From: Paracoccus shanxieyensis
Lineage (GTDB): Bacteria > Pseudomonadota > Alphaproteobacteria > Rhodobacterales > Rhodobacteraceae
DNA: 64,000 nucleotides
Direction: 5' to 3'
Assembly: GCF_009711265.1 (NCBI RefSeq)
Contig: NZ_WMII01000003.1
Location: 62,001 to 126,000 of the forward strand
Shown piece by piece: positions 1-64,000 of the stretch; the stretch's first letter is position 1; every line of letters starts with the position of its first letter. The translations under genes were made by a program, and so were the position numbers. The notes beneath the pieces are model-generated. The model was not told the DNA's origin. It was given only the letters and a program-made list of their open reading frames with translations, and did not search any database.

Positions 1-1085
1 TGCGCCAGTTCCGCCAGCTTGGGCGAGAACCCGGCATAGGCGTCCAGCACGGTCGCCTGCGCCTCGGGCCATGCGATGGTGCGCGGGGTTTCGGTCGGCA
101 GCGGCGCGTTGCGGTCCCAGACCTGCAGCTTGTCCAGACCCAGCCATTTCGCCTTCAGCCGGTAATAGCGATGCGACAGGCGCGGATAGGCGGCGGTGAC
201 GGCAGCCCGCAATGCCTCGACCACCTCGGGTTCGACATGGTTCGACAGGTGACGGGCGGTCTGCGGGGTGGGCATCTTGCGCCACTTGTCCTCGACCGCC
301 TTTTCCTTGGCCAGCGTATTGGTGATGCGGGCAAACAGCTTGATATTCTTGCCAAAGGTTTCGGCCAGCGCCTGCGATGCCGCCTCGCGCCGTGCGCGGT
401 CGTGATCGGTCATCAGGTTCAGCGTGGCTTCGATGCCCAGCGTGTCGCCGCCCACATCGAAGGTCAGCCCGGCGGTGGTTTCATCGAACAGCCGGTTCCA
501 TGCCGCAGCGCCGACGACGGAATTGTCGTGCAGGAATCGCTCAAGCTCATCGGACAGCTGATAGGGGCGCATGGCGCGCATCCGGTCAAAGACGGGCTTG
601 TAGCGCGCCGGGCCGCCATCCTGTGCAAAGACCTCGGCATAGCGGTCATCGGGGATGCGGTTGAACTCAAGGCTGAAGAAAACCAGCTTTGTCGTGTCGT
701 CGGTGATGCGGTCCTGCAGATCGCCCATGAACTTGGCGCGGCCCGCATCGGTGGTGTTCTGGTAATAGCGCAGCCCGGCATAGGACATGATCCGCCCGGC
801 CAGCACGTCGATCTGCTGATAGCGTTCGATACAATCCAGCATCTTCGGGCCGTCCAGCGTGGCCAGCCGCCCTTCGTAATCCTTGGCGAATTGCGTGCAG
901 GCGGCGGAAAGCGTGTCCAGATCCGCCTGCAGTTCCGGGGCGTCCGGGGCGGGATACAGATCGGTCAGATCCCAGTCGGGCAGCGTGCCAAGATCCGCAA
1001 CCGGCGCCGCGGATGCGGCCTCGTCGCGGGCAAGGATCTGCGGACGGGCGTGGCGCAAAAGGCGATTCGAGTGGGAGGTCGTCAT
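1..1085 (-). CDS. pepF: Oligoendopeptidase F (M3 family), N-terminal part, cut by window edge
   Basis: The minus-strand reading frame is open from an ATG at 1085 to the left edge, giving the first 361 residues of a protein that in this family is about 600 residues long. The start MTTSHSNRLL is followed by the LPDWDLTDLYP segment typical of M3B oligoendopeptidases near residues 35-45, then helical sequence matching the family's N-terminal domain (for example MSYAGLRYYQNT). The HEXXH zinc site lies in the missing C-terminal half, so catalysis cannot be checked. The enzyme normally degrades short peptides in the cytoplasm. The next gene upstream on the same strand (1150-2097) is 64 bases away, so co-transcription is possible. 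The overlapping frames on both strands look like shadows. Confidence 0.88.
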   Translation of the reverse strand, partial: MTTSHSNRLLRHARPQILARDEAASAAPVADLGTLPDWDLTDLYPAPDAPELQADLDTLSAACTQFAKDYEGRLATLDGPKMLDCIERYQQIDVLAGRIMSYAGLRYYQNTTDAGRAKFMGDLQDRITDDTTKLVFFSLEFNRIPDDRYAEVFAQDGGPARYKPVFDRMRAMRPYQLSDELERFLHDNSVVGAAAWNRLFDETTAGLTFDVGGDTLGIEATLNLMTDHDRARREAASQALAETFGKNIKLFARITNTLAKEKAVEDKWRKMPTPQTARHLSNHVEPEVVEALRAAVTAAYPRLSHRYYRLKAKWLGLDKLQVWDRNAPLPTETPRTIAWPEAQATVLDAYAGFSPKLAELA

Positions 1086-1149
1086 GGTCAATCCTTTCGG
1101 TTGCCCAAGATTTGACGGTTTGACCCACGGGCCGCAACCCATGGCGACA

Positions 1150-2097
1150 TCACATCGCCAGAGAGGCCGCCTGAAAATGCGCGATTGCGGCGGTCATGAA
1201 ATGGTCGCGGATGTCGTCGCGTTCCATCATCGCCTCGTGCCGGGCCCCGGCCAGTTCCAGCAATTGCGCGCCGGGCCAATCCGCGATGCGCTGCCGGATG
1301 GCCGCGCCGGATACGATGCGCTCATCCCCGCCAAGCGTGATCAGCGTGGGGATGGCGGGCAGGTCCGTCGCCGCCAGCCGGTCGCATTCGCTCAGGGCCT
1401 CGCGCAGCCAGTGGTTCGTGACGCCGCCGATGCTGAGATCGGGCCATGCGTCGGCTTCGCGGATCATGCGCCCCCAGCGCAGGGCGTCGCAGGTCAGCAG
1501 ATTGTCGTGAAATCCGGTTTTCAGCACCAGCGGCTCATACCCGCCCGAGCCGATGGCGGCCCGGCTGCCCAGCCCGATGGATTGCGCGCCGCCCGACAGG
1601 ATCCCGGCCAGCCTGCGCAGCGCAGGCGACAGCGCCAGCCCGAACATCGGCGCGGAAAACACCGCCGAGACGACAGGCAGCCCATCCTGCAAGGCCGTCA
1701 AACCGATGGCGCCGCCCATGGAATGCGCCAGCAGATGCCAAGGCTGCGGCAGCGCGCGTTCCTGCGCGGCCACCACCAGCTCCAGCACGTCCAGTTGATA
1801 ATCGCGGAAACGCCCGACATGGCCGGGGCGTGGATCGGACAGCAGGCGGTCCGACATGCCCTGACCGCGCCAGTCCAGCGCGATCACGTCATAGCCCTCG
1901 GTCGCCAGTTGCGTGGCCACCTCGTCGTATTTCTCGACATATTCGGTGCGGCCGGGAAACAGCAGGACCGATCCTGCCGCACCGCCGGTCGTCCAATGCG
2001 CGCCCCGCAGCTTCACCCCATCCTCGGCGCGCAGCCAGAACGGCCGGGCTATCGAGGCGGGGTCGTCTGGCAACCTGTGAAAAGGTGCGGGGCGCAT
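1150..2097 (-). CDS. Alpha/beta hydrolase, lysophospholipase / serine aminopeptidase S33 type
   Basis: A 315-residue protein with a full alpha/beta hydrolase layout: strand-rich start, the DWRGQG turn at residues 75-80, the nucleophile elbow AHSMGG with the likely catalytic Ser126, and a late GARHEAMMERD segment near residue 288 that supplies the catalytic His. This arrangement matches PldB-like lysophospholipases and monoacylglycerol lipases, which hydrolyse lipid esters. The true substrate cannot be told from sequence. No signal peptide is visible, so it is probably cytoplasmic. It lies five bases downstream of the SCP2-domain gene on the same strand, so the two probably share a transcript and perhaps a lipid-related role. 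Confidence 0.82.
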   Translation of the reverse strand: MRPAPFHRLPDDPASIARPFWLRAEDGVKLRGAHWTTGGAAGSVLLFPGRTEYVEKYDEVATQLATEGYDVIALDWRGQGMSDRLLSDPRPGHVGRFRDYQLDVLELVVAAQERALPQPWHLLAHSMGGAIGLTALQDGLPVVSAVFSAPMFGLALSPALRRLAGILSGGAQSIGLGSRAAIGSGGYEPLVLKTGFHDNLLTCDALRWGRMIREADAWPDLSIGGVTNHWLREALSECDRLAATDLPAIPTLITLGGDERIVSGAAIRQRIADWPGAQLLELAGARHEAMMERDDIRDHFMTAAIAHFQAASLAM

Positions 2098-2102
2098 GGC
2101 GC

Positions 2103-2387
2103 TTAGCCCAGAATCGAGCCCAGTTTCATGGCCGTGCCCATCGAGCCATCGACCTTCAGCTTGCCGGTCATGAACGCCATGGTCGGGTTCACATCGCCCG
2201 ACAGCAGCCCCTCGAAGGTTTCGCGGCTGGCGGTCAGGGTCACGTCGGCTTCGTCATCGGCGGCACGCGCGCCATTGGCGTCGATATAGACGGCACCTTC
2301 GCCCTCGATCACGAATTTGGCGGTGCCGTCGAAGCCCTTGGCTTTCGAGTCCAGCGCGGCCACTGCGGCCTCGACCACTTTGCTCAT
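2103..2387 (-). CDS. SCP2 sterol-binding-domain protein
   Basis: A 94-residue protein made of a single SCP2 (sterol carrier protein 2) fold. The family signature is seen as a central KFVIEGEGAVYIDANG segment, then DVTLTASRETFEGLLSGDVNPTM, the usual DCxI/LSxxxxxxLxxGxxxPxxAF pattern, and the closing GKLKVDGSMGTAMKLGSIL. Such stand-alone domains bind hydrophobic ligands such as fatty acyl chains; no enzyme activity is expected. The start ATG at 2387 gives the normal length. It is the first gene of a probable two-gene unit with the hydrolase at 1150-2097, and it is divergent from the TPR gene that starts at 2447. Confidence 0.88.
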   Translation of the reverse strand: MSKVVEAAVAALDSKAKGFDGTAKFVIEGEGAVYIDANGARAADDEADVTLTASRETFEGLLSGDVNPTMAFMTGKLKVDGSMGTAMKLGSILG

Positions 2388-2446
2388 ATGGAAAACTCCC
2401 CTGACTGTGTCTGGAAATGGATTGGGTGGACAGTTACATAGTGCTT

Positions 2447-3199
2447 ATGCGTTGGCCAGTCCCCCATTTCCACATTGCCGTTGCGGCAGGGTTAATCCTG
2501 TGGCCCGCGGCCGTCGCGCCGGGCTTTGCCGAGCCTGCGTCTGCCGGGTATCGCGTGATCCCGGTCCAGACCGACGCCCCGCCCGAGAACGCACAGCCCG
2601 AGAACGCGCCGCCCGAGGACGATTCGCCGCAGGACGCTCCCGACGATCAGGCCCCGCCTGATGAGGCGCTGACTGAACCCGCCGCGCCCCCCGAACCCAC
2701 CGCCGAGGCCCGCCTGCGCGAGCGTGAGGATCTGGACGCGCTGTTTGCCGAACTGGCCGAACCCGAGGGCGAGGCGTGGTCGCGCGCCGAAACCGATATC
2801 CTGCGCATCTGGTCGCGCTCCGGCTCGGCCAGCATGGACATGCTGCTGAAACGCGGCGAGGCGGCGCTGGATGCAGGCGATACCGGCAGCGCCATCGGGC
2901 ATCTGACGGCGCTGACCGATCATGCCCCCGATTTCGCGGGCGGCTGGTATCTGCGCGGCGTGGCCTTCTATCTGCAGGGCGATTACGGCGTGGCCATTGC
3001 CGACATGGCCGAAACGCTGAAGCTTGAGCCGCGCCATTTCGGCGCCTTGACCCAGCTTGGCGCGATGTTCGAGGAATTGGGCGATAACGACCGCGCGCTG
3101 GACGCCTATCGCGCCAGCCTGAAGATCCACCCCCATCAGCAGGACGCGGCCGATGCCGTGACGCGGCTGGAAGCTCAAAGCGAAGGCACGGACGCCTGA
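2447..3199 (+). CDS. Exported tetratricopeptide-repeat protein
   Basis: A 250-residue protein starting MRWPVPHFHIAVAAGLILWP, with a hydrophobic leader and a probable cleavage after AEPA near residue 30, so it is likely periplasmic. Residues 45-85 are a run of Pro, Glu, Asp and Ala (PENAQPENAPPEDDSPQD), probably a disordered linker. Residues 130-240 hold about three TPR units (AIGHLTALTDHAPDFAGGWY, AIADMAETLKLEPRHFGALT, ALDAYRASLKIHPHQQDA). TPRs mediate protein binding; the partner is unknown. An upstream in-frame ATG at 2417 would add ten residues before the leader, so the start at 2447 is preferred. The next gene begins one base after its stop, suggesting an operon with the helicase. Confidence 0.8.
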   Translation: MRWPVPHFHIAVAAGLILWPAAVAPGFAEPASAGYRVIPVQTDAPPENAQPENAPPEDDSPQDAPDDQAPPDEALTEPAAPPEPTAEARLREREDLDALFAELAEPEGEAWSRAETDILRIWSRSGSASMDMLLKRGEAALDAGDTGSAIGHLTALTDHAPDFAGGWYLRGVAFYLQGDYGVAIADMAETLKLEPRHFGALTQLGAMFEELGDNDRALDAYRASLKIHPHQQDAADAVTRLEAQSEGTDA

Positions 3200-3200
3200 G

Positions 3201-6200
3201 ATGCAGGACAGATCACGGGTCACGGCGGTTCTTGGCCCGACCAATACCGGCAAGACGCATTACGCCATCGAACGAATGCTGGCGCATCGCACCGGCGTCA
3301 TCGGCCTGCCGCTGCGCCTGCTGGCGCGCGAGGTCTATGACCGGATCGTCAAGGCGCGCGGCCCCTCGGTCGTGGCGCTGGTCACGGGCGAGGAACGCAT
3401 CATCCCCGAGCGGGTGCAATATTGGGTCGCCACCACCGAGGCGATGCCGATGGTCGGTGCCGATTTCGTCGCCATCGACGAGATCCAGCTTTGCGCCGAT
3501 CCCGAACGCGGCCATGTCTTCACCGACCGCCTGCTGCACGCGCGCGGCCTGCATGAGACGCTGTTTCTGGGCAGCGACACCATGCGCCCCGCCATCGCGG
3601 CGCTGGTGCCGGGCGTGCAGTTCATGCGGCGCGAGCGGTTTTCCACGCTCAGCTGGGCCGGGTCGAAAAAGATCAGCCGGATGCCGCCGCGCTCGGCCAT
3701 CGTCAGTTTTTCGGTCGATGAGGTCTATGCCACCGCCGAGCTGATCCGGCGGCAGAAAGGCGGCTGCGCCGTGGTCATGGGCGCGCTGTCGCCCCGCACG
3801 CGCAATGCACAGGTCGCCATGTATCAGGCGGGCGAGGTCGATTTTCTGGTCGCCACGGACGCCATCGGCATGGGGCTGAATCTGGATATCCGCCATGTCG
3901 CCTTTTCGGGAACCGAAAAATTCGACGGCCGCCGTTACCGCCCGCTGTTTCCGCACGAACTGGGCCAGATCGCGGGCCGGGCAGGGCGGCATACCGAGCC
4001 GGGCACCTTCGGCGTCACCGGCGATGCGAGCCCCTTGGACGAGGGTTTGATCGAGGCGATCGAGAACCACCGTTTCCAGCCGATCAGCCGCCTGATGTGG
4101 CGCAACGCCAATATCGAATATGGCACGGTGGACCGGCTGATCCAAAGCCTCGAGACCTCGCCCGACAGCGAATGGCTGTCGCGGGGGCGCGAAGCGGACG
4201 ACCTGCGGGCGCTGAAGGCGCTGACCGCGATGCCCGAGATCCGCGACCGATTGACCCACCCCAAGGATGTGCGGCTGCTGTGGGATGTGTGCCGCGTGCC
4301 GGATTTTCGCTCGATATCTCCGGCAGAACATTCTACGCTTCTGGCGCGCATCTATGGGTTTTTGCAGGATGGGCATGTGCCGGGGGATTGGCTGGCGGGC
4401 CAGATCCAGCGCATCGACAAGGTGCAGGGCGACATCGACACTTTGTCGAAACGTTTGGCATATATCCGCACTTGGACCTATGTGGCGCAGCGCACGGGTT
4501 GGGTTTCTGACGAAAGCCATTGGCGGGGGGAAACCCGCGCTGTAGAAGATCGCTTGTCTGATGCGCTGCATGCCGCATTGACGCAAAGATTCGTGGACCG
4601 GCGCACGTCAGTGCTACTGCGCCGGCTCAAACAGAAGGAGAGCCTTTTGGCCGAGGTGAACGACAAGGGCGAAGTGACGGTCGAGGGCGAATTCGCCGGC
4701 CGTCTGGAGGGATTCCGCTTCCGCGCCGATCCGAATGCAACCGGGGACGAGGCGAAGATGCTCTCGCGCGCCGCCTATGAGGCGCTGAAACCCGAATTCC
4801 ACCTGCGGGCCGACCGGTTCTATAACGCGCCGGACACCGAGCTGGACTTTACCGAACAGGGCGGCCTGATGTGGGGCAGTTCGGCCGTCGGCAAGCTGGT
4901 CAAGGGCGGTGAGCCGCTGAAAGCCGGGGTCGAGCCTTTCGTCGACGAAGAGGCCGGTCCCGAGATCGCCGAAAAGGTCCGCCGCCGTCTGCAGCATTTC
5001 ATCGACCGCAAGATTGCCACGGCCTTCGAGCCGCTGCTGGCCTTGAAAAACGACGAAACGCTGACCGGGCTGGCCCGTGGCTTTGCCTTCCGTCTGGTGG
5101 AATCGCTGGGCGTGATCCCGCGCGACGGCATCGCGACCGAGGTCAAGGAACTGGACCAGGACGCGCGCGGCCTGCTGCGCAAGCATGGCGTGCGCTTCGG
5201 CCAGTTCACCGTTTTCCAGCCCGCGCTGCTGAAACCCGCTCCGACGCGCCTGCGTCTGGTGCTGTGGGGTCTGGCGCAGGATCTGGGTGAATTCCCCGAA
5301 AGCCCGCCGCCGGGTCTGGTGACGATCCCGAACCTGCCCGATGTGCCCAAGGGCTATTACACGCTGTCGGGCTATCACCCGGCGGGCGACCGTGCGATCC
5401 GCATCGACATGCTGGAACGTCTGGCCGACATGCTGCGCGCGCAAGACAGCCGCGCGGGCTTTGAGGCGACGCCCGACATGCTGTCGATCACCGGCATGAC
5501 GCTGGAACAGTTCTCGGGGCTGATGGAAGGTCTGGGCTACCGCGCCGAAAAGGGCGAACGTCCCAAGGCCCGCGCCGAAGCCGCGCCGGTCGCGGCACCT
5601 GCCCCCGAGGCGGGCGATGGCGAACATCCGTTGACCGAGGAAGAAAGCGTCCTTGCTGCGGAAACCCGCGCCAAATGGGAAGCAGAACAGGCCGCCCGCA
5701 AGGTCGAGGATGCCGAAGCCCCCGCGACCGAGGATGCCGCGACTGAGGATGCCGTGACCGAGGAACCCGCCGCCGAAGCTCCGCCCGAGGTCGAGACCTT
5801 CTACACCTTCACATGGGCTCCGCGCCCGCGCGGCAACCGTCGCCCCGAACGGGGTGGCGAGCGCGGCGGTGATCGGGGTGGCGATCGGGGCGGCGACCGC
5901 AAAGCCGGCGGCGACCGCGCCGAGCGTGGCCCGCGCCCGCAGGGCGAACGCGGCCCGCGCCGCGACCGCGATGCGCAAGCTGGCGGTCAGGGCGCTCAGG
6001 CTCAGGGTGAAGGCAAGCCCCGGTCCGAGGGCAAGCCGTGCCGGGATGACAACCGCGGGGAACGCGGCGAACGTCAGGAACGCGGCAACTTCAAGGGCAA
6101 GCCCCGCCATGACGGCAAGGGCAAACCGCGCCATGACAGTCCCAAAAGCTTCGAGGCCCGCCCGCCCAAGGCCGACAAGCCGATGGATCCGGACAGCCCC

Positions 6201-6236
6201 TTCGCCATCCTTGCCTCGTTGAAAAACAAATCGTGA
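3201..6236 (+). CDS. SUV3-like DExH-box RNA helicase with basic Gly/Arg-rich tail
   Basis: A 1011-residue superfamily 2 helicase. Motif I is GPTNTGKT at residues 12-19, motif II is DEIQ near residue 94, motif III-like GSDTM follows, and motifs V and VI appear as ATDAIGMGLNLD and QIAGRAGRH. GPTNTGKT and GRAGRH are hallmarks of the SUV3 family, the mitochondrial helicase that works with degradosome nucleases; alphaproteobacteria carry related proteins. The middle part has no clear domain. Residues from about 800 are low complexity: an Ala/Glu-rich acidic stretch, then GGERGGDRGGDRGGD-type repeats and basic Arg/Gly/Lys sequence, likely RNA-binding. The stop overlaps the start of the S4 protein gene, so the two RNA-binding proteins are probably made together. 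Confidence 0.85.
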   Translation: MQDRSRVTAVLGPTNTGKTHYAIERMLAHRTGVIGLPLRLLAREVYDRIVKARGPSVVALVTGEERIIPERVQYWVATTEAMPMVGADFVAIDEIQLCADPERGHVFTDRLLHARGLHETLFLGSDTMRPAIAALVPGVQFMRRERFSTLSWAGSKKISRMPPRSAIVSFSVDEVYATAELIRRQKGGCAVVMGALSPRTRNAQVAMYQAGEVDFLVATDAIGMGLNLDIRHVAFSGTEKFDGRRYRPLFPHELGQIAGRAGRHTEPGTFGVTGDASPLDEGLIEAIENHRFQPISRLMWRNANIEYGTVDRLIQSLETSPDSEWLSRGREADDLRALKALTAMPEIRDRLTHPKDVRLLWDVCRVPDFRSISPAEHSTLLARIYGFLQDGHVPGDWLAGQIQRIDKVQGDIDTLSKRLAYIRTWTYVAQRTGWVSDESHWRGETRAVEDRLSDALHAALTQRFVDRRTSVLLRRLKQKESLLAEVNDKGEVTVEGEFAGRLEGFRFRADPNATGDEAKMLSRAAYEALKPEFHLRADRFYNAPDTELDFTEQGGLMWGSSAVGKLVKGGEPLKAGVEPFVDEEAGPEIAEKVRRRLQHFIDRKIATAFEPLLALKNDETLTGLARGFAFRLVESLGVIPRDGIATEVKELDQDARGLLRKHGVRFGQFTVFQPALLKPAPTRLRLVLWGLAQDLGEFPESPPPGLVTIPNLPDVPKGYYTLSGYHPAGDRAIRIDMLERLADMLRAQDSRAGFEATPDMLSITGMTLEQFSGLMEGLGYRAEKGERPKARAEAAPVAAPAPEAGDGEHPLTEEESVLAAETRAKWEAEQAARKVEDAEAPATEDAATEDAVTEEPAAEAPPEVETFYTFTWAPRPRGNRRPERGGERGGDRGGDRGGDRKAGGDRAERGPRPQGERGPRRDRDAQAGGQGAQAQGEGKPRSEGKPCRDDNRGERGERQERGNFKGKPRHDGKGKPRHDSPKSFEARPPKADKPMDPDSPFAILASLKNKS

Positions 6237-6508
6237 GCGATGGCGCCGCAGCCGGGATTCGTCTGGATCGCTGGCTGCATCACGCGCGCCTGTTTCGCAC
6301 CCGCACGCTTGCGGCGGATGCGATCAGCGCCGGGGGGATCAGGCTGAACGGCAATTCCTGCCGCAAACCTGCCCAGACCGTGCGCGGCGGCGATACGGTG
6401 ACCGTTTCGGCGCATGGTAGGGTTCAGGTGCTGCGCGTGGTCGATCTGGGCGAAAGGCGCGGCCCCGCCACCGAGGCCGCGACGCTTTACGAGGAACTGC
6501 CGGGCTGA
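6233..6508 (+). CDS. S4-domain RNA-binding protein (Hsp15-like)
   Basis: A 91-residue protein that is essentially one S4 RNA-binding domain: IRLDRWLHHARLFRTRTLAA then AGGIRLNGNSCRKPAQTVRGGDTVTV. The pattern matches Hsp15/HslR, which in E. coli binds stalled 50S subunits carrying free nascent chain, but the protein is shorter than E. coli Hsp15 (133 residues) and lacks its basic C-terminal extension. It starts with GTG at 6233, overlapping the helicase TGA in a GTGA arrangement, so translational coupling is likely. The helicase-S4-fdxA-carD order looks familiar from other alphaproteobacteria. Confidence 0.87.
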   Translation: MSDGAAAGIRLDRWLHHARLFRTRTLAADAISAGGIRLNGNSCRKPAQTVRGGDTVTVSAHGRVQVLRVVDLGERRGPATEAATLYEELPG

Positions 6509-6682
6509 TTCTGCGATTGGCCTTGGTGGAACGCGGGAAAGCGTTTCGCCTTGGGCGTTTTTGAAGGAACAAGCATCCGCAAGGCTGGCCGGCCCGTCGG
6601 ATGCGGGTCTTTTCGGACCTGCCGGCCTTGAATGACACCTCAGCCAAGCGTAACTAGCCGGCCAGGAAGCAGGAACAGACCC

Positions 6683-7021
6683 ATGACCTACGTTGTCACC
6701 GATAATTGCATCATGTGCAAATACACCGATTGCGTCGAGGTGTGCCCCGTGGACTGTTTCTACGAGGGTGAAAACACGCTGGTCATCCATCCCGACGAAT
6801 GCATCGACTGCGGCGTCTGCGAACCGGAATGCCCGGCGGATGCGATCCGTCCGGATACCGAGCCGGACATGGATAAATGGGTCGAATTCAACCGCAAATA
6901 TTCGGAACTCTGGCCGGTCATCACCCGCAAGAAAGATCCGATGCCGGGATATCAGGAAATGGACGGCCAGTCCGACAAGCTTGAGAAATACTTCTCGGAA
7001 GCGCCGGGCGAGGGCGATTGA
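6683..7021 (+). CDS. fdxA: 7Fe ferredoxin FdxA
   Basis: A 112-residue ferredoxin. The start [20 protein letters not shown] supplies a Cys-rich motif for the [3Fe-4S] cluster and part of the second cluster ([11 protein letters not shown]), and [16 protein letters not shown] gives the classical CxxCxxCxxxCP for the [4Fe-4S] cluster. Residues after about 60 form the alpha-helical tail typical of Azotobacter-type FdxA. It carries electrons at low potential in the cytoplasm; the partner enzymes are not evident. The ATG at 6683 has an AGGAA ribosome site just upstream and gives the normal length; an earlier frame start at 6632 would only add unrelated residues. It is followed by 338 bases without a gene before carD. 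Confidence 0.95.
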
Positions 7022-7162
7022 TCCCTGTGGCATTCTGGCGCGCGGCCCCTTGATTCGCGCGCTGCAGCATCCCATCTGCATCGGGCAGGATCGTATTAGC
7101 GCCCTGATCGCAAAGCATTATGCCGCCACTGTAAGCATCGTGCCGCATCTGCGGCATCGGCT

Positions 7163-7191
7163 TTGATTTCGGGCGAAAATTGTGATACCTT
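7163..7191 (+). promoter_or_regulatory. Possible promoter in the fdxA-carD gap
   Basis: A TTGATT box (7163-7168) and a TACCTT box (7186-7191) are separated by 17 bases, a spacing suited to a housekeeping sigma factor. It would start transcription near 7198, ahead of the structured region and carD. The match is moderate and rests on inspection only. Confidence 0.3.
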
Positions 7192-7197
7192 CGTGAC

Positions 7198-7325
7198 ATA
7201 TATTGCCCATAAGCCGTCTGCGGTCCTTGGGTGATGCTGCCCCTGTCCGACCGACTGCCCGGCCCGGATGCAAGAACAAGAATGGTGGCCCAGAGGACGG
7301 GTATGACCCGCCTTCGGGCTTTTTG
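7198..7325 (+). ncRNA. Candidate structured RNA or carD leader
   Basis: The 338-base gap between fdxA and carD contains no convincing coding frame but has strong RNA-folding potential. GTCCTTGGG at 7223-7231 can pair with CCCAGAGGAC at 7289-7298, leaving one bulged G. Next to it CGGGT (7298-7302) pairs with ACCCG (7306-7310), or ACCCG can instead pair with CGGG (7315-7318) just before a run of five T at 7320-7324. This could be an independent small RNA ended by an intrinsic terminator or a leader that controls carD by alternative folding. I could not match it to 6S, SRP RNA or another known family. Confidence 0.35.
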
Positions 7326-7359
7326 CGCCCAGAAGAAGCGCCGCTGTGAAGGAAGCTTT

Positions 7360-7869
7360 ATGTCGAAGTCCAAGAAAACCGAATTCCGCCCCGATGATTT
7401 CGTGGTCTATCCGACCCACGGTGTCGGGCGGATCGTGTCGATCGAAGAGCAGGAGATTGCGGGCCTGCGTCTGGAGATGTTCGTCATCTCGTTTGAAAAG
7501 GACAAGATGACCCTGCGTGTGCCCACCGCGCGCGCCTCGGAAATCGGGATGCGCGGCCTGTCGAGCCCCGATCTGGTGGATCGCGCCCTTGAGACGCTGA
7601 AGGGCAAGGCCCGCGTCAAGCGCGCCATGTGGTCGCGTCGCGCGCAGGAATACGAACAAAAGATCAACTCGGGCGATCTGATGTCGATTGCGGAAGTCGT
7701 GCGCGACCTGCACCGCAATGACGATCAGCGCGAGCAATCCTATTCCGAGCGTCAGCTTTACGAAGCCGCGCTGGACCGTCTGACCCGCGAAGTCGCGGCG
7801 GTCGGTGGCATGGATGAAATGGGCGCGCAGAAAAAGGTCGATGCGGCCTTGGTCACGCGCGCGGCCTGA
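7360..7869 (+). CDS. carD: CarD-family transcriptional regulator
   Basis: A 169-residue protein. Residues 10-65 form the CarD/TRCF RNA-polymerase-interacting domain (DDFVVYPTHGVGRIVSIEEQ, followed by FVISFEKDKMTLRVP), and the rest is the helical DNA-binding region with the conserved SRRAQEYEQKINSGDLMSIAEV segment. CarD binds the beta subunit of RNA polymerase and stabilises open promoter complexes, which matters in alphaproteobacteria whose promoters often lack a strong -10 base pattern. The ATG at 7360 follows a GAAGGA ribosome site and gives the family's usual length; an upstream in-frame start would run into the candidate RNA. A bidirectional terminator follows at once. Confidence 0.95.
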   Translation: MSKSKKTEFRPDDFVVYPTHGVGRIVSIEEQEIAGLRLEMFVISFEKDKMTLRVPTARASEIGMRGLSSPDLVDRALETLKGKARVKRAMWSRRAQEYEQKINSGDLMSIAEVVRDLHRNDDQREQSYSERQLYEAALDRLTREVAAVGGMDEMGAQKKVDAALVTRAA

Positions 7870-7890
7870 TCCCGAAAACTCCGAAAAAAG

Positions 7891-7925
7891 AACGCCCCGG
7901 TCCGCAGTCGCGGCCGGGGCGTTTT
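7891..7925. terminator. Bidirectional intrinsic terminator between carD and the zinc-ribbon gene
   Basis: A ten-base-pair stem (AACGCCCCGG at 7891-7900 with CCGGGGCGTT at 7914-7923) is flanked by a run of A on the left and T on the right, so it can end transcripts from both converging genes. Confidence 0.9.
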
Positions 7926-7947
7926 CGTTCATGACCCGGATGCCGGA

Positions 7948-8271
7948 TCAGTCGTCGTCGGAATCCGCGACATCGGCGATCTCGTCCAGCGAGACATCGC
8001 CATCGTCATCGTCATCGTCCAGCAGATCATCGTCCAGATCGCCGTTGTCGCTGTCCTGATCCAGATCCTCGTCATCGACCAGATCGTTCTGTTCTTCATT
8101 CCGAGCTGCGGTCTTCTCCGAGATCAGCGAGCGCGAGCGGCCATTGGCAAGGCTTTCCGCGGTGAACTGATTGCCGCATTCCGGGCAGGTCATCGGGTCG
8201 TTCAGCAGGTCGTAGAAGCGGGTCGCACAATGGGGGCACTGACGCTTGGTGCCCCATTCCTCTTTGGGCAT
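7948..8271 (-). CDS. FYDLN-type zinc-ribbon protein (TIGR02300 family)
   Basis: A 107-residue protein starting MPKEEWGTKRQCPHCATRFY, with the sequence RFYDLL and two CxxC pairs (CPHC and CPEC) that would bind one zinc ion. Residues from about 60 onward are almost wholly Asp, Glu and Ser (for example DDDLLDDDDDDGDVSLDE), the strongly acidic tail that gives the family its FYDLN-acid name. The family is common in alphaproteobacteria and its role is unknown. The ribbon suggests binding to nucleic acid or protein, while the acidic tail suggests electrostatic contact with a basic partner. It converges on carD with a shared terminator and diverges from the metalloprotease gene at 8400. Confidence 0.9.
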   Translation of the reverse strand: MPKEEWGTKRQCPHCATRFYDLLNDPMTCPECGNQFTAESLANGRSRSLISEKTAARNEEQNDLVDDEDLDQDSDNGDLDDDLLDDDDDDGDVSLDEIADVADSDDD

Positions 8272-8399
8272 GGTATTCTCTTTCCGCCGCAGTTAGGTAA
8301 ATCCGCTGTCCCGTGCCACATGTGGCGCAGGCTGTCAAAGCCTTTTCCCCTTGCGGGAAGGGCGCGGCCAAGTGCGAATAGCTAGGACAGGACGCAGGC

Positions 8400-9128
8400 A
8401 TGTTCAAGAGGTGGTTCGGCGGCGTGGCTCAGGAAAGCATTCTGGTCGATGGCGATATCGCGGTGCTGCTGCGCCGGTCGTCGCGCGCGCGGCGCATGAT
8501 CCTGCGGGTGACGCGGGCCGAGGGGCAGGTGGTGCTAACCCTGCCGCAGCGCGCCAGCCTGAAGGATGGCCGCGCCTTCGTCGAATCCCGCGTGGAATGG
8601 CTGCGGCAGGTCCGCGCCGAGATGCCGCGCCAGCAGCTTGTGGCGCATGGCGCGCTGCTGCCGGTCGAAGGCCGGCTGCTGCGGATAGCGCCGGTCGCAC
8701 AGATGCGCGGCGCGCCACGGGTCGAAGGCGATGCGCTGCTGATCCCGGCGGCGCGTCCGGCCGGGGTGGTCGTGCAGGCATGGTTGCGCCAGATTGCCCA
8801 CGCGCGGCTGGTTCCGGCCTGTGACCGACACGCCGCGAAGCTGGGCAAGGCCTTCACCGCCATCAGTCTGCGCGATACCCGGTCGCGCTGGGGCAGTTGC
8901 ACGCAGGATGGGCGGCTGATGTTTTCGTGGCGGCTGGCCATGGCCCCGCCCGAGGTGCTGGATTACGTCGCGGCCCATGAGGTCGCGCATCTGGCGCATA
9001 TGGACCATTCGCCCGCCTTCTGGGCCGCGACCGAACGGCTGATGCCGGACTATCAGCAGCACCGCACGTGGCTGAAGCGTCACGGCCATGACCTGATGGC
9101 ATGGCGCTTTCGCGAAAACACCGATTGA
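8400..9128 (+). CDS. YgjP/SprT-type zinc metalloprotease (DUF45, M48-like)
   Basis: A 242-residue protein with the zinc-protease motif HEVAH at residues 193-197, inside YVAAHEVAHLAHMDHSPAFW, and the segment RDTRSRWGSCTQDGRLMFSW before it, both characteristic of the YgjP (DUF45) family. The N-terminal 100 residues form the beta-rich domain common to this group. No signal peptide or membrane segment is visible, so the protein is cytoplasmic. Its natural substrates are unknown. The gene stands alone between a divergent zinc-ribbon gene and the downstream GntR regulator, 31 bases away. Confidence 0.88.
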   Translation: MFKRWFGGVAQESILVDGDIAVLLRRSSRARRMILRVTRAEGQVVLTLPQRASLKDGRAFVESRVEWLRQVRAEMPRQQLVAHGALLPVEGRLLRIAPVAQMRGAPRVEGDALLIPAARPAGVVVQAWLRQIAHARLVPACDRHAAKLGKAFTAISLRDTRSRWGSCTQDGRLMFSWRLAMAPPEVLDYVAAHEVAHLAHMDHSPAFWAATERLMPDYQQHRTWLKRHGHDLMAWRFRENTD

Positions 9129-9141
9129 CGCCCACCTGTTT

Positions 9142-9151
9142 TGTGATCACA
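9142..9151. promoter_or_regulatory. Perfect palindrome upstream of the GntR gene
   Basis: TGTGATCACA is a ten-base perfect palindrome centred nine bases before the ATG of the GntR-family gene. GntR regulators of the FCD class often bind GT-N(few)-AC palindromes and control themselves, so this is a possible autoregulatory operator. The position close to the start fits a repressor site. Confidence 0.35.
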
Positions 9152-9159
9152 GAGACGGA

Positions 9160-9810
9160 ATGAACATCGCCGCCTCCCGCCCGTCCGACGCCCCGGCCCA
9201 TGAACGCCTGTATCGCCATATGCGCGGCCGGATCATGCTGGGCGAACTGCCGCCGGGGCAGGCGATGACGCTGCGCGGTCTGGCGGCGGAGCACCGCGTC
9301 TCGATGACCCCCGCGCGCGAGGCGGTGCGGCGTCTGGTGGCCGAAGGCGCGCTGACGCTGTCATCCTCGGGCCGCATCACCACGCCCGAACTGTCGGTGG
9401 AACGCATCGAGGAACTGGCCGCGCTGCGCGCCCTGATCGAACCCGAGCTGGCCACCCGCGCCCTGCCGCGCGCGCATCAGGCGCTGATCGACCGGCTGGC
9501 GCTGATCAACGCCTCGATCGGCGAGGCGGCCGAGGCGCATGACGCCGTGGGCTATATCCGCACCAATCTGGAATTTCACCGCACGCTGTATCTGCGCGCG
9601 CAGGCCCCGGCGATGCTGGCCATCCTGGAAACCGTCTGGCTGCAGCTTGGCCCGACCATGCGGGCGCTTTACGGCCGCGTGAAGCGGCAAGAGCCGCCGC
9701 GCCATCACCGCATGATCCTTGCCTCGCTGCGGGCCGGGGATGAGCCGGGGCTGCGGCTGGCGGTGCGGGCGGATGTGACGCACGGGCTGCGCCACCTGTC
9801 GCAAAGCTGA
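9160..9810 (+). CDS. GntR-family regulator with FCD ligand-binding domain
   Basis: A 216-residue regulator. Residues 10-75 are the winged helix of the GntR family (AHERLYRHMRGRIMLGELPPGQ, then LAAEHRVSMTPAREAVRRLV), and residues 85-210 are the all-helical FCD domain (LAALRALIEPELATRAL, NLEFHRTLYLRA, HHRMILASLRAGDE), with the Asp/His residues that usually hold a metal ion or organic acid. Such proteins usually repress nearby catabolic genes, but no metabolic partner lies next to it here. An intrinsic terminator follows directly. The effector is unknown. Confidence 0.9.
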   Translation: MNIAASRPSDAPAHERLYRHMRGRIMLGELPPGQAMTLRGLAAEHRVSMTPAREAVRRLVAEGALTLSSSGRITTPELSVERIEELAALRALIEPELATRALPRAHQALIDRLALINASIGEAAEAHDAVGYIRTNLEFHRTLYLRAQAPAMLAILETVWLQLGPTMRALYGRVKRQEPPRHHRMILASLRAGDEPGLRLAVRADVTHGLRHLSQS

Positions 9811-9815
9811 TGAAA

Positions 9816-9840
9816 AAGGCCCGCGCGATGGCGGGCCTTC
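9816..9840. terminator. Intrinsic terminator between GntR gene and homoserine dehydrogenase
   Basis: A nine-base-pair stem AAGGCCCGC (9816-9824) and GCGGGCCTT (9831-9839) with a six-base loop lies between two converging genes. A run of A precedes it and a short T-rich tail follows, so it may work in both directions. Confidence 0.82.
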
Positions 9841-9846
9841 GGTTCT

Positions 9847-11163
9847 TCAGACTTCCTCGATCCGCAATTCGACCGGATCGCCCTGAATGACGCCGGTGCG
9901 CGGCAATTCGGCGATGGCATGATCGATGGCATCGGGCGTGGTCTTATGCGTGACGATCAGCACCGGCGCGCTGCCCGCCGTGTGCTGATGGCCATATTGA
10001 CGCATCCGGTCGATGCTGATCCCGGCCTCGCCCAGAATCGAGGCGACCTTGGCCAGCGCCCCCGGCTTGTCGGTCAAGGACAAGCGCAGGTAATAGGCGG
10101 CAGGAACGGCGGTGCGCGCGGCCTGCGGCTGGCTCAGCTGCGTGGCGGGCTGGCCAAAGCTGGGCATCCGCACGCCGCGCGCGATCTCGATGATGTCCGA
10201 CATCACGGCGCTGGCGGTCGGGCCTTCGCCCGCGCCCGCGCCCCGCAGCACGATCTGCCCGACCGAGTCGCCCTCGATCACGACCATGTTGGTGCCGCCC
10301 TGCAACTGGCCCAGCGGGCTGTCGGCAGGCACCAGACAGGGCGACATGCGCTGTTCCAGCCCGCGCCCGGTCATCTGCGCCACGCCCAGAAGCTTGATGC
10401 GGTATCCCATATCGGCGGCGCGGCGGATGTCGTCGATGCTGACGCGCTCGATGCCTTCGATCTCGACGGCATCGAATGCGGGCCGGGTGCCGAAGGCGAT
10501 CGAGGACAGGATCGCCAGCTTGTGGCTGGCGTCGATGCCGCCCACGTCCAGCGTCGGATCGGCCTCAAGATAGCCAAGCTGGCGGGCTTCCTCGAAGACG
10601 GTCTCATAGGGCAGCCCCGCGCTTTCCATACGGGTCAGGATATAGTTGCAGGTGCCGTTCATCACGCCCATGACGCGGCGGATCTCGTTGCCGGCCAGCG
10701 ATTCCGTCATCGCCTTGATGACGGGGATGCCGCCCGCGACGGCGGCCTCGAAGCGCAGCACGCAGCCATTGGCCTCGGCCAGTTCGGCCAGTTCCTGCCC
10801 ATGGATCGCCAGCAGCGCCTTGTTGGCGGTCACCACGTCCTTGCCCGCCTTCAACGCGGCGGTCACCGCCTCGCGCGCGATGCCTTCGTCGCCGCCGACC
10901 AGTTCCACGAACACGTCGATATCGTTGCGCACCGCCAGGGCGCGCGCATCCTGTTCCCAGCCATAGGCCGACAGGTCGACATCGCGGTTCTTCATCTTGT
11001 CGCGGGCGCTGACGGCGGTGATCGCCACGGGCCGCCCGGCACGCATCGACAGCATCGCCGCATGGTTCTGGATGATCTTGACGGTCCCGGTGCCAACCGT
11101 GCCCAGGCCAGCGATGCCAAGACGAAGCGGAGAGGCGTCTTGCCCCTTGTTCTGGGCGTTCAT
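9847..11163 (-). CDS. hom: Homoserine dehydrogenase
   Basis: A 438-residue enzyme that reduces aspartate semialdehyde to homoserine on the way to threonine, methionine and isoleucine. The start region LRLGIAGLGTVGTGTVKII holds the nucleotide-binding GxGxxG. The catalytic region contains GGIPVIKAMTESLAGNEIRR and GVMNGTCNYILTRM, followed by YLEADPTLDVGGIDASHKLAILS. Residues 350-435 form an ACT domain (AYYLRLSLTDKPGALAKVAS), which in this family allows feedback by threonine. An alternative TTG start at 11187 would add eight residues; the ATG is preferred. The gene stands alone. Confidence 0.96.
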   Translation of the reverse strand: MNAQNKGQDASPLRLGIAGLGTVGTGTVKIIQNHAAMLSMRAGRPVAITAVSARDKMKNRDVDLSAYGWEQDARALAVRNDIDVFVELVGGDEGIAREAVTAALKAGKDVVTANKALLAIHGQELAELAEANGCVLRFEAAVAGGIPVIKAMTESLAGNEIRRVMGVMNGTCNYILTRMESAGLPYETVFEEARQLGYLEADPTLDVGGIDASHKLAILSSIAFGTRPAFDAVEIEGIERVSIDDIRRAADMGYRIKLLGVAQMTGRGLEQRMSPCLVPADSPLGQLQGGTNMVVIEGDSVGQIVLRGAGAGEGPTASAVMSDIIEIARGVRMPSFGQPATQLSQPQAARTAVPAAYYLRLSLTDKPGALAKVASILGEAGISIDRMRQYGHQHTAGSAPVLIVTHKTTPDAIDHAIAELPRTGVIQGDPVELRIEEV

Positions 11164-11225
11164 GTGAAGCTCGTTCTTATGGGTCAAGGCGTGTTAGCGG
11201 ATGCCGCAGGCTGTTGCAACGCGGC

Positions 11226-11774
11226 TTAGACCTGATCGTCGCCCGCCCAGTAGCCGTCGATGCCGGTCACGCGCATCACGCCGATGACGCGCTGGCCGAT
11301 CTGAACCGTGTCGTGCAGGATCCTGCGCAGATCGCCGATGCCCAGCGGATGCTCGAAGGGCACGCCCTGCGTGTTGACAAAGGCCGGGTGCCACAGGCCG
11401 GGGTCGTCCGTCGGCCGCCACGAGGCATGGCACAGATGGTTTCTGTGCCGCTTGATGTCATGCAGGTGATCGGTGATGGCATCGCGGTCGTGCAGACCGG
11501 CATGGCGGCGCATGGCGCTGTCCAGCCGGTCGATCAGCGTCCCCATGGAATCATCGGCAAGATCGCCCATCTTGGCCAGCCAGACCTGCAATTCCTGCGG
11601 CGTCAGATCATCGGCCAGCCGGGCGCGGTCCAGCGCAAAGATGGCGCGCTTCAGGATCTCCTCCAGCCAGCCGAAACTGGCCACGCATTGCCCCAGCGCC
11701 GCCGCGAAATCGGCGGGCAGATCATAATGCGTCTCGGGCGGGGGGCCTATTCGCGCCACAGGTCTTTCACCCAT
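11226..11774 (-). CDS. Unknown protein with HEPN-like RN-x-L-x-H motif
   Basis: A 182-residue protein that is mostly alpha-helical by composition. The first half reads AAALGQCVASFGWLEEILKR, a helix that ends in a pattern common in HEPN-fold proteins, and the second half has RHRNHLCHASW, which contains the Rx4H (RNHLCH) motif that forms the active site of HEPN ribonucleases. This is a structural guess from motif spacing, not a confirmed family assignment. The gene starts inside the end of the upstream glycosyltransferase-like gene (28-base overlap, start at 11774), so translation is probably coupled. No nucleotidyltransferase (MNT) partner of the sort seen in MNT-HEPN toxin pairs is next to it. 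Confidence 0.6.
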   Translation of the reverse strand: MGERPVARIGPPPETHYDLPADFAAALGQCVASFGWLEEILKRAIFALDRARLADDLTPQELQVWLAKMGDLADDSMGTLIDRLDSAMRRHAGLHDRDAITDHLHDIKRHRNHLCHASWRPTDDPGLWHPAFVNTQGVPFEHPLGIGDLRRILHDTVQIGQRVIGVMRVTGIDGYWAGDDQV

Positions 11775-12571
11775 GGCACGGGCAGCAGATAATGCCGCAG
11801 ATGCTTGCCCAGGCTTTCGCGCCGCCGCCCGTCGAAGGTGGCGCGCAAATGATCGCCCGGCTCGCGGTGGCTGTCGTTCTCGCTCCAGCGACCGGCAATG
11901 GCGTCGGGCGGGTTCAGATCGCCGGGAAAGATCACGATCCTCGTGCCGGCCGGGATCCGGGCCTCGCGCAGATAGTTCAGCGGAAAGTTCGGAATGCAAT
12001 GCATGCGGAAATGCGCCAGCCAGCCCTTGGGCCAGAACTTGACGCCGCCGGGGGCATTGCGGGTGACGAAGCGCTGCTCATATTTGAACTTGTCGGCGGC
12101 GGCCTGCGGATCGGCGGCAAAGATCGCCTGCAGCGGCTTCAGCTTGCCCACCCGCATCCGATAGACCGAGGTCTGGCCCATCTTCTCCAGCGGCGTATTC
12201 GGGTTCAGCCCGACATAGGTGTCGTCAGGATCGCCATGGCTGAAGAAATCGTCCAGACTGCCGGTGATGATGACATCCAGATCCAAAAACAGCACGACGC
12301 CGGTCACATCGCCCAGATCGCCCCAAAGTCGGGATTTCGGCCATTTCCCCTTGGTGCGCTGCGGCGCCTGATATTCGAATTCCGGCAGGGGCCGCACGGC
12401 GATGTCGGGATGCAGCCCCGCCCCATCATCGGTAAAGCAATACAGCCGGAACGGCGGCGTGATGTTTCTGGCCACCATCGCATGCAGCCGGTTCACGAAT
12501 TCCGGCCCGAATTTCGTGCCCCATTTGATGCAGATGATCTGCTTGACCGTGCCGTTGCGCCCGTCGTTCAT
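11747..12571 (-). CDS. Glycosyltransferase-like protein
   Basis: A 274-residue protein beginning MNDGRNGTVKQIICIKWGTK, with a Rossmann-like opening and the sequence VVLFLDLDVIITGSLDDFF, a DxD-type motif that in glycosyltransferases binds the metal and nucleotide sugar. Late residues include NFPLNYLREARIPAGTRIVI and PPDAIAGRW. This resembles the GT-A fold of family 8-like transferases, but donor and acceptor are unknown. The ATG at 12571 was chosen because the residues before it in the frame have no conserved look and would need a non-ATG start. It overlaps the downstream HEPN-like gene by 28 bases, so both belong to one transcript. Confidence 0.72.
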   Translation of the reverse strand: MNDGRNGTVKQIICIKWGTKFGPEFVNRLHAMVARNITPPFRLYCFTDDGAGLHPDIAVRPLPEFEYQAPQRTKGKWPKSRLWGDLGDVTGVVLFLDLDVIITGSLDDFFSHGDPDDTYVGLNPNTPLEKMGQTSVYRMRVGKLKPLQAIFAADPQAAADKFKYEQRFVTRNAPGGVKFWPKGWLAHFRMHCIPNFPLNYLREARIPAGTRIVIFPGDLNPPDAIAGRWSENDSHREPGDHLRATFDGRRRESLGKHLRHYLLPVPWVKDLWRE

Positions 12572-12625
12572 GCCGTCCTCGTGTTTTCGCGCCAGACTGT
12601 CACGCGACCGGGGCGCAGGCAAGGC

Positions 12626-13120
12626 TCACAGGATCTTCTGCAACAGCACCAGATCCAGCCAACGGTCGAACTTGCGACCCGATTGCGGCATCAGGCCGAC
12701 GCGCTGAAAGCCGATGGCCTCGTGAAAGGCGATGCCGTCCGGATTTTCCGAGGCGACGGCGGCCACCATGGTATGCGCGCCCGCGGCCTTCGCATGCGCG
12801 CAGATCGCGGCCATCAGCGCCCGGCCCGTGCCCTTGCCGCGCGCGGCGGGGGCCAGCAGCACGGTATGCTCCATGGCATGGCGATAGCCATTACCGCCGC
12901 GATACTGGTCATAGGTCGCGATGCCAAGAATGCCGTCCTCGGCCTCGGCCACCAGCATCTCGCGCCCCGCCGCGCGGCGGGTGGCGATCATCGCGCCCAA
13001 GGTCTCAAGGCTGCGCTCCTCACTGGAAAAGATGATCGTCGTCTCGCGGATGATCGGGTTCCAGAAGGCCAGAATGGCAGGCAGATCGTCCGGCCGGACG
13101 GGGCGAATGTTCATGTCCAT
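12626..13120 (-). CDS. GNAT acetyltransferase, phosphinothricin-acetyltransferase-like
   Basis: A 164-residue member of the GNAT family. It opens MDMNIRPVRPDDLPAILAFW, and the acetyl-CoA site is seen as LAPAARGKGTGRALMAAICA. The spacing and the closing GFQRVGLMPQSGRKFDRWLD resemble the Pat/Bar and MddA group, which acetylates phosphinothricin-like or methionine sulfoximine-like amino acid analogues. In most bacteria such proteins detoxify cell-derived or environmental amines; the substrate here is not known. Two ATGs six bases apart (13120 and 13114) could both serve as start. Confidence 0.85.
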   Translation of the reverse strand: MDMNIRPVRPDDLPAILAFWNPIIRETTIIFSSEERSLETLGAMIATRRAAGREMLVAEAEDGILGIATYDQYRGGNGYRHAMEHTVLLAPAARGKGTGRALMAAICAHAKAAGAHTMVAAVASENPDGIAFHEAIGFQRVGLMPQSGRKFDRWLDLVLLQKIL

Positions 13121-13238
13121 GTTCCACAAGCGATCCTGCGGCGCGCGCAATCCGGACCGGTCCCGGCCATCGGCGCGCCGCATGAAGGTTTCCTTGTTTT
13201 ACAAATACCCAACGCAAGGCAGCCGCAAGCCCCGGCGC

Positions 13239-15383
13239 TCAGGCATCGCGCGCGGCGCGGATCAGGTTCAGGATATCGCGCGCGGCCGAGGGGATGTTGG
13301 TCCCCGGCCCGAAAATCGCCTTCACTCCGGCGGCGCGCAGAAACTCGTAATCCTGCTGCGGGATCACCCCGCCGCAGATCACCAGAATCTCCTCGGCCCC
13401 CTGTGCCTTCAGCGCGGCGATCAGCTTCGGAGCCAGCGTCTTGTGCCCCGCCGCCTGCGAGGAAATGCCCACGACATGCACGTCGTTGTCCACCGCGTCC
13501 TGCGCGGCTTCCTCGGGGGTCTGAAACAGCGGGCCGACATCCACGTCAAAGCCGATATCGGCGAAGGCTGTGGCGATCACCTTGGCGCCACGATCATGGC
13601 CGTCCTGACCCATCTTCACCACCAGCATCCGCGGGCGGCGGCCTTCCTCTTCGGCAAATGCCTCGATGTCGCGCTGGATCGCCGCGAATTCCGCATCGCC
13701 CTCATAGGCGGCACCATAAACCCCTGCCAATGTCTTCACCTCTGCCCTGTGGCGCCCGAAGGTGCCTTCCATCGCCAGACTGATCTCGCCGACGCTGGCG
13801 CGCGCGCGGGCGCATTCGACCGCCGCCTCCAGCAGATTGCCGCCTTCCACCGTGCGGCGGCCCAGTTCCAGCAGCGCCGCATCGCAGGCCGCCTGATCGC
13901 GGGTGGCGCGGATGCGCTCCAGCCGGGCGATCTGGGCATCGCGCACCTTCACATTGTCGATGTCCAGAATGTCGATCGGATCCTCCTTGGCCAGCCGATA
14001 CTTGTTCACACCGACGATCACATCCTCGCCCCGGTCGATCTGGGCCTGCCGCCGCGCCGCCGTCTCTTCGATCCGCAGCTTGGGCATCCCCGAGGCGACG
14101 GCCTTGGTCATGCCGCCCATCGCCTCGACCTCCTCGATCAGCGCCCAGGCCTTGTCGGCCAGCTCGGCGGTCAGGCTTTCGACGTAATAGCTGCCCGCCA
14201 GCGGGTCGACGACATGGGTGATGCCGGTTTCCTCTTGCAGGATCAGCTGGGTGTTGCGGGCGATGCGGGCGCTGAATTCGGTGGGCAGGGCGATGGCTTC
14301 GTCCAGCGCGTTGGTGTGCAGCGATTGCGTGCCGCCCAGTGCCGCCGCCATCGCCTCATAGGCGGTGCGGATGACGTTGTTATAGGGATCCTGTTCCTGC
14401 AGGCTGACGCCCGAGGTCTGGCAATGCGTGCGCAGCATCAGACTGCCGGGCTTTTTCGGCGCGAATTCCTGCATGATCCGCGTCCACAGCAGCCGCGCCG
14501 CGCGCAGCTTGGCGGCCTCCATGAAGAAGTTCATGCCGATGGCGAAAAAGAACGACAGCCGCCCGGCGAACTGGTCCACATCCATCCCGGCGCTCAGCGC
14601 CGCGCGGACATATTCGCGCCCGTCGGCCAGCGTATAGGCCAGCTCCTGCACAAGGTTCGCGCCCGCCTCCTGCATGTGATAGCCGGAGATCGAGATCGAG
14701 TTGAACTTGGGCATCTCATTGCTGGTATATTCGATGATGTCGGCAATGATGCGCATCGAGGGTTCGGGCGGATAGATATAGGTGTTCCGCACCATGAACT
14801 CTTTCAGGATGTCGTTCTGGATCGTGCCGGACAGCAGCGACCGGTCATGGCCCTGTTCTTCGCCGGTGACGATGAAACTGGCCAGAATCGGGATTACCGC
14901 GCCGTTCATCGTCATGGACACGGAAACTTTATCCAGCGGAATGCCGTCGAACAGGATCTTCATGTCCTCGACAGAATCGATGGCGACCCCGGCCTTGCCC
15001 ACGTCACCCTCGACGCGCGGATGGTCGCTGTCATAGCCGCGATGCGTGGCCAGATCGAAGGCCACCGACACGCCCTGCTGCCCCGCCGCCAGCGCGCGGC
15101 GGTAAAACGCATTCGACTCCTCGGCCGTCGAAAACCCGGCATATTGCCGGATTGTCCACGGCCGTCCGGCATACATCGTCGCGCGCGGGCCACGCGTGAA
15201 GGGCGCAATCCCCGGCAGGCTGCCCAGATGCGCAAGGCCCGCCAGATCGTCCTGGGTATAAAGCGGCTTGACCTCGATCCCCTCCAGCGTCTGCCAGTTC
15301 AGGCTGGACGGATCGGCGCCCTTCAGCTCTTTGCTGGCCAGTTTTTGCCATGTTTCAAGACTGGCTTTGTCGCTCTCGCTCAT
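13239..15383 (-). CDS. Methylmalonyl-CoA mutase
   Basis: A 714-residue single-chain mutase that converts (R)-methylmalonyl-CoA to succinyl-CoA with adenosylcobalamin, the last step of propionyl-CoA assimilation. The N-terminal barrel has [20 protein letters not shown] (CoA-binding) and [18 protein letters not shown]. Residues 586-714 form the B12-binding domain, with the signature DGHDRG near residues 594-599 (His596 being the cobalt ligand), then [10 protein letters not shown] and [10 protein letters not shown]. The length is normal. It is divergent from the DUF4174 gene at 15441. The propionyl-CoA carboxylase genes lie 1.5-7 kb away on the same strand, a conserved neighbourhood in Rhodobacteraceae; the epimerase is not in the window. 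Confidence 0.97.
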
Positions 15384-15440
15384 CTTGCATCCTTTCGCAT
15401 GGCCGTCGCGTGCCTATATGAAGGTAGGGACGGGGGTACG

Positions 15441-15956
15441 ATGAAACTGAATCGGTTGATCTTTTTGGCAGTTGTGCCGCTGGTGGCGGCGATGGGCTCG
15501 CGCCCCGAGGGCGACGGCCACCAGCCATATGTGCGCAGCGAGGTTCCGGCGGCGCGCTCTGAAAGCAGCGCCACGGATCGCGGGAATCCGCGCGAGTTGC
15601 GCATCCTGCCCGCCGCCGAGGCCGACCCGCAGGACTTCATGTGGCAGGCCCGCCCGGTGGTGGTCTTTGCCGACAGCGCCTCGGATCCGGCCTTTACCGA
15701 CCAGATCGCCATGCTGGAACGCGATCCCACGGCGCTGAACCTGCGCGATGTCGTGGTCATCACCGACAGCGATCCGGCGGCGGCGTCCGTCTGGCGGCGG
15801 CAATTGCGCCCCGAGGGGTTCTCGCTGGTGCTGATGGACAAGGACGGGCAGGTCAAGCAACGCAAACCCGCGCCATGGTCGGTGCGAGAGATTTCGCGCG
15901 CCATCGACAAGTTTCCGCTGCGCCTGCAGGAAATCGGCCGCGCCGGTCTGCCATAG
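15441..15956 (+). CDS. Exported DUF4174-type protein
   Basis: A 171-residue protein with an N-terminal hydrophobic leader (MKLNRLIFLAVVPLVAAMGS), so it is probably exported to the periplasm. The body contains FMWQARPVVVFADSASDPAF, DPTALNLRDVVVITDSDPAA and GFSLVLMDKDGQVKQRKPAP, the thioredoxin-fold-like pattern of the DUF4174 family, but with no CxxC pair, so no redox role is expected from it. DUF4174 proteins have no settled function. The gene is divergent from methylmalonyl-CoA mutase (57 bases between the starts), but nothing else ties the two. The start at 15441 gives the leader its full hydrophobic length. Confidence 0.78.
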   Translation: MKLNRLIFLAVVPLVAAMGSRPEGDGHQPYVRSEVPAARSESSATDRGNPRELRILPAAEADPQDFMWQARPVVVFADSASDPAFTDQIAMLERDPTALNLRDVVVITDSDPAAASVWRRQLRPEGFSLVLMDKDGQVKQRKPAPWSVREISRAIDKFPLRLQEIGRAGLP

Positions 15957-16094
15957 ATTGCCACGCCGTCCCTTGTCAGCCGCGTGACGCGGGGGATTGT
16001 CTGGAAATTCGCAACGACTTCATTGCGGGACGGCGCCCGGCGCATTATCTTGGAAACAGGGCGGAAGGTCTGCCCCGATGAAAGGGACCGTGCC

Positions 16095-16277
16095 ATGTCC
16101 AAATCGACCCAGCCGCGCATCAGCGAGCCCGCCGCTCCGCCCAAGCGCCGCCGTCTGGACCCCGATACCCAGCAATTGGTCGAACGGCTGCGCAGCGCGC
16201 GCACCGCGAATGAGATGGCCGTTATCGTCGGTCTGAAACCCATCAAAGGCCGCTCCGGTCCGAAAATCGCGTATTGA
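16095..16277 (+). CDS. Short basic protein of unknown function
   Basis: A 60-residue protein, MSKSTQPRISEPAAPPKRRR at the start and GLKPIKGRSGPKIAY at the end. It is strongly basic, proline-rich at the N-terminus, and has one central amphipathic helix (DTQQLVERLRSARTANEMAV). No recognised domain. The ATG at 16095 follows a GGGACCG stretch. Its 3' end overlaps the 3' end of the opposite-strand membrane-anchored gene by 35 bases, and its codon use resembles the neighbours, so it is probably real, but only comparison across species could settle it. Confidence 0.55.
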   Translation: MSKSTQPRISEPAAPPKRRRLDPDTQQLVERLRSARTANEMAVIVGLKPIKGRSGPKIAY

Positions 16278-16929
16278 GCCGGGCGCGCAACTCTTCCAGC
16301 TCGGCAGGCAGGCTTGACGCCAGCCGCGACAGTTCCGCCTGACGCGCCGCAAGCACCGCCGCTTTTTCCTCGTCCAGCATCTGGCGCAGCGCATCTTCGC
16401 CGAAGAACACGCTGGTCATCAGCAGTCGCAGCGCCTCTTGCCCGCTTTCCAGCGCGGCCTCGCTGAGTTCCAGATAATCGCCGAACATGGCCACCGCGCG
16501 GGCGTGATCCGTATTGGCCTGTTTGTGCATCGCTTCGGCCAAGGCGGCCATGATCGACAATTGCCGGTAATAGGTCACCACCGGGTCGATGACATCGGCG
16601 GGCAGGATATGCACATCCTCGATGATCGCCGAGAAAATCCGGTCATTGGCCTGCGCGGGCACGAAGGGAATGCGGTTCTGGTCGTGCAGGCTGTCCAGCA
16701 GCGCCACCCGCTCTGACGCATCCAGCCGCTGACCTTCCAGCGCCACGACATGGGCGCGGATCTCGGCCAGCAGCGCGCGCTGGACATCGCTGACACGTTC
16801 GGTGCGCAGCGCACGGTCGCGGCGGCGGTTCAGCCAGTCATTGACCGGCCATGCCAGCATCGCCACGCAGGCGGCGACCAGCGCCGCCATGACGGTGGGA
16901 TTAAGGATGCTGCCCTGACCTTTTAGCAT
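16243..16929 (-). CDS. Membrane-anchored helical protein of unknown function
   Basis: A 228-residue protein with one N-terminal membrane segment (NPTVMAALVAACVAMLAWPV) followed by a basic RRRDRALR stop-transfer sequence, so the rest probably lies in the cytoplasm. That rest is almost wholly helical, with coiled-coil-like stretches near residues 45-75 and 185-225 (for example LAARQAELSRLASSLPAELE). I recognise no enzymatic motif. It stands three bases after the stop side of pccA, with pccA transcribed toward lower coordinates away from this gene, so it may be transcribed from the pccA transcript as a downstream gene. Function unknown. Confidence 0.7.
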   Translation of the reverse strand: MLKGQGSILNPTVMAALVAACVAMLAWPVNDWLNRRRDRALRTERVSDVQRALLAEIRAHVVALEGQRLDASERVALLDSLHDQNRIPFVPAQANDRIFSAIIEDVHILPADVIDPVVTYYRQLSIMAALAEAMHKQANTDHARAVAMFGDYLELSEAALESGQEALRLLMTSVFFGEDALRQMLDEEKAAVLAARQAELSRLASSLPAELEELRARLNTRFSDRSGL

Positions 16930-16932
16930 GGC

Positions 16933-18930
16933 TCACTCGAATTCGATGATCACGTCATCGACCTTCAGGCTTTCACCCGGCGCGGCATTGACGGATTTCA
17001 CCACCGCCTTGCGTTCGGCGCGCAGGATGTTTTCCATCTTCATCGCCTCGACCGTGGCCAGCGCCTGACCTTCCTGCACCTCGTCGCCCGGCGCCACGTC
17101 GATGCGCACGACCAGCCCCGGCATCGGACATAGCAGGAATTTCGAGGTATCCGGCGGCAGTTTCTCCGGCATCAGCCGTGCCAGTTCGGCGGCACGGGGG
17201 CGGCGGACATGGCATTTCAGATCCGCCCCGCCCGTGCGCAGCCGCAAGCCCGAGGGCAGGCGGTCGACCTTCATCACCAGGGGCTCGCCATCCACGGAAA
17301 GCCGCGCAAGGCTCTGGCCGGGCAGCCAGCCGCTTTCGACGCGCAGCTTGCGGCCCTCCATCTCGACGGTGGATCCCTGACGGTCGGCGGTGATGCGGAC
17401 GGGGTGATCCTGTCCGGCCAAGCTTACCACCCAATGCTCGCCGACATGGCGTTCGTGATTGTCCAGCCGACCCGAGATGCGCGCCCGCCGGATTTCGGCC
17501 ACGCGATGCATGGCGGCAGCGGCGGCGGCGATGCGGGCAAGCTGGTCGTCGGGCAGGGTCGCGCCAAGGAAACCTTCGGGATATTCCTCGGCGATGAAGG
17601 CGGTGGTGATGTCGCCCGCGACGAATTTCGGATGGTCCATCACCGCCGACAGAAAGGGCAGGTTATGGCCGATGCCTTCGACCTGAAATTCGTCCAGCGC
17701 CTGCCGCATTCCGGCAATCGCCTGCGCGCGCGTCGGCGCCCATGTGCACAGCTTGGCGATCATCGGATCATAGAACATGCTGATCTCGCCGCCCTCATAG
17801 ACGCCGGTATCATTGCGCACGACATGCGTGGGCGTGGCGGTTTCCGCCGGCGGAAGATAGCGCGTCAGCCGCCCGATCGAGGGCAGGAAGTTGCGATAGG
17901 GGTCTTCGGCGTAAAGCCGGCTTTCCATGGCCCAGCCGTTGATCGTCAGGTCCGATTGCGCAAAGGGCAGCGCCTGACCATCGGCCACGCGGATCATCTG
18001 TTCCACCAGATCGACCCCGGTGATCAGTTCGGTCACCGGATGTTCGACCTGCAGCCGGGTGTTCATCTCAAGGAAATAGAAATTACGCGCGCCATCGACG
18101 ATGAATTCCACCGTGCCCGCGCTGGTATAGCCGACGGCCTTGGCCAGCGCGCAGGCCTGTTTGCCCATCGCCTTGCGCGTCGCCGGATCCAGAAACGGCG
18201 AGGGCGCTTCCTCGATGACCTTCTGATTGCGGCGCTGGATCGAACATTCGCGTTCATGCAGATAGACGCAATTGCCGTGGCTGTCGGCCAGCACCTGAAT
18301 TTCGATATGGCGCGGCTGGGTGACGAATTTCTCAATGAAGATGCGGTCGTCGCCAAAGCTGGCCGCCGCCTCGTTCTTCGAGGACTGGAAGCCTTCGCGC
18401 GCCTCCTGATCGGTCCAGGCGATGCGCATCCCCTTGCCACCACCCCCGGCGCTGGCCTTGATCATGACCGGATAGCCGATCTGGTTCGAGATCCGCACCG
18501 CCTCATCGGCATCGGCGATCAGGCCCATATAGCCCGGCACGGTGCTGACGCCCGCCTCTTGTGCGATCTTCTTCGAGGTGATCTTGTCGCCCATCGCTTC
18601 GATCGCGCCCGAGGGCGGGCCGATGAAGACCACGCCTTCGCGCTCCAGCGCCTCGGCGAATTTCCGGTTCTCGGACAGGAAGCCATAGCCGGGATGCACG
18701 GCCTGCGCGCCGGTCTGGCGGATGGCGTCCATGATCTTGTCGATGACGATATAGGACTGGTTCGCGGGCGGCGGGCCGATATGGACGGCCTCATCGGCCA
18801 TCTTCACATGCAGCGCATTCCGGTCGGCATCGGAATAGACGGCGACCGTCCTGATCCCCATCTTGCGGGCCGTCTTGATGACCCGGCAGGCGATTTCACC
18901 CCGGTTGGCGATCAGGATCTTCTGGAACAA
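16933..18930 (-). CDS. pccA: Propionyl-CoA carboxylase, alpha (biotin carboxylase and carrier) subunit
   Basis: A 665-residue subunit. Residues 1-450 form biotin carboxylase: FQKILIANRGEIACRVIKTA at the start, the ATP-grasp glycine loop KASAGGGGKGMRIA near 160, and RLQVEHPVTELITGVDLVEQ. The C-terminal 70 residues form the biotin carrier domain with EAMKMEN, the biotinylated Lys at about residue 631. With PccB it carboxylates propionyl-CoA to methylmalonyl-CoA. The layout resembles PccA of the Rhodobacter type, and the nearby pccB and mutase support propionyl-CoA rather than acetyl-CoA as substrate. A minus-strand terminator lies only about 27 bases before its start, so its promoter must be very near or read-through occurs. 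Confidence 0.95.
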   Translation of the reverse strand: MFQKILIANRGEIACRVIKTARKMGIRTVAVYSDADRNALHVKMADEAVHIGPPPANQSYIVIDKIMDAIRQTGAQAVHPGYGFLSENRKFAEALEREGVVFIGPPSGAIEAMGDKITSKKIAQEAGVSTVPGYMGLIADADEAVRISNQIGYPVMIKASAGGGGKGMRIAWTDQEAREGFQSSKNEAAASFGDDRIFIEKFVTQPRHIEIQVLADSHGNCVYLHERECSIQRRNQKVIEEAPSPFLDPATRKAMGKQACALAKAVGYTSAGTVEFIVDGARNFYFLEMNTRLQVEHPVTELITGVDLVEQMIRVADGQALPFAQSDLTINGWAMESRLYAEDPYRNFLPSIGRLTRYLPPAETATPTHVVRNDTGVYEGGEISMFYDPMIAKLCTWAPTRAQAIAGMRQALDEFQVEGIGHNLPFLSAVMDHPKFVAGDITTAFIAEEYPEGFLGATLPDDQLARIAAAAAAMHRVAEIRRARISGRLDNHERHVGEHWVVSLAGQDHPVRITADRQGSTVEMEGRKLRVESGWLPGQSLARLSVDGEPLVMKVDRLPSGLRLRTGGADLKCHVRRPRAAELARLMPEKLPPDTSKFLLCPMPGLVVRIDVAPGDEVQEGQALATVEAMKMENILRAERKAVVKSVNAAPGESLKVDDVIIEFE

Positions 18931-18957
18931 GCTACGTCCTCCCTAGATGCAGGCATG

Positions 18958-18989
18958 AAAAAGCCGCCCCGACGACAGGTCGGGACGGC
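18958..18989 (-). terminator. Intrinsic terminator after the small lipoprotein genes
   Basis: Read on the minus strand, GCCGTCCCGACC pairs with GTCGGGGCGGC and is followed by five T. It would end transcripts coming from the lipoprotein genes before pccA. Confidence 0.8.
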
Positions 18990-19024
18990 CAGACGAACAG
19001 GACACGCGACAGGCGCGGGTCAGA

Positions 19025-19237
19025 TCATTCGCAAAGACGCACGTCGTTGCACAACGCACCTGCTGCGCCGCCAATGGCTGCGCCGCGGACGACATTGTGA
19101 CCGCCGACATGGGCGATGGTCGCACCGACGCCCGCGCCGATAAGCGCACGGTCGGTGTCGGTCGGGTTGATCCCCTGCGTGCAGCCGGCAAGGCCGGTAA
19201 GCGCGAGGCCCAGAACAAGGACGATTTTCTTCGGCAT
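19025..19237 (-). CDS. Small lipoprotein with glycine-zipper segment
   Basis: A 70-residue lipoprotein. The leader MPKKIVLVLGLALTGLAGC ends in the lipobox LAGC, so Cys19 is the likely lipidation site. The mature part is about 50 residues and holds a Gly/Ala-rich zipper (GAGVGATIAHVGG, then GAAIGGAAGALC) like those in small outer-membrane proteins that form helix pairs. It ends CNDVRLCE. It is a tandem paralogue of the next gene (19304-19549), which shares the zipper and ends CDDAGVCQRRY. Role unknown. Confidence 0.8.
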   Translation of the reverse strand: MPKKIVLVLGLALTGLAGCTQGINPTDTDRALIGAGVGATIAHVGGHNVVRGAAIGGAAGALCNDVRLCE

Positions 19238-19303
19238 GTGTCGTGATCCTTCTGATCGGGCCGATGCGCCTCAGGCGCACCGGTCAAGATCTGGTTGCAG
19301 AGA

Positions 19304-19549
19304 TCAGTAGCGGCGCTGACAGACGCCTGCGTCGTCGCACAATGCGCCACCGGCGGCACCGATAAGCGCGCCCGTGCCGACGTTACCGTCGATGATCTTG
19401 GCGACGGCTGCACCGGCCAAAGCACCGCCAGCCGCGCGCTGCGCGTCGGGCGAAAGGGTCGAGCCGCCGTAGCCGTTGCTTTCGCAAGCGGCAAGACCAG
19501 CGACCAGCAGGGCCGCGCCGGTAAGACGGAGAATGACGGATTTTTGCAT
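19304..19549 (-). CDS. Small lipoprotein with glycine-zipper segment (paralogue)
   Basis: An 81-residue lipoprotein with leader MQKSVILRLTGAALLVAGLA and lipobox LAAC, giving Cys22 as the likely lipid site. After a short Ser/Gly linker come DAQRAAGGALAGAAVAKIID and GTGALIGAAGGALCDDAGVC, a glycine-zipper pair with a closing Cys pair. The two Cys in the tail also occur in the neighbouring paralogue. It probably sits in a membrane face toward the periplasm and may pack against the paralogue, but this is inference. No known function. Confidence 0.8.
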   Translation of the reverse strand: MQKSVILRLTGAALLVAGLAACESNGYGGSTLSPDAQRAAGGALAGAAVAKIIDGNVGTGALIGAAGGALCDDAGVCQRRY

Positions 19550-19679
19550 AGCTCTTTGCCTGTTTTATAAGCCCGCCTGCGGGCCGTAAGTGGTGACGAT
19601 GACAGCAATATTGCACGCGGAATCATCGGAAGAAACTGACAACGATGTGAAAATCCGACATTACGCGGCAATCCGCCCA

Positions 19680-20090
19680 TCACGCGTCTTCCTCGTCCCA
19701 GTCGTCCTCATCCCAGTCCAGATCGTCCCAGTCGAACTGTTCGGGTTCGGCGGCGAAAAGTTCCGGGAAGCTGGCTTCGGCGCGTTTCATGTCGACGCGG
19801 AACATCTGGTCATAGCTGGTCGGGTCCAGCTTGCCGACCGCCATCACCTCGCGTCCGATCAGCCATGACAGGCGTCCGGCATCCAGATTGCCCCGCTCAA
19901 AGGGCTCGTCGCCAAATTTCTGGATCAGCGCGGCCATGAAGCCGGTATCGGCGCGCTTGTCGGCGGGTTTGCGGTCGCGAAAGCGTTCACGCCGCACGAT
20001 GGGCGTGGCGCCCTTCTTGTTGGCGCGGCGGATGGTGAACTGGAAATCGGTTCCGGGAAGGCGGCCCGGAAAGCCGCGATGCTTCAGCAT
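19680..20090 (-). CDS. Unknown protein with strongly acidic C-terminus
   Basis: A 136-residue protein beginning MLKHRGFPGRLPGTDFQFTI with a basic N-terminal half (RRANKKGATPIVRRERFRDR) and an acidic tail FDWDDLDWDEDDWDEEDA. The middle (KFGDEPFERGNLDAGRLSWL, IGREVMAVGKLDPTSYDQMF) looks like a small folded domain. It has no signal peptide or membrane segment. I recognise no family with confidence. It lies within the propionyl-CoA carboxylase region on the same strand, but nothing ties it to that enzyme. Confidence 0.68.
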   Translation of the reverse strand: MLKHRGFPGRLPGTDFQFTIRRANKKGATPIVRRERFRDRKPADKRADTGFMAALIQKFGDEPFERGNLDAGRLSWLIGREVMAVGKLDPTSYDQMFRVDMKRAEASFPELFAAEPEQFDWDDLDWDEDDWDEEDA

Positions 20091-20183
20091 GGGGTGCCCC
20101 GTTCTTGAAGGAAGCGTTCAAGCGCGGTCAGGGGCGGGCGCGGTGGGCGCGGGCCGCCGTGCAGCCCGCGCTCGGCAAATGGC

Positions 20184-20318
20184 TTAGTTGGCGCCGTATT
20201 TGCCTTGGAAGACGGGCTCGGGGGCCACGACCGGTGCGGGCATGACTTCGGGCTCTTTCTTGGCGCAGGCGGCGGCAAGGCCAACGAGGACCAGGGCGAG
20301 TGCAAGCTTTTTCGACAT
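20184..20318 (-). CDS. Very short lipoprotein
   Basis: A 44-residue lipoprotein, MSKKLALALVLVGLAAACAK at the start, with lipobox LAAC or AAAC, so the mature peptide would be only about 26 residues, proline- and alanine-rich (PEVMPAPVVAPEPVFQGKYG). The ATG at 20318 has a plausible ribosome site (AGGAGCACG) upstream. Short lipoproteins of this shape are seen in other Rhodobacteraceae. They could act as membrane-tethered peptides, but no role is known. Confidence 0.72.
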   Translation of the reverse strand: MSKKLALALVLVGLAAACAKKEPEVMPAPVVAPEPVFQGKYGAN

Positions 20319-20499
20319 TGTGTCGTGCTCCTGTAGGGCGGGATCGTAATGTCCCGACTGCTCGGTTGAGATTCGGCCACAACATGCGGCCGATGCGAAA
20401 GCATAGACATGCCAGCAATGGCCGCACAGGCAAGCCGCGTGCTGTTTTCTGTGCATTTTCCTGCCTGTGGCAGGCTTGCATCAGGGCGGGTTTCCGCCA

Positions 20500-21111
20500 T
20501 CACCATGGTGCCCACTCGCAGATGTCGCGGTCGGCGGGCACGGCAAAGGCCTCGAAAAGCTGCAGGGCATCGGGATCATAGGCGCCAAAGGGCAGTTCGC
20601 GATCGGCAATGCTGAGCACGATCTGGCGCACCCGTGGCTGGTCTTGCAGCGCGCGCGGCAGCGCCCAGTTCTGGCACAGCCACACCACATCGGCATGGAT
20701 CGGATCCTGCATCAGCGCGTCGGGCGCGGCGGGCAGGGCAGGGTCGTCCAGCATCGCATCCGCCTGCGCCTCGGTCTCGTCGTCCTCGGCGGCGTCCTCG
20801 GGTGCGCCGTCGATCTGGACCGAGGTCGCGTCAGCCTGAGGGTCGCCAGACTCGGGCATATCCTCGGGCATATCCTCCAGATCTTCCGTTTCGGTGGCGG
20901 GGCCGGTGGTGGCGGGAACCCGCTGCGCCAGATCGGCGATGATGAAGCGGAACCGATAGGTCGGCCCGTCGCCTTGGGCATCCTGCCGCGTTTCCTGCCA
21001 CAGCGCGGTCGCGCCCGAAGGCAGGGTTATGGCCATGCCTTTCACATCCTCGGCATTGGCGGGCAAGGCTGCGGCAAGCGACAGCGCGCACAGGATCGGG
21101 AAACGGGACAT
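20500..21111 (-). CDS. Exported protein of unknown function (possibly DUF6497)
   Basis: A 203-residue protein with a signal peptide (MSRFPILCALSLAAALPANA), so it is periplasmic. Two folded parts flank a central acidic, low-complexity stretch (DLEDMPEDMPESGDP, DAAEDDETEAQAD) at residues 75-115. The C-terminal part DVVWLCQNWALPRALQDQPR and RQIVLSIADRELPFG, with ICEWAPW at the end, contains two Cys that could form a disulfide. The layout fits a small Rhodobacteraceae family I recall as DUF6497, but this is uncertain. It is next to pccB (five bases between them), on the same strand, and so is probably co-transcribed. Confidence 0.66.
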   Translation of the reverse strand: MSRFPILCALSLAAALPANAEDVKGMAITLPSGATALWQETRQDAQGDGPTYRFRFIIADLAQRVPATTGPATETEDLEDMPEDMPESGDPQADATSVQIDGAPEDAAEDDETEAQADAMLDDPALPAAPDALMQDPIHADVVWLCQNWALPRALQDQPRVRQIVLSIADRELPFGAYDPDALQLFEAFAVPADRDICEWAPW

Positions 21112-21116
21112 CTGAA

Positions 21117-22649
21117 CTACAGCGGGATGTTGTCGTGCTTTTTCCAGGGGTTCGTCAGCCGCTTGCCGCGCAGGCTGGCAAAGGCGCGGGCCACGCGCCT
21201 GCGGGTCGAACGCGGCTGGATCACCTCGTCGATGAAGCCCTTTTCGGCGGCGACGAAGGGGTTGGCAAAGCGGTCCTCATAATCCTTGGTGCGGGCCGCG
21301 ATCTTTTCGGCGTCGCCCAATTCGCTGCGATACAGGATCTCGACCGCGCCTTTCGCCCCCATCACGGCGATTTCCGCCGTGGGCCAGGCATAGTTGAAAT
21401 CGCCGCGCAGATGCTTGCTGGCCATCACGTCGTAAGCGCCGCCATAGGCCTTGCGGGTGATGACCGTGACCTTGGGCACCGTCGCCTCGCCATAGGCGAA
21501 CAGCAGCTTCGCGCCATGCTTGATGACGCCGCCATATTCCTGATCGGTGCCCGGCAGAAAGCCCGGCACGTCGACCAGCGTCAGGATCGGAATTTCAAAG
21601 GCATCGCAAAAGCGCACAAACCGCGCGGCCTTGCGGCTGGAATCGATGTCCAGACAGCCCGCCAGCACCATGGGCTGATTGGCGACGACACCGACGGTCT
21701 GACCTTCCAGCCGGATGAAGCCGGTAACGATGTTTCCGGCGAAATCCTTCTGGATCTCGTAGAAATCGCCCTCATCCGCCAATTTCAGGATCAGCTCTTT
21801 CATGTCGTAGGGCTGGTTCGGATTGTCGGGGATCAGCGTGTCCAGACTGGGCTCGATGCGCTGGGGGTCGTCGAAGAAGGGCCGGGTGGGGGCTTTCTCG
21901 CGGTTGTTCAGCGGCAGGAAATCGACAAGGCGGCGGATTTCGACCATGGCCTCGACATCGTTTTCAAAAGCGCCATCCGCGACCGAGGATTTTTTCGTAT
22001 GCGTGGACGCGCCGCCCAGCTGTTCCGCCGTCACCACCTCATTGGTGACGGTCTTGACCACATCGGGGCCGGTCACGAACATGTATGAGCTGTCCTTGAC
22101 CATGAAGATGAAGTCGGTCATCGCCGGAGAATAGACCGCGCCGCCTGCGCAGGGGCCCATGATGACGCTGATCTGCGGCACCACGCCCGAGGCCAGCACA
22201 TTGCGCTGGAACACATCGGCATAGCCCGCAAGCGAGGCCACGCCTTCCTGAATCCGCGCGCCGCCCGAATCGTTCAACCCGATCACCGGCGCGCCGTTTT
22301 GCAGCGCCATGTCCATGATCTTGCAGATCTTCTGCGCATGGGTTTCCGACAGCGAGCCGCCGAACACCGTAAAATCCTGCGAAAACACATAGACCATGCG
22401 ACCGTTGATCGTGCCCCAGCCGGTCACCACGCCATCGCCGTAAGGGCGGTCCGCCTCGATCCCGAAATCGGTCGAGCGGTGGCGCACGAACATGTCGAAT
22501 TCCTCGAACGAGCCTTCGTCCAGCAGCAGTTCCAGCCGCTCGCGCGCGGTCAGCTTGCCGCGGGCATGCTGCGCGTCGATGCGGCGCTGACCGCCACCCA
22601 GACGGGCGTCGCGGCGGCGGGCCTCCAACTCGTCAAGGATATCCTTCAT
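21117..22649 (-). CDS. pccB: Propionyl-CoA carboxylase, beta (carboxyltransferase) subunit
   Basis: A 510-residue carboxyltransferase subunit that moves carboxyl from biotin on PccA to propionyl-CoA. It contains the crotonase-like folds of acyl-CoA carboxylases: [40 protein letters not shown] with the oxyanion-forming glycine pair, [16 protein letters not shown], and late [20 protein letters not shown]. The length is typical for a PccB. The start ATG at 22649 follows a GGAGGTGAAC ribosome site. The upstream gap holds TTGCAAA repeats that may bind the PccR-type regulator. The genes downstream encode small exported proteins. Confidence 0.96.
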
Positions 22650-22663
22650 GTGTTCACCTCCTG

Positions 22664-22766
22664 CATTTGCATCAGGTTAGAGCCTGTGCCGCATCGCGGA
22701 AAGCGGAAATGCGGAAATTTGCAAATGCGTTAATGCCATCGCCTTGCAAATGGCAAAACTGCAAAT
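22664..22766. promoter_or_regulatory. Cluster of TTGCAAA motifs between pccB and alr (PccR/ScfR-like operator)
   Basis: The 144-base divergent region holds at least four copies of (T)TGCAAA: TTTGCAAA at 22718-22725 inside the palindrome ATTTGCAAAT, CTTGCAAA at 22743-22750, CTGCAAA at 22759-22765, and an inverted TTTGCA near 22666-22671. In Rhodobacter sphaeroides the propionyl-CoA regulator PccR binds paired TTTGCAAA elements upstream of pccB. Here the spacing is not the perfect paired form, so the site is only proposed. Confidence 0.55.
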
Positions 22767-22793
22767 GGCTTGACGAATGCCGGGGCAGGGGCC

Positions 22794-23825
22794 ATGCCGC
22801 TGGGCATGGGACTCATCATCGATCTTTCGGCCATTCGGGCCAACTGGAAAGCCCTTGCCGACATGGCGCCGACGGCGCGTCCGGGGGCGGTGGTCAAGGC
22901 GGATGCCTATGGCCTTGGTGCCGTGCGGGTGGCGCCTGCGCTGTATCAGGCGGGGGCGCGGGATTTCTTCGTGGCCCTTGCCAGCGAAGGCCGCGCGATC
23001 CGGCCGCATCTGCCCCAGGATGCCCGCATCTTCGTGCTGTCGGGCCATATGGAGGGCGAGGATCTGGCGGGCCTGATCCCGCTGCTGAACAGTCCCGCGC
23101 AGTTCTTCCGCGACCGGGCGCTGCGTCCGCGCGGGCCGTTCGGCATCCAGCTGGACAGTGGCATGAACCGTCTGGGCTTTGAGCCGGGCGAATGGGCCGC
23201 CGTCCGGACCGAGGCGCTGGCTGCGGCGCCGCAACTGGTCATGTCGCATCTGGCCTGCGCCGATGAGCCGGATCACCCCGCCAATGCCGCCCAGCTTGAT
23301 GCGTTCCGCACCATGACCACGGGCGTTACCGCGCCGCTGTCGCTGGCGGCGACCGGCGGCACGCTGCTGGGGGCGGATTTCCATTTCGATCTGGTCCGGC
23401 TTGGCGTCGGCATGTATGGCGGCCTGCCCTTTGCCAAGGCGCAGCCGGTGGTGACGCTGGGGCTGAAGGTCATCCAGACGCGCGATGTCCAGCCGGGGGA
23501 ATCGGTGGGATATGGCTATAGCTGGACGGCCTCGCGCCCGTCGCGGGTGGCGACGGTCGCGGCGGGCTATGCCGATGGGCTGGCACGTGCGCTGGCGCGA
23601 GGCGGCGATCTGACGCTGTGGGCCGGGGATCGGGCCTGCCCGGTGATCGGGCGTATCTCGATGGATCTGATCACGGTGGATGTCACCGACCTGCCCGATA
23701 TTCCGCCCGCGCTGGAGATCCTGAACGCGCATCAGGGCGTCGATGCCCTGGCCGAGCGGTCCGGGACCATCGGCTATGAGATCCTGACCTCATTGGGGCA
23801 GCGTTACCCGCGGACCTATCTGTGA
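22794..23825 (+). CDS. alr: Alanine racemase
   Basis: A 343-residue PLP enzyme that makes D-alanine for peptidoglycan. The N-terminal barrel has GAVVKADAYGLGAVRVA with the PLP-binding Lys, then SHLACADEPDHPANAAQLDA, and the second catalytic residue Tyr appears within GESVGYGYSWTASRPSRVAT. The C-terminal beta domain ends RISMDLITVDVTDLPDIPPA and TIGYEILTSLGQRYPRTYL. The start is one of two close ATGs (22794, 22806); 22794 has a better ribosome site. The MlaE gene starts at the alr stop codon, so the two are translationally coupled. Confidence 0.94.
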   Translation: MPLGMGLIIDLSAIRANWKALADMAPTARPGAVVKADAYGLGAVRVAPALYQAGARDFFVALASEGRAIRPHLPQDARIFVLSGHMEGEDLAGLIPLLNSPAQFFRDRALRPRGPFGIQLDSGMNRLGFEPGEWAAVRTEALAAAPQLVMSHLACADEPDHPANAAQLDAFRTMTTGVTAPLSLAATGGTLLGADFHFDLVRLGVGMYGGLPFAKAQPVVTLGLKVIQTRDVQPGESVGYGYSWTASRPSRVATVAAGYADGLARALARGGDLTLWAGDRACPVIGRISMDLITVDVTDLPDIPPALEILNAHQGVDALAERSGTIGYEILTSLGQRYPRTYL

Positions 23826-24583
23826 ATCCTGTCAGACTGACCGGGCGCGCCAGCATCGCGCTGATCCGAGCGATTGGCCGGGTGTCGATTTTCGGCGCAC
23901 GCGGGTTGGCGGGGCTTGCCGCCCATCCCACCGAACTGGCGCGGCAGATCCTGCATATCGGCTGGCTGTCGCTGCCGGTCGTGGGGCTGACGGCTTTGTT
24001 CACCGGCGCGGCGCTGGCCTTGCAGATCCATTCCGGCGGCGCCCGGTTTCAGGCCTCGGACGTGGTTCCTGCCATCGTCGCCATCGGCATGGCGCGCGAG
24101 CTTGGCCCGGTGCTGGGCGGGCTGATGGTGGCGGCACGCGTCGCCAGCGCCATCGCGGCGGAGCTGGGCACGATGCGCGTGACCGAACAGATCGACGCGC
24201 TGGTCACATTGTCGACCGATCCGATGCGCTGGCTGGTGTCGCCCCGGCTGTGGGCCGCGATCCTGTGCGTGCCGGTTCTGGTGGGCGTGGGCGATGTGAT
24301 CGGCATCATGGGCGGCTGGCTGGTGGGGGTGAATGCGCTGGGGTTCAACTCGACCACCTATATCTCGAACAGCTGGGCCTATCTGGAAAGCTGGGATGTG
24401 CTGTCGGGGCTGATCAAGGGCGCGTTCTTCGGCGGCATCGTGGCGCTGTCGGGCTGCTGGTTCGGCATGACGGCCGGGAACGGCGCGGCGGGCGTCGGGC
24501 GGGCGACGACCAGCGCGGTCGTCGCGGCCTCGGTCGGCATTCTGGCGGCGAATTTCATCCTGACGGGGCTGTTCTTCCGATGA
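23822..24583 (+). CDS. MlaE-family ABC transporter permease
   Basis: A 253-residue integral membrane protein of the MlaE permease family. It shows five or so hydrophobic segments (for example LPVVGLTALFTGAALALQIH, VVPAIVAIGMARELGPVLGG, GLMVAARVASAIAAELGTMR) and the family signature EQIDALVTLSTDPMRWLVSP. MlaE works with the MlaF ATPase to move phospholipids across the envelope and keep the outer membrane asymmetric. Its GTG start (23822) overlaps the alr stop in a GTGA arrangement, and its stop overlaps the start of the ATPase. No MlaD substrate-binding gene is next to it. Confidence 0.92.
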   Translation: MNPVRLTGRASIALIRAIGRVSIFGARGLAGLAAHPTELARQILHIGWLSLPVVGLTALFTGAALALQIHSGGARFQASDVVPAIVAIGMARELGPVLGGLMVAARVASAIAAELGTMRVTEQIDALVTLSTDPMRWLVSPRLWAAILCVPVLVGVGDVIGIMGGWLVGVNALGFNSTTYISNSWAYLESWDVLSGLIKGAFFGGIVALSGCWFGMTAGNGAAGVGRATTSAVVAASVGILAANFILTGLFFR

Positions 24584-25311
24584 TCGAGTTGCGCGGCCTG
24601 TCGAAAAGTTTTGGCCCCAAGCAGGTGCTGGACGGCATCGACCTGACGCTGGCGCAGGGCGAAAGCCTTGTCATCATCGGCGGCTCGGGGACCGGAAAAT
24701 CCGTGCTGCTGCGCTGCATTCTGGGGCTTGAGACCGCCGATGCCGGCCAGATCCTGTGGCAGGGCCAGCCGCTGATGCCGCAGCGCGACGCCTTCATGCA
24801 GGGTTTTGGGATGCTGTTTCAGAACGCGGCACTGTTCGACAGCCTGCCCATCTGGCGCAACGTGGCCTTTCGCCTGCTGCGCACGATGCCCAAGGCGCAG
24901 GCACGCGAGGTGGCGATTGCCAAGCTGGCGCGCGTCGGTCTTGGCCCCGAGGTGGCGGATCTGTTCCCTGCAGCGCTGTCGGGTGGAATGCGCAAGCGCG
25001 CCGGGCTGGCGCGGGCCATCGCCGCCGATCCGCGCGTGATCTTTTTCGATGAGCCGACGACGGGTCTGGACCCGATCCGCGCCGCCGCCATCAATGCGCT
25101 GATCCGCGAAATCGTCGATGAAACCGGCGCGACGGCGATCACGATCACCCATGACATGACCTCGGTCCGGGCCATCGGCGATCGGGTGGCGCTGCTGGAC
25201 CGGGGCCGCATCCGCTGGCAGGGGACGGTCGCGGCGATGGACAGCGCGCCGGATGCGTATTTGCAGGATTTCATCGCCGGGCGGGCGCGCGGCTCGCATG
25301 TTGCGGGGTGA
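24580..25311 (+). CDS. MlaF-like ABC transporter ATP-binding protein
   Basis: A 243-residue ATPase. Walker A is GGSGTGKS at residues 34-41, the ABC signature is LSGGMRKR, Walker B with the catalytic Glu is VIFFDEPTTGLDP near residue 150-160, and the switch His is in TITHDMTS. This matches the MlaF/Ttg2A group that drives lipid transport with the MlaE permease. The start ATG at 24580 overlaps the mlaE stop in an ATGA arrangement. Together with alr the three genes are one translationally coupled unit. Confidence 0.93.
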   Translation: MIELRGLSKSFGPKQVLDGIDLTLAQGESLVIIGGSGTGKSVLLRCILGLETADAGQILWQGQPLMPQRDAFMQGFGMLFQNAALFDSLPIWRNVAFRLLRTMPKAQAREVAIAKLARVGLGPEVADLFPAALSGGMRKRAGLARAIAADPRVIFFDEPTTGLDPIRAAAINALIREIVDETGATAITITHDMTSVRAIGDRVALLDRGRIRWQGTVAAMDSAPDAYLQDFIAGRARGSHVAG

Positions 25312-25428
25312 GTGCCTATATTTGCACCACGTCTTGCGCAAAACCGCGCCACCAAGCTGCGGCCTCTTGTGCGAATCCCGCGCAGTTGCAACCATGAACC
25401 TGTAATATCGACCTGACCGGAGAAGAAT

Positions 25429-26523
25429 TTGGGCCTGTCCCCAAACACCCCCGAGACCGCAAACCCCGGCGAAACCCTGCTGGAATTCCCCGACAACAGG
25501 CTGCTGATCGATCTTTGCGGCCCCCATGACAGGCACCTTGCCCGGATCGAGGAGGCCCTGAAGGTGCATGTTCTGCGCCGTGGCAACCTTCTGTCCGTGG
25601 TCGGCCCCGCCGATGCGCAGGCCGAGGCGTCGCAGGTGCTGAACGGGCTTTATGCCCGGCTGGAACAGGGCCGCCACGTCGAGATGCCCGAGGTCGAGGC
25701 CGCGCTGCGCATGGGCGTCGAACCCGCGCAGGAAAGCCTCAGCCCCGCCGAGCAGCTTGAGATGTTTCAGGCTGGCCATGTCGAATTGCGCACGCGCAAG
25801 AAGACGGTCGAGCCGCGCACCGAGGCGCAAAAGGAATATGTCCGCAACCTGTTCGCCAATGAATTGGCTTTCGGCATCGGGCCTGCGGGCACCGGCAAGA
25901 CCTATCTGGCGGTCGCCGTCGGTGTGACCATGCTGATCGGCGGCCATGTCGACAAGATCATCCTGTCGCGCCCTGCTGTCGAGGCGGGCGAGCGTCTGGG
26001 CTTTCTGCCCGGCGACATGAAGGAAAAGGTCGATCCCTATATGCAGCCGCTTTACGACGCGCTGAACGACTTTCTGCCCGGCAAGCAGATGCAGAAGCTG
26101 ATGGAGGAAAAGCGCATCGAGATCGCGCCTCTGGCCTTCATGCGCGGCCGCACGCTGTCGAACGCCTTCGTCGTGCTGGATGAGGCGCAGAACGCCACCA
26201 CCATGCAGATGAAGATGTTCCTGACCCGTCTGGGCGAAGGCTCGCGCATGGTCATCACCGGCGACCGCACGCAGATCGACCTGCCGCGCGGCGTGCATTC
26301 CGGTCTGACCGATGCCGAAAAGATCCTGAAGGACGTGAAGGGCATCAGCTTCAGCTATTTCACCGCCAAGGACGTGGTGCGTCACCCGCTGGTGGCCCGC
26401 ATCATCGAAGCCTATGACAGCGAGGCCGAAGCCGCCTTGGCGCGCGGCGAGGTCTTTGACGAACGTGGCCAGCGCATCCCGCGCCGGGAGCCGCGTCTGG
26501 CCTCGGGGGGCGGAGATGTCTGA
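25429..26523 (+). CDS. PhoH-family ATPase
   Basis: A 364-residue PhoH-like protein. The N-terminus (LLEFPDNRLLIDLCGPHDRH) is a short KH-like element, followed by the P-loop IGPAGTGKTYLAVAV near residues 150-160 and DEAQN near residue 252, the RNA-helicase-like motifs of the PhoH family; LTRLGEGSRMVITGDRTQID follows. Its biochemical role is not well known, but it often sits with ybeY, as here, and is linked to RNA metabolism. TTG at 25429 is taken as start because GGAG lies six bases before it and the conserved N-terminus begins there. The ybeY gene overlaps its end by eight bases. Confidence 0.92.
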   Translation: MGLSPNTPETANPGETLLEFPDNRLLIDLCGPHDRHLARIEEALKVHVLRRGNLLSVVGPADAQAEASQVLNGLYARLEQGRHVEMPEVEAALRMGVEPAQESLSPAEQLEMFQAGHVELRTRKKTVEPRTEAQKEYVRNLFANELAFGIGPAGTGKTYLAVAVGVTMLIGGHVDKIILSRPAVEAGERLGFLPGDMKEKVDPYMQPLYDALNDFLPGKQMQKLMEEKRIEIAPLAFMRGRTLSNAFVVLDEAQNATTMQMKMFLTRLGEGSRMVITGDRTQIDLPRGVHSGLTDAEKILKDVKGISFSYFTAKDVVRHPLVARIIEAYDSEAEAALARGEVFDERGQRIPRREPRLASGGGDV

Positions 26524-27031
26524 GCCCGATGACGACAGTCCGGGCATCGTCGATCTGGTGATCGAGGATGCGCGCTGGGACGATGCCGATCTGCTGGGCA
26601 TGTCCGAACGTGCGGCGCGGGCTGTCGGCGAATGGCTGGACTTGGACGATTTTCAGGTCGTGGTCATGGGCTGCGACGATGACCGCATCGCCGGGCTGAA
26701 CGCGGAATTCCGGGGCAAGCCGAAGCCGACCAATGTCCTCAGCTGGCCCGCCATCGAATTCGACGCCCGCGCGCCGGGCGTTGCGCCCGAATTGCACGAC
26801 ATCGAAGAGCTTGGCGATATCGCCATCTCATTCGACACCTGTCAGCGCGAGGCCGAGGCGCAGGGCAAGCCTTTTGCCGATCACGCCACGCATCTATTGG
26901 TGCATGCAATGCTGCATCTTGCAGGATATGATCATATCGACGATCTGGATGCCGAGACCATGGAGGACGCCGAGCGTTCGATCCTTGGCAAGCTGGGCAT
27001 ACCCGATCCCTATCTGGAACTGGAAACATGA
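26516..27031 (+). CDS. ybeY: rRNA maturation endoribonuclease YbeY
   Basis: A 171-residue YbeY protein. The signature HAMLHLAGYDH (H-x3-H-x5-H) around residues 129-139 binds the catalytic zinc, and GKPKPTNVLSWP supplies the substrate-loop segment. The enzyme matures the 3' end of 16S rRNA and helps ribosome quality control. The start ATG at 26516 has a strong purine-rich ribosome site and overlaps the phoH-like stop, and its stop overlaps the start of the CBS-domain gene. The phoH-ybeY-corC order is highly conserved across proteobacteria. Confidence 0.96.
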   Translation: MSEPDDDSPGIVDLVIEDARWDDADLLGMSERAARAVGEWLDLDDFQVVVMGCDDDRIAGLNAEFRGKPKPTNVLSWPAIEFDARAPGVAPELHDIEELGDIAISFDTCQREAEAQGKPFADHATHLLVHAMLHLAGYDHIDDLDAETMEDAERSILGKLGIPDPYLELET

Positions 27032-27933
27032 CAAACGACCGAAGTCCCGACACCTCCGTTGCCGCAGAACCCGCCTCATGGGCGGATGGAACCAGCGGGG
27101 ACGGACGGGACGCGCCGCAGCAGCGCGGCTTTCTGGGACGCCTGCTGGGCGCGTTCGGGGCCGGTGACGCCGAAGGCGAGGGGGCCGGGCAGGCCGAGGA
27201 TCAGGATAAATCCGACAATGGCGCGCCGGGCATCGGCAACCTGCGCCGGATGCGGGTCGACGATGTGCTGATCCCCAAGGCCGAGATCGTGGCCGCGGCC
27301 TCGACCTCGACGCTGCCGGAACTTGTCGAGATGTTTCGCGAACACGGCTTTTCGCGCATCCCCGTCTATCGCGGGACGCTGGACACGCCGCTGGGTCTGA
27401 TCCACCTCAAGGATCTGGCGCTGAAACATGGCTTCGGCTCGGACGCGCCGGCCTTCGCGCTGCGCCCGATGCTGCGGCCGTTGCTTTATGTGCCGCCGTC
27501 CATGTCGATTGGCGTGCTGCTGGCGCAGATGCAGCAAAAGCGCATCCACATGGCGCTGGTCATCGACGAATATGGCGGGGTCGACGGGCTGGTCACCATC
27601 GAGGATCTGATCGAACAGGTCATCGGTGCCATCGAGGACGAACATGACGAGATCGAGGACGGCCTGATGGTTCCCGAAGCGCCGGGCCGCTGGATGATCC
27701 AGTCGCGCGTGCCTCTGGAAGCTGTCGAACGCGAAACCGGTCTGCGGCTCAGCTCGGAAGACGATGAAATCGACACGCTGGGCGGGCTGATCTTCATGCT
27801 GACCGGCCGGGTTCCCGCCGTGGGCGAGATCATCCCCCATGACAGCGGCGCCGAGTTCGAGATCCTTGAGACCGATCCTCGGCGCGTGCGCCGCCTGCGC
27901 CTGCGCGTGCCCGCGCAGGAGGTCAGCGCCTAA
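27028..27933 (+). CDS. CorC/HlyC-family CBS-domain protein
   Basis: A 301-residue protein with an N-terminal low-complexity part (residues 1-60), two CBS domains from about 80 to 195 (MRVDDVLIPKAEIVAAASTS, then VPPSMSIGVLLAQMQQKRIH and VIDEYGGVDGLVTIEDLIEQ), and the CorC/HlyC C-terminal domain from about 210 (GRWMIQSRVPLEAVERETGL, then IDTLGGLIFMLTGRVPAVGE). Proteins of this family bind nucleotides and influence magnesium or cobalt handling; the term hemolysin in older annotation is misleading. No membrane segment is seen. Its stop codon overlaps the stop of the opposite-strand ABM-GNAT gene by four bases. Confidence 0.9.
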   Translation: MTNDRSPDTSVAAEPASWADGTSGDGRDAPQQRGFLGRLLGAFGAGDAEGEGAGQAEDQDKSDNGAPGIGNLRRMRVDDVLIPKAEIVAAASTSTLPELVEMFREHGFSRIPVYRGTLDTPLGLIHLKDLALKHGFGSDAPAFALRPMLRPLLYVPPSMSIGVLLAQMQQKRIHMALVIDEYGGVDGLVTIEDLIEQVIGAIEDEHDEIEDGLMVPEAPGRWMIQSRVPLEAVERETGLRLSSEDDEIDTLGGLIFMLTGRVPAVGEIIPHDSGAEFEILETDPRRVRRLRLRVPAQEVSA

Positions 27934-28739
27934 AGTTCGGCAAATGCCCTGGCGTGATGGATGGCGCTGCCTTTTGGCAGTGCCGGTCCCAGCGCCATCA
28001 GATGCGGCCCGGCATAGGGCGATGCCAGATCGACCGGCGCAAATCCCAAGCCTGTATAGTAAGCGGGATCGCCCAGCACGACGACGGTGTGATCGGCAAG
28101 CTGGGTCAGCACCTCATGGATCATCGCCGCGCCGATGCCGCGTCTTTGCACCGCCGGATGCACCGCGACCGGCGCCAGCGCCAGCGCCGGGCCTGCGGCC
28201 TGCAGCGGCGACAGCGCCAGATGCGCGACGACCGCGCCGCCGAATTCCGCCACCATGGACAGCGCCAGATCGCCGTCGCGGCGCAGCGCCGAGACAAGCC
28301 GCGACTCATCATCGCCGTCAAAGGCAAGACGCAGCAGCGCCGCGATGGCATCGGCATCCTGCGGCTTTTCCGGACGTAGATGCGGCAGGGCCTCGCTGCG
28401 GGTGAAATCGCGCCGGATCGCGGCGCTGTCGATGCCCCAGCGGCTGGCTTTGGTGCGGGCCTGATGCTGCTGGAAGGCGGCGTCATCGGCGAAAAGCTCA
28501 TCCACCTGCCAGACCATCGGATCATCGGTCTGGGTCACGTCAAAGCGCAGATTGCCGGGCTCGGCGCGGGTCAGCGTCACATGGTCGGGCAGCAGGTCCA
28601 GCGCCAGCAGCATCTGCGGCATGTCCTGACAGATCAGCCGCCCCGACAGCGCCGCAAGCGGGCGTGCGATGTGCAGGGGGCGACCCTGTTGATGGTGATG
28701 ATCGTGGTGGTGGTGATGCCCACAGGCGCAGCCGCTCAT
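27930..28739 (-). CDS. Fusion of an antibiotic-biosynthesis-monooxygenase-like domain and a GNAT acetyltransferase, His-rich N-terminus
   Basis: A 269-residue protein. Residues 1-17 read CACGHHHHHDHHHQQG after the start, a histidine- and cysteine-rich stretch that could bind metal ions. Residues 20-120 (LICQDMPQMLLALDLLPDHV, QVDELFADDAAFQQHQARTK) have the ABM dimer-fold pattern, in which the DELFADDAAFQQHQ segment is typical. From about residue 125 a GNAT domain follows (LRPEKPQDADAIAALLRLAF, VAVHPAVQRRGIGAAMIHEV, YYTGLGFAPVDLA), like YhbS acetyltransferases. ABM enzymes usually act as stand-alone monooxygenases, so the fusion is unusual. The start at 28739 is preferred over an earlier TTG. 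Confidence 0.72.
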   Translation of the reverse strand: MSGCACGHHHHHDHHHQQGRPLHIARPLAALSGRLICQDMPQMLLALDLLPDHVTLTRAEPGNLRFDVTQTDDPMVWQVDELFADDAAFQQHQARTKASRWGIDSAAIRRDFTRSEALPHLRPEKPQDADAIAALLRLAFDGDDESRLVSALRRDGDLALSMVAEFGGAVVAHLALSPLQAAGPALALAPVAVHPAVQRRGIGAAMIHEVLTQLADHTVVVLGDPAYYTGLGFAPVDLASPYAGPHLMALGPALPKGSAIHHARAFAEL

Positions 28740-28811
28740 GCCGTTTCCCCCCAAGCTGAACTGCCGCGCAGGCTAGCAGCGCCATGCAGGCGCTGCCAGC
28801 GATGTTTCGGA

Positions 28812-30983
28812 TCAGGCGACGGCCAGATTAAGCTGCTCTTCAAAGGCGCTGCGATACAGCGTCGACAGCTGCGCCAGATCGGCGGCCTCGCCCCCCATGC
28901 TGACCGATGCGCCGCCAAAGCGGCCCACGACCGAAACCGCGACCCCGTCTTCCGCAGCGGCCTGCTGCAGCGCCTCGGCATTGGTGGCCGAGCAGGCGAC
29001 CAGATAGCGGGCCTGATCCTCGCCAAAAAGCTGGCCGATGTCGGCACTGTCCAGCGTGACGCCGGTGCCTGCCGCCTCGGCCATCTCGAACGCTGCCAGC
29101 GCAAGCCCGCCATCCGACAGGTCGCTGGCCGAGCTGAGCAGCTTGCGGTTCGCGCGCAGGAATTCGCCATTCTTGCGTTCCGCCGCCAGATCGACATGCG
29201 GCGCATCGCCCGCCTCGATGCCAAAAGCTTCGGCGGCCAGCGCGGACTGGCCCAGATGGCCTTCGGTCGTGCCAATGACCAGCGCCACATCCCCATCCGA
29301 GGGCAGGCCCGCAATCAGATCGTCCAGATTGGCGATCAGGCCGACGCCGCCGATGGTGGGGGTGGGCAGAATGCCCTTGCCGTCCGTTTCATTGTAAAGC
29401 GAGACGTTGCCCGACACGATCGGGAAATCCAGCGCCGCGCAGGCCTCGCCTATGCCTTTGATCGCGCCGACCAACTGGCCCATGATCTCGGGCTTTTCGG
29501 GATTGCCGAAATTCAGGTTGTCGGTCGTGGCCAAGGGCAGCGCACCGCAGGCCGTCAGGTTGCGATAGGCTTCGGCCACGGCCTGCTTGCCGCCTTCAAA
29601 GGGGTTTGCCTTGACATAGCGCGGGGTCACGTCGCTGGTGAAGGCCAGCGCCTTGTCGGTGCCATGCACCCGGACGACGCCTGCGCCCAGACCTGGCCGA
29701 CGCACGGTATCTGCACCGACCTGCGTGTCATATTGCTGCCAGACCCATGCCTTGTGGGCATAGCTCGGCTTGCCGATCAGCGCCTTCAGCGCTGCAATCG
29801 GGCTGATCTCGGGCAGGGCGGGCATGGCCGCAGCCGCGGGCGTTTCGACCCACGGACGGTCATATTCCGGCGCGCTGGAGGACAGTTTCGACAGCGGCAG
29901 GTCTGCCTTGACCTCATTGCCATGCACGATCAGGAAGCGGTCCTCGGCGATGGTTTCCCCGACGATGGCGAAATCCAGATCCCATTTTTCAAAGATCGCG
30001 CGGGCCTCAGCCTCTTTTTCGGGCTTCAGGACCATCAACATGCGTTCCTGCGATTCCGACAGCATCATCTCATATGCGGTCATTGCGGTTTCGCGCTGCG
30101 GCACGTTGTCCAGCACCAGTTTGATGCCCAGACCGCCCTTGTCGCCCATTTCCACGGCAGAACAGGTCAGACCCGCCGCGCCCATGTCCTGGATCGAGAT
30201 CACGCTGTCGGTCTTCATCAGTTCAAGGCAGGCTTCCAGCAGGCATTTTTCGGTGAAGGGGTCTCCGACCTGCACGGAGGGGCGCTTTTCCTCGATCGTG
30301 TCGTCGAATTCCGCCGAGGCCATGGTCGCACCGCCGACGCCATCGCGGCCGGTCTTGGCGCCAAGATAGACAACGGGCATGCCCACGCCCGACGCGGCCG
30401 AATAGAAGATCTTGTCGGTATCGGCCAGACCCGCCGCAAAGGCATTCACAAGGCAGTTGCCGTTATAGCTGGCGTGAAACCGCACCTCGCCGCCGACATT
30501 CGGCACGCCGAAGGCGTTGCCATAGGCGCCAATGCCCTCGACCACGCCCTTGACCAGATGCGCGGTTTTCGGATGGCTGGGCAGACCGAAGGACAGCGCA
30601 TCCATCGCGGCAATCGGGCGCGCGCCCATGGTGAACACGTCGCGCAGGATACCGCCGACGCCGGTGGCCGCGCCCTGATGCGGTTCGATATAGCTGGGGT
30701 GGTTATGGCTTTCCATCTTGAAGACCACGGCCTGACCGTCGCCGATATCGACGACGCCCGCATTCTCGCCCGGGCCGCAGATGACCTGCGGGCCGCTGGT
30801 CGGCAAGGTGCGCAGCCATTTCTTCGAGGACTTGTAGGAACAATGTTCGTTCCACATCGCCGAAAAGATGCCCAGTTCGGTGAAGGTCGGTTCGCGCCCG
30901 ATAATATCCAGAATGCGCTGATATTCGTCGGGCTTCAGGCCATGCGCGGCAATCAGGTCGGTGGTGATCTGCGGTTCGGTCAT
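28812..30983 (-). CDS. purL: Phosphoribosylformylglycinamidine synthase subunit PurL
   Basis: A 723-residue large subunit of the small-PurL type, which converts FGAR to FGAM with ATP and ammonia supplied by PurQ, in purine synthesis. Seen are [20 protein letters not shown] at the N-terminus, [20 protein letters not shown], then [20 protein letters not shown], and late [20 protein letters not shown] and [12 protein letters not shown]. The ATG at 30983 gives the usual start [11 protein letters not shown]; an earlier in-frame start at 31079 would only add unconserved residues. PurS and PurQ are not in the window. The candidate small RNA lies upstream on the same strand. Confidence 0.97.
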
Positions 30984-31094
30984 GCTGGCGCCCTTATTCC
31001 CCGGTTTGCCGCCTTTTAAGGGGCGCTGAGGATTTAGGAAAGAGGCGGCACGGGCCAAGATGCACTGCGAGACGGCCATAGGGCGCGACAGGGC

Positions 31095-31177
31095 AAAAAA
31101 AAGCCGGGCATGAAGCCCGGCCTAAGTCCAACAGGGAGGTTGAAGGTGATGCGAGTTTCCTCAAATCATCGCCCTCG
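31095..31177 (-). ncRNA. Candidate trans-acting small RNA with exposed CUCCC loop and terminator
   Basis: Read on the minus strand, this 80-base stretch has three consecutive hairpins: GCGAG closing with CTCGC, CAAC-CTCCCT-GTTG with the pyrimidine loop CUCCCU, and GCCGGGC-TTCAT-GCCCGGC followed by eight T, a strong intrinsic terminator. A promoter-like TTGAAC and TATTTC with 17 bases between lies upstream (31184-31212). A loop exposing a CUCCC-type sequence that can pair with ribosome binding sites is the design of alphaproteobacterial small RNAs that repress translation (for example the cuckoo RNAs of Rhodobacter). It lies between LysR and purL and could be independent of both. Confidence 0.5.
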
Positions 31178-31183
31178 CAGTCC

Positions 31184-31212
31184 GAAATATGTGCAGTTTG
31201 CGAACCGTTCAA
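31184..31212 (-). promoter_or_regulatory. Promoter-like boxes for the candidate small RNA
   Basis: On the minus strand TTGAAC (31212-31207) and TATTTC (31189-31184) are separated by 17 bases, giving a predicted start near 31177, exactly at the beginning of the hairpin series. The -10 element is imperfect, which is normal in this group of bacteria. Confidence 0.35.
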
Positions 31213-31301
31213 GACTGAAAGCCGAAATCACTGTCATGACGGATATGCAGTTTCGGAATGGCTCATTTTTACCATAGCGGAACCGCAGGATTCCGCGCGG
31301 T

Positions 31302-32222
31302 TCAGCCCCGGCTGGCCAGCAGCGCCTCAGCCTCGGTCTGGTTCTTGCGGATGGCCTGAATCTCCTCCAGCACGAAATCGCGGAACGCCGCGACGCGGCG
31401 GGAGGTGCGCAGCTCTTCGGGGAATGCCAGAAAAACCGGCACTTCATTGCTTTCGATATCGGGCAGCACGCGCGTCAGGTTCGGAAAATCGGCGGTCAGG
31501 TAATCCGGCAGGATCCCCACGCCAACATGGTTCAGAACGCCTTGCAGCACGCCGAAATAATTGTTCACCAGCAGCGATGAGGTCATGTTCTGCGCCAGCA
31601 GCATCTGCGCCAGCACCGCGCCCGAACTGACCTGCGGCGTCTGCGGCGCCTGGCAGATCAAGCGGTGCGGGCCCAGTTCCTCGACCGAGCGGGGCGTTCC
31701 GGCCCGCGCCAGATATTCCGGCGTCGCATAAAGCCGCATGCGGATGTTCAGCAGGCGGCGGCGGATCAGATCCTGCTGGCTGGGTTCCTTCATGCGGATG
31801 GCTACGTCCGCCTCGCGCATGGGAAGGTCCAGTACCCGCTCTTCCAGCATCAGGTCGATTTTCAGATCGGGATAGCGGTCGTAAAGCTTGGCCAGACGTG
31901 GCACCAGCCACATCGTGCCGAAGCCCGTTGTCGTGGTGACCTTCAATTCGCCAAAGACATGTTCTTCGCTGTCCTTGATGCGCGCGGCGGTTGTGTCCAG
32001 CTTGCGCACCATCGAGGACGTGGCCTCAAACAGCAATTCGCCCTGTTCCGTCAGAATCAGGCCACGGGCATGGCGGTGAAAAAGCGTGGTTCCAAGCGAA
32101 TCTTCCAGCGCACGGATCTGCCGGCTGACAGCGGATTGGGACAGGTGCAGCACATCGCCAGCATGGGTCAACGACCCCGCATCCGCGACGGCGTGAAATA
32201 TTCTTAACTTGTCCCAGTCCAT
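31302..32222 (-). CDS. LysR-family transcriptional regulator
   Basis: A 306-residue LysR regulator. Residues 1-65 form the winged helix (MDWDKLRIFHAVADAGSLTH, then LHLSQSAVSRQIRALEDSLG and LFHRHARGLILTEQG), and the rest is the effector-binding domain (DLMLEERVLDLPMREADVAI). It diverges from the indolepyruvate oxidoreductase gene, and LysR proteins often control the gene beside them and themselves, so control of that gene is likely. The 159-base gap holds a TGCAAA/TTTGCA inverted repeat. The effector is unknown. Confidence 0.93.
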   Translation of the reverse strand: MDWDKLRIFHAVADAGSLTHAGDVLHLSQSAVSRQIRALEDSLGTTLFHRHARGLILTEQGELLFEATSSMVRKLDTTAARIKDSEEHVFGELKVTTTTGFGTMWLVPRLAKLYDRYPDLKIDLMLEERVLDLPMREADVAIRMKEPSQQDLIRRRLLNIRMRLYATPEYLARAGTPRSVEELGPHRLICQAPQTPQVSSGAVLAQMLLAQNMTSSLLVNNYFGVLQGVLNHVGVGILPDYLTADFPNLTRVLPDIESNEVPVFLAFPEELRTSRRVAAFRDFVLEEIQAIRKNQTEAEALLASRG

Positions 32223-32249
32223 GACGGTGCTTTCGTGCGTGATCAGCTA

Positions 32250-32262
32250 TGCAAATTTTGCA
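32250..32262. promoter_or_regulatory. TGCAAA-T-TTTGCA inverted repeat between lysR and ior
   Basis: Six-base arms TGCAAA and TTTGCA with one base between form a perfect inverted repeat near the LysR start. The same TGCAAA core occurs at pccB, so this could be bound by an ScfR-type regulator or by the LysR protein. Confidence 0.35.
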
Positions 32263-32381
32263 ACCCTTAGCATCTAAGCGCAACGGGGCAAGACGCAAGA
32301 GTGTGAAGAAAAATTCCTTCGTCAGTCAGCTTTTCTGACCTATAATGCCACCATACCAGTCATCCAGCTTGGGAGGGCCAG

Positions 32382-35300
32382 ATGAGTGTGCAGGATTTTA
32401 CCCTGTCGGACCGGTTCGATCTGTCGAAACGACATGTGCTGCTGAACGGAACGCAGGCGCTGGTGCGCCTGATGATGATGCAGGCCGCGCGGGACAAGGC
32501 CGCGGGTCTGGATACGGCGGGCCTTGTTACCGGCTATCGCGGATCGCCCCTTGGCGGCGTCGATCTGCAGATGATGAAGTCGAAACAGGAACTGACCGCC
32601 GCGCAGGTGCTGTTCCAGCCCGGTCTGAACGAAGATCTGGCCGCCACCGCCATCTGGGGCAGCCAGCAGGCCGAATTGCGCGGCGAGGGGCGCCATGATG
32701 GCGTCTTTGCGCTGTGGTATGGCAAGGGGCCGGGGGTGGATCGGTCGGGCGATGTGATGCGTCACGCCAATATGGCGGGCTCGTCGCGCTTTGGCGGTGT
32801 TGTCATGGCGATGGGGGACGATCACACCGGCGAAAGCTCGACCGTACTGCATCAGTCGGATTGGGCGATGGTGGATGCCTATATCCCCGTCCTGTCCCCG
32901 GCCGGTGTGCAGGAAATTCTGGATTACGGGCTTTACGGCTTTGCGCTGTCGCGGTTTGCCGGGGTCTGGACCGGGCTGAAGACGATGAAGGACACGGTCG
33001 AGGCCACCAGTGTCGTCGATGGCGACCCGATGCGGCTGCGCTTTGTCGCGCCGGATTTTGCCATGCCTCAGGGTGGGCTGAACATCCGGCTGGGCGACAC
33101 GCCCATCGCGCAGGAAGCGCGGATGATCGACTATAAGCGCTTCGCGGCCGAGGCGTTTTCCCGCGCCAACCGCATCGACCATCCAGTCTGGGACAAGCCG
33201 ACGGCCAAGATCGGCTTTGTCGCCGCGGGCAAGAACTGGCTGGATCTGGTCCATGCGCTGTCGCTGTTGGGCATCGATCAGGCCGAGGCCGAGCGGCTGG
33301 GTATCTCGACCTATAAGGTGGGGCAGACCTGGCCCATGGACATGCGCAGCTTTCAGGAATGGTCCGAAAAGCTGGAAGTCGTGGTCGTGGTCGAGGAAAA
33401 GCGCAAGCTGATCGAGGTGCAGGTCAAAGAGGCGATCTTTGACAATCGTCATGGCCGCCGCGTGCTGGGCTGGAAGCATGACCGCACCGGGGCCGAACTG
33501 TTTCCGACGCGCTATGCGCTGGACCCGGTGATGATCGCCGAAAAGCTGGGCGGCATCCTGATCGAGGAAGGCCGGGGCACCGAGGCGATCAAGGCGGGAT
33601 TGCAGCGTCTGACCGAAGTGCGCCGCAATGATAATGCACCTGAGATTTCTACAAGAACCCCTTGGTTTTGTTCGGGTTGTCCGCATAACACATCGACCCG
33701 GCTTCCGGATGGCGCGCGGGCCTATGCCGGGATCGGCTGTCACTATATGGTGCAGTGGATGGACCGCGATACTGTGGGCTTTACCCATATGGGGGCCGAG
33801 GGCGCGAACTGGATCGGCGAAGGTCCGTTCAGCAAAAGATCGCATGTTTTCCAAAATCTTGGCGACGGAACCTATAATCATTCCGGGTCTCTGGCGATCC
33901 GCGCGGCTTTGGCTGCGGGGGCGAATATCACCTATAAGCTGCTGTTCAACGATGCCGTCGCCATGACCGGCGGCCAGCCCAATGAAGGCGGGCTGACCGC
34001 GCCGCAGATCGTCCGCGAGTTGCAGGCCATGGGCGTGTCGCCCGTCATCGCCGTCTATGACGAAAAGGAACAGATCGACCGCGCGCAATTTCCCGATGGC
34101 CTGCGGTTCGAGGAACGCGCCGCGATGCTGGCCGTGCAGAAAGAGCTTGAGCAGGTGCAGGGCGTCAGCGCCATCGTCTATATCCAGACCTGCGCCGCCG
34201 AGAAACGCCGCCGCCGCAAACGCGGAAAATTCGCCGATCCCGACCGCCGCATCTGGATCAATCCCGAGGTCTGCGAGGGTTGCGGCGATTGCGGCGTGCA
34301 GTCGAACTGCGTCTCGATCGTGCCGCAGGATACCGAACTGGGCCGCAAGCGCGCCATCGACCAATCCGGCTGCAACAAGGATTACAGTTGCGTCAAAGGC
34401 TTCTGCCCCAGTTTCGTCTCGGTCCGGGGGGCAAAGCCCAGGCGCGCACAGGCGCAGGCGCTGGACCTGCCGCAGATGCCCCAGCCAGTGCTGCCTGCGA
34501 TCCACTGCACGCACAACGTCGTCATCACCGGCGTCGGCGGCACGGGCGTCGTGACCATCGGCGCGGTTCTGGCGCAGGCCGCGCATATCGACGGCAAGGG
34601 CGCGGGCATGATGGAGATGGCGGGGCTGGCCCAGAAGGGCGGCGCGGTGCATATCCACCTGCGGCTGGCCAACCGGCCGCAAGACATCAGCGCCATCCGG
34701 GTCGCCGTGGGCGAGGCCGACTGCATTATTGGCGGCGATCTGGTGGTGACGGCAGGCGCCAAGACCATCGGGCTGATGACGCAGGGCCGGACCGGCGGCG
34801 TGGTCAACGAACATGAGATCGTCACCGGCGAATTCACCAAGAACCGCGATTTCCAGATCCCTGCCGACCGGCTGCGCATGTCGCTGCAGGCCCGGCTGGG
34901 TGACAAGGTGGGGTTCTTCGATGCCTCGACGCTGGCGCTGCGGCTTTTGGGCGATTCGATATATTCCAACATGCTGGTGCTGGGGGCGGCGTGGCAGCGC
35001 GGCCTGATCCCGCTGACCGAAGCCGCGATCCTGCGCGCGATCGAGTTGAACGGCGCCAAGGTCGCGGAAAATCAGCGGGCCTTCCAGATCGGTCGCTGGG
35101 CCATGCTGGATCCGCAGGCGGCGGGCCGCATCGCGGCGGGGCCGAATGTCACCACGCTGTCGCCCGACCCGGTCGAATATCGCGCCAGCCGTCTGGTCGA
35201 GTATCAGGATCAGGCGCTGGCGGACCGCTTCCGCGCGCTGGTTGCGCTGGCGCCGCGGGACCTGTGCGACAGCGTGGCGCGCGGGTTTTACAAGCTGCTG

Positions 35301-35780
35301 GCCTATAAGGACGAATACGAAGTCGCCCGCCTGCATCTGACCACCGCCGGGCAGATCGCCGAGGAATTCGAGCCAGGTGCGCGGCTGAGCTTTCATCTGG
35401 CGCCGCCGATCCTGCCCGGACGCGATCCGGACGGGCGGCCCTTGAAGCGCGAATTCGGCGCATGGGTTCTGCCGGTGTTTCGTGTGCTGGCGCGGATGAA
35501 GCGGCTGCGCGGCTCGGTCCTTGATCCCTTTGGCTGGATGCCCGAGCGCCGCGCCGAACGCGCCGCCATCGCGCAATACGAAACCGACATGCGCGAGGTG
35601 CTGGCCGGGATCACATCCGCGACATTGCCCATCGCGCGCGAGCTGGCCGAGCTGCCGCTGGAGGTGCGGGGTTACGGGCTCGTCAAGGATGCAGCGGCTG
35701 AAAAGGCGGCGAAACGTCGCCAGGAGCTGCTGGATGCCTTTCGCGCGGGCGGTGCGCCCATCCTGCAAGCGGCGGAGTGA
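32382..35780 (+). CDS. Indolepyruvate ferredoxin oxidoreductase, fused alpha-beta chain
   Basis: A 1132-residue enzyme that oxidises aryl-pyruvates (from Trp, Phe, Tyr) to acyl-CoA with ferredoxin as acceptor. It is the single-chain form common in aerobic proteobacteria, which combines the IorA and IorB parts. The N-terminal half is pyrimidine/TPP domain sequence ([20 protein letters not shown], then [20 protein letters not shown]). The iron-sulfur region is [13 protein letters not shown] near residues 631-643. The gamma-like part begins with [20 protein letters not shown] near residue 715, and [20 protein letters not shown] follows. LysR upstream is the probable regulator. MurI follows after 53 bases. 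Confidence 0.95.
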
Positions 35781-35789
35781 CAAGCCGGG

Positions 35790-35814
35790 CAACGCGTCCT
35801 AAAAAGGCGCGTTG
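35790..35814 (+). other. Hairpin between ior and murI
   Basis: CAACGCG (35790-35796) pairs with CGCGTTG (35808-35814), and CCT pairs with AGG inside it. No T run follows, so it is more likely an RNA-stability or processing hairpin than a terminator. Confidence 0.45.
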
Positions 35815-35833
35815 CGAGCGGAAAGGGCTAGTC

Positions 35834-36646
35834 ATGGCAGTGGGCATCTTCGATTCGGGTCTTGGTGGGTTGACCGTTCTGGACGCCGTTGCCGCCCGTC
35901 ATCCCGAATTGCCGCTGGTCTATCTGGGCGACAACAAGCACACGCCCTATGGTGTGCGCGACGCGGAAGATATCTTCAACCTGACCTGCGCCGGCGTGTC
36001 GCGGCTGTGGGACGAGGGCTGTGATCTGGTCATTCTGGCCTGCAATACCGCCTCGGCTGCGGCGCTGAAGCGGATGCAGGAAACTTGGCTGCCCGCCGAC
36101 AAGCGCGTGCTGGGGGTCTTCGTGCCGATGATCGAGGCCCTGACCGAGCGGCGCTGGGGCGACAATTCCCCCCCGCGCGAGGTCGCGGTGAAGCATGTCG
36201 CGCTGTTTGCCACGCCCGCCACCGTCGCCAGCCGCGCCTTTCAGCGCGAACTGGCCTTTCGCGCCATCGGCGTCGATGTCGAGGCGCAGCCCTGCGGCGG
36301 TGTCGTCGATGCCATCGAGCAGGGCGATGAAATCCTGGCCGAGGCGCTGGTCACCAGCCATGTCGAGGCGCTGCTGCGCCGGATGCCCCATCCCGAGGCG
36401 GCGATCCTTGGCTGCACGCATTATCCCTTGGTCCAGGCTGCTTTTCAGAAGGCTTTGGGGCCAGATGTGAAGGTCTATTCCCAGCCGCAACTGGTCGCCG
36501 AAAGTCTGGGCGATTATTTGCAGCGTCGTCCCGAGTTTCTGGGTCAGGGCGGGCAGTCGCGCTTTCTGACCACCGGCAATCCCGAGCGCGTGTCGGGCAA
36601 GGCCACGCAGTTCCTCCGCTATCCGATCAGGTTCGAATCTTCCTGA
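35834..36646 (+). CDS. murI: Glutamate racemase
   Basis: A 270-residue cofactor-free racemase that makes D-glutamate for peptidoglycan. The start [18 protein letters not shown] carries the conserved DSGLGG, the first catalytic Cys is Cys70 in [11 protein letters not shown], and the second is Cys194 in LGCTHYPLV. Both residues needed for the two-base mechanism are present. The start ATG at 35834 has AAAGGG upstream and gives the usual length. Together with alr at 22794 the window thus encodes both D-amino acid racemases of wall synthesis. Confidence 0.95.
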
Positions 36647-36664
36647 GAAAGCCAAGGTTGATCC

Positions 36665-37108
36665 ATGAAGTCACTGAAGAAAAAGCGCCGCATCCAGATT
36701 ATCGTCGCCGCCTTGATCGCCTTGATCCTTGCGGTGGGACTGATCGGATACGGCTTTCGTGACGGGATCAACCTGTACCGCTCGCCCAGCCAGATGGCGT
36801 CCGAGCCGCCCGCGCCGGGCGAGGTGTTCCGCCTTGGCGGTCTGGTCGAGGAAGGCACGTTGCAGCGGGGCGCGGGCGAGACCGTCAGTTTTCGCGTGAC
36901 GGATGGCGGGGCCTCGGTCCCGGTCCGGTTTACCGGGGTGCTGCCGGATCTGTTTGCGGAAAGCCAGGGCATGATCGGCACGGGCCGCATGGAGGGCGAG
37001 ACCTTCGTCGCCAGCGAAATTCTGGCCAAGCATGATGAGAATTACATGCCGCGCGAGGTGATCGATTCGCTGAAAGCGCAGGGCGTCTACGAAGATCCCA
37101 ATTCATGA
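36665..37108 (+). CDS. ccmE: Cytochrome c maturation heme chaperone CcmE
   Basis: A 147-residue protein with an N-terminal membrane anchor (RIQIIVAALIALILAVGLIG) and a periplasmic OB-fold (RLGGLVEEGTLQRGAGETVS, then GVLPDLFAESQGMIGTGRME). The heme-binding motif is KHDENY with His123, the residue that bonds heme covalently, and Tyr127. CcmE accepts heme from CcmC and hands it to CcmF/CcmH for attachment to apocytochrome c. The ccmF and ccmH genes follow in the same direction after two inserted lysis genes. Confidence 0.96.
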   Translation: MKSLKKKRRIQIIVAALIALILAVGLIGYGFRDGINLYRSPSQMASEPPAPGEVFRLGGLVEEGTLQRGAGETVSFRVTDGGASVPVRFTGVLPDLFAESQGMIGTGRMEGETFVASEILAKHDENYMPREVIDSLKAQGVYEDPNS

Positions 37109-37139
37109 GCCCGCCCGCAGCCGTGCAACGCCCGGCAGG

Positions 37140-37154
37140 TTAACAAAGGGTTAA
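37140..37154 (+). promoter_or_regulatory. CtrA box TTAA-N7-TTAA upstream of the endolysin gene
   Basis: TTAA at 37140-37143 and TTAA at 37151-37154 are separated by exactly seven bases (CAAAGGG), the full CtrA-binding consensus. It lies 47 bases upstream of the endolysin start. CtrA is encoded 15 kb away in this window. Confidence 0.75.
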
Positions 37155-37200
37155 CCGGCGAAGCTCAGCCTAGGCCCCGCTTTTCCAAGTGGGGGCTGGG

Positions 37201-37812
37201 ATGAAGACGGTGGAACAGATCGCGGCGGAAATCGTCGCGCGTGAAGGGGGCTACGTCAACGACCCCGACGATCCGGGCGGGGCGACGAATTACGGCGTGA
37301 CGCTGGCGACGCTGCAACGGCTGGGGATCGACAAGACCGGAAACGGCCGGATCGACGTGGCGGATGTCAAGGCGCTGACCCGCACGGACGCACAGCGCAT
37401 CTTCGTGGAATATTACTTCCGCAGGCCGCGTCTGGCCGAACTGCCTGCTTCGGTTCAGGCGTCGGTGTTCGACATGTATGTGAATGCCGGAAGCAATGCG
37501 GTCAAGATCCTGCAGCGGCTGTGCACGCGCATGGGCTTTGCCGCGACCGATGACGGGATGATCGGGCCGCGCACCATCCTGGCCGCACAACAGGCCGAGG
37601 CGGCGGCGCAGGGCTTCTTTGCCGATGCCTATGGGATCGAGCGGCGGAATTACTACTACGCGCTTGGCGACGCCCGCCCGGCCAGCCGCAAATATGCCCG
37701 CACGCGGGCGGGCGGCAAAGGCGGCTGGATCACGCGGGCCGAGGAGTTCATTTCGGCCCGGTATCACTTGTCACCCACACAGCATCAGGCGAGGATCGCA
37801 GCATGGGGATGA
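37201..37812 (+). CDS. Holin-associated N-acetylmuramidase (glycoside hydrolase 108 endolysin)
   Basis: A 203-residue endolysin. The N-terminal catalytic domain reads AREGGYVNDPDDPGGATNYG, the GH108 signature with the catalytic Glu in REGG, and the C-terminal part is the matching peptidoglycan-binding helix domain (SVFDMYVNAGSNAVKILQRL, then DDGMIGPRTILAAQQAEAAA). It would cleave the wall glycan. The partner holin overlaps its end by ten bases. In Rhodobacter capsulatus related genes outside the main GTA cluster release the gene transfer agent. Here the pair sits in the ccm operon, preceded by a CtrA box. No secretory signal is seen, so the holin must let it out. Confidence 0.88.
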   Translation: MKTVEQIAAEIVAREGGYVNDPDDPGGATNYGVTLATLQRLGIDKTGNGRIDVADVKALTRTDAQRIFVEYYFRRPRLAELPASVQASVFDMYVNAGSNAVKILQRLCTRMGFAATDDGMIGPRTILAAQQAEAAAQGFFADAYGIERRNYYYALGDARPASRKYARTRAGGKGGWITRAEEFISARYHLSPTQHQARIAAWG

Positions 37813-38324
37813 TGGACCGCTTTCTGGGCGCCAGCACCGCCGTCACCACCGTCGCGAATGCCGCGACCGGCGTGGCCGAGGTGTTTCGCGAAAACGCCAC
37901 CCGCAAGATGGAACTGGACGAGGAAGCCTATGCCCGCGCCATGTCGCAGATGACGGGCGAATTCGCGGCAGCACGGCGCGGCTGGTTCGACGATTTCATG
38001 AACGGGTTGAACCGTCTGCCGCGTCCGGTTCTGACGCTGGGGACCATGGGGCTGTTCGTCTATGCCATGGTCGAGCCGCAGGGATTCGGCCTGCGCATGG
38101 AGAACCTGAACCTTGTGCCGGAACCGCTGTGGTGGCTGCTGGGGGCGATCATCAGCTTCTATTTCGGCGCGCGCGAGGCGCATTACTTCCGCGTCCGCCC
38201 GCGCTTTGACACGCGCCCGCCGCAAGCCGCGCCGTCATCCGCGGCAGCCTCCAGCGACAGTTTCGGCGATAATCCCGCGCTGCGCGACTGGGCCGAGGAA
38301 CAGGCGGCACGCGACACAATGTGA
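37803..38324 (+). CDS. GTA/phage-type holin
   Basis: A 173-residue membrane protein of the GTA_holin_3TM type. Its hydrophobic segments include LPRPVLTLGTMGLFVYAMVE near residue 75 and LWWLLGAIISFYFGAREAHY near residue 110, with a soluble helical N-terminus (TAVTTVANAATGVAEVFREN) and an acidic-basic tail. Holins form pores that release endolysin. It starts at 37803 inside the endolysin gene's end, so the two are coupled. Adjacent genes are ccmE and ccmF, and no other phage structural genes are in the window. Confidence 0.85.
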   Translation: MGMMDRFLGASTAVTTVANAATGVAEVFRENATRKMELDEEAYARAMSQMTGEFAAARRGWFDDFMNGLNRLPRPVLTLGTMGLFVYAMVEPQGFGLRMENLNLVPEPLWWLLGAIISFYFGAREAHYFRVRPRFDTRPPQAAPSSAAASSDSFGDNPALRDWAEEQAARDTM

Positions 38325-38402
38325 CGATATAGGCGGTTCGGAGGGCTGGCTTGCCTGCCGGACCGCCGCTATCCTTCGGGGCAGCTACCCGGAGGACAGC
38401 CA

Positions 38403-40364
38403 GTGATTGCGGAAATCGGCCATTTTGCCCTGACGCTTGCCTTTGCGGTGGCCATCTTTCAGATGATCGTGCCGATGATCGGTGCCAGCAAGGGCTGGAG
38501 CGGCTGGATCGACAGCGCCCGCCCCGCCGCCGTGGCGCAGTTCGGGCTGATCGCGATTTCCTTTGCGGCGCTGACGGTGGCCTTTGTCACCTCGGATTTC
38601 TCGCTGAAACTGGTCTATGAGAATTCGCATACCGCGAAACCGATGATCTACAAGATTTCGGGGGTGTGGGGGAACCACGAAGGGTCGATGCTGCTGTGGG
38701 TGCTGATCCTTGCGCTGTTCGGCGCGGCTGCGGCGGTCTTTGATGCGAACCTGCCGCCCAGCCTGCGGGCGCGCGTGCTGTCGGTGCAGGGCTCGATCGG
38801 CGTGGCGTTTCTGGCCTTCATCCTGTTCACCTCGAACCCGTTCTGGCGCATGGATGCGGCCCCTTTCAACGGGCGCGACCTGAACCCGCTGCTGCAGGAT
38901 CCGGGCTTGGCCTTCCATCCGCCGTTTCTGTATCTTGGCTATGTCGGGCTGAGCATGGCCTTCAGCTTTGCCGTGGCCGCCCTGATCGAAGGCCGCGTCG
39001 ACGCCGCGTGGGCGCGCTGGGTGCGGCCCTGGACGCTGGCGGCATGGGTGTTTCTGACCATCGGCATCGCGCTGGGATCGTGGTGGGCCTATTACGAACT
39101 TGGCTGGGGCGGGTTCTGGTTCTGGGATCCGGTCGAAAATGCCAGCTTCATGCCATGGCTGATCGCGGGTGCGCTGCTGCATTCCGCCATCGTCGTCGAA
39201 AAGCGCGAGGTGCTGAAAAGCTGGACCATCCTCTTGGCGATCATGGCCTTCGGCTTTTCGCTGATCGGCACGTTCATCGTGCGCTCGGGTGTCATCACAT
39301 CGGTGCACAGCTTTGCTTCGGACCCCGAGCGGGGCGTGTTCATTCTGGCGATCCTTGGGTTTTTCACCGGCGGCGCGCTGGTGCTGTATACGTTCCGCGC
39401 GGCCTCGATGCAGGCCAAGGGCGTCTTTGCCCCCATCTCGCGCGAGGGGGGGCTGGTGCTGAACAATATCCTGCTGGCGGTGTCGTGCTTCGTGGTCTTC
39501 ATCGGCACCGTCTGGCCGCTGGTGGCCGAGATGCTGTGGGACCGCAAGCTGTCGGTCGGCCCGCCCTTCTTTGAAAAGGCCTTCACCCCCTTCATGATCG
39601 CCATCGCCATCGTGCTGCCGCTGGGCGCGATCATCCCGTGGAAACGTGGACAACTGGCGCGCGTCGCCGCGCCGCTGAAAGGCGCGCTGCTGTTTGCGCT
39701 GGCCGTGGCGGCGCTGGTCTTTGCCGTCTCGACCGGGCATTCGGCGTTGGCGGTGATCGGCGCGGGGCTGGGGGCATGGCTGGTCGCGGGCGCGGTCGTG
39801 GATCTGTGGCTGCGGACCGGCAATTCCGGCTGGTCGCGGCTGTTGCGCCTGCCGCGCGCCGATTGGGGCAAGGCGATTTCCCATGCCGGGGTCGGCGTCA
39901 CTTTCATCGGGGTCAGCCTGCTGATGGCATGGCAGGTCGAGGATATTCGCGTGGTCAAGGTCGGCGAACGCTTCGATGTCGCGGGCTATCAGATCACGCT
40001 GGAGGATGTGCAGGACCGCCCCGGCCCGAATTACGACGCCACGATCGCCACCATGCGCGTCGACCGGGATGGGCGGCAGGTCGCGCTGCTGCATCCCGAA
40101 AAACGGCTTTACACCGTGCAGGGCATGCCCACGACCGAAGCGGCGATCCAGAGCGGGCTGTTTCGCGATCTTTATCTGGTCATCGGCGATCCGCAGCAGG
40201 ACGGTGGCTGGGCGGTGCGCAGTTATATCAAGCCCTTTGCCGCGTGGATCTGGCTGGGCTGTGCGCTGATGGCGCTTGGCGGGTTCGTCAGCCTGTCGGA
40301 CCGGCGTTACCGCGTGGCCGCCGGTGCGCGCCAGCCCGTTCGCGCCGCCCAGCCCGCCGAGTGA
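38403..40364 (+). CDS. ccmF: Cytochrome c heme lyase subunit CcmF
   Basis: A 653-residue membrane protein with about 14-15 hydrophobic helices. The WWD domain reads ELGWGGFWFWDPVENASFMP near residues 230-250, the heme-handling signature of the family. Further along is the periplasmic loop with EAMLWDRKLSV-like sequence and QVEDIRVVKVGERFDVAGYQ. CcmF with CcmH attaches heme from CcmE to CxxCH motifs of cytochromes c. The start is GTG at 38403 with GGAGGA upstream. It is preceded by the holin gene after 78 bases and followed at once by ccmH. Confidence 0.96.
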   Translation: MIAEIGHFALTLAFAVAIFQMIVPMIGASKGWSGWIDSARPAAVAQFGLIAISFAALTVAFVTSDFSLKLVYENSHTAKPMIYKISGVWGNHEGSMLLWVLILALFGAAAAVFDANLPPSLRARVLSVQGSIGVAFLAFILFTSNPFWRMDAAPFNGRDLNPLLQDPGLAFHPPFLYLGYVGLSMAFSFAVAALIEGRVDAAWARWVRPWTLAAWVFLTIGIALGSWWAYYELGWGGFWFWDPVENASFMPWLIAGALLHSAIVVEKREVLKSWTILLAIMAFGFSLIGTFIVRSGVITSVHSFASDPERGVFILAILGFFTGGALVLYTFRAASMQAKGVFAPISREGGLVLNNILLAVSCFVVFIGTVWPLVAEMLWDRKLSVGPPFFEKAFTPFMIAIAIVLPLGAIIPWKRGQLARVAAPLKGALLFALAVAALVFAVSTGHSALAVIGAGLGAWLVAGAVVDLWLRTGNSGWSRLLRLPRADWGKAISHAGVGVTFIGVSLLMAWQVEDIRVVKVGERFDVAGYQITLEDVQDRPGPNYDATIATMRVDRDGRQVALLHPEKRLYTVQGMPTTEAAIQSGLFRDLYLVIGDPQQDGGWAVRSYIKPFAAWIWLGCALMALGGFVSLSDRRYRVAAGARQPVRAAQPAE

Positions 40365-40368
40365 TCCG

Positions 40369-40821
40369 ATGCGCTATCTGCTGATCTGTCTGATGCTGCT
40401 TGCAAGCCCCGCCCTTGCCGTTCAGCCCGATGAGGTGCTGTCCGACCCCGCGCTTGAGGCCCGCGCGCGTGAGATCTCGAAGATCCTGCGTTGTCCGGTC
40501 TGCGCGGGCGAAACCATCGACGAATCGAACGCGCCGATCAGCCGCGATCTGCGGCTTTACCTGCGCGAACGGCTGGTTGCGGGCGACAGCAATGACGCGG
40601 CGGTCGATGCGGTGGTCGACCGCTTCGGGGAATATGTGCTGTTTCAGCCGCGCGCGCAGGGCATCAACTGGCTGCTGTATCTGGCCGGACCGGTCATGGC
40701 GCTTCTGGGCCTGCTGATCGGCTGGCAGTTCATCCGGTCGCGTGCCGCGCCGACCGAGCCCGCCCCCGAACGCCTGACCGAGGATGAGAAGGCCCGGCTG
40801 GACCGGATCATGCGCGACTGA
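40369..40821 (+). CDS. ccmH: Cytochrome c maturation thiol reductase CcmH
   Basis: A 150-residue protein with a signal peptide (MRYLLICLMLLASPALAV), the thiol motif LRCPVCAGE with Cys42 and Cys45, and one C-terminal membrane helix (WLLYLAGPVMALLGLLIGWQ). It reduces the cysteines of apocytochrome c. The common form is LRCxxCQ; here an Ala follows the second Cys. It is the short version without the TPR extension of E. coli CcmH. It starts four bases after the ccmF stop. No ccmI gene follows. Confidence 0.94.
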   Translation: MRYLLICLMLLASPALAVQPDEVLSDPALEARAREISKILRCPVCAGETIDESNAPISRDLRLYLRERLVAGDSNDAAVDAVVDRFGEYVLFQPRAQGINWLLYLAGPVMALLGLLIGWQFIRSRAAPTEPAPERLTEDEKARLDRIMRD

Positions 40822-40885
40822 CGCGAGGTCGCGCTTTGCGCCACCGGCGCGCGCGGGCAGGATGGCCCCGAAATGGGGGGAAGAC

Positions 40886-41656
40886 ATGAGCCATCAGACC
40901 ATCGCCGTCACGCATCAGGACGGCATCACGCGCATCGTGCTTAACCGGCCCGAGGTGATGAATGCCCTGAACCGCACCATGCGGCTTGAAATCGCCCAGG
41001 CGTTCAACGATCTGCCCGAAGACACGCGCTGCGCGGTGCTGACCGGGACGGGGCGCGCCTTCTGCTCGGGTCAGGATCTGACCGATGCCGAGGCCGGGCT
41101 GGATGTGGGCCGCGTCCTGCGCGAGGAATATGAGCCGATGCTGGCGGCGATCACCGGCGCGCGCGTGCCGGTGATCGCTGCGGTGAACGGCGTCGCTGCC
41201 GGGGCGGGGGCCAATCTGGCGCTGGCTGCCGATGTCGTCATCGCAACGGAAAGCGCCGTGCTGATCCAAGCCTTTACCCGCATCGCCTTGATGCCGGATG
41301 CGGGGGGCACGCATATCATCCCGCGCGCGGTGGGTCTGGCCCGCGCCAAGGGGATGATGCTGTTTGCCGAACCTCTCAGCGCCGGGCAGGCGGCGGATTG
41401 GGGGCTGATCTGGGAAGCCGCGCCGGATGCCGAATTCGAGGCGCGGGTCGCGGCGCGCGCCGCAGCCCTGTCCACGGGGCCGACGCGGGCCTATCTGGCG
41501 GTGCGCGATGCGCTGACGGCCTCGGGCAATAACGACATGGCCGCACAGCTTGAGGTCGAGGCGCGGCTTCAGGCCGAACTGGCCGCGACCGAGGACTTCC
41601 GCGAAGGCGTTGCGGCCTTTCTGGGCAAGCGCGCGGCGGCCTTCACCGGGCGCTAG
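40886..41656 (+). CDS. Enoyl-CoA hydratase/isomerase family protein, PaaG-like
   Basis: A 256-residue member of the crotonase family. GRAFCSGQDLTDAEAGLDVG provides the first oxyanion-hole segment, AAVNGVAAGAGANLALAADV the second, and IALMPDAGGTHIIPRAVGLA the following catalytic loop, a pattern close to PaaG/2-(1,2-epoxyphenyl)acetyl-CoA isomerase. The reaction is probably isomerisation or hydration of an acyl-CoA double bond. Its position beside ccmH is common in Rhodobacteraceae, though the function is unrelated. Its stop overlaps the stop of the opposite-strand Nudix gene by four bases. Confidence 0.9.
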   Translation: MSHQTIAVTHQDGITRIVLNRPEVMNALNRTMRLEIAQAFNDLPEDTRCAVLTGTGRAFCSGQDLTDAEAGLDVGRVLREEYEPMLAAITGARVPVIAAVNGVAAGAGANLALAADVVIATESAVLIQAFTRIALMPDAGGTHIIPRAVGLARAKGMMLFAEPLSAGQAADWGLIWEAAPDAEFEARVAARAAALSTGPTRAYLAVRDALTASGNNDMAAQLEVEARLQAELAATEDFREGVAAFLGKRAAAFTGR

Positions 41657-42333
41657 GCGATCCGCGTGAAGCGGGGCTGCGCGCCGCGATTGTCGAAAAA
41701 CGGCACCGAGTCCGGCTGCCGCCCGCTGGCCGCGAGCTGCGCGATCTCGGCCAGCACGACCTCGGTCACGAAGGGCAGATCCAGTGCGCGCGCCTTGGCA
41801 AGCGGCACCCAATGCAGATGCGACAGCTCATCATCGGCGGCGCTGAAATCGTGGCGGTCACCATGGATATGCGTGGCGTCCAGCAGCAGGAAACGCGCAT
41901 CGAAGCGCCGCGTCCGGCCGGGCGGCGTGATGGCGCGGAACATGAAGGTCAGCCGCGAGGCGTCGGGCGCAAGCCCGGCTGCGGCGTAACGGTCCCAACC
42001 TTGCGGCGCATGGCCCGGCCTGCCGGTCATCAGCCCGGTCTCCTCAAGCAATTCGCGCAGGGCGGCGGCGACGATGGCGTGCGGCGTGACGCCCGATCCG
42101 GCGCGCGGCTCGGCTTGCAGCAGGCGCAGCAGGTCTGGCGGCAGATCGGCCTGAAACGCGGCATCCGCCGCATCCACCGCGCCGCCCGGAAACACGCTTT
42201 TCGAGGGCATGAAAACCGCATTCGCGCCGCGCTGCCCCATCAGCACCGAAGGCCCGTCTGCGGCATCGCGGTCCAGCACGATCAGCGTGGCCGCGTCACG
42301 GATCGGCGCGTCGGTCATATCGGCTGCGGTCAT
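41653..42333 (-). CDS. Nudix hydrolase
   Basis: A 226-residue protein with an N-terminal Nudix fold. FMPSKSVFPGGAVDAADAAF precedes the Nudix box, whose core is seen in AAALRELLEETGLMTGRPGH, giving the Glu residues that bind magnesium. The C-terminal half (MFRAITPPGRTRRFDARFLL, LSHLHWVPLAKARALDLPFV) resembles the larger CoA or NUDT19-like Nudix enzymes. It would cleave a nucleoside diphosphate linked to another group; the substrate is not known. The start at 42333 forms ATGA with the DUF983 stop, so both genes are translationally coupled. Confidence 0.88.
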   Translation of the reverse strand: MTAADMTDAPIRDAATLIVLDRDAADGPSVLMGQRGANAVFMPSKSVFPGGAVDAADAAFQADLPPDLLRLLQAEPRAGSGVTPHAIVAAALRELLEETGLMTGRPGHAPQGWDRYAAAGLAPDASRLTFMFRAITPPGRTRRFDARFLLLDATHIHGDRHDFSAADDELSHLHWVPLAKARALDLPFVTEVVLAEIAQLAASGRQPDSVPFFDNRGAQPRFTRIA

Positions 42334-42734
42334 ACCGGCTGCCCCTGTGGCTTTTCGCCGAAGCCATGCATCCGCCGTGCCCATTGAAAGCCCACGAATG
42401 CCCCCTTGATGACCGGCAGCAGCCCCAAGGACAGCACGATCGCCCCAAGCCCAAAACCCAGCAGCATCGACATGGCCGAGGGCCGCCACGCCAGAAACAC
42501 CGCCAGCAGCAGCGGCGCGCCCAGATGCGACACCAGCAGGATCGTCAGATAGGCCGGGCCGTCATCGGCGCGTTGATGCGACAGATCCTCATGGCAATGC
42601 GGGCAGTGGTCGCGCACCGTCAGATAGCCCTGAAACAGCGCGCCCCGACCGCAGGCGGGGCAGCGGCGCATGGCACCGCGCAGCATCGCCGTCTTGACGG
42701 GGCGGTCGGGCAGGGCGTCGTTTTCCTGAGCCAT
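42330..42734 (-). CDS. DUF983 membrane protein
   Basis: A 134-residue protein. An N-terminal zinc-ribbon-like part has CPACGRGALFQGYLTVRDHC and CPHC, a CxxC...CxxC arrangement, and two C-terminal membrane segments follow (GPAYLTILLVSHLGAPLLLA, SMLLGFGLGAIVLSLGLLPV). This is the standard layout of DUF983, a family widespread in alphaproteobacteria with no known role. The ATG at 42734 was chosen; earlier residues in the frame lack conserved look. It overlaps the Nudix gene start and shares a transcript with it. Confidence 0.88.
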   Translation of the reverse strand: MAQENDALPDRPVKTAMLRGAMRRCPACGRGALFQGYLTVRDHCPHCHEDLSHQRADDGPAYLTILLVSHLGAPLLLAVFLAWRPSAMSMLLGFGLGAIVLSLGLLPVIKGAFVGFQWARRMHGFGEKPQGQPV

Positions 42735-42808
42735 GGCATATCCTTGGGATCGCGTGCCCTGAATGTAGGCAGTCCCGCGATGAAAGGAAAGCACGCCGAA
42801 TGTCGCAG

Positions 42809-44182
42809 TCAGGCCGCGATGGCCGAACTGGCCATGACGATGCGGTTGCGCCCCGAGGACTTGGCTGTCAGCAGCGCGCGGTCGGCATGGGCGATCAGGA
42901 TATCGGCATCGGCCATATGGTCATCGGCCAGCGCGATCCCGGCCGAGATCGTCACCGACAGCGTGTCGGCGCTGCATCCCGCGGGCAAAGGCACCGGGGT
43001 TTCCATGACGCATTCGCGCAGCTCCTCGGCGATGGCGCGGGCGTCGCGGGCGACCAGGCCGGGCAGCACGGCCAGAAACTCCTCGCCGCCGATGCGGGCC
43101 AGCAGCGCCTCGGGCGGCAGGGTTTCGGCCAGACGGGTCGCGATGGTCGTCAGCACCGCATCGCCCGCGGCATGGCCATGCACGTCATTCACCTGCTTGA
43201 AGCGGTCCAGATCCATGACGATGACCGCGACCGCCTCGCCATTGTTGCGCGAGGCGTCGAACAGCGCGGCCAGTCGCGGCATGGCATAGCGGCGATTGTA
43301 AAGCCCGGTCAGCGGGTCGGTCATGGCAAAGGCCACATTGCGCCGGGTTTCCTGCTTGCGGCGGTCGGCCTCGCGCTTGCGCGACAGCTGCGTCTCAAGG
43401 CGGAACGCGGCCTCTGTCGCCGTGGCCGCATTGCCGAATTCGGTCGGCAGCACGTCGCCCGCCCCCAGATCCAGCGCGACCGAGGTCATTTCGCTGCGTT
43501 CGGGGCGCAGCACGATGATGAACCCGGCATCGCGCGACAAGGGCCGCGAGCGCAGTTCCGACAGCAGCCGCAACCCGTCTCCGGATTGCTGGATATCGGC
43601 GGCGATCAGGTAAAGATCCGGCACCCGCCCGCGCGCCGCATCGGCAAGCGCGCCTTCGGGATCGCGGATCAGAATCGAAAAATCCAGCCGCGTCTGCAAG
43701 GCGTGACGCCATCCCAGCGCGGTTGCCGGCTGGTCGGCGACAAAGACGGCGCGGGGGCGGTCGTCATGCATAAAGCCCGCCTGCGCCTCGGCCATGCCGC
43801 TGGGCTCAAGCTCATCGGCGCGCATCAGGCCGCGGATACGGGCCAGCAGCGTCAGTTCATCCCCCAGCGCGTCGATCAGCGCCGAGGCCCCGGCCTTCAG
43901 CGCGGCGATGCGCGCGCCGACCTCAAGCGCGTGAACAAGGATGGGCAGATCCGTGCCGCCGGGCAGGTCGCGCAGCGCCGCGCACAGCGCGGGGGGCGTC
44001 ATGTCATGCAGCGCGGTGCCGATCAGCACGATCTGCGGCTGGGTCAGGCGCGCCTGCCGCAAGGCCTCGGCCCCCGAGCCCACCGCCGTCACGTCATAGC
44101 AGGCCGAGGTCAACCGCACCTTGGTGGTGATGCGATTGGTCGGGACGCTGTCCACGATCAGAATGCGGCCTGCCATGTTCAT
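42809..44182 (-). CDS. PleD-like diguanylate cyclase with two degenerate receiver domains
   Basis: A 457-residue protein: receiver-like domains at about 5-120 (RILIVDSVPTNRITTKVRLT) and 150-270 (AVFVADQPATALGWRHALQT), then a GGDEF domain from about 290 with GGEEF at residues 365-369 and MTDPLTGLYNRRYAM before it. It should make cyclic di-GMP. The first receiver lacks an Asp at the expected phosphorylation position (IVLIGTAL), and the second is doubtful (LYLIAADIQ). No RxxD product-inhibition site precedes GGEEF. So activation may not follow the Caulobacter PleD phosphorylation scheme. It diverges from the DUF3572 gene across a TTAA-containing gap. Confidence 0.9.
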   Translation of the reverse strand: MNMAGRILIVDSVPTNRITTKVRLTSACYDVTAVGSGAEALRQARLTQPQIVLIGTALHDMTPPALCAALRDLPGGTDLPILVHALEVGARIAALKAGASALIDALGDELTLLARIRGLMRADELEPSGMAEAQAGFMHDDRPRAVFVADQPATALGWRHALQTRLDFSILIRDPEGALADAARGRVPDLYLIAADIQQSGDGLRLLSELRSRPLSRDAGFIIVLRPERSEMTSVALDLGAGDVLPTEFGNAATATEAAFRLETQLSRKREADRRKQETRRNVAFAMTDPLTGLYNRRYAMPRLAALFDASRNNGEAVAVIVMDLDRFKQVNDVHGHAAGDAVLTTIATRLAETLPPEALLARIGGEEFLAVLPGLVARDARAIAEELRECVMETPVPLPAGCSADTLSVTISAGIALADDHMADADILIAHADRALLTAKSSGRNRIVMASSAIAA

Positions 44183-44232
44183 CTGTACGCTTTACACCTG
44201 CTGAACCTGCCGCCATCTTGCGCCGGAATTGG

Positions 44233-44247
44233 TTAACAAAGTGTTGC
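44233..44247. promoter_or_regulatory. Degenerate CtrA-like site between the PleD-like and DUF3572 genes
   Basis: TTAA, seven bases, then TTGC gives one perfect and one half-matching arm of the CtrA consensus TTAA-N7-TTAA. It lies in the divergent gap 26 bases before the DUF3572 start. Confidence 0.35.
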
Positions 44248-44272
44248 CAAGCGTCAGATTTCAAAGGCCGCC

Positions 44273-44542
44273 ATGACCCCGAACGAAGCCAGAGACATTG
44301 CCGATGCCGGATTTGGGCATATTGCCGCTGATGCCGATCTGGTTCAGGCGCTGCTGGCGCAATCGGGCAGCGACGTGGCCGGGCTGCGCGCCATGTCGGC
44401 GCGCCCCGAATTCGCGCAATTCGTGCTGGATTTTCTGCTGGAGCAGGATCAGCGCGTGCTGGATTTCGCCGCAAGCGCCGGGATCCGGCCCGAGCGGGTG
44501 CAGATGGCCCGCGCGGTTCTGGGGGGTGGCGACCCCTGGTAG
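44273..44542 (+). CDS. DUF3572 family protein
   Basis: An 89-residue helical protein, MTPNEARDIADAGFGHIAAD at the start and FLLEQDQRVLDFAASAGIRP with RAVLGGGDPW at the end. The pattern of two helical halves around GLRAMSARPEFAQFVLDF matches DUF3572, a small alphaproteobacterial family of unknown role. Genes of this family often lie beside pleD, as here, which points to a link with cell-cycle or cyclic di-GMP control, though none has been shown from this sequence. The start ATG at 44273 gives the usual length. Confidence 0.85.
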   Translation: MTPNEARDIADAGFGHIAADADLVQALLAQSGSDVAGLRAMSARPEFAQFVLDFLLEQDQRVLDFAASAGIRPERVQMARAVLGGGDPW

Positions 44543-44557
44543 GGGCCGCCGCGGCGC

Positions 44558-45919
44558 TCAGGCCACTTCGGCGAATACCTTGTCCAGCGCGGCTTCCAGC
44601 TTCTGGAACATCTCATCCATCTGCGCCGCCGTCAGGATGAAGGGCGGGGCCAGCACCACCGACTGACCCAAGGGGCGGCAGATCAGCCCAAGATCGGTGC
44701 AGGTATTGGCGATGCGTTCGCTGACCGACAGCTTGCCGTCGAAGGGGGTTTTCGTGGCCTTGTCCTTGACCGCCTCCAGCGCCCACATGAAGCCCACGCC
44801 GCGATATTCGCCGATATTGGGCTTTTGCGCCAATCGCTGCAGTTCCTGTTCAAAGCGCGGGGCAAGGTCGCGGACGTTCTGCGCCAGCCCCTCGTTCATC
44901 ACCACGTCGATGGCCTTCAGCGCAATCGCGCAGCCGACCGGATGGCCCGAGGCGGTGAAGCCATGCGGAAATTCCTCGATCGCCTCGACGGCATCGCCGA
45001 CGCGCTTGGCCAGTTCCGGGCCAAGGATCACCGCGCCCATCGGGAAAAACCCCGCCGTCAGGTTCTTTGACGAAATGATGGCATCGGGCATGAAACCATA
45101 GGTTTCGGCGCCCCAGGTGTTGCCGGTGCGGCCGAAGCCGGTGATGACCTCATCCGAGATCATCGGGATATCGTGTTTCTTCAGGATCGGCAGGATGGCC
45201 TGAAAATAGCCCTTGGCGGGCGGGATCACGCCGCCCGCGCCCTGCACGGGTTCGGCAAAGAAACCGGCGATGGTGTCGGCACCTTCGCGGGCGATCACGT
45301 CCTCAAGCTCACGCGCGAGGCGGGCGACGAACTGCTCTTCGGTTTCGTCCTTTTCGCCAAAGCGCCAGTAATGCGGACAGGTCAGGTGGATGAACCCCTC
45401 CATCGGCAGGCCGAAGACCGAGTTATAGGGCTTGCCCGTCATCGAAGCCGACACCGCCGTCACCCCGTGATAGGCGTTCCAGCGCGTCAGGATCTTGCGT
45501 TTCTGCGGCTTGCCTTCGGCGGCGTGCAGGAACCACAGCATCTTGACCATCGTGTCATTCGCCTCGGATCCCGAATTGGTATAGAAGACCTTGCCCGACG
45601 CGAACGGAGAGACCTCGACCAGCTTTTCCGACAGCATCACCGTCTGGTCGGACATGCGGCCGAAAAACGCGTGATAGCCCGGAAACCGCTCATATTGCGC
45701 CTTGGCCGCGTCGATCATGCCCTTGTGGTCAAAGCCCGCGACCATGTTCCACAGCCCGGAATTGGCATCCAGATAGCGGCGGCCATGCACATCGACGACA
45801 TAGGGCCCTTCGCCATGCGTCACGACGACGGTGCCGCGGTCATGGACCGAGGGCATGTCGGTAAAGCCGTAAAGGGAAAACTCCTCGGCGCGCGCTTCCC
45901 AGCTTTGCGGTTGGTTCAT
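44558..45919 (-). CDS. Omega-transaminase (class III aminotransferase)
   Basis: A 453-residue PLP aminotransferase. GHGVTAVSASMTGKPYN-type phosphate-group contacts, FFAEPVQGAGGVIPPAKGYF, SDEVITGFGRTGNTWGAETY with the cofactor Asp, and the PLP-binding Lys285 in SSKNLTAGFFPMGAV are visible. From memory the whole sequence is very close to the well-studied Paracoccus denitrificans omega-transaminase, which moves amino groups between amines or beta-alanine and pyruvate. This supports a Paracoccus origin. The start ATG at 45919 gives the matching N-terminus MNQPQSWEARAEEFSLYGFT. The physiological substrate is not shown. Confidence 0.93.
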   Translation of the reverse strand: MNQPQSWEARAEEFSLYGFTDMPSVHDRGTVVVTHGEGPYVVDVHGRRYLDANSGLWNMVAGFDHKGMIDAAKAQYERFPGYHAFFGRMSDQTVMLSEKLVEVSPFASGKVFYTNSGSEANDTMVKMLWFLHAAEGKPQKRKILTRWNAYHGVTAVSASMTGKPYNSVFGLPMEGFIHLTCPHYWRFGEKDETEEQFVARLARELEDVIAREGADTIAGFFAEPVQGAGGVIPPAKGYFQAILPILKKHDIPMISDEVITGFGRTGNTWGAETYGFMPDAIISSKNLTAGFFPMGAVILGPELAKRVGDAVEAIEEFPHGFTASGHPVGCAIALKAIDVVMNEGLAQNVRDLAPRFEQELQRLAQKPNIGEYRGVGFMWALEAVKDKATKTPFDGKLSVSERIANTCTDLGLICRPLGQSVVLAPPFILTAAQMDEMFQKLEAALDKVFAEVA

Positions 45920-46066
45920 GGGGTCACCCTCTGCTTATGGAAAATTCTGCCGCAGGCTAGCCGGGCGCGGGGGGGCGTTCAATGGGCCAGAATGCCGGGG
46001 GCTGCTGTGCGTGCGCGACGTTTGTCCGACTTGCCAACCGGCGCTGTCAGGCGCAGCCATGGCACC

Positions 46067-46504
46067 ATGCGCCGTCTTGCCCTGATCCTTGCGCTTCTGC
46101 CGGTCCCGGCCCTTGCCGAAGGGTTGGCGATCCTGCCGGTCAAGCTGCTGGACACCTCGCATGAGGCGCAGGACCAACGCGCCGATCACGCAAGGCGGCT
46201 GGATCTGTTGGCGCAGACGCTGGCTGACGAACTGGGCGGCGCGCTGGTGCCGCAGGACAGCATTGCCGAGGCCTGCCCGCGTCAGACCCAGGATTGCCTG
46301 ATGCGGCTGCTGCGCCAGCGTGGCGCGGAGCAGGGGCTTTTCGTCGTGGTGCAGAAAACCAGCACGCTGATCCTGCAGGTGTTTGCGAGCACCATCGATG
46401 TTCAGGCCGAAAAGCTGCTGATCCATCGCGAGTTCAATTTTCGCGGCGACAATGACGAGGCATGGCGCCGCGCCGGTCGCTTCATGGCCCGTCAGTTGCG
46501 CTGA
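46067..46504 (+). CDS. Exported DUF2380-type protein
   Basis: A 145-residue protein with a signal peptide ([20 protein letters not shown]), so it is periplasmic. The body ([40 protein letters not shown], then [20 protein letters not shown] with a Cys pair, and [18 protein letters not shown]) is like DUF2380, a family often found beside methanol or PQQ dehydrogenase genes; none is near here. The ATG at 46067 gives the full leader. Its end overlaps the opposite-strand TfoX-type gene by 13 bases. Confidence 0.78.
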
Positions 46505-46821
46505 GGCGGCAGCAGGCCGATGTCGCGCAACGCGGCCTCGATGCCGCTGGGCGCGCCGCGCGTCTCGGCGACCAGCGCGTCGAAGCGGCGGCGCAGCATG
46601 GCCTTTTCCTCGCCCCGGCAATCGTTCCACGGACGGCCTTGCAATGCCATCTCCAGCACATAGTACCAGATGAAATGCGGCTTGCCGCCCGCGACCAGCA
46701 GCGCGCGATAGGCCTGATGCGCGCCCATGGCCCGCAATGTTTCGGCATCCGGCACGCCGGCGGCGATCAGCGCCTTGGCGGTGGCGGGGCCGATGGTGGG
46801 GATGGTGGTCAGGTCGGTCAT
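46492..46821 (-). CDS. TfoX/Sxy C-terminal domain protein
   Basis: A 109-residue protein consisting of the TfoX C-terminal domain alone: [20 protein letters not shown] with a helix-hairpin-helix, [20 protein letters not shown], then [20 protein letters not shown] and closing helices. The N-terminal TfoX domain that controls competence in Haemophilus is absent, so a competence role is not expected. Stand-alone versions are common and uncharacterised. The ATG at 46821 begins the conserved sequence. It is convergent with the DUF2380 gene (13-base overlap). Confidence 0.86.
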
Positions 46822-46887
46822 GCGGCGCGGACTTTTCAACGGGGCTGCTTTGCTGTATCAGCGCCGGAACCTCAAGGACAGCGCGGC

Positions 46888-48213
46888 ATGACGGACCAAG
46901 CCACCACGGCCACCAAAAAGCTATTCATCAAGACCTATGGCTGCCAGATGAATGTCTATGACAGCCAGCGCATGGCAGAAGCCATGGGCGCCGAGGGTTA
47001 TGTGCTGACCGAAAATCAGGCCGACGCGGACATGGTGCTGCTGAACACCTGCCATATCCGCGAAAAAGCCGCCGAAAAGCTGTATTCCGATCTGGGCCGC
47101 CTGAAGCCTCTGAAAGCCGAACGCCCGGATCTGAAGATCGGCGTGGCGGGCTGCGTGGCTCAGGCCGAAGGCGCCGAGATCCAGCGCCGCATGCCCATCG
47201 TCGATCTGGTCGTCGGCCCGCAGGCCTATCACCGCCTGCCCGCCATGGCCCGCGCGGGCGGCGGCGTCGATACGGAATTCCCCGCCGAGGACAAGTTCGA
47301 GCATCTGCCGAAACCCGCAGCGACCCGTCGTGCGCCCGCTGCGTTCCTGACCGTGCAGGAAGGCTGCGACAAGTTCTGCGCCTTCTGCGTCGTGCCCTAT
47401 ACCCGCGGGGCCGAAGTCAGCCGACCCGTCAGCCGCATCATGGCCGAGGCCCGCGATCTGGTGGCGCGCGGCGTGCGCGAGATCACGCTCTTGGGCCAGA
47501 ACGTCAATGGCTGGCACGGCGAGGGGCAGGGCGGCGAATGGGGCTTTGGCCGCCTGATCCGCAATCTGGCCGAAATCGACGGGTTGGAGCGCATCCGCTA
47601 TACGACCAGCCACCCCAATGACATGGCCGACGATCTGATCGAGGCGCACCGCCACGAGCCGAAGCTGATGCCCTATCTGCATCTGCCGGTCCAGTCGGGC
47701 AGCGACCGCATCCTGAAGGCGATGAACCGCAAGCATACCGCTGAACAGTATCTGCGCCTGATCGACCGCATCCGCGAGGCGCGGCCCGATATCGTGCTGA
47801 CCTCGGATTTCATCGTGGGCTTTCCCGGCGAAACCGATCAGGACCATCGCGACACGCTGGATCTGGTGCGCAAGGTCGGCTTCGGCATGGCCTACAGCTT
47901 CAAATATTCGCCGCGTCCGGGCACGCCCGCCTATGACCGCCCCGAGGTGGACAGCGCCGTGGCTGATGCCCGGCTGCAGGAATTGCAGGCCCTGCTGACC
48001 CATCAGCAAAAGGCCACGCAAGAGGGCATGGTGGGCCGCGAAATGGGCGTGCTGTTTGAAAAGCCGGGCCGTCTGCCGGGGCAGATGATCGGCAAGTCGG
48101 ATTACCTGCACGCGGTATTCGTCGATGCGCCCGATGCGCAGGTCGGCGATCTGGTGCGGGTGCGGATCCGGGCCAGCTCCTCGAACTCGCTGGCCGGAGA
48201 GCTGGCGGCCTAA
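46888..48213 (+). CDS. miaB: tRNA-2-methylthio-N6-dimethylallyladenosine synthase MiaB
   Basis: A 441-residue radical-SAM enzyme that adds a methylthio group to i6A37 of tRNAs reading UNN codons. The MTTase N-terminal domain has Cys residues in [20 protein letters not shown] and [11 protein letters not shown] for the second cluster; the radical-SAM cluster is CDKFCAFC at Cys160, 164 and 167; and [20 protein letters not shown] leads into the TRAM domain at the C-terminus ([20 protein letters not shown]). All six cluster Cys are present. The ATG at 46888 follows AAGGACAG and gives the normal N-terminus. rplU follows in the same direction after 180 bases. Confidence 0.97.
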
Positions 48214-48218
48214 TTTTG

Positions 48219-48247
48219 TTGACTTCGGGCGACGAATCCCCCATATG
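48219..48247 (+). promoter_or_regulatory. Promoter-like boxes upstream of rplU
   Basis: TTGACT (48219-48224) and CATATG (48242-48247) are 17 bases apart just after the miaB stop, giving a leader of about 140 bases before rplU. The -35 box is strong; the -10 is weak. Confidence 0.4.
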
Positions 48248-48393
48248 GCAGCCACCGGCCGGGTGCATGCCCGTTGCCGGTCGTTATTTTTAATCTCACC
48301 CACAAGAAGGGTGCGCTGTCCGAAGGCGGGGCTTTCCCCGAAACGCCTGCACCATGCAGGGGCCAAAGGATGCGGCAGAAAAGGAAGAAGCGA

Positions 48394-48780
48394 ATGTTCG
48401 CAGTTCTGAAGACGGGCGGCAAGCAGTACCGGGTCCAAGCCGGTGACGTGCTGCGCGTCGAAAAGCTGGACGCCGAAGCCGGTGACAAGGTGCAGTTCAA
48501 CGACGTGCTGATGATCGGTGCCACCATTGGTGCGCCGCTGGTCTCGGGTGCGGCGGTTCAGGCCGAAGTCATCGACACCATCAAGGCTGACAAGGTCATC
48601 ACCTATGTCAAGCGCCGCCGCAAGCACAGCTCGCAGCGCACCCGTGGTCACCGTCAGCAACTGACCCTGCTGCGCGTCACCGACCTGCTGGAAAGCGGCG
48701 CTGACAAGACCGAAGTCAAAGCTGCCGTCGGTTCGCGCGTTGCGCGTCGCGACGCGCATGATGTCGCAACCGCCAACTAA
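48394..48780 (+). CDS. rplU: Ribosomal protein bL21
   Basis: A 128-residue L21 with [20 protein letters not shown] at the start and [20 protein letters not shown] in the middle, the rRNA-binding stretch of the family. It is longer than the E. coli protein (103), with an extra C-terminal segment ([20 protein letters not shown]) seen in other alphaproteobacteria. The ATG at 48394 follows AAGGAAGAAG, a strong ribosome site. rpmA follows after 12 bases, as in nearly all bacteria. Start candidates upstream are unconserved. Confidence 0.97.
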
Positions 48781-48792
48781 GGAGACTGACCC

Positions 48793-49065
48793 ATGGCACA
48801 TAAGAAAGCAGGCGGTTCGTCCCGCAACGGTCGCGATTCGGCTGGTCGTCGTCTTGGCGTGAAACTGTATGGCGGCCAGTCGGCTGTCGCAGGCAACATC
48901 ATCGTGCGTCAGCGCGGCACCACCTGGTGGGCCGGCGCGAACGTGGGCATGGGCCGCGATCACACGCTGTTCGCCCTGACCGATGGCGTCGTGACCTTCC
49001 GCAAGGGTCTGAAGGGTCGCACCTTCATTTCCGTGCTTCCGGCCAATCTTGAGGCTGCCGAATAA
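48793..49065 (+). CDS. rpmA: Ribosomal protein bL27
   Basis: A 90-residue L27. It starts [20 protein letters not shown], the conserved tail that reaches the peptidyl-transferase centre, then [20 protein letters not shown] and [16 protein letters not shown]. The ATG at 48793 follows an AAGGAGACTGACCC ribosome site. It shares a transcript with rplU. obgE, which often follows rpmA, is not found here; an acetyltransferase gene follows instead. Confidence 0.98.
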
Positions 49066-49094
49066 GCCGATTTTAACACTTCGGTGCTAAATAG

Positions 49095-49118
49095 GGGGAT
49101 CGGCGAAAGCCGGTCCCC
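49095..49118 (+). terminator. Strong hairpin after rpmA, possible terminator
   Basis: GGGGATCGGC (49095-49104) and GCCGGTCCCC (49109-49118) form a ten-base-pair stem with a GAAA tetraloop. Only TT follows, so it may act as a processing or partial terminator signal. Confidence 0.5.
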
Positions 49119-49175
49119 TTCGACATTCGGGGGATCGACCCCATATGTATTTCGAGGACGAGGGAGGACAGACAG

Positions 49176-49724
49176 ATGAATAACCTGATCGCGCCGGATC
49201 TGAATGCTCAGGCCGTGATCGCGACCGAACGCTTCGTGCTGCGCCCGTTGCGCGCGTCCGATGCGGGGCTGATCGCCCATTACACGCAGGACCGCCGCGT
49301 GGCCGAAGGCACGCGCTCGATCCCGCATCCCCTGCCGCCGGGATCGACGGAAAGCTATGTCCGCCGCGCCATGCAGCCCGAGCGTGAGGAAGATGTCTGG
49401 GCGATCGACGGCTCGACGAACAAGCTGGCCGAGCTTCTGGGCGTGGTCTCGCTGACCCGGCTGGAGCGTGACCAGTCCGAACTGGGCTTCTGGGTCGGTG
49501 CGGGTTTCTGGAATACCGGCTTTGCGACCGAGGCGGTGGCGGCTTTGGCTGCGGCCAATCCGCATGGCTCGCGCACATTGTTTGCCGAGGCGTTTCAGGA
49601 CAATCCCGGCTCGGCCCGTGTGCTGACGAATTGCGGCTTTGAATATCTGGGCGATGCGGAAAGCTGGTCCGTTGCCCGCAATTCGCGCGTGCCGACCTGG
49701 ACCTATCTGCGCAAGATGGGCTGA
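49176..49724 (+). CDS. GNAT acetyltransferase, RimJ/RimL-like
   Basis: A 182-residue GNAT protein with RFVLRPLRASDAGLIAHYTQ at the start, ELGFWVGAGFWNTGFATEAV in the middle, and FQDNPGSARVLTNCGFEYLG near the end, the pattern of RimJ/RimL ribosomal-protein or small-molecule N-acetyltransferases. Its position directly after rplU-rpmA is common in Rhodobacteraceae and hints at a ribosome-linked target, but this is inference. The ATG at 49176 follows GAGGGAGGAC, a good ribosome site. It is followed by an intrinsic terminator. Confidence 0.9.
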   Translation: MNNLIAPDLNAQAVIATERFVLRPLRASDAGLIAHYTQDRRVAEGTRSIPHPLPPGSTESYVRRAMQPEREEDVWAIDGSTNKLAELLGVVSLTRLERDQSELGFWVGAGFWNTGFATEAVAALAAANPHGSRTLFAEAFQDNPGSARVLTNCGFEYLGDAESWSVARNSRVPTWTYLRKMG

Positions 49725-49767
49725 GACGAAGACGCTGGCTGGCGGGGAGGCTGGCCTGAAAAATGCC

Positions 49768-49794
49768 AAAGGGCGCCGCAGTGGCGCCCTTTTT
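49768..49794. terminator. Intrinsic terminator between GNAT gene and lipoprotein gene
   Basis: AAAGGGCGCC and GGCGCCCTTT form a ten-base-pair stem followed by further T. It lies between two convergent genes and can serve both, as A precedes it too. Confidence 0.88.
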
Positions 49795-49812
49795 CGTCAT
49801 GATCCCGGCGCG

Positions 49813-50322
49813 TCAGGGGCGCAGGGTCACCGAATTTCCCGCGCCGGTGATGACCACCTGCGTCAGGCCCGCCATCGCCTCATGCGACAGGGTCAGCGCG
49901 GTCGTGATGGTGTCGCTGGCGGGATTGACCGCGCTGCGCGCCGCGGCGCTTTGCGGGGCAGGCGGGTTGCCGACAAGGCGCAGGCGCAGGACGCCATTCT
50001 GATCGGGACGGATGCGCCCGCTGGGCATCGCCATTTCGGTTACAAGCGCCACATCCCACCAGCCCTTGCTGTTGCCAAGCCCGGTTACGACCAGCATCCG
50101 GCCCTCGTAAAGCGGCTCCCACCGGGCGCCGGTGATCTGGGCCAGCGGCTGGCGCAGATCCTGCGTGACGGTGACATAGCCGCCTTCCGGCTCCAGCGTC
50201 TGGGGTTGCGAATTGCCACCGAACCAGCCCAGCGGGTTCAGGCCGCTGTCGCTGCCGAACCGACCGCACCCGGTCAGCACCAGCCCCGCGACGCACAGAT
50301 AGCCCAATGTTCTGAAGCGCAT
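49813..50322 (-). CDS. Lipoprotein of unknown function
   Basis: A 169-residue lipoprotein with leader MRFRTLGYLCVAGLVLTGC, lipobox LTGC and lipid Cys19. The mature part starts GRFGSDSGLNPLGWFGGNSQ and continues YVTVTQDLRQPLAQITGARW, EGRMLVVTGLGNSKGWWDVA and TTALTLSHEAMAGLTQVVIT, a beta-rich composition. I cannot name a family. The ATG at 50322 was chosen to fit the leader. It diverges from sufE, which starts 151 bases away. Confidence 0.74.
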   Translation of the reverse strand: MRFRTLGYLCVAGLVLTGCGRFGSDSGLNPLGWFGGNSQPQTLEPEGGYVTVTQDLRQPLAQITGARWEPLYEGRMLVVTGLGNSKGWWDVALVTEMAMPSGRIRPDQNGVLRLRLVGNPPAPQSAAARSAVNPASDTITTALTLSHEAMAGLTQVVITGAGNSVTLRP

Positions 50323-50473
50323 GTCCGCAATTCCCGTCCCAGTCGTCCGGGCCCGTTGATGTCCCAGAGGTTCTGCGCCCGTTGATAAGGCAAAGCGGGC
50401 AGGGACGAAAGCCTCTTTGACCTTGCAGCGGCTGCGCGCTATGCCAAAGCGCCCGCACGCGAAAGGATGCCAG

Positions 50474-50884
50474 ATGGCCACGCCCGCCTTTGAAGAAATC
50501 GCCGAGACCTTCGATTTTCTGGAGGATTGGGAAGAGCGTTATCGCCACGTCATCGAACTGGGTAAGGCCATGCCGCCGATGGATCCCGCCTTGCAGGTGC
50601 CCGCCACCAAGGTCGAAGGCTGTGCCAGTCAGGTCTGGATCATGCCCCGGATCGAGGCCGGGACATTCGATTTTCAGGGCGACAGCGACGCGCTGATCGT
50701 GCGCGGACTGATCGCCATCCTGCACGCGATGTATTCCGGCGTTCCGGTCGGGCAGGTCGCCGCCATCGACGCCCCCGCCGAATTGCGGCGGCTGGGGCTG
50801 GAGGAACATCTGTCGGCGCAACGCTCGAACGGGCTGCGCGCAATGGTCGAGCGGGTGCGCCTGCTAGCCGCCGCGGCGGTGTGA
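50474..50884 (+). CDS. sufE: SufE-family sulfur acceptor
   Basis: A 136-residue SufE protein that accepts persulfide sulfur from a cysteine desulfurase (SufS) for Fe-S cluster assembly. The conserved sequence is [20 protein letters not shown], where the Cys is the sulfur carrier, and [20 protein letters not shown] gives the closing helices. The ATG at 50474 is preceded by AAAGGATGCC. Its end overlaps mnmA on the opposite strand by 21 bases. A SufU-like scaffold gene is 7.5 kb away (58348-58779). Confidence 0.95.
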
Positions 50885-52033
50885 GATCCAGCCGCCGCCC
50901 AGCACGCGCGTGCCTTCGGTGGCATAAAACACGCAGGCCTGCCCGGGGCTGACGCCTTCCTCGGGGGCCAGCAGCTCGATCTCGGCGCGGTTCGGGCCGG
51001 TCGGGCGAAGGATGGCCGGGCGCGGCGGCCGGGTCGAACGAATGCGGGCATTGATGGCGATTTCGCCCTGAAACGGGACATCGCCCAGCCAGTTCACCTC
51101 GGTCACCGGCACGACTTTCGTGGCCAGCGCCTGTTTTGGGCCGACAACGACGCGGCGGCTGTCAGGCTCCAGCCGGACGACGTAAAGCGGATCGCCCAGC
51201 CCGCCGATGCCAAGGCCGCGGCGCTGACCGATGGTATAGTGGATCACGCCGCGATGCTGGCCCAGTACATTGCCGTCCAGATCGACAATCTCGCCGGGAT
51301 CGGCTGCACCGGGGCGCAGCTTTTCGATCACGCTGGCATAATTGCCATCCGGCACGAAGCAGATGTCCTGACTGTCGGGCTTGTCGGCGACCGCCAGCCC
51401 GAATTTCGAAGCCAGCGCCCGGGTCTCGGCCTTGCTTTGCAGCCCGCCCAGCGGAAAGCGCAGGAATTCCAGCTGGTCATCCGTGGTCGAGAACAGGAAA
51501 TAGCTCTGGTCGCGATTGGAATCGGCGGCCATGTGCAGCTCGGCCCCCTGCGCGCCATCGAAACGGCGGATATAGTGGCCCGTCGCCATGCAATCGGCGT
51601 CCAGCTCGCGCGCGGTCTGCAGAAGGTCGCGGAATTTCACCCGTTCATTGCAGCGGATGCAGGGAACCGGGGTCGCGCCGGCCAGATAGGCATCGGCAAA
51701 TTCCTCGATCACCGATTCGCGAAACTTGTTTTCGTAATCAAGCACATAATGCGGAAAGCCGATGCGTTCCGCGACGCGCCGCGCATCATGAATATCCTGC
51801 CCGGCACAGCAGGCGCCCTTTTTCGCCAGCGCCGCGCCATGATCGTAAAGCTGCAGGGTCACGCCGATCACGTCATAGCCTTCCTCGGCCAGCATCGCCG
51901 CCACGACCGAGCTGTCGACGCCGCCCGACATGGCCACGACCACGCGTGTCTGCGCCGGAGGCTTCGCAAAACCCAGCGAGTTCAATGGCATGTCGCGCGC
52001 GTCATCGCGCAGGGTGGCATTCGGGGCTGTCAT
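50864..52033 (-). CDS. mnmA: tRNA-specific 2-thiouridylase MnmA
   Basis: A 389-residue enzyme that puts sulfur at C2 of U34 in Lys, Glu and Gln tRNAs. The ATP-PPase loop is SGGVDSS at residues 36-42, [20 protein letters not shown] and [17 protein letters not shown] carry the first active-site Cys, and [20 protein letters not shown] carries the second. The C-terminal domain ([20 protein letters not shown]) binds tRNA. An N-terminal extension of about 30 residues precedes the catalytic fold. Start alternatives within that extension exist; 52033 is used. It is convergent with sufE (overlap of 21 bases), and sulfur for MnmA is supplied by cysteine desulfurase. Confidence 0.96.
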
Positions 52034-52201
52034 GATCGTCCTTATGCGGCAGGCCTTGGGCAGGCGCGCGGCGTGTTTCGTTACATTTATAGGAAAATTC
52101 TGCGGATTCTCAAGGTCGGGCGCCTTGGAAATCCTGTCACATTTCACGGCGGCTTAAGAAGTTTCTGCCAGAACAGGGGCAAGACAGACAGGATCAAGCC
52201 A

Positions 52202-52477
52202 ATGTTTCTGAAGAAGACACCGGGGCCGCGCACGGCGGTGCTGCCCGACGGAACCATTCTTACCCTTGCCGATCTTCCTCCGGCCGAAACACGCTGGGTT
52301 GCACGCCGCAAGGCCATCGTCGTTGCAGCGGTGCAACATGGGCTTTTGATGCGCGAAGATGCGATCGAACGCTACGGCCTGACCGGCGAGGAATTCGACG
52401 CCTGGACGCGCGCTTTCGCCCGTCATGGCCGCAATGCGTTGAAAATCACGCAACTGCAAAAGTTCAGACAGCTTTAG
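52202..52477 (+). CDS. sciP: SciP-type CtrA-inhibitory protein (DUF1153)
   Basis: A 91-residue protein, MFLKKTPGPRTAVLPDGTIL at the start and FARHGRNALKITQLQKFRQL at the end, matching DUF1153. The Caulobacter member SciP binds CtrA and blocks its promoters at the G1 phase, and has a helix-turn-helix (VQHGLLMREDAIERYGLTGE) seen here at residues 44-70. It is placed directly upstream of ctrA in the same direction, as in Rhodobacter. Start ATG 52202 gives the usual length. Expression with ctrA would form a feedback loop. Confidence 0.92.
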   Translation: MFLKKTPGPRTAVLPDGTILTLADLPPAETRWVARRKAIVVAAVQHGLLMREDAIERYGLTGEEFDAWTRAFARHGRNALKITQLQKFRQL

Positions 52478-52514
52478 ATTGTTTTGTTCAAGGCGAATGC
52501 ACGGTAACGTGATA

Positions 52515-52557
52515 TTAACCATTTCATGCAAGGAATGATGAGTAACCGGTATTAACC
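52515..52557 (+). promoter_or_regulatory. Two TTAACC half sites upstream of ctrA
   Basis: TTAACC at 52515-52520 and 52552-52557 lie 37 bases apart in the sciP-ctrA gap, and the second reaches the ctrA ribosome site. TTAACC is the CtrA half-site core, so autoregulation is plausible. Neither makes a full TTAA-N7-TTAA pair. Confidence 0.45.
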
Positions 52558-52569
52558 AGGGGCAATGAC

Positions 52570-53286
52570 ATGCGAATCCTTCTGGTCGAGGATGACCCGA
52601 CCACGGCGCGCAGCATCGAATTGATGCTGACCCACGCGAATTACAACGTCTATCGCACCGATATGGGCGAAGAGGGCATCGACCTCGCCAAGCTCTATGA
52701 TTACGACCTGATCCTGCTGGATCTGGACTTGCCCGACATGCACGGGATGGAGGTTCTGCGCCAGATCCGCATGTCGCGTGTCGACACGCCCATCCTGATC
52801 CTGACCGGCTCGGACGATACGGAAAGCAAGCTGAAGGGCTTCGGCTTCGGGGCCGATGACTATATGACCAAACCCTTCAACCGGGACGAGCTGGTGGCGC
52901 GCATTCAGGCGATCATCCGCCGCTCGAAAGGGCACAGCCAGTCGGTGATCCGCACCGGCGAAATGGTGGTGAACCTTGACGCCCGCTCGGTCGAGGTGGC
53001 GGGGCGCACGATCAATCTGACGGGCAAGGAATATCAGATCCTTGAACTGCTCAGCCTGCGCAAGGGCACGACGCTGACCAAAGAGATGTTCCTGAACCAT
53101 CTTTACGGCGGCATGGACGAACCGGAACTGAAGATCATCGACGTGTTCGTCTGCAAGCTGCGCAAGAAGCTGGCGGCGGCGCTTGGCGGGGAAAGCCATA
53201 TCGAAACGGTCTGGGGGCGCGGCTATGTGCTGCGTGATCCGGTCATCGACGGCCAGACCGCCGAACGTATGGCACTGCGCGCATAG
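52570..53286 (+). CDS. ctrA: Cell-cycle response regulator CtrA
   Basis: A 238-residue OmpR-type regulator. The receiver domain has [19 protein letters not shown] at the start and [20 protein letters not shown] with Asp51 as phosphorylation site, then [20 protein letters not shown] and the conserved Lys in [13 protein letters not shown]. The winged helix at residues 130-230 includes [20 protein letters not shown] and [20 protein letters not shown]. CtrA in Rhodobacteraceae is usually not essential and controls motility and gene transfer agent release. Start ATG 52570 follows AGGGG. SciP precedes it. Confidence 0.98.
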
Positions 53287-57926
<4,640 letters not shown>

Positions 57927-57960
57927 CTGCGCCGCTGAGGGTCTGAAGTTTTCCACAGAT

Positions 57961-58007
57961 GTTCTTAAAAAGTTCTTTACTTTGTTCCGCTGCAATGAGA
58001 ACAAAGT
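57961..58007 (+). promoter_or_regulatory. LexA-box cluster upstream of a small membrane peptide
   Basis: GTTC at 57961-57964 and GTTC at 57972-57975 are separated by seven bases (TTAAAAA), the LexA box known from alphaproteobacteria (GTTC-N7-GTTC). A further GTTC follows at 57984-57987, and ACTTTGTTC (57979-57987) is the exact inverse of GAACAAAGT (57999-58007). A TATAAA -10-like box at 58007-58012 overlaps the last element, so a repressor here would block transcription. Only the 35-residue gene at 58033 lies downstream. Confidence 0.7.
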
Positions 58008-58032
58008 ATAAACAAACCGTGGAGAGACTGAT

Positions 58033-58140
58033 ATGACTCGCGAAACTCTGGCCGATCTGGTGGGCGTCGTTGCGATTTCGGTGACGGCCATCATCCTGTT
58101 TTCCATGCCCTCGGTCACGCCGATCCTGACTGCGGCCTGA
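58033..58140 (+). CDS. 35-residue membrane peptide, likely SOS-induced
   Basis: ATG at 58033 opens a 35-residue frame, MTRETLADLVGVVAISVTAI at the start and ILFSMPSVTPILTAA at the end, with one hydrophobic segment of about 20 residues (LVGVVAISVTAIILFSMPSV), so it is a single-pass inner-membrane peptide. A GGAGAG ribosome site lies seven bases before the start, a LexA-box cluster 26-72 bases before it, and an intrinsic terminator 105 bases after its stop. Size and topology resemble Caulobacter SidA, a 29-residue SOS-induced division inhibitor, but no sequence similarity is claimed. A 12-base tandem repeat spans its stop. Confidence 0.6.
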   Translation: MTRETLADLVGVVAISVTAIILFSMPSVTPILTAA

Positions 58141-58154
58141 CCTGCGGCCTGACC
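58131..58154 (+). repeat. Twelve-base tandem repeat across the small gene's stop
   Basis: TGCGGCCTGACC occurs twice in direct succession at 58131-58142 and 58143-58154, followed by TGCG. The first copy includes the TGA stop of the 35-residue gene. It is probably a small local duplication. Confidence 0.7.
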
Positions 58155-58244
58155 TGCGATTTTTTCCTGCCCCGCGCTTTTCGGCTGTCCCGTTGCCTGT
58201 GGACAAGCCGCGACCGTCCCCCGGTCAAGACATGCGCGCACCTG

Positions 58245-58271
58245 CCGGTCCCGTCACGGGGCCGGCTTTTT
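58245..58271 (+). terminator. Intrinsic terminator of the small SOS-type transcript
   Basis: CCGGTCCC (58245-58252) pairs with GGGGCCGG (58258-58265) around a five-base loop, and CTTTTT follows. It ends a unit of about 250 bases that begins at the LexA box. Confidence 0.85.
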
Positions 58272-58347
58272 CATGGGCGGATGTCGTTCATGGGGGGAAC
58301 GTCGGATGTTCCGGCTGCGCCGGGAGTATTTGGGGAACAGAGAAACC

Positions 58348-58779
58348 TCAGGACGCGTCGATGGCGGCCAGAGTTGCCTCCCATGCCAGCAGGATCGAGG
58401 CGTGGCGGTTGGGGAATTCGCGCGCGGGCAGCAGGGTTTCCAGCGCGGCAAAGGGGGGCTGCGGGGCCGCGCCGCCGGATTTCAGCATGGCGGTCAGTTC
58501 GTCGCGGGCGGTCAGGATGTCGTCGCGGGTGCGTCCGATGACGGCGCCACCCAGCACGCCCGCCGAGGCCTGGCCCAAGGCGCAGGCGCGCACCTCTTGC
58601 GCGAAATCGGCGATGCGGCCCTGATCCATCCGCACATGCGCCGTGACCGACGAGCCGCATTGCGGCGACCGGCGATGCGCGCTGCCCGTGGCATCGTCCA
58701 GCTTGCCCAGATGCGGGATATCGGTCGCCAGCGCCAGGATCCGGCGGGAATAAAGCTGCATCAGATCGCTGTCGGACAT
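58348..58779 (-). CDS. SufU/NifU-like iron-sulfur scaffold protein
   Basis: A 143-residue protein with SAHRRSPQCGSSVTAHVRMD and AQEVRACALGQASAGVLGGA, which give Cys41 and Cys66 of the IscU/SufU scaffold. The third Cys expected near residue 128 is missing (there is RHASILLAWEA), and the Asp that follows Cys41 is Ser, so cluster assembly would differ from standard SufU. This form is usual in alphaproteobacteria. It may hold or transfer clusters or sulfur. It is divergent from hisI, and sufE is on the other side of recG. Confidence 0.82.
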   Translation of the reverse strand: MSDSDLMQLYSRRILALATDIPHLGKLDDATGSAHRRSPQCGSSVTAHVRMDQGRIADFAQEVRACALGQASAGVLGGAVIGRTRDDILTARDELTAMLKSGGAAPQPPFAALETLLPAREFPNRHASILLAWEATLAAIDAS

Positions 58780-58846
58780 GGGCCTTGGGCTTCCCCTGGG
58801 AGTGCGTCCCGATTAGATAGGTGCCGCATTGCCGAAAGGAAAGCCG

Positions 58847-59203
58847 ATGTTCGATCCCGCCAGCCTGAAATATGATGCCCATGGTCTTGTGCCTGTCGTG
58901 GCGCAGGATCATGCCAGCCATGAGGTACTGATGGTGGCTTGGATGAATGCCGAGGCTGTGGCGCGGACCGTGGCGACGGGCAAGGTGACCTATTGGTCGC
59001 GCTCGCGGCAGGCATTCTGGGTCAAGGGCGAAAGCTCGGGTCATGTGCAGAAGCTGGTCGAGTTGCGGGTGGATTGCGACCGCGACTGTCTGCTGGTGCT
59101 GGTCGATCAGACCGGACCGGCCTGCCACACCAACCGGCGCAGTTGTTTTTACACCGCCGTGCGTGATGGGGCCGAGGTTGTGATCATGGAGCCGTCAGAG
59201 TAG
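58847..59203 (+). CDS. hisI: Phosphoribosyl-AMP cyclohydrolase
   Basis: A 118-residue HisI that opens the adenine ring of phosphoribosyl-AMP in histidine synthesis. Signature features are KVTYWSRSRQAFWVKGESSG and RVDCDRDCLLVLVDQTGPAC followed by HTNRRSCFY, with the Cys and Asp residues that bind zinc and magnesium. The separate HisE domain is absent, as is normal in this group. The ATG at 58847 gives the expected start MFDPASLKYD. It converges on gluQRS with a nine-base overlap. Confidence 0.95.
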   Translation: MFDPASLKYDAHGLVPVVAQDHASHEVLMVAWMNAEAVARTVATGKVTYWSRSRQAFWVKGESSGHVQKLVELRVDCDRDCLLVLVDQTGPACHTNRRSCFYTAVRDGAEVVIMEPSE

Positions 59204-60043
59204 GCCGAGCATCGCCCGGATCTGGCCGGGCGTCATGCTCTGTTCGCGGTAAAGGCACAGCGCGCGGGCATCGTCACGCTTGGCCAGCCGCTTGCCCGCA
59301 TCGTCGCGGATCAGCCGGTGATGGTGATATCGCGGCGTGGGCAGGTCCAGCAACTGTTGCAGCAGGATGTGGATATGGGTGCTGTCCAGCAGATCGCGCC
59401 CCCGCGTGACCAGCGTGATGCCTTGGGCGGCGTCATCGACCACCACCGACAGGTGATAGCTGGTCCCCATGCCGCGCCGGGCCAGTACGACATCGCCGAT
59501 CTGTGTCAGGAAACCCGCGGGCGACAGCGGCATGTCCTGCGCCAGACCCTCATCGTGAAAGCCCAGCGTGCCGAGGCGCAGGTGCTGAACCGCGCGGGCT
59601 GCGTTCAGACGGATCGCGTCGCCTTCGTCCGCGTCATCCATGCTGCGATGGCGGCAGGTGCCGGGATAGACTGGACCGTCCGGACCGATGCGCGGCGCCC
59701 CTTCCTGAGGGGCCGACAGGGCCGCGCGGATATCGGCGCGGTTGCAGCGGCAGGGATAGGTCAGGCCCAGTTCCGCCAGCCGGTCCAGCGCTGCGCGATA
59801 GGCGGGCAGGCGGTCCGACTGCCGCAGGACGGGCTGCGGCCATGTCAGGCCCAGCCAATGCAGATCCTCGGCGATCAGCGCCTCGTATTCCGGGCAGCAG
59901 CGGGATCGGTCGATATCCTCGATCCGCAGCAGGAACCGGCCCGCATCCGCCAGCCGGTCGGCGGTCAGGGCCGCGAAGGCGTGGCCCAGATGCAGCGGGC
60001 CGGTGGGCGAGGGCGCAAAGCGCGTTACTGTGCCGCCAGCCAT
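59195..60043 (-). CDS. gluQRS: Glutamyl-Q tRNA(Asp) synthetase
   Basis: A 282-residue truncated relative of glutamyl-tRNA synthetase that attaches glutamate to queuosine in tRNA(Asp). It has [18 protein letters not shown] with the HLGH motif at residues 18-21, [20 protein letters not shown], and a four-Cys zinc region around [10 protein letters not shown] and [17 protein letters not shown] replaces the KMSKS loop. The anticodon-binding half of normal GluRS is missing, as in all YadB proteins. Its start overlaps the trmFO stop by 19 bases, so the two genes share a transcript. Confidence 0.94.
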
Positions 60044-61362
60044 GCCCGGAAATCCGCCTTGGCACGGTCGGTATAGGCCGGATAGCGGTCCTTGCGCCCC
60101 TTGCGACCGCCGCGCATCTCATCCAGCGGCGGATAAAGCCCGAAATTCACGTTCATCGGCTGAAAGGTCTTCGCATCCGCGCCGCCGGTGATGTGGTTGA
60201 CCAGCGCGCCCATGGAGGTCGCGGGCGAGGGCGGCGGCAGGTCGCGTCCCAGCGCCTCGGCGGCGGCCATGCGGCCCGCCAGCAGGCCCATGGCGGCGGA
60301 TTCGACATAGCCCTCGACCCCGGTCACCTGACCGGCGAAGCGCAGGTTCGGGCGCGTGCGCAGGCGCAGCCGGTCGTCGATCAGCAAGGGCGAATTCAGG
60401 AAGGTGTTGCGATGGATACCGCCCAGACGCGCGAAACTGGCATGTTGCAGACCGGGGATGCGGCGGAACACCTCGGTCTGGGCGCCGTATTTCATCTTGG
60501 TCTGGAAGCCCACGATATTGTAAAGCGTTCCCAATGCGTTATCGCGGCGCAACTGCACCACGGCATAGGCTTTTTCCGTGGGATTATGGGCGTTGGTCAG
60601 ACCCACGGGCTTCATCGGGCCATGGCGCAGGGTCTCGCGTCCGCGTTCGGCCATCACCTCGATCGGCAGGCAGCCGTCGAAATACCCCGCCGTTTCGCCT
60701 TCGTAAAACTCGGTCTTGTCGGCGGCCAGCAGCGCGTCGATGAAGGCCTCGTAATCAGCCTTGGTCATCGGGCAGTTGATATAGGCGGTGCGCTCGGCCT
60801 CGGTCTCGCCCTTGTCATAGCGGCTTTGCAGCCAGCATATCGACATATCGATGCTGTCGGCATGGACGATGGGGGCGATGGCGTCGAAAAAGGCCAGCGC
60901 GCCTTCGCCGGTCGCCTGCAGGATCGACTGCCCCAGCGCCGCCGAGGTCAGCGGGCCGGTCGCGACGATCCAGCGGCCTTCGGTCGGCAGTTCGGTGATT
61001 TCACCCGGCGCGAAGCTGACCAGCGGGTGATCGGTCAGCGCCGCGGTGACCGCCGCCGAAAACGCATCGCGGTCCACGGCCAGCGCCCCGCCCGCGGGCA
61101 GGCGATGTTTGTCTGCCATCGCCATGATCAGCCCGCCCGCCGCGCGCATTTCCCAATGCAACTGACCGACGGCGTTCATCTGGTCATCGTCCGAGCGGAA
61201 GCTGTTCGAGCAGACGATCTCGGCGCAATCGCCGGTGCGGTGGGCAAAGGTTTCGACCTTGGGGCGCATCTCATGCAGCACCACCTGCACGCCCGCCTGC
61301 GCGATCTGCCACGCGGCTTCGGATCCGGCCAGACCTGCGCCGATGATATGGACCTGTTCCAT
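60025..61362 (-). CDS. trmFO: Folate-dependent tRNA (uracil-54 C5) methyltransferase TrmFO
   Basis: A 445-residue flavoprotein that makes ribothymidine at position 54 with methylenetetrahydrofolate. [20 protein letters not shown] at the start has the FAD-binding GAGLAGSE at residues 8-15; further markers are [20 protein letters not shown] and [19 protein letters not shown], then [20 protein letters not shown] and [13 protein letters not shown] near the end. The length is normal. Start ATG 61362 begins the conserved sequence. It shares a transcript with gluQRS downstream, so this region modifies several tRNAs. Confidence 0.96.
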
Positions 61363-61414
61363 CGCAATTCCCTTCACGTCAGGCGCGGGTCATAGCATCC
61401 CGGCGCGGCATGAG

Positions 61415-61445
61415 AAAGGGCGGCATCCGCAAGGATACCGCCCGA
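61415..61445 (-). terminator. Intrinsic terminator of rplY
   Basis: On the minus strand GGGCGGTATCC pairs with GGATGCCGCCC with one mismatch, followed by TTTCTC. It lies after rplY and ahead of trmFO. Confidence 0.7.
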
Positions 61446-61468
61446 TACTGTCAGCGCGAGGCCTGAAA

Positions 61469-62092
61469 TCAGGCTTCGGCAGCCTCGTCCTCGGCCGCTT
61501 CGGCATTGTCTTCCGAACGCAGGCCCGAGGGCGCCGCGATGTTGGCGATGACGAAGTTGCGGTCGATGGTCGGCTTCACGCCTTTCGGCAGAACCACGTC
61601 TTCGATGTGGATCGTGTCGCCGATCTGCTTGCCGGTCAGGTCCACGGTGATGTGGTCCGGAATGTCCGAGGCGGTGACCATCAGTTCGACTTCGTTGCGC
61701 ACCACGACCAGCGTGCCGCCACGCTTCAGGCCGGGGGCCTCGTCGTGATTGATGAAGTCGACATGGATGAACAGGTTCACGCGGGTGTTGCGGTGCAGGC
61801 GCATGAAGTCGATATGCGTCGGCAGGTCTTTCACCACGTCCCGCTGAACGCCGCGGCAGACGACGCGCACGTCATCCTGGCCGTCCACTTTCAGGTTCCA
61901 CAGCGTGGACAGGAAGCGGCCAGCACGCAGCTTGGTCAGCAGATAGTTGAAGTCGAGGGCGATGGGGGACGGGTCTTTGCCGTCGCCATAAACGATGCCG
62001 GGCACCTTGCCTTCGCGGCGAGCTTGGCGGGCGGCCCCCTTGCCTGTCCCCGCGCGTGCCTCGGCCACCAGATCCGGGATCTCTTTGGCCAT
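61469..62092 (-). CDS. rplY: Ribosomal protein bL25, long CTC form
   Basis: A 207-residue L25 with the 5S-rRNA-binding domain ([20 protein letters not shown], then [20 protein letters not shown]) and the extra C-terminal domain of the CTC general stress type ([20 protein letters not shown]). The tail is acidic and alanine-rich. The start ATG at 62092 has AAGGAATACC at the correct spacing; further ATGs upstream at 62110 and beyond are less likely. The last part of the operon is not visible here; pth usually follows, but not in this window. Confidence 0.95.
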
Positions 62093-62250
62093 GATGGTAT
62101 TCCTTTTCATAGGTTGCTCGGCCATCCTCCAAGGGTGCGTGGCCGAAGGCGCGCCTATAGCGTGTTGCGGGAAGGTTGTGAAGTTAAAATTACGTGTTTT
62201 CGGCGATAAATCGCTTGCCAGAATCTTCTGATCGGCGCAAATCCGTCTAA

Positions 62251-63312
62251 ATGGTCGGAGTTAAAGATTTGCGCCGTATTCATTCCCTTGATTATCTGAA
62301 GACCTTTCTGGCGCTGTTTGTTGTTCTGGCGCATACGAACTGGCTGCAAAACAACATGTCGGTCGGCGTGTTCGTGTTCGGCAACGGGCTGCTGCGGATG
62401 CTTGTGCCGCTGTTCTGCATCATTGCGGGCTATTTCCTGCAGGTTTCGATCGCGCGGGGCAAGGCCGGAAAATGGCTGACCCGCGTCATGGGGCTGTATC
62501 TGTTCTGGATGCTGGCCTATCTGCCGATCTGGCACGGGCAGGTCACCGGCTTTCGGTCGCTGGCAACGACCCTGCTGTGGGGCTTTTTCCACCTGTGGTT
62601 CCTGATCGGTATGTTCTTCGGCGGGCTGGCGGTGATTGCGCTGCATTGGCTGGGGGCCCGCATCGCGCCGAAACATGCGCTTTGGTTTGTCGTTTTTCCG
62701 GCGGCGGTCTGCGGCATCATCGGGGTGTTGCTGCAATATGCCGACTTGACTGGCATCGCAGATATCCCGGTGCAGCGCTATCGCAACGGGATCTTCATGT
62801 GCTTCCCCTTCATGGCGCTTGGTTTCCTGCTGCGCAGCCGGATCGAGACCGAGGGGCTGGCCGCCGTGCCGCCGCGGCCTCAGGCTCTGGCGCTGTCGGC
62901 ATTGGGCATCTTTCTGATGGCGGCCGAGGCGTGGTTCGTGCAGGCCCATCTTGGCACCGGCGTGATGATCGAGGTGCCGTTGGCCAGCTATCTTGCGGTT
63001 CCGGCGATCTTTCTGCTGGCCTTGCAGGTGCAGATGCCGCCGCAGCCGGTCGATCTGGGGCTGGTTTCGGCCTCGATCTATTTCCTGCACATCTGGGCGT
63101 TCCGTCTGGCCGAGTTTCTGGACGTGCATCACATGCTGGGGCTGATGGCCTTTGGCATCGGTCTGCCGACGCTGATCGCGATGATTTACGGGGTTACCGT
63201 GACGCGGCGGTCCCGGCGTGACGGCCTTGCCATGCCCGCGCCGGGCGGCATGGGGCAGGCCGCGCCGGTCGCGGCCGCCGTTGCCGCCGCCGTCACCATG
63301 GTCGAGCCCTGA
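62251..63312 (+). CDS. Acyltransferase-3 family membrane protein
   Basis: A 353-residue membrane protein of about ten hydrophobic segments. It opens [20 protein letters not shown] with the His thought to be catalytic in this family, then [40 protein letters not shown] and [20 protein letters not shown] near the end. The pattern is that of Acyltransferase_3 (OafA-like), which acylates surface sugars or lipids. The first ATG at 62251 is used. No sugar-synthesis gene lies beside it. The tail is Ala/Pro-rich. The substrate cannot be told. Confidence 0.86.
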
Positions 63313-63348
63313 TCCTGCGGCCCGAAAGGCCGCAGGCCGGATGGTCCG

Positions 63349-64000
63349 TCACAGGTAGGGTTCAAGAAAGTCCTTTGGGATCATCAGATTGTGGCGGCCC
63401 AGATTTTTCACATCGCGTTCGCCGCACAGCGCCATGGTGATGTCCAGTTCCTTGCGGATCACCTCCAGCGCCTTGGTCACGCCCGCCTCGCCCATGGCGC
63501 CAAGGCCATAGATGAAGGCGCGGCCGATATAGGTCGCATGTGCGCCCATCGCCAGCGCTTTCAGCACGTCCTGACCCGAGCGGATGCCGCTGTCCAGATG
63601 CACCTCGATCCGGTCGCCCACCGCCTCGACAATATCGGGCAGCATCCGGATCGAGCTTGCCGCGCCATCCAGCTGCCTGCCGCCGTGATTGCTGACGACG
63701 ATGGCATCCGCGCCGAAATCGGCGGCGATGCGGGCGTCTTCGGGATCGTTGATGCCTTTCAGGATCAGCTTGCCGCCCCACAGATCGCGGATGCGGGCGA
63801 TCTTGGTCCAGTCAAGCTGCGGGTCGAACTGCTCGGCGGTCCAGCTCATCAGCGACGAGGTGTCGCCGACGCCCTTGGCATGGCCCACGATATTGCCGAA
63901 GAACCGCCGCTTGGTCTGCAGCATCTCCAGCCCCCAGCGCCATTTCGTCGCCAGATCCAGCATCACCGGCAGCGTCATCTTGGGCGGGGCCGACAGGCCG
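63349..64000 (-). CDS. lldD: FMN-dependent L-lactate dehydrogenase, cut by window edge
   Basis: Minus-strand frame open from the right edge (starting GLSAPPKMTLPVM in frame) to a stop at 63349, giving the last 216 residues of an alpha-hydroxyacid dehydrogenase, normally about 380. IVVSNHGGRQLDGAASSIRM carries the active-site His and Arg, EVHLDSGIRSGQDVLKALAM and HATYIGRAFIYGLGAMGEAG the FMN phosphate-binding part. It oxidises L-lactate (or a similar 2-hydroxy acid) to pyruvate at the membrane. The start lies outside the window. LldD is the best match, but other family members such as glycolate oxidase-like enzymes are possible. Confidence 0.88.
   Translation of the reverse strand, partial: GLSAPPKMTLPVMLDLATKWRWGLEMLQTKRRFFGNIVGHAKGVGDTSSLMSWTAEQFDPQLDWTKIARIRDLWGGKLILKGINDPEDARIAADFGADAIVVSNHGGRQLDGAASSIRMLPDIVEAVGDRIEVHLDSGIRSGQDVLKALAMGAHATYIGRAFIYGLGAMGEAGVTKALEVIRKELDITMALCGERDVKNLGRHNLMIPKDFLEPYL

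Follow-up and report, generated by a model that had tools for sequence, protein, structure and literature searches.

The recG gene in the 64-kb window, the whole stretch of Paracoccus shanxieyensis DNA that was analysed, is directly followed by a tiny, unannotated gene encoding a micropeptide (Table 1). The peptide of this genome is 35 amino acids long, with a charged N-terminus followed by a single hydrophobic helix. Re-reading of the sequence confirmed the LexA box, the GGAGAG site, the 35-residue frame, and the terminator described in the first-pass annotation. A scan of the unit with the sigma-70 consensus found no promoter. The convergent gene beyond the terminator is presumably NifU-like, judging from its sequence resemblance. 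The C-terminus of the P. shanxieyensis peptide is four residues longer than that of the usual 31-residue form of the genus, and a short tandem repeat, GCGGCCTGACCT, extends from the 3' end of the frame into the adjoining downstream sequence (58130-58158). The sequence TTTTCCACA, located just upstream of the LexA box at 57949-57957, fits a DnaA-box consensus and is absent from all the others of the 28 loci of the genus.

Table 1 Features of the locus downstream of recG in the P. shanxieyensis window.
Feature	Position	Strand	Basis
recG, constant upstream neighbour of the micropeptide unit	55821-57926	+	open reading frame
LexA box, direct repeat GTTC-N7-GTTC, GTTCTTAAAAAGTTC	57961-57975	+	read in the sequence; conserved in homologous loci
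TTTAC directly 3' of the LexA box, probable -35 region	57976-57980	+	operator logo
TGAGAACAAA, constant spacing to the box; probably the -10 region, an accessory operator half, or both	57996-58005	+	operator logo
Shine-Dalgarno site GGAGAG	58021-58026	+	read in the sequence; Shine-Dalgarno-like site common in homologues
Micropeptide gene, ATG at 58033 to TGA, 35 amino acids and stop	58033-58140	+	open reading frame, purifying selection, residue conservation
Conserved body of the 3'UTR, with the genus motif CTGCCCCGCG at 58167-58176	58141-58243	+	sequence comparison
Intrinsic terminator, stem 58244-58266 and T run	58244-58271	+	fold; hairpin and T run common in homologues
NifU-like gene, convergent, beyond the terminator	58348-58779		

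The homologues in the genus were identified with the 35-residue peptide as the query, and the loci were then read individually. Besides this genome, 27 of 36 others of the genus carry a homologue behind recG; the remaining nine gave false, weak, or no matches. Most members from the genus have 31 residues and a C-terminal motif resembling VVLWLPAILQA. A profile built from 27 of the 28 genus peptides reached just 65 of 295 genomes of the family (E <= 0.1). The 30 loci read from this search comprise the window itself, two false matches, and 27 loci that were kept, one of them from the same genus. These 27 loci mostly encode 40-residue peptides of the type MLxQIKTALxRSxxTLLQDAxGAAALVVMLVVALHLPGL. 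The recG gene is upstream of the unit in all 28 genus loci and in all 27 further family loci. The first-pass annotation had allowed that the place after recG may be chance; this is incorrect, as the linkage holds across the family.

A wider profile of 34 rows combines the 27 loci from the genus-profile search with seven genus peptides, and these rows match it by construction; loci L029, L030, L054, and L074 have been excluded as false matches. In a sample of 87 genera of the one family, all 196 genomes were matched by the wider profile at E <= 0.05, 194 of them also at E < 0.001, and reading of the loci confirmed the peptide in the remaining two (G391 and G405). In a genus-by-genus sample, 256 of 295 genomes, representing 255 of 294 genera, were matched at E <= 0.001. 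Twenty of the 39 genomes without a match at this threshold were examined, and recG was found in 15. Ten of these 15 recG loci contain a box of the GTTC or GAAC type with N7 spacing and a transmembrane frame just after recG, and five contain neither. The peptide thus drifts beyond the reach of the profile, while the box and the membrane frame persist, which identifies SOS control and the membrane helix as the constant features. The five loci that lack both indicate that the unit is dispensable. A looser form of the operator is present in 177 of the 196 genomes, compared with five matches for the reversed control; the count is per genome, and the match given for at least three of them (G109, G390, and G413) is not at the peptide locus. 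Twenty difficult genomes, 11 of the 19 operator-negative ones and nine others with a weak peptide score or an odd operator, were read individually: all 20 contain the peptide and 18 an intact GTTC-N7-GTTC. The frame and the box are conserved together in other genomes of Paracoccus and Rhodobacteraceae. The refuting case named in the first-pass annotation, in which only one of the two is conserved, was looked for across the family loci and was not found.

A single GTTC-N7-GTTC is expected by chance in a sequence of this length (1.22 expected and one observed in the 64-kb window, the one after recG), and therefore the box alone is no evidence. Genome-wide, the pattern occurs 132 times, compared with 97 for the reversed control. 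What makes the box more than a chance occurrence is its conservation across loci, together with the finding that the operator alone leads back to the same locus. In the genus, 27 of 28 loci have the box, and 26 have it together with GAACA downstream; among the 27 further family loci, both counts are 26. The same class of box, a GTTC-N7-GTTC direct repeat at a putative promoter, occurs at recA and lexA of the same genome and also at an imuA-like gene, the family score of which is below the curated cut-off. A comparison protein at locus L042, taken for SRAP, gave no family match. The operator agrees with the Caulobacter LexA-box consensus in the accessible text of PMC12700426.

The logo of the operator-selected loci reads GTTC-N6-GTTC-N7-GTTCTTTAC-N15-TGAGAACAAA, followed by a conserved CAAC. 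The probable -35 element is the TTTAC adjoining the box; the position of TGAGAACAAA probably corresponds to the -10 region. The -10 element proposed earlier, TATAAA at 58007-58012, is found in only three of 28 genus loci and in none of 27 further family loci, and the inverted repeat CTTTGTTC/GAACAAAG proposed as an operator element is also limited to three of 28 genus loci. Both have been rejected as functional elements; conserved in their place is GTTC-N7-GTTCTTTAC-N15-TGAGAACAAA. LexA control of the micropeptide, in turn, is strongly supported by the co-conservation of box and frame, and this pattern makes SOS control of the gene very likely.

Some operators deviate from the logo. The promoter-proximal GTTC is mutated in L314, L316, and L320, which keep the upstream GTTC elements, and L315 carries three GTTC copies at N6 spacing; L315 and L316 have N6 spacing only. 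Repression may be weakened or shifted at these four loci. A second recurrent operator-like sequence, GTTCRCCTCTTGTTCT followed by GAACA, is located away from the peptide in G109, G412, G413, G423, and G437; it is a possible further SOS promoter conserved in the family. In the P. shanxieyensis genome, two other loci (L039 and L041) have GTTC-N7-GTTC boxes, each followed by CTATATTG(A)GAAC, which forms a palindrome of the GTTCTATATTGAGAAC type ahead of a possible start.

The GTDB genome collection was scanned with the operator GTTCTYAWAAAGTTCTTKAC-N13-18-GAGAACAAA alone, without information about recG or the frame. The scan retrieved at least 118 loci, 80 of which are listed and belong to Ruegeria, Roseovarius, Sulfitobacter, Leisingera, Celeribacter, Rhodovulum, Rhodobacter, Paracoccus, related genera, and metagenome-assembled genomes (MAGs), some of the MAGs being titled only Alphaproteobacteria. 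Among the matches listed, recG is upstream in 117 of 118 loci, at most 545 nt away and mostly about 30 nt, and the peptide is downstream in 116 of 118. The exceptions are a sequence that starts after recG (L183) and two that end before the end of the frame (L190 and L241); the sequence of L180 ends inside the frame. Loci selected by their operator test linkage and not frequency. Of the 118 operator-selected loci among the matches listed, 94 have the NifU-like gene, and the downstream genes are not constant.

Outside the family, the best match of the wider profile in 187 class-level genomes of other families has E = 0.0034. None of the recG loci examined in 23 further families of Alphaproteobacteria, 27 in number, has the unit; in two of these loci (L284 and L297), the sequence beyond recG is limited to about 109 and 264 nt. 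Partial cases are L296, with a box and no frame, and L298, with a hydrophobic frame and no box. A search of plasmids and phages with one 39-residue query gave no match. The unit seems to have arisen within the Rhodobacter/Roseobacter/Paracoccus family.

The 170 complete frames that were compared are 31-50 codons long; 166 start with ATG, and 157 are preceded by a Shine-Dalgarno-like site. The codon-level comparison called for by the first-pass annotation indicates purifying selection, with a median Nei-Gojobori dN/dS of 0.17 over 137 pairs, which are not independent of each other, and values below 1 in 99% of them. One aspartate is invariant (170/170), and a glycine (169/170) and a proline (167/168) are nearly so. 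The C-terminal half is hydrophobic and uncharged: among the 168 members with the D-x-x-G motif, 167 have no charge after the aspartate, and the hydropathy exceeds the transmembrane threshold in all. The N-terminal part contains on average 2.4 lysines or arginines and 2.2 aspartates or glutamates, and it is modestly amphipathic (moment 0.36, compared with 0.25 after shuffling, n = 135). These properties fit a cytoplasmic N-terminus and one membrane helix. Translation into a single-pass membrane peptide, as the earlier reading had it, is strongly supported by co-conservation. As in SidA-type peptides, the 168 members are very small and have one predicted transmembrane helix and almost no soluble domain. 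Conservation on one side of the helix is not significant (P = 0.20, or 0.055 with the aspartate and proline included), and the strongest period of conservation along the predicted helix is not the helical one; a docking face is therefore not established by conservation. Searches of Pfam and NCBIfam, with four members scanned per library, gave sub-threshold matches and none above the curated cut-off, and membership in a known protein family has been rejected on these grounds. The protein-database relatives number 18, of which four carry a name, in each case "hypothetical protein". That the micropeptide gene is real is near certain, and we are highly confident that it encodes a LexA-controlled membrane micropeptide.

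By a folding criterion applied without a control region, 158 of 170 homologues have a hairpin and T run behind the frame. A strict test for terminators with exact stems identified 38 of 170, compared with one of 157 in a control inside recG. The self-contained transcript proposed in the first-pass annotation is strongly supported by co-conservation. The region from the stop codon to the terminator (58141-58243) and the 3'UTRs of the homologues are conserved and rich in CCTG motifs. The identity of the 3'UTR body is 0.69, compared with 0.59 beyond the terminator and 0.52 for shuffled sequences (means of 106 non-genus pairs), and it is higher in 89% of the pairs. The motif CTGCC[TC]GCG occurs in 71 of 158 3'UTRs, compared with 1.0 in shuffles, and CCTG[TC]CCC in 73 of 158, compared with 3.4; the counterpart of these motifs in the genus is CTGCCCCG, present in 25 of 28 loci. 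No conserved fold was found in the 3'UTR apart from the terminator. Rfam gave no match above the cut-off, with one sub-threshold chance match for the segment 57800-58400, and a known RNA family has been rejected for this reason. The conservation of the 3'UTR is new relative to the first-pass reading. It is not accounted for by a role of the peptide only, and it suggests that the transcript may have a second function at the RNA level.

We consider it about an even chance that the LexA-repressed micropeptide works like SidA of Caulobacter and inhibits division by braking septal wall synthesis. In an undamaged cell, LexA would occupy GTTC-N7-GTTC beside the -35 region and block the promoter. Binding of RecA to single-stranded DNA would trigger the self-cleavage of LexA and the synthesis of a short one-gene mRNA, which would be translated from its good Shine-Dalgarno site into a peptide of 35 residues, within the 31-50 seen family-wide. 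The charged N-terminus would be kept in the cytoplasm, and the hydrophobic helix starting at the invariant aspartate would span the inner membrane and dock on the septal wall-synthesis machinery, most likely on FtsW or its partners FtsI and FtsN. Constriction would be delayed until repair is complete, as it is by SidA in Caulobacter. The SOS-type operator, the frame, the selection acting on it, the single syntenic site, and the membrane character are supported by sequence. The joint conservation of the operator, frame, and recG neighbour across the family speaks for the SidA-like role, as do the matching boxes at recA and lexA, the purifying selection, the near-fixed residues and uncharged helix, the persistence of box and membrane frame where the peptide drifts, the plasmid and phage search that gave no match with its one query, and the precedents of SidA and YneA. 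LexA binding and induction, topology, partner, and division block are what we infer. Against this role count the dispensability of the unit, the conserved 3'UTR, and the helix conservation that is not significantly one-sided. A further caution for a peptide consisting of little but a helix is that the transmembrane segment of YneA alone leaves division unblocked, according to the accessible text of PMC13396833.

The micropeptide might instead act on the membrane itself, as an SOS-induced toxin resembling TisB or DinQ that would disturb or depolarise the inner membrane and slow down the cell as a whole; an antisense RNA might serve as its antitoxin. DinQ and TisB of E. coli are LexA-controlled single-helix peptides in the sources available to us, and the size and hydrophobicity of the micropeptide fit such an activity. 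However, the gene occupies one syntenic chromosomal site family-wide under purifying selection, the 5' leader of its transcript is short, no antisense gene came to notice, and its helix is free of charged residues in 167 of 168 members, unlike the helix of TisB, which is charged and amphipathic. We regard a toxin as unlikely; a mobile one has been rejected because of the plasmid and phage search with its single query. Similarly doubtful is the possibility that the transcript is dual-function or mainly a regulatory RNA, in which the 3'UTR would be an SOS-induced small RNA and the peptide its second product. The 3'UTR body, with its enriched motifs, is conserved above the flanking DNA, and a terminator with a U tail ends 158 of 170 transcripts. 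By contrast, the frame is under strong coding selection, the conserved fold is limited to the terminator, Rfam offers no match above its cut-off, and the 3'UTR motifs could serve mRNA stability or processing. A more specific proposal, to which we likewise give a low probability, combines the two products into a family-wide DNA-damage checkpoint: a dual-function SOS transcript, the peptide of which would brake septal wall synthesis, while the 3'UTR, with its CUGCCUGCG and CCUGUCCC motifs and U-tailed terminator, would be a base-pairing or protein-binding RNA. We know of no such dual-function arrangement in any alphaproteobacterium.

It is also conceivable, if rather improbable, that the peptide is a LexA-controlled small subunit or modulator of another inner-membrane protein, such as a respiratory, transport, or protease component, and has no part in division. 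Micropeptides that tune membrane enzymes are common, and the few strongly conserved helix positions imply just that some specific contact matters; however, nothing specific indicates another partner, and the downstream genes vary (NifU-like in 94 of 118 among the matches listed). The most remote of the explanations is a chance box with a spurious frame, or a site for CtrA and not LexA. The box alone is expected more than once per window, and the operator here, TTAA-N7-TTTA, is one base off the full CtrA site, TTAA-N7-TTAA. Against this stands the co-conservation of the unit family-wide, and TTAA-N7-TTAA is found in none of 28 genus loci, two of 27 family loci, and none of 115 named loci, a set selected by its operator with other flanks allowed. 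A chance box has been rejected because of the conservation, and a CtrA site because the motif of the CtrA regulon is nearly absent across the loci.

To our knowledge, each of the well-studied SOS responses has its own, unrelated division brake. Searches of open-access full text found no description of an SOS division brake for the Rhodobacter/Roseobacter/Paracoccus family, in which the micropeptide is a leading candidate for the division brake during DNA damage. The searches of open-access papers, supplements aside, likewise found no account of the micropeptide, which may already have been published elsewhere. An in-silico regulon survey that includes Paracoccus denitrificans and Rhodobacter sphaeroides reports that recG of some alphaproteobacteria appears to be LexA-regulated, and the accessible part of its text does not mention a micropeptide (PMC3323433). 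The main text of a study of LexA and CtrA in Dinoroseobacter, as far as it is accessible, does not name recG (PMC6473078). The candidate and its operator are kept across most of the family, which opens the question of the division brake to a test by a single deletion in a laboratory strain and also suggests that a nearly universal SOS target can escape regulon surveys tied to annotated genes. The drift of the peptide, with the box and helix kept, provides a natural series for locating residues that contact the target.

TisB and DinQ of Escherichia coli are, in the sources available to us, LexA-controlled single-helix membrane peptides, as is predicted for the micropeptide; however, they act on the membrane and are controlled by antisense RNA, whereas the micropeptide gene has a single, vertically inherited locus and a sense 3'UTR that is conserved. 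YneA of Bacillus subtilis, SosA, and ChiZ share with it the character, proposed for the micropeptide, of SOS- or damage-induced small membrane proteins, and they block late division. YneA and ChiZ differ from the micropeptide in carrying a periplasmic LysM domain (PMC13396833, accessible text). In the same text, the transmembrane segment of YneA binds TM7 of FtsW, and AlphaFold 3 models, which are not of high confidence, position SidA, ChiZ, and SosA at FtsW TM7 too (PMC13396833). DidA of Caulobacter crescentus is a damage-induced small transmembrane division inhibitor like the one proposed here, but it has 71 residues, is SOS-independent, and interacts with FtsN, while the switch of the micropeptide would be the LexA box (PMC4211646, in part). 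The likeness to SidA of C. crescentus is one of description; no relative of the micropeptide reached E <= 0.003 when the 187 genomes from other families, perhaps not including Caulobacteraceae, were searched. The target and effect are known for SidA and are inferred for the micropeptide. SidA is a 29-residue inner-membrane protein that interacts with FtsW (PMC4211646), and the filamentous growth of the Caulobacter lexA-null strain is due to sidA (PMC12700426), according to the accessible parts of these papers. As is predicted for the micropeptide, SidA is a tiny, single-pass inner-membrane peptide of an alphaproteobacterium, encoded behind a LexA box of the GTTC-N7-GTTC type (PMC4211646, PMC12700426).
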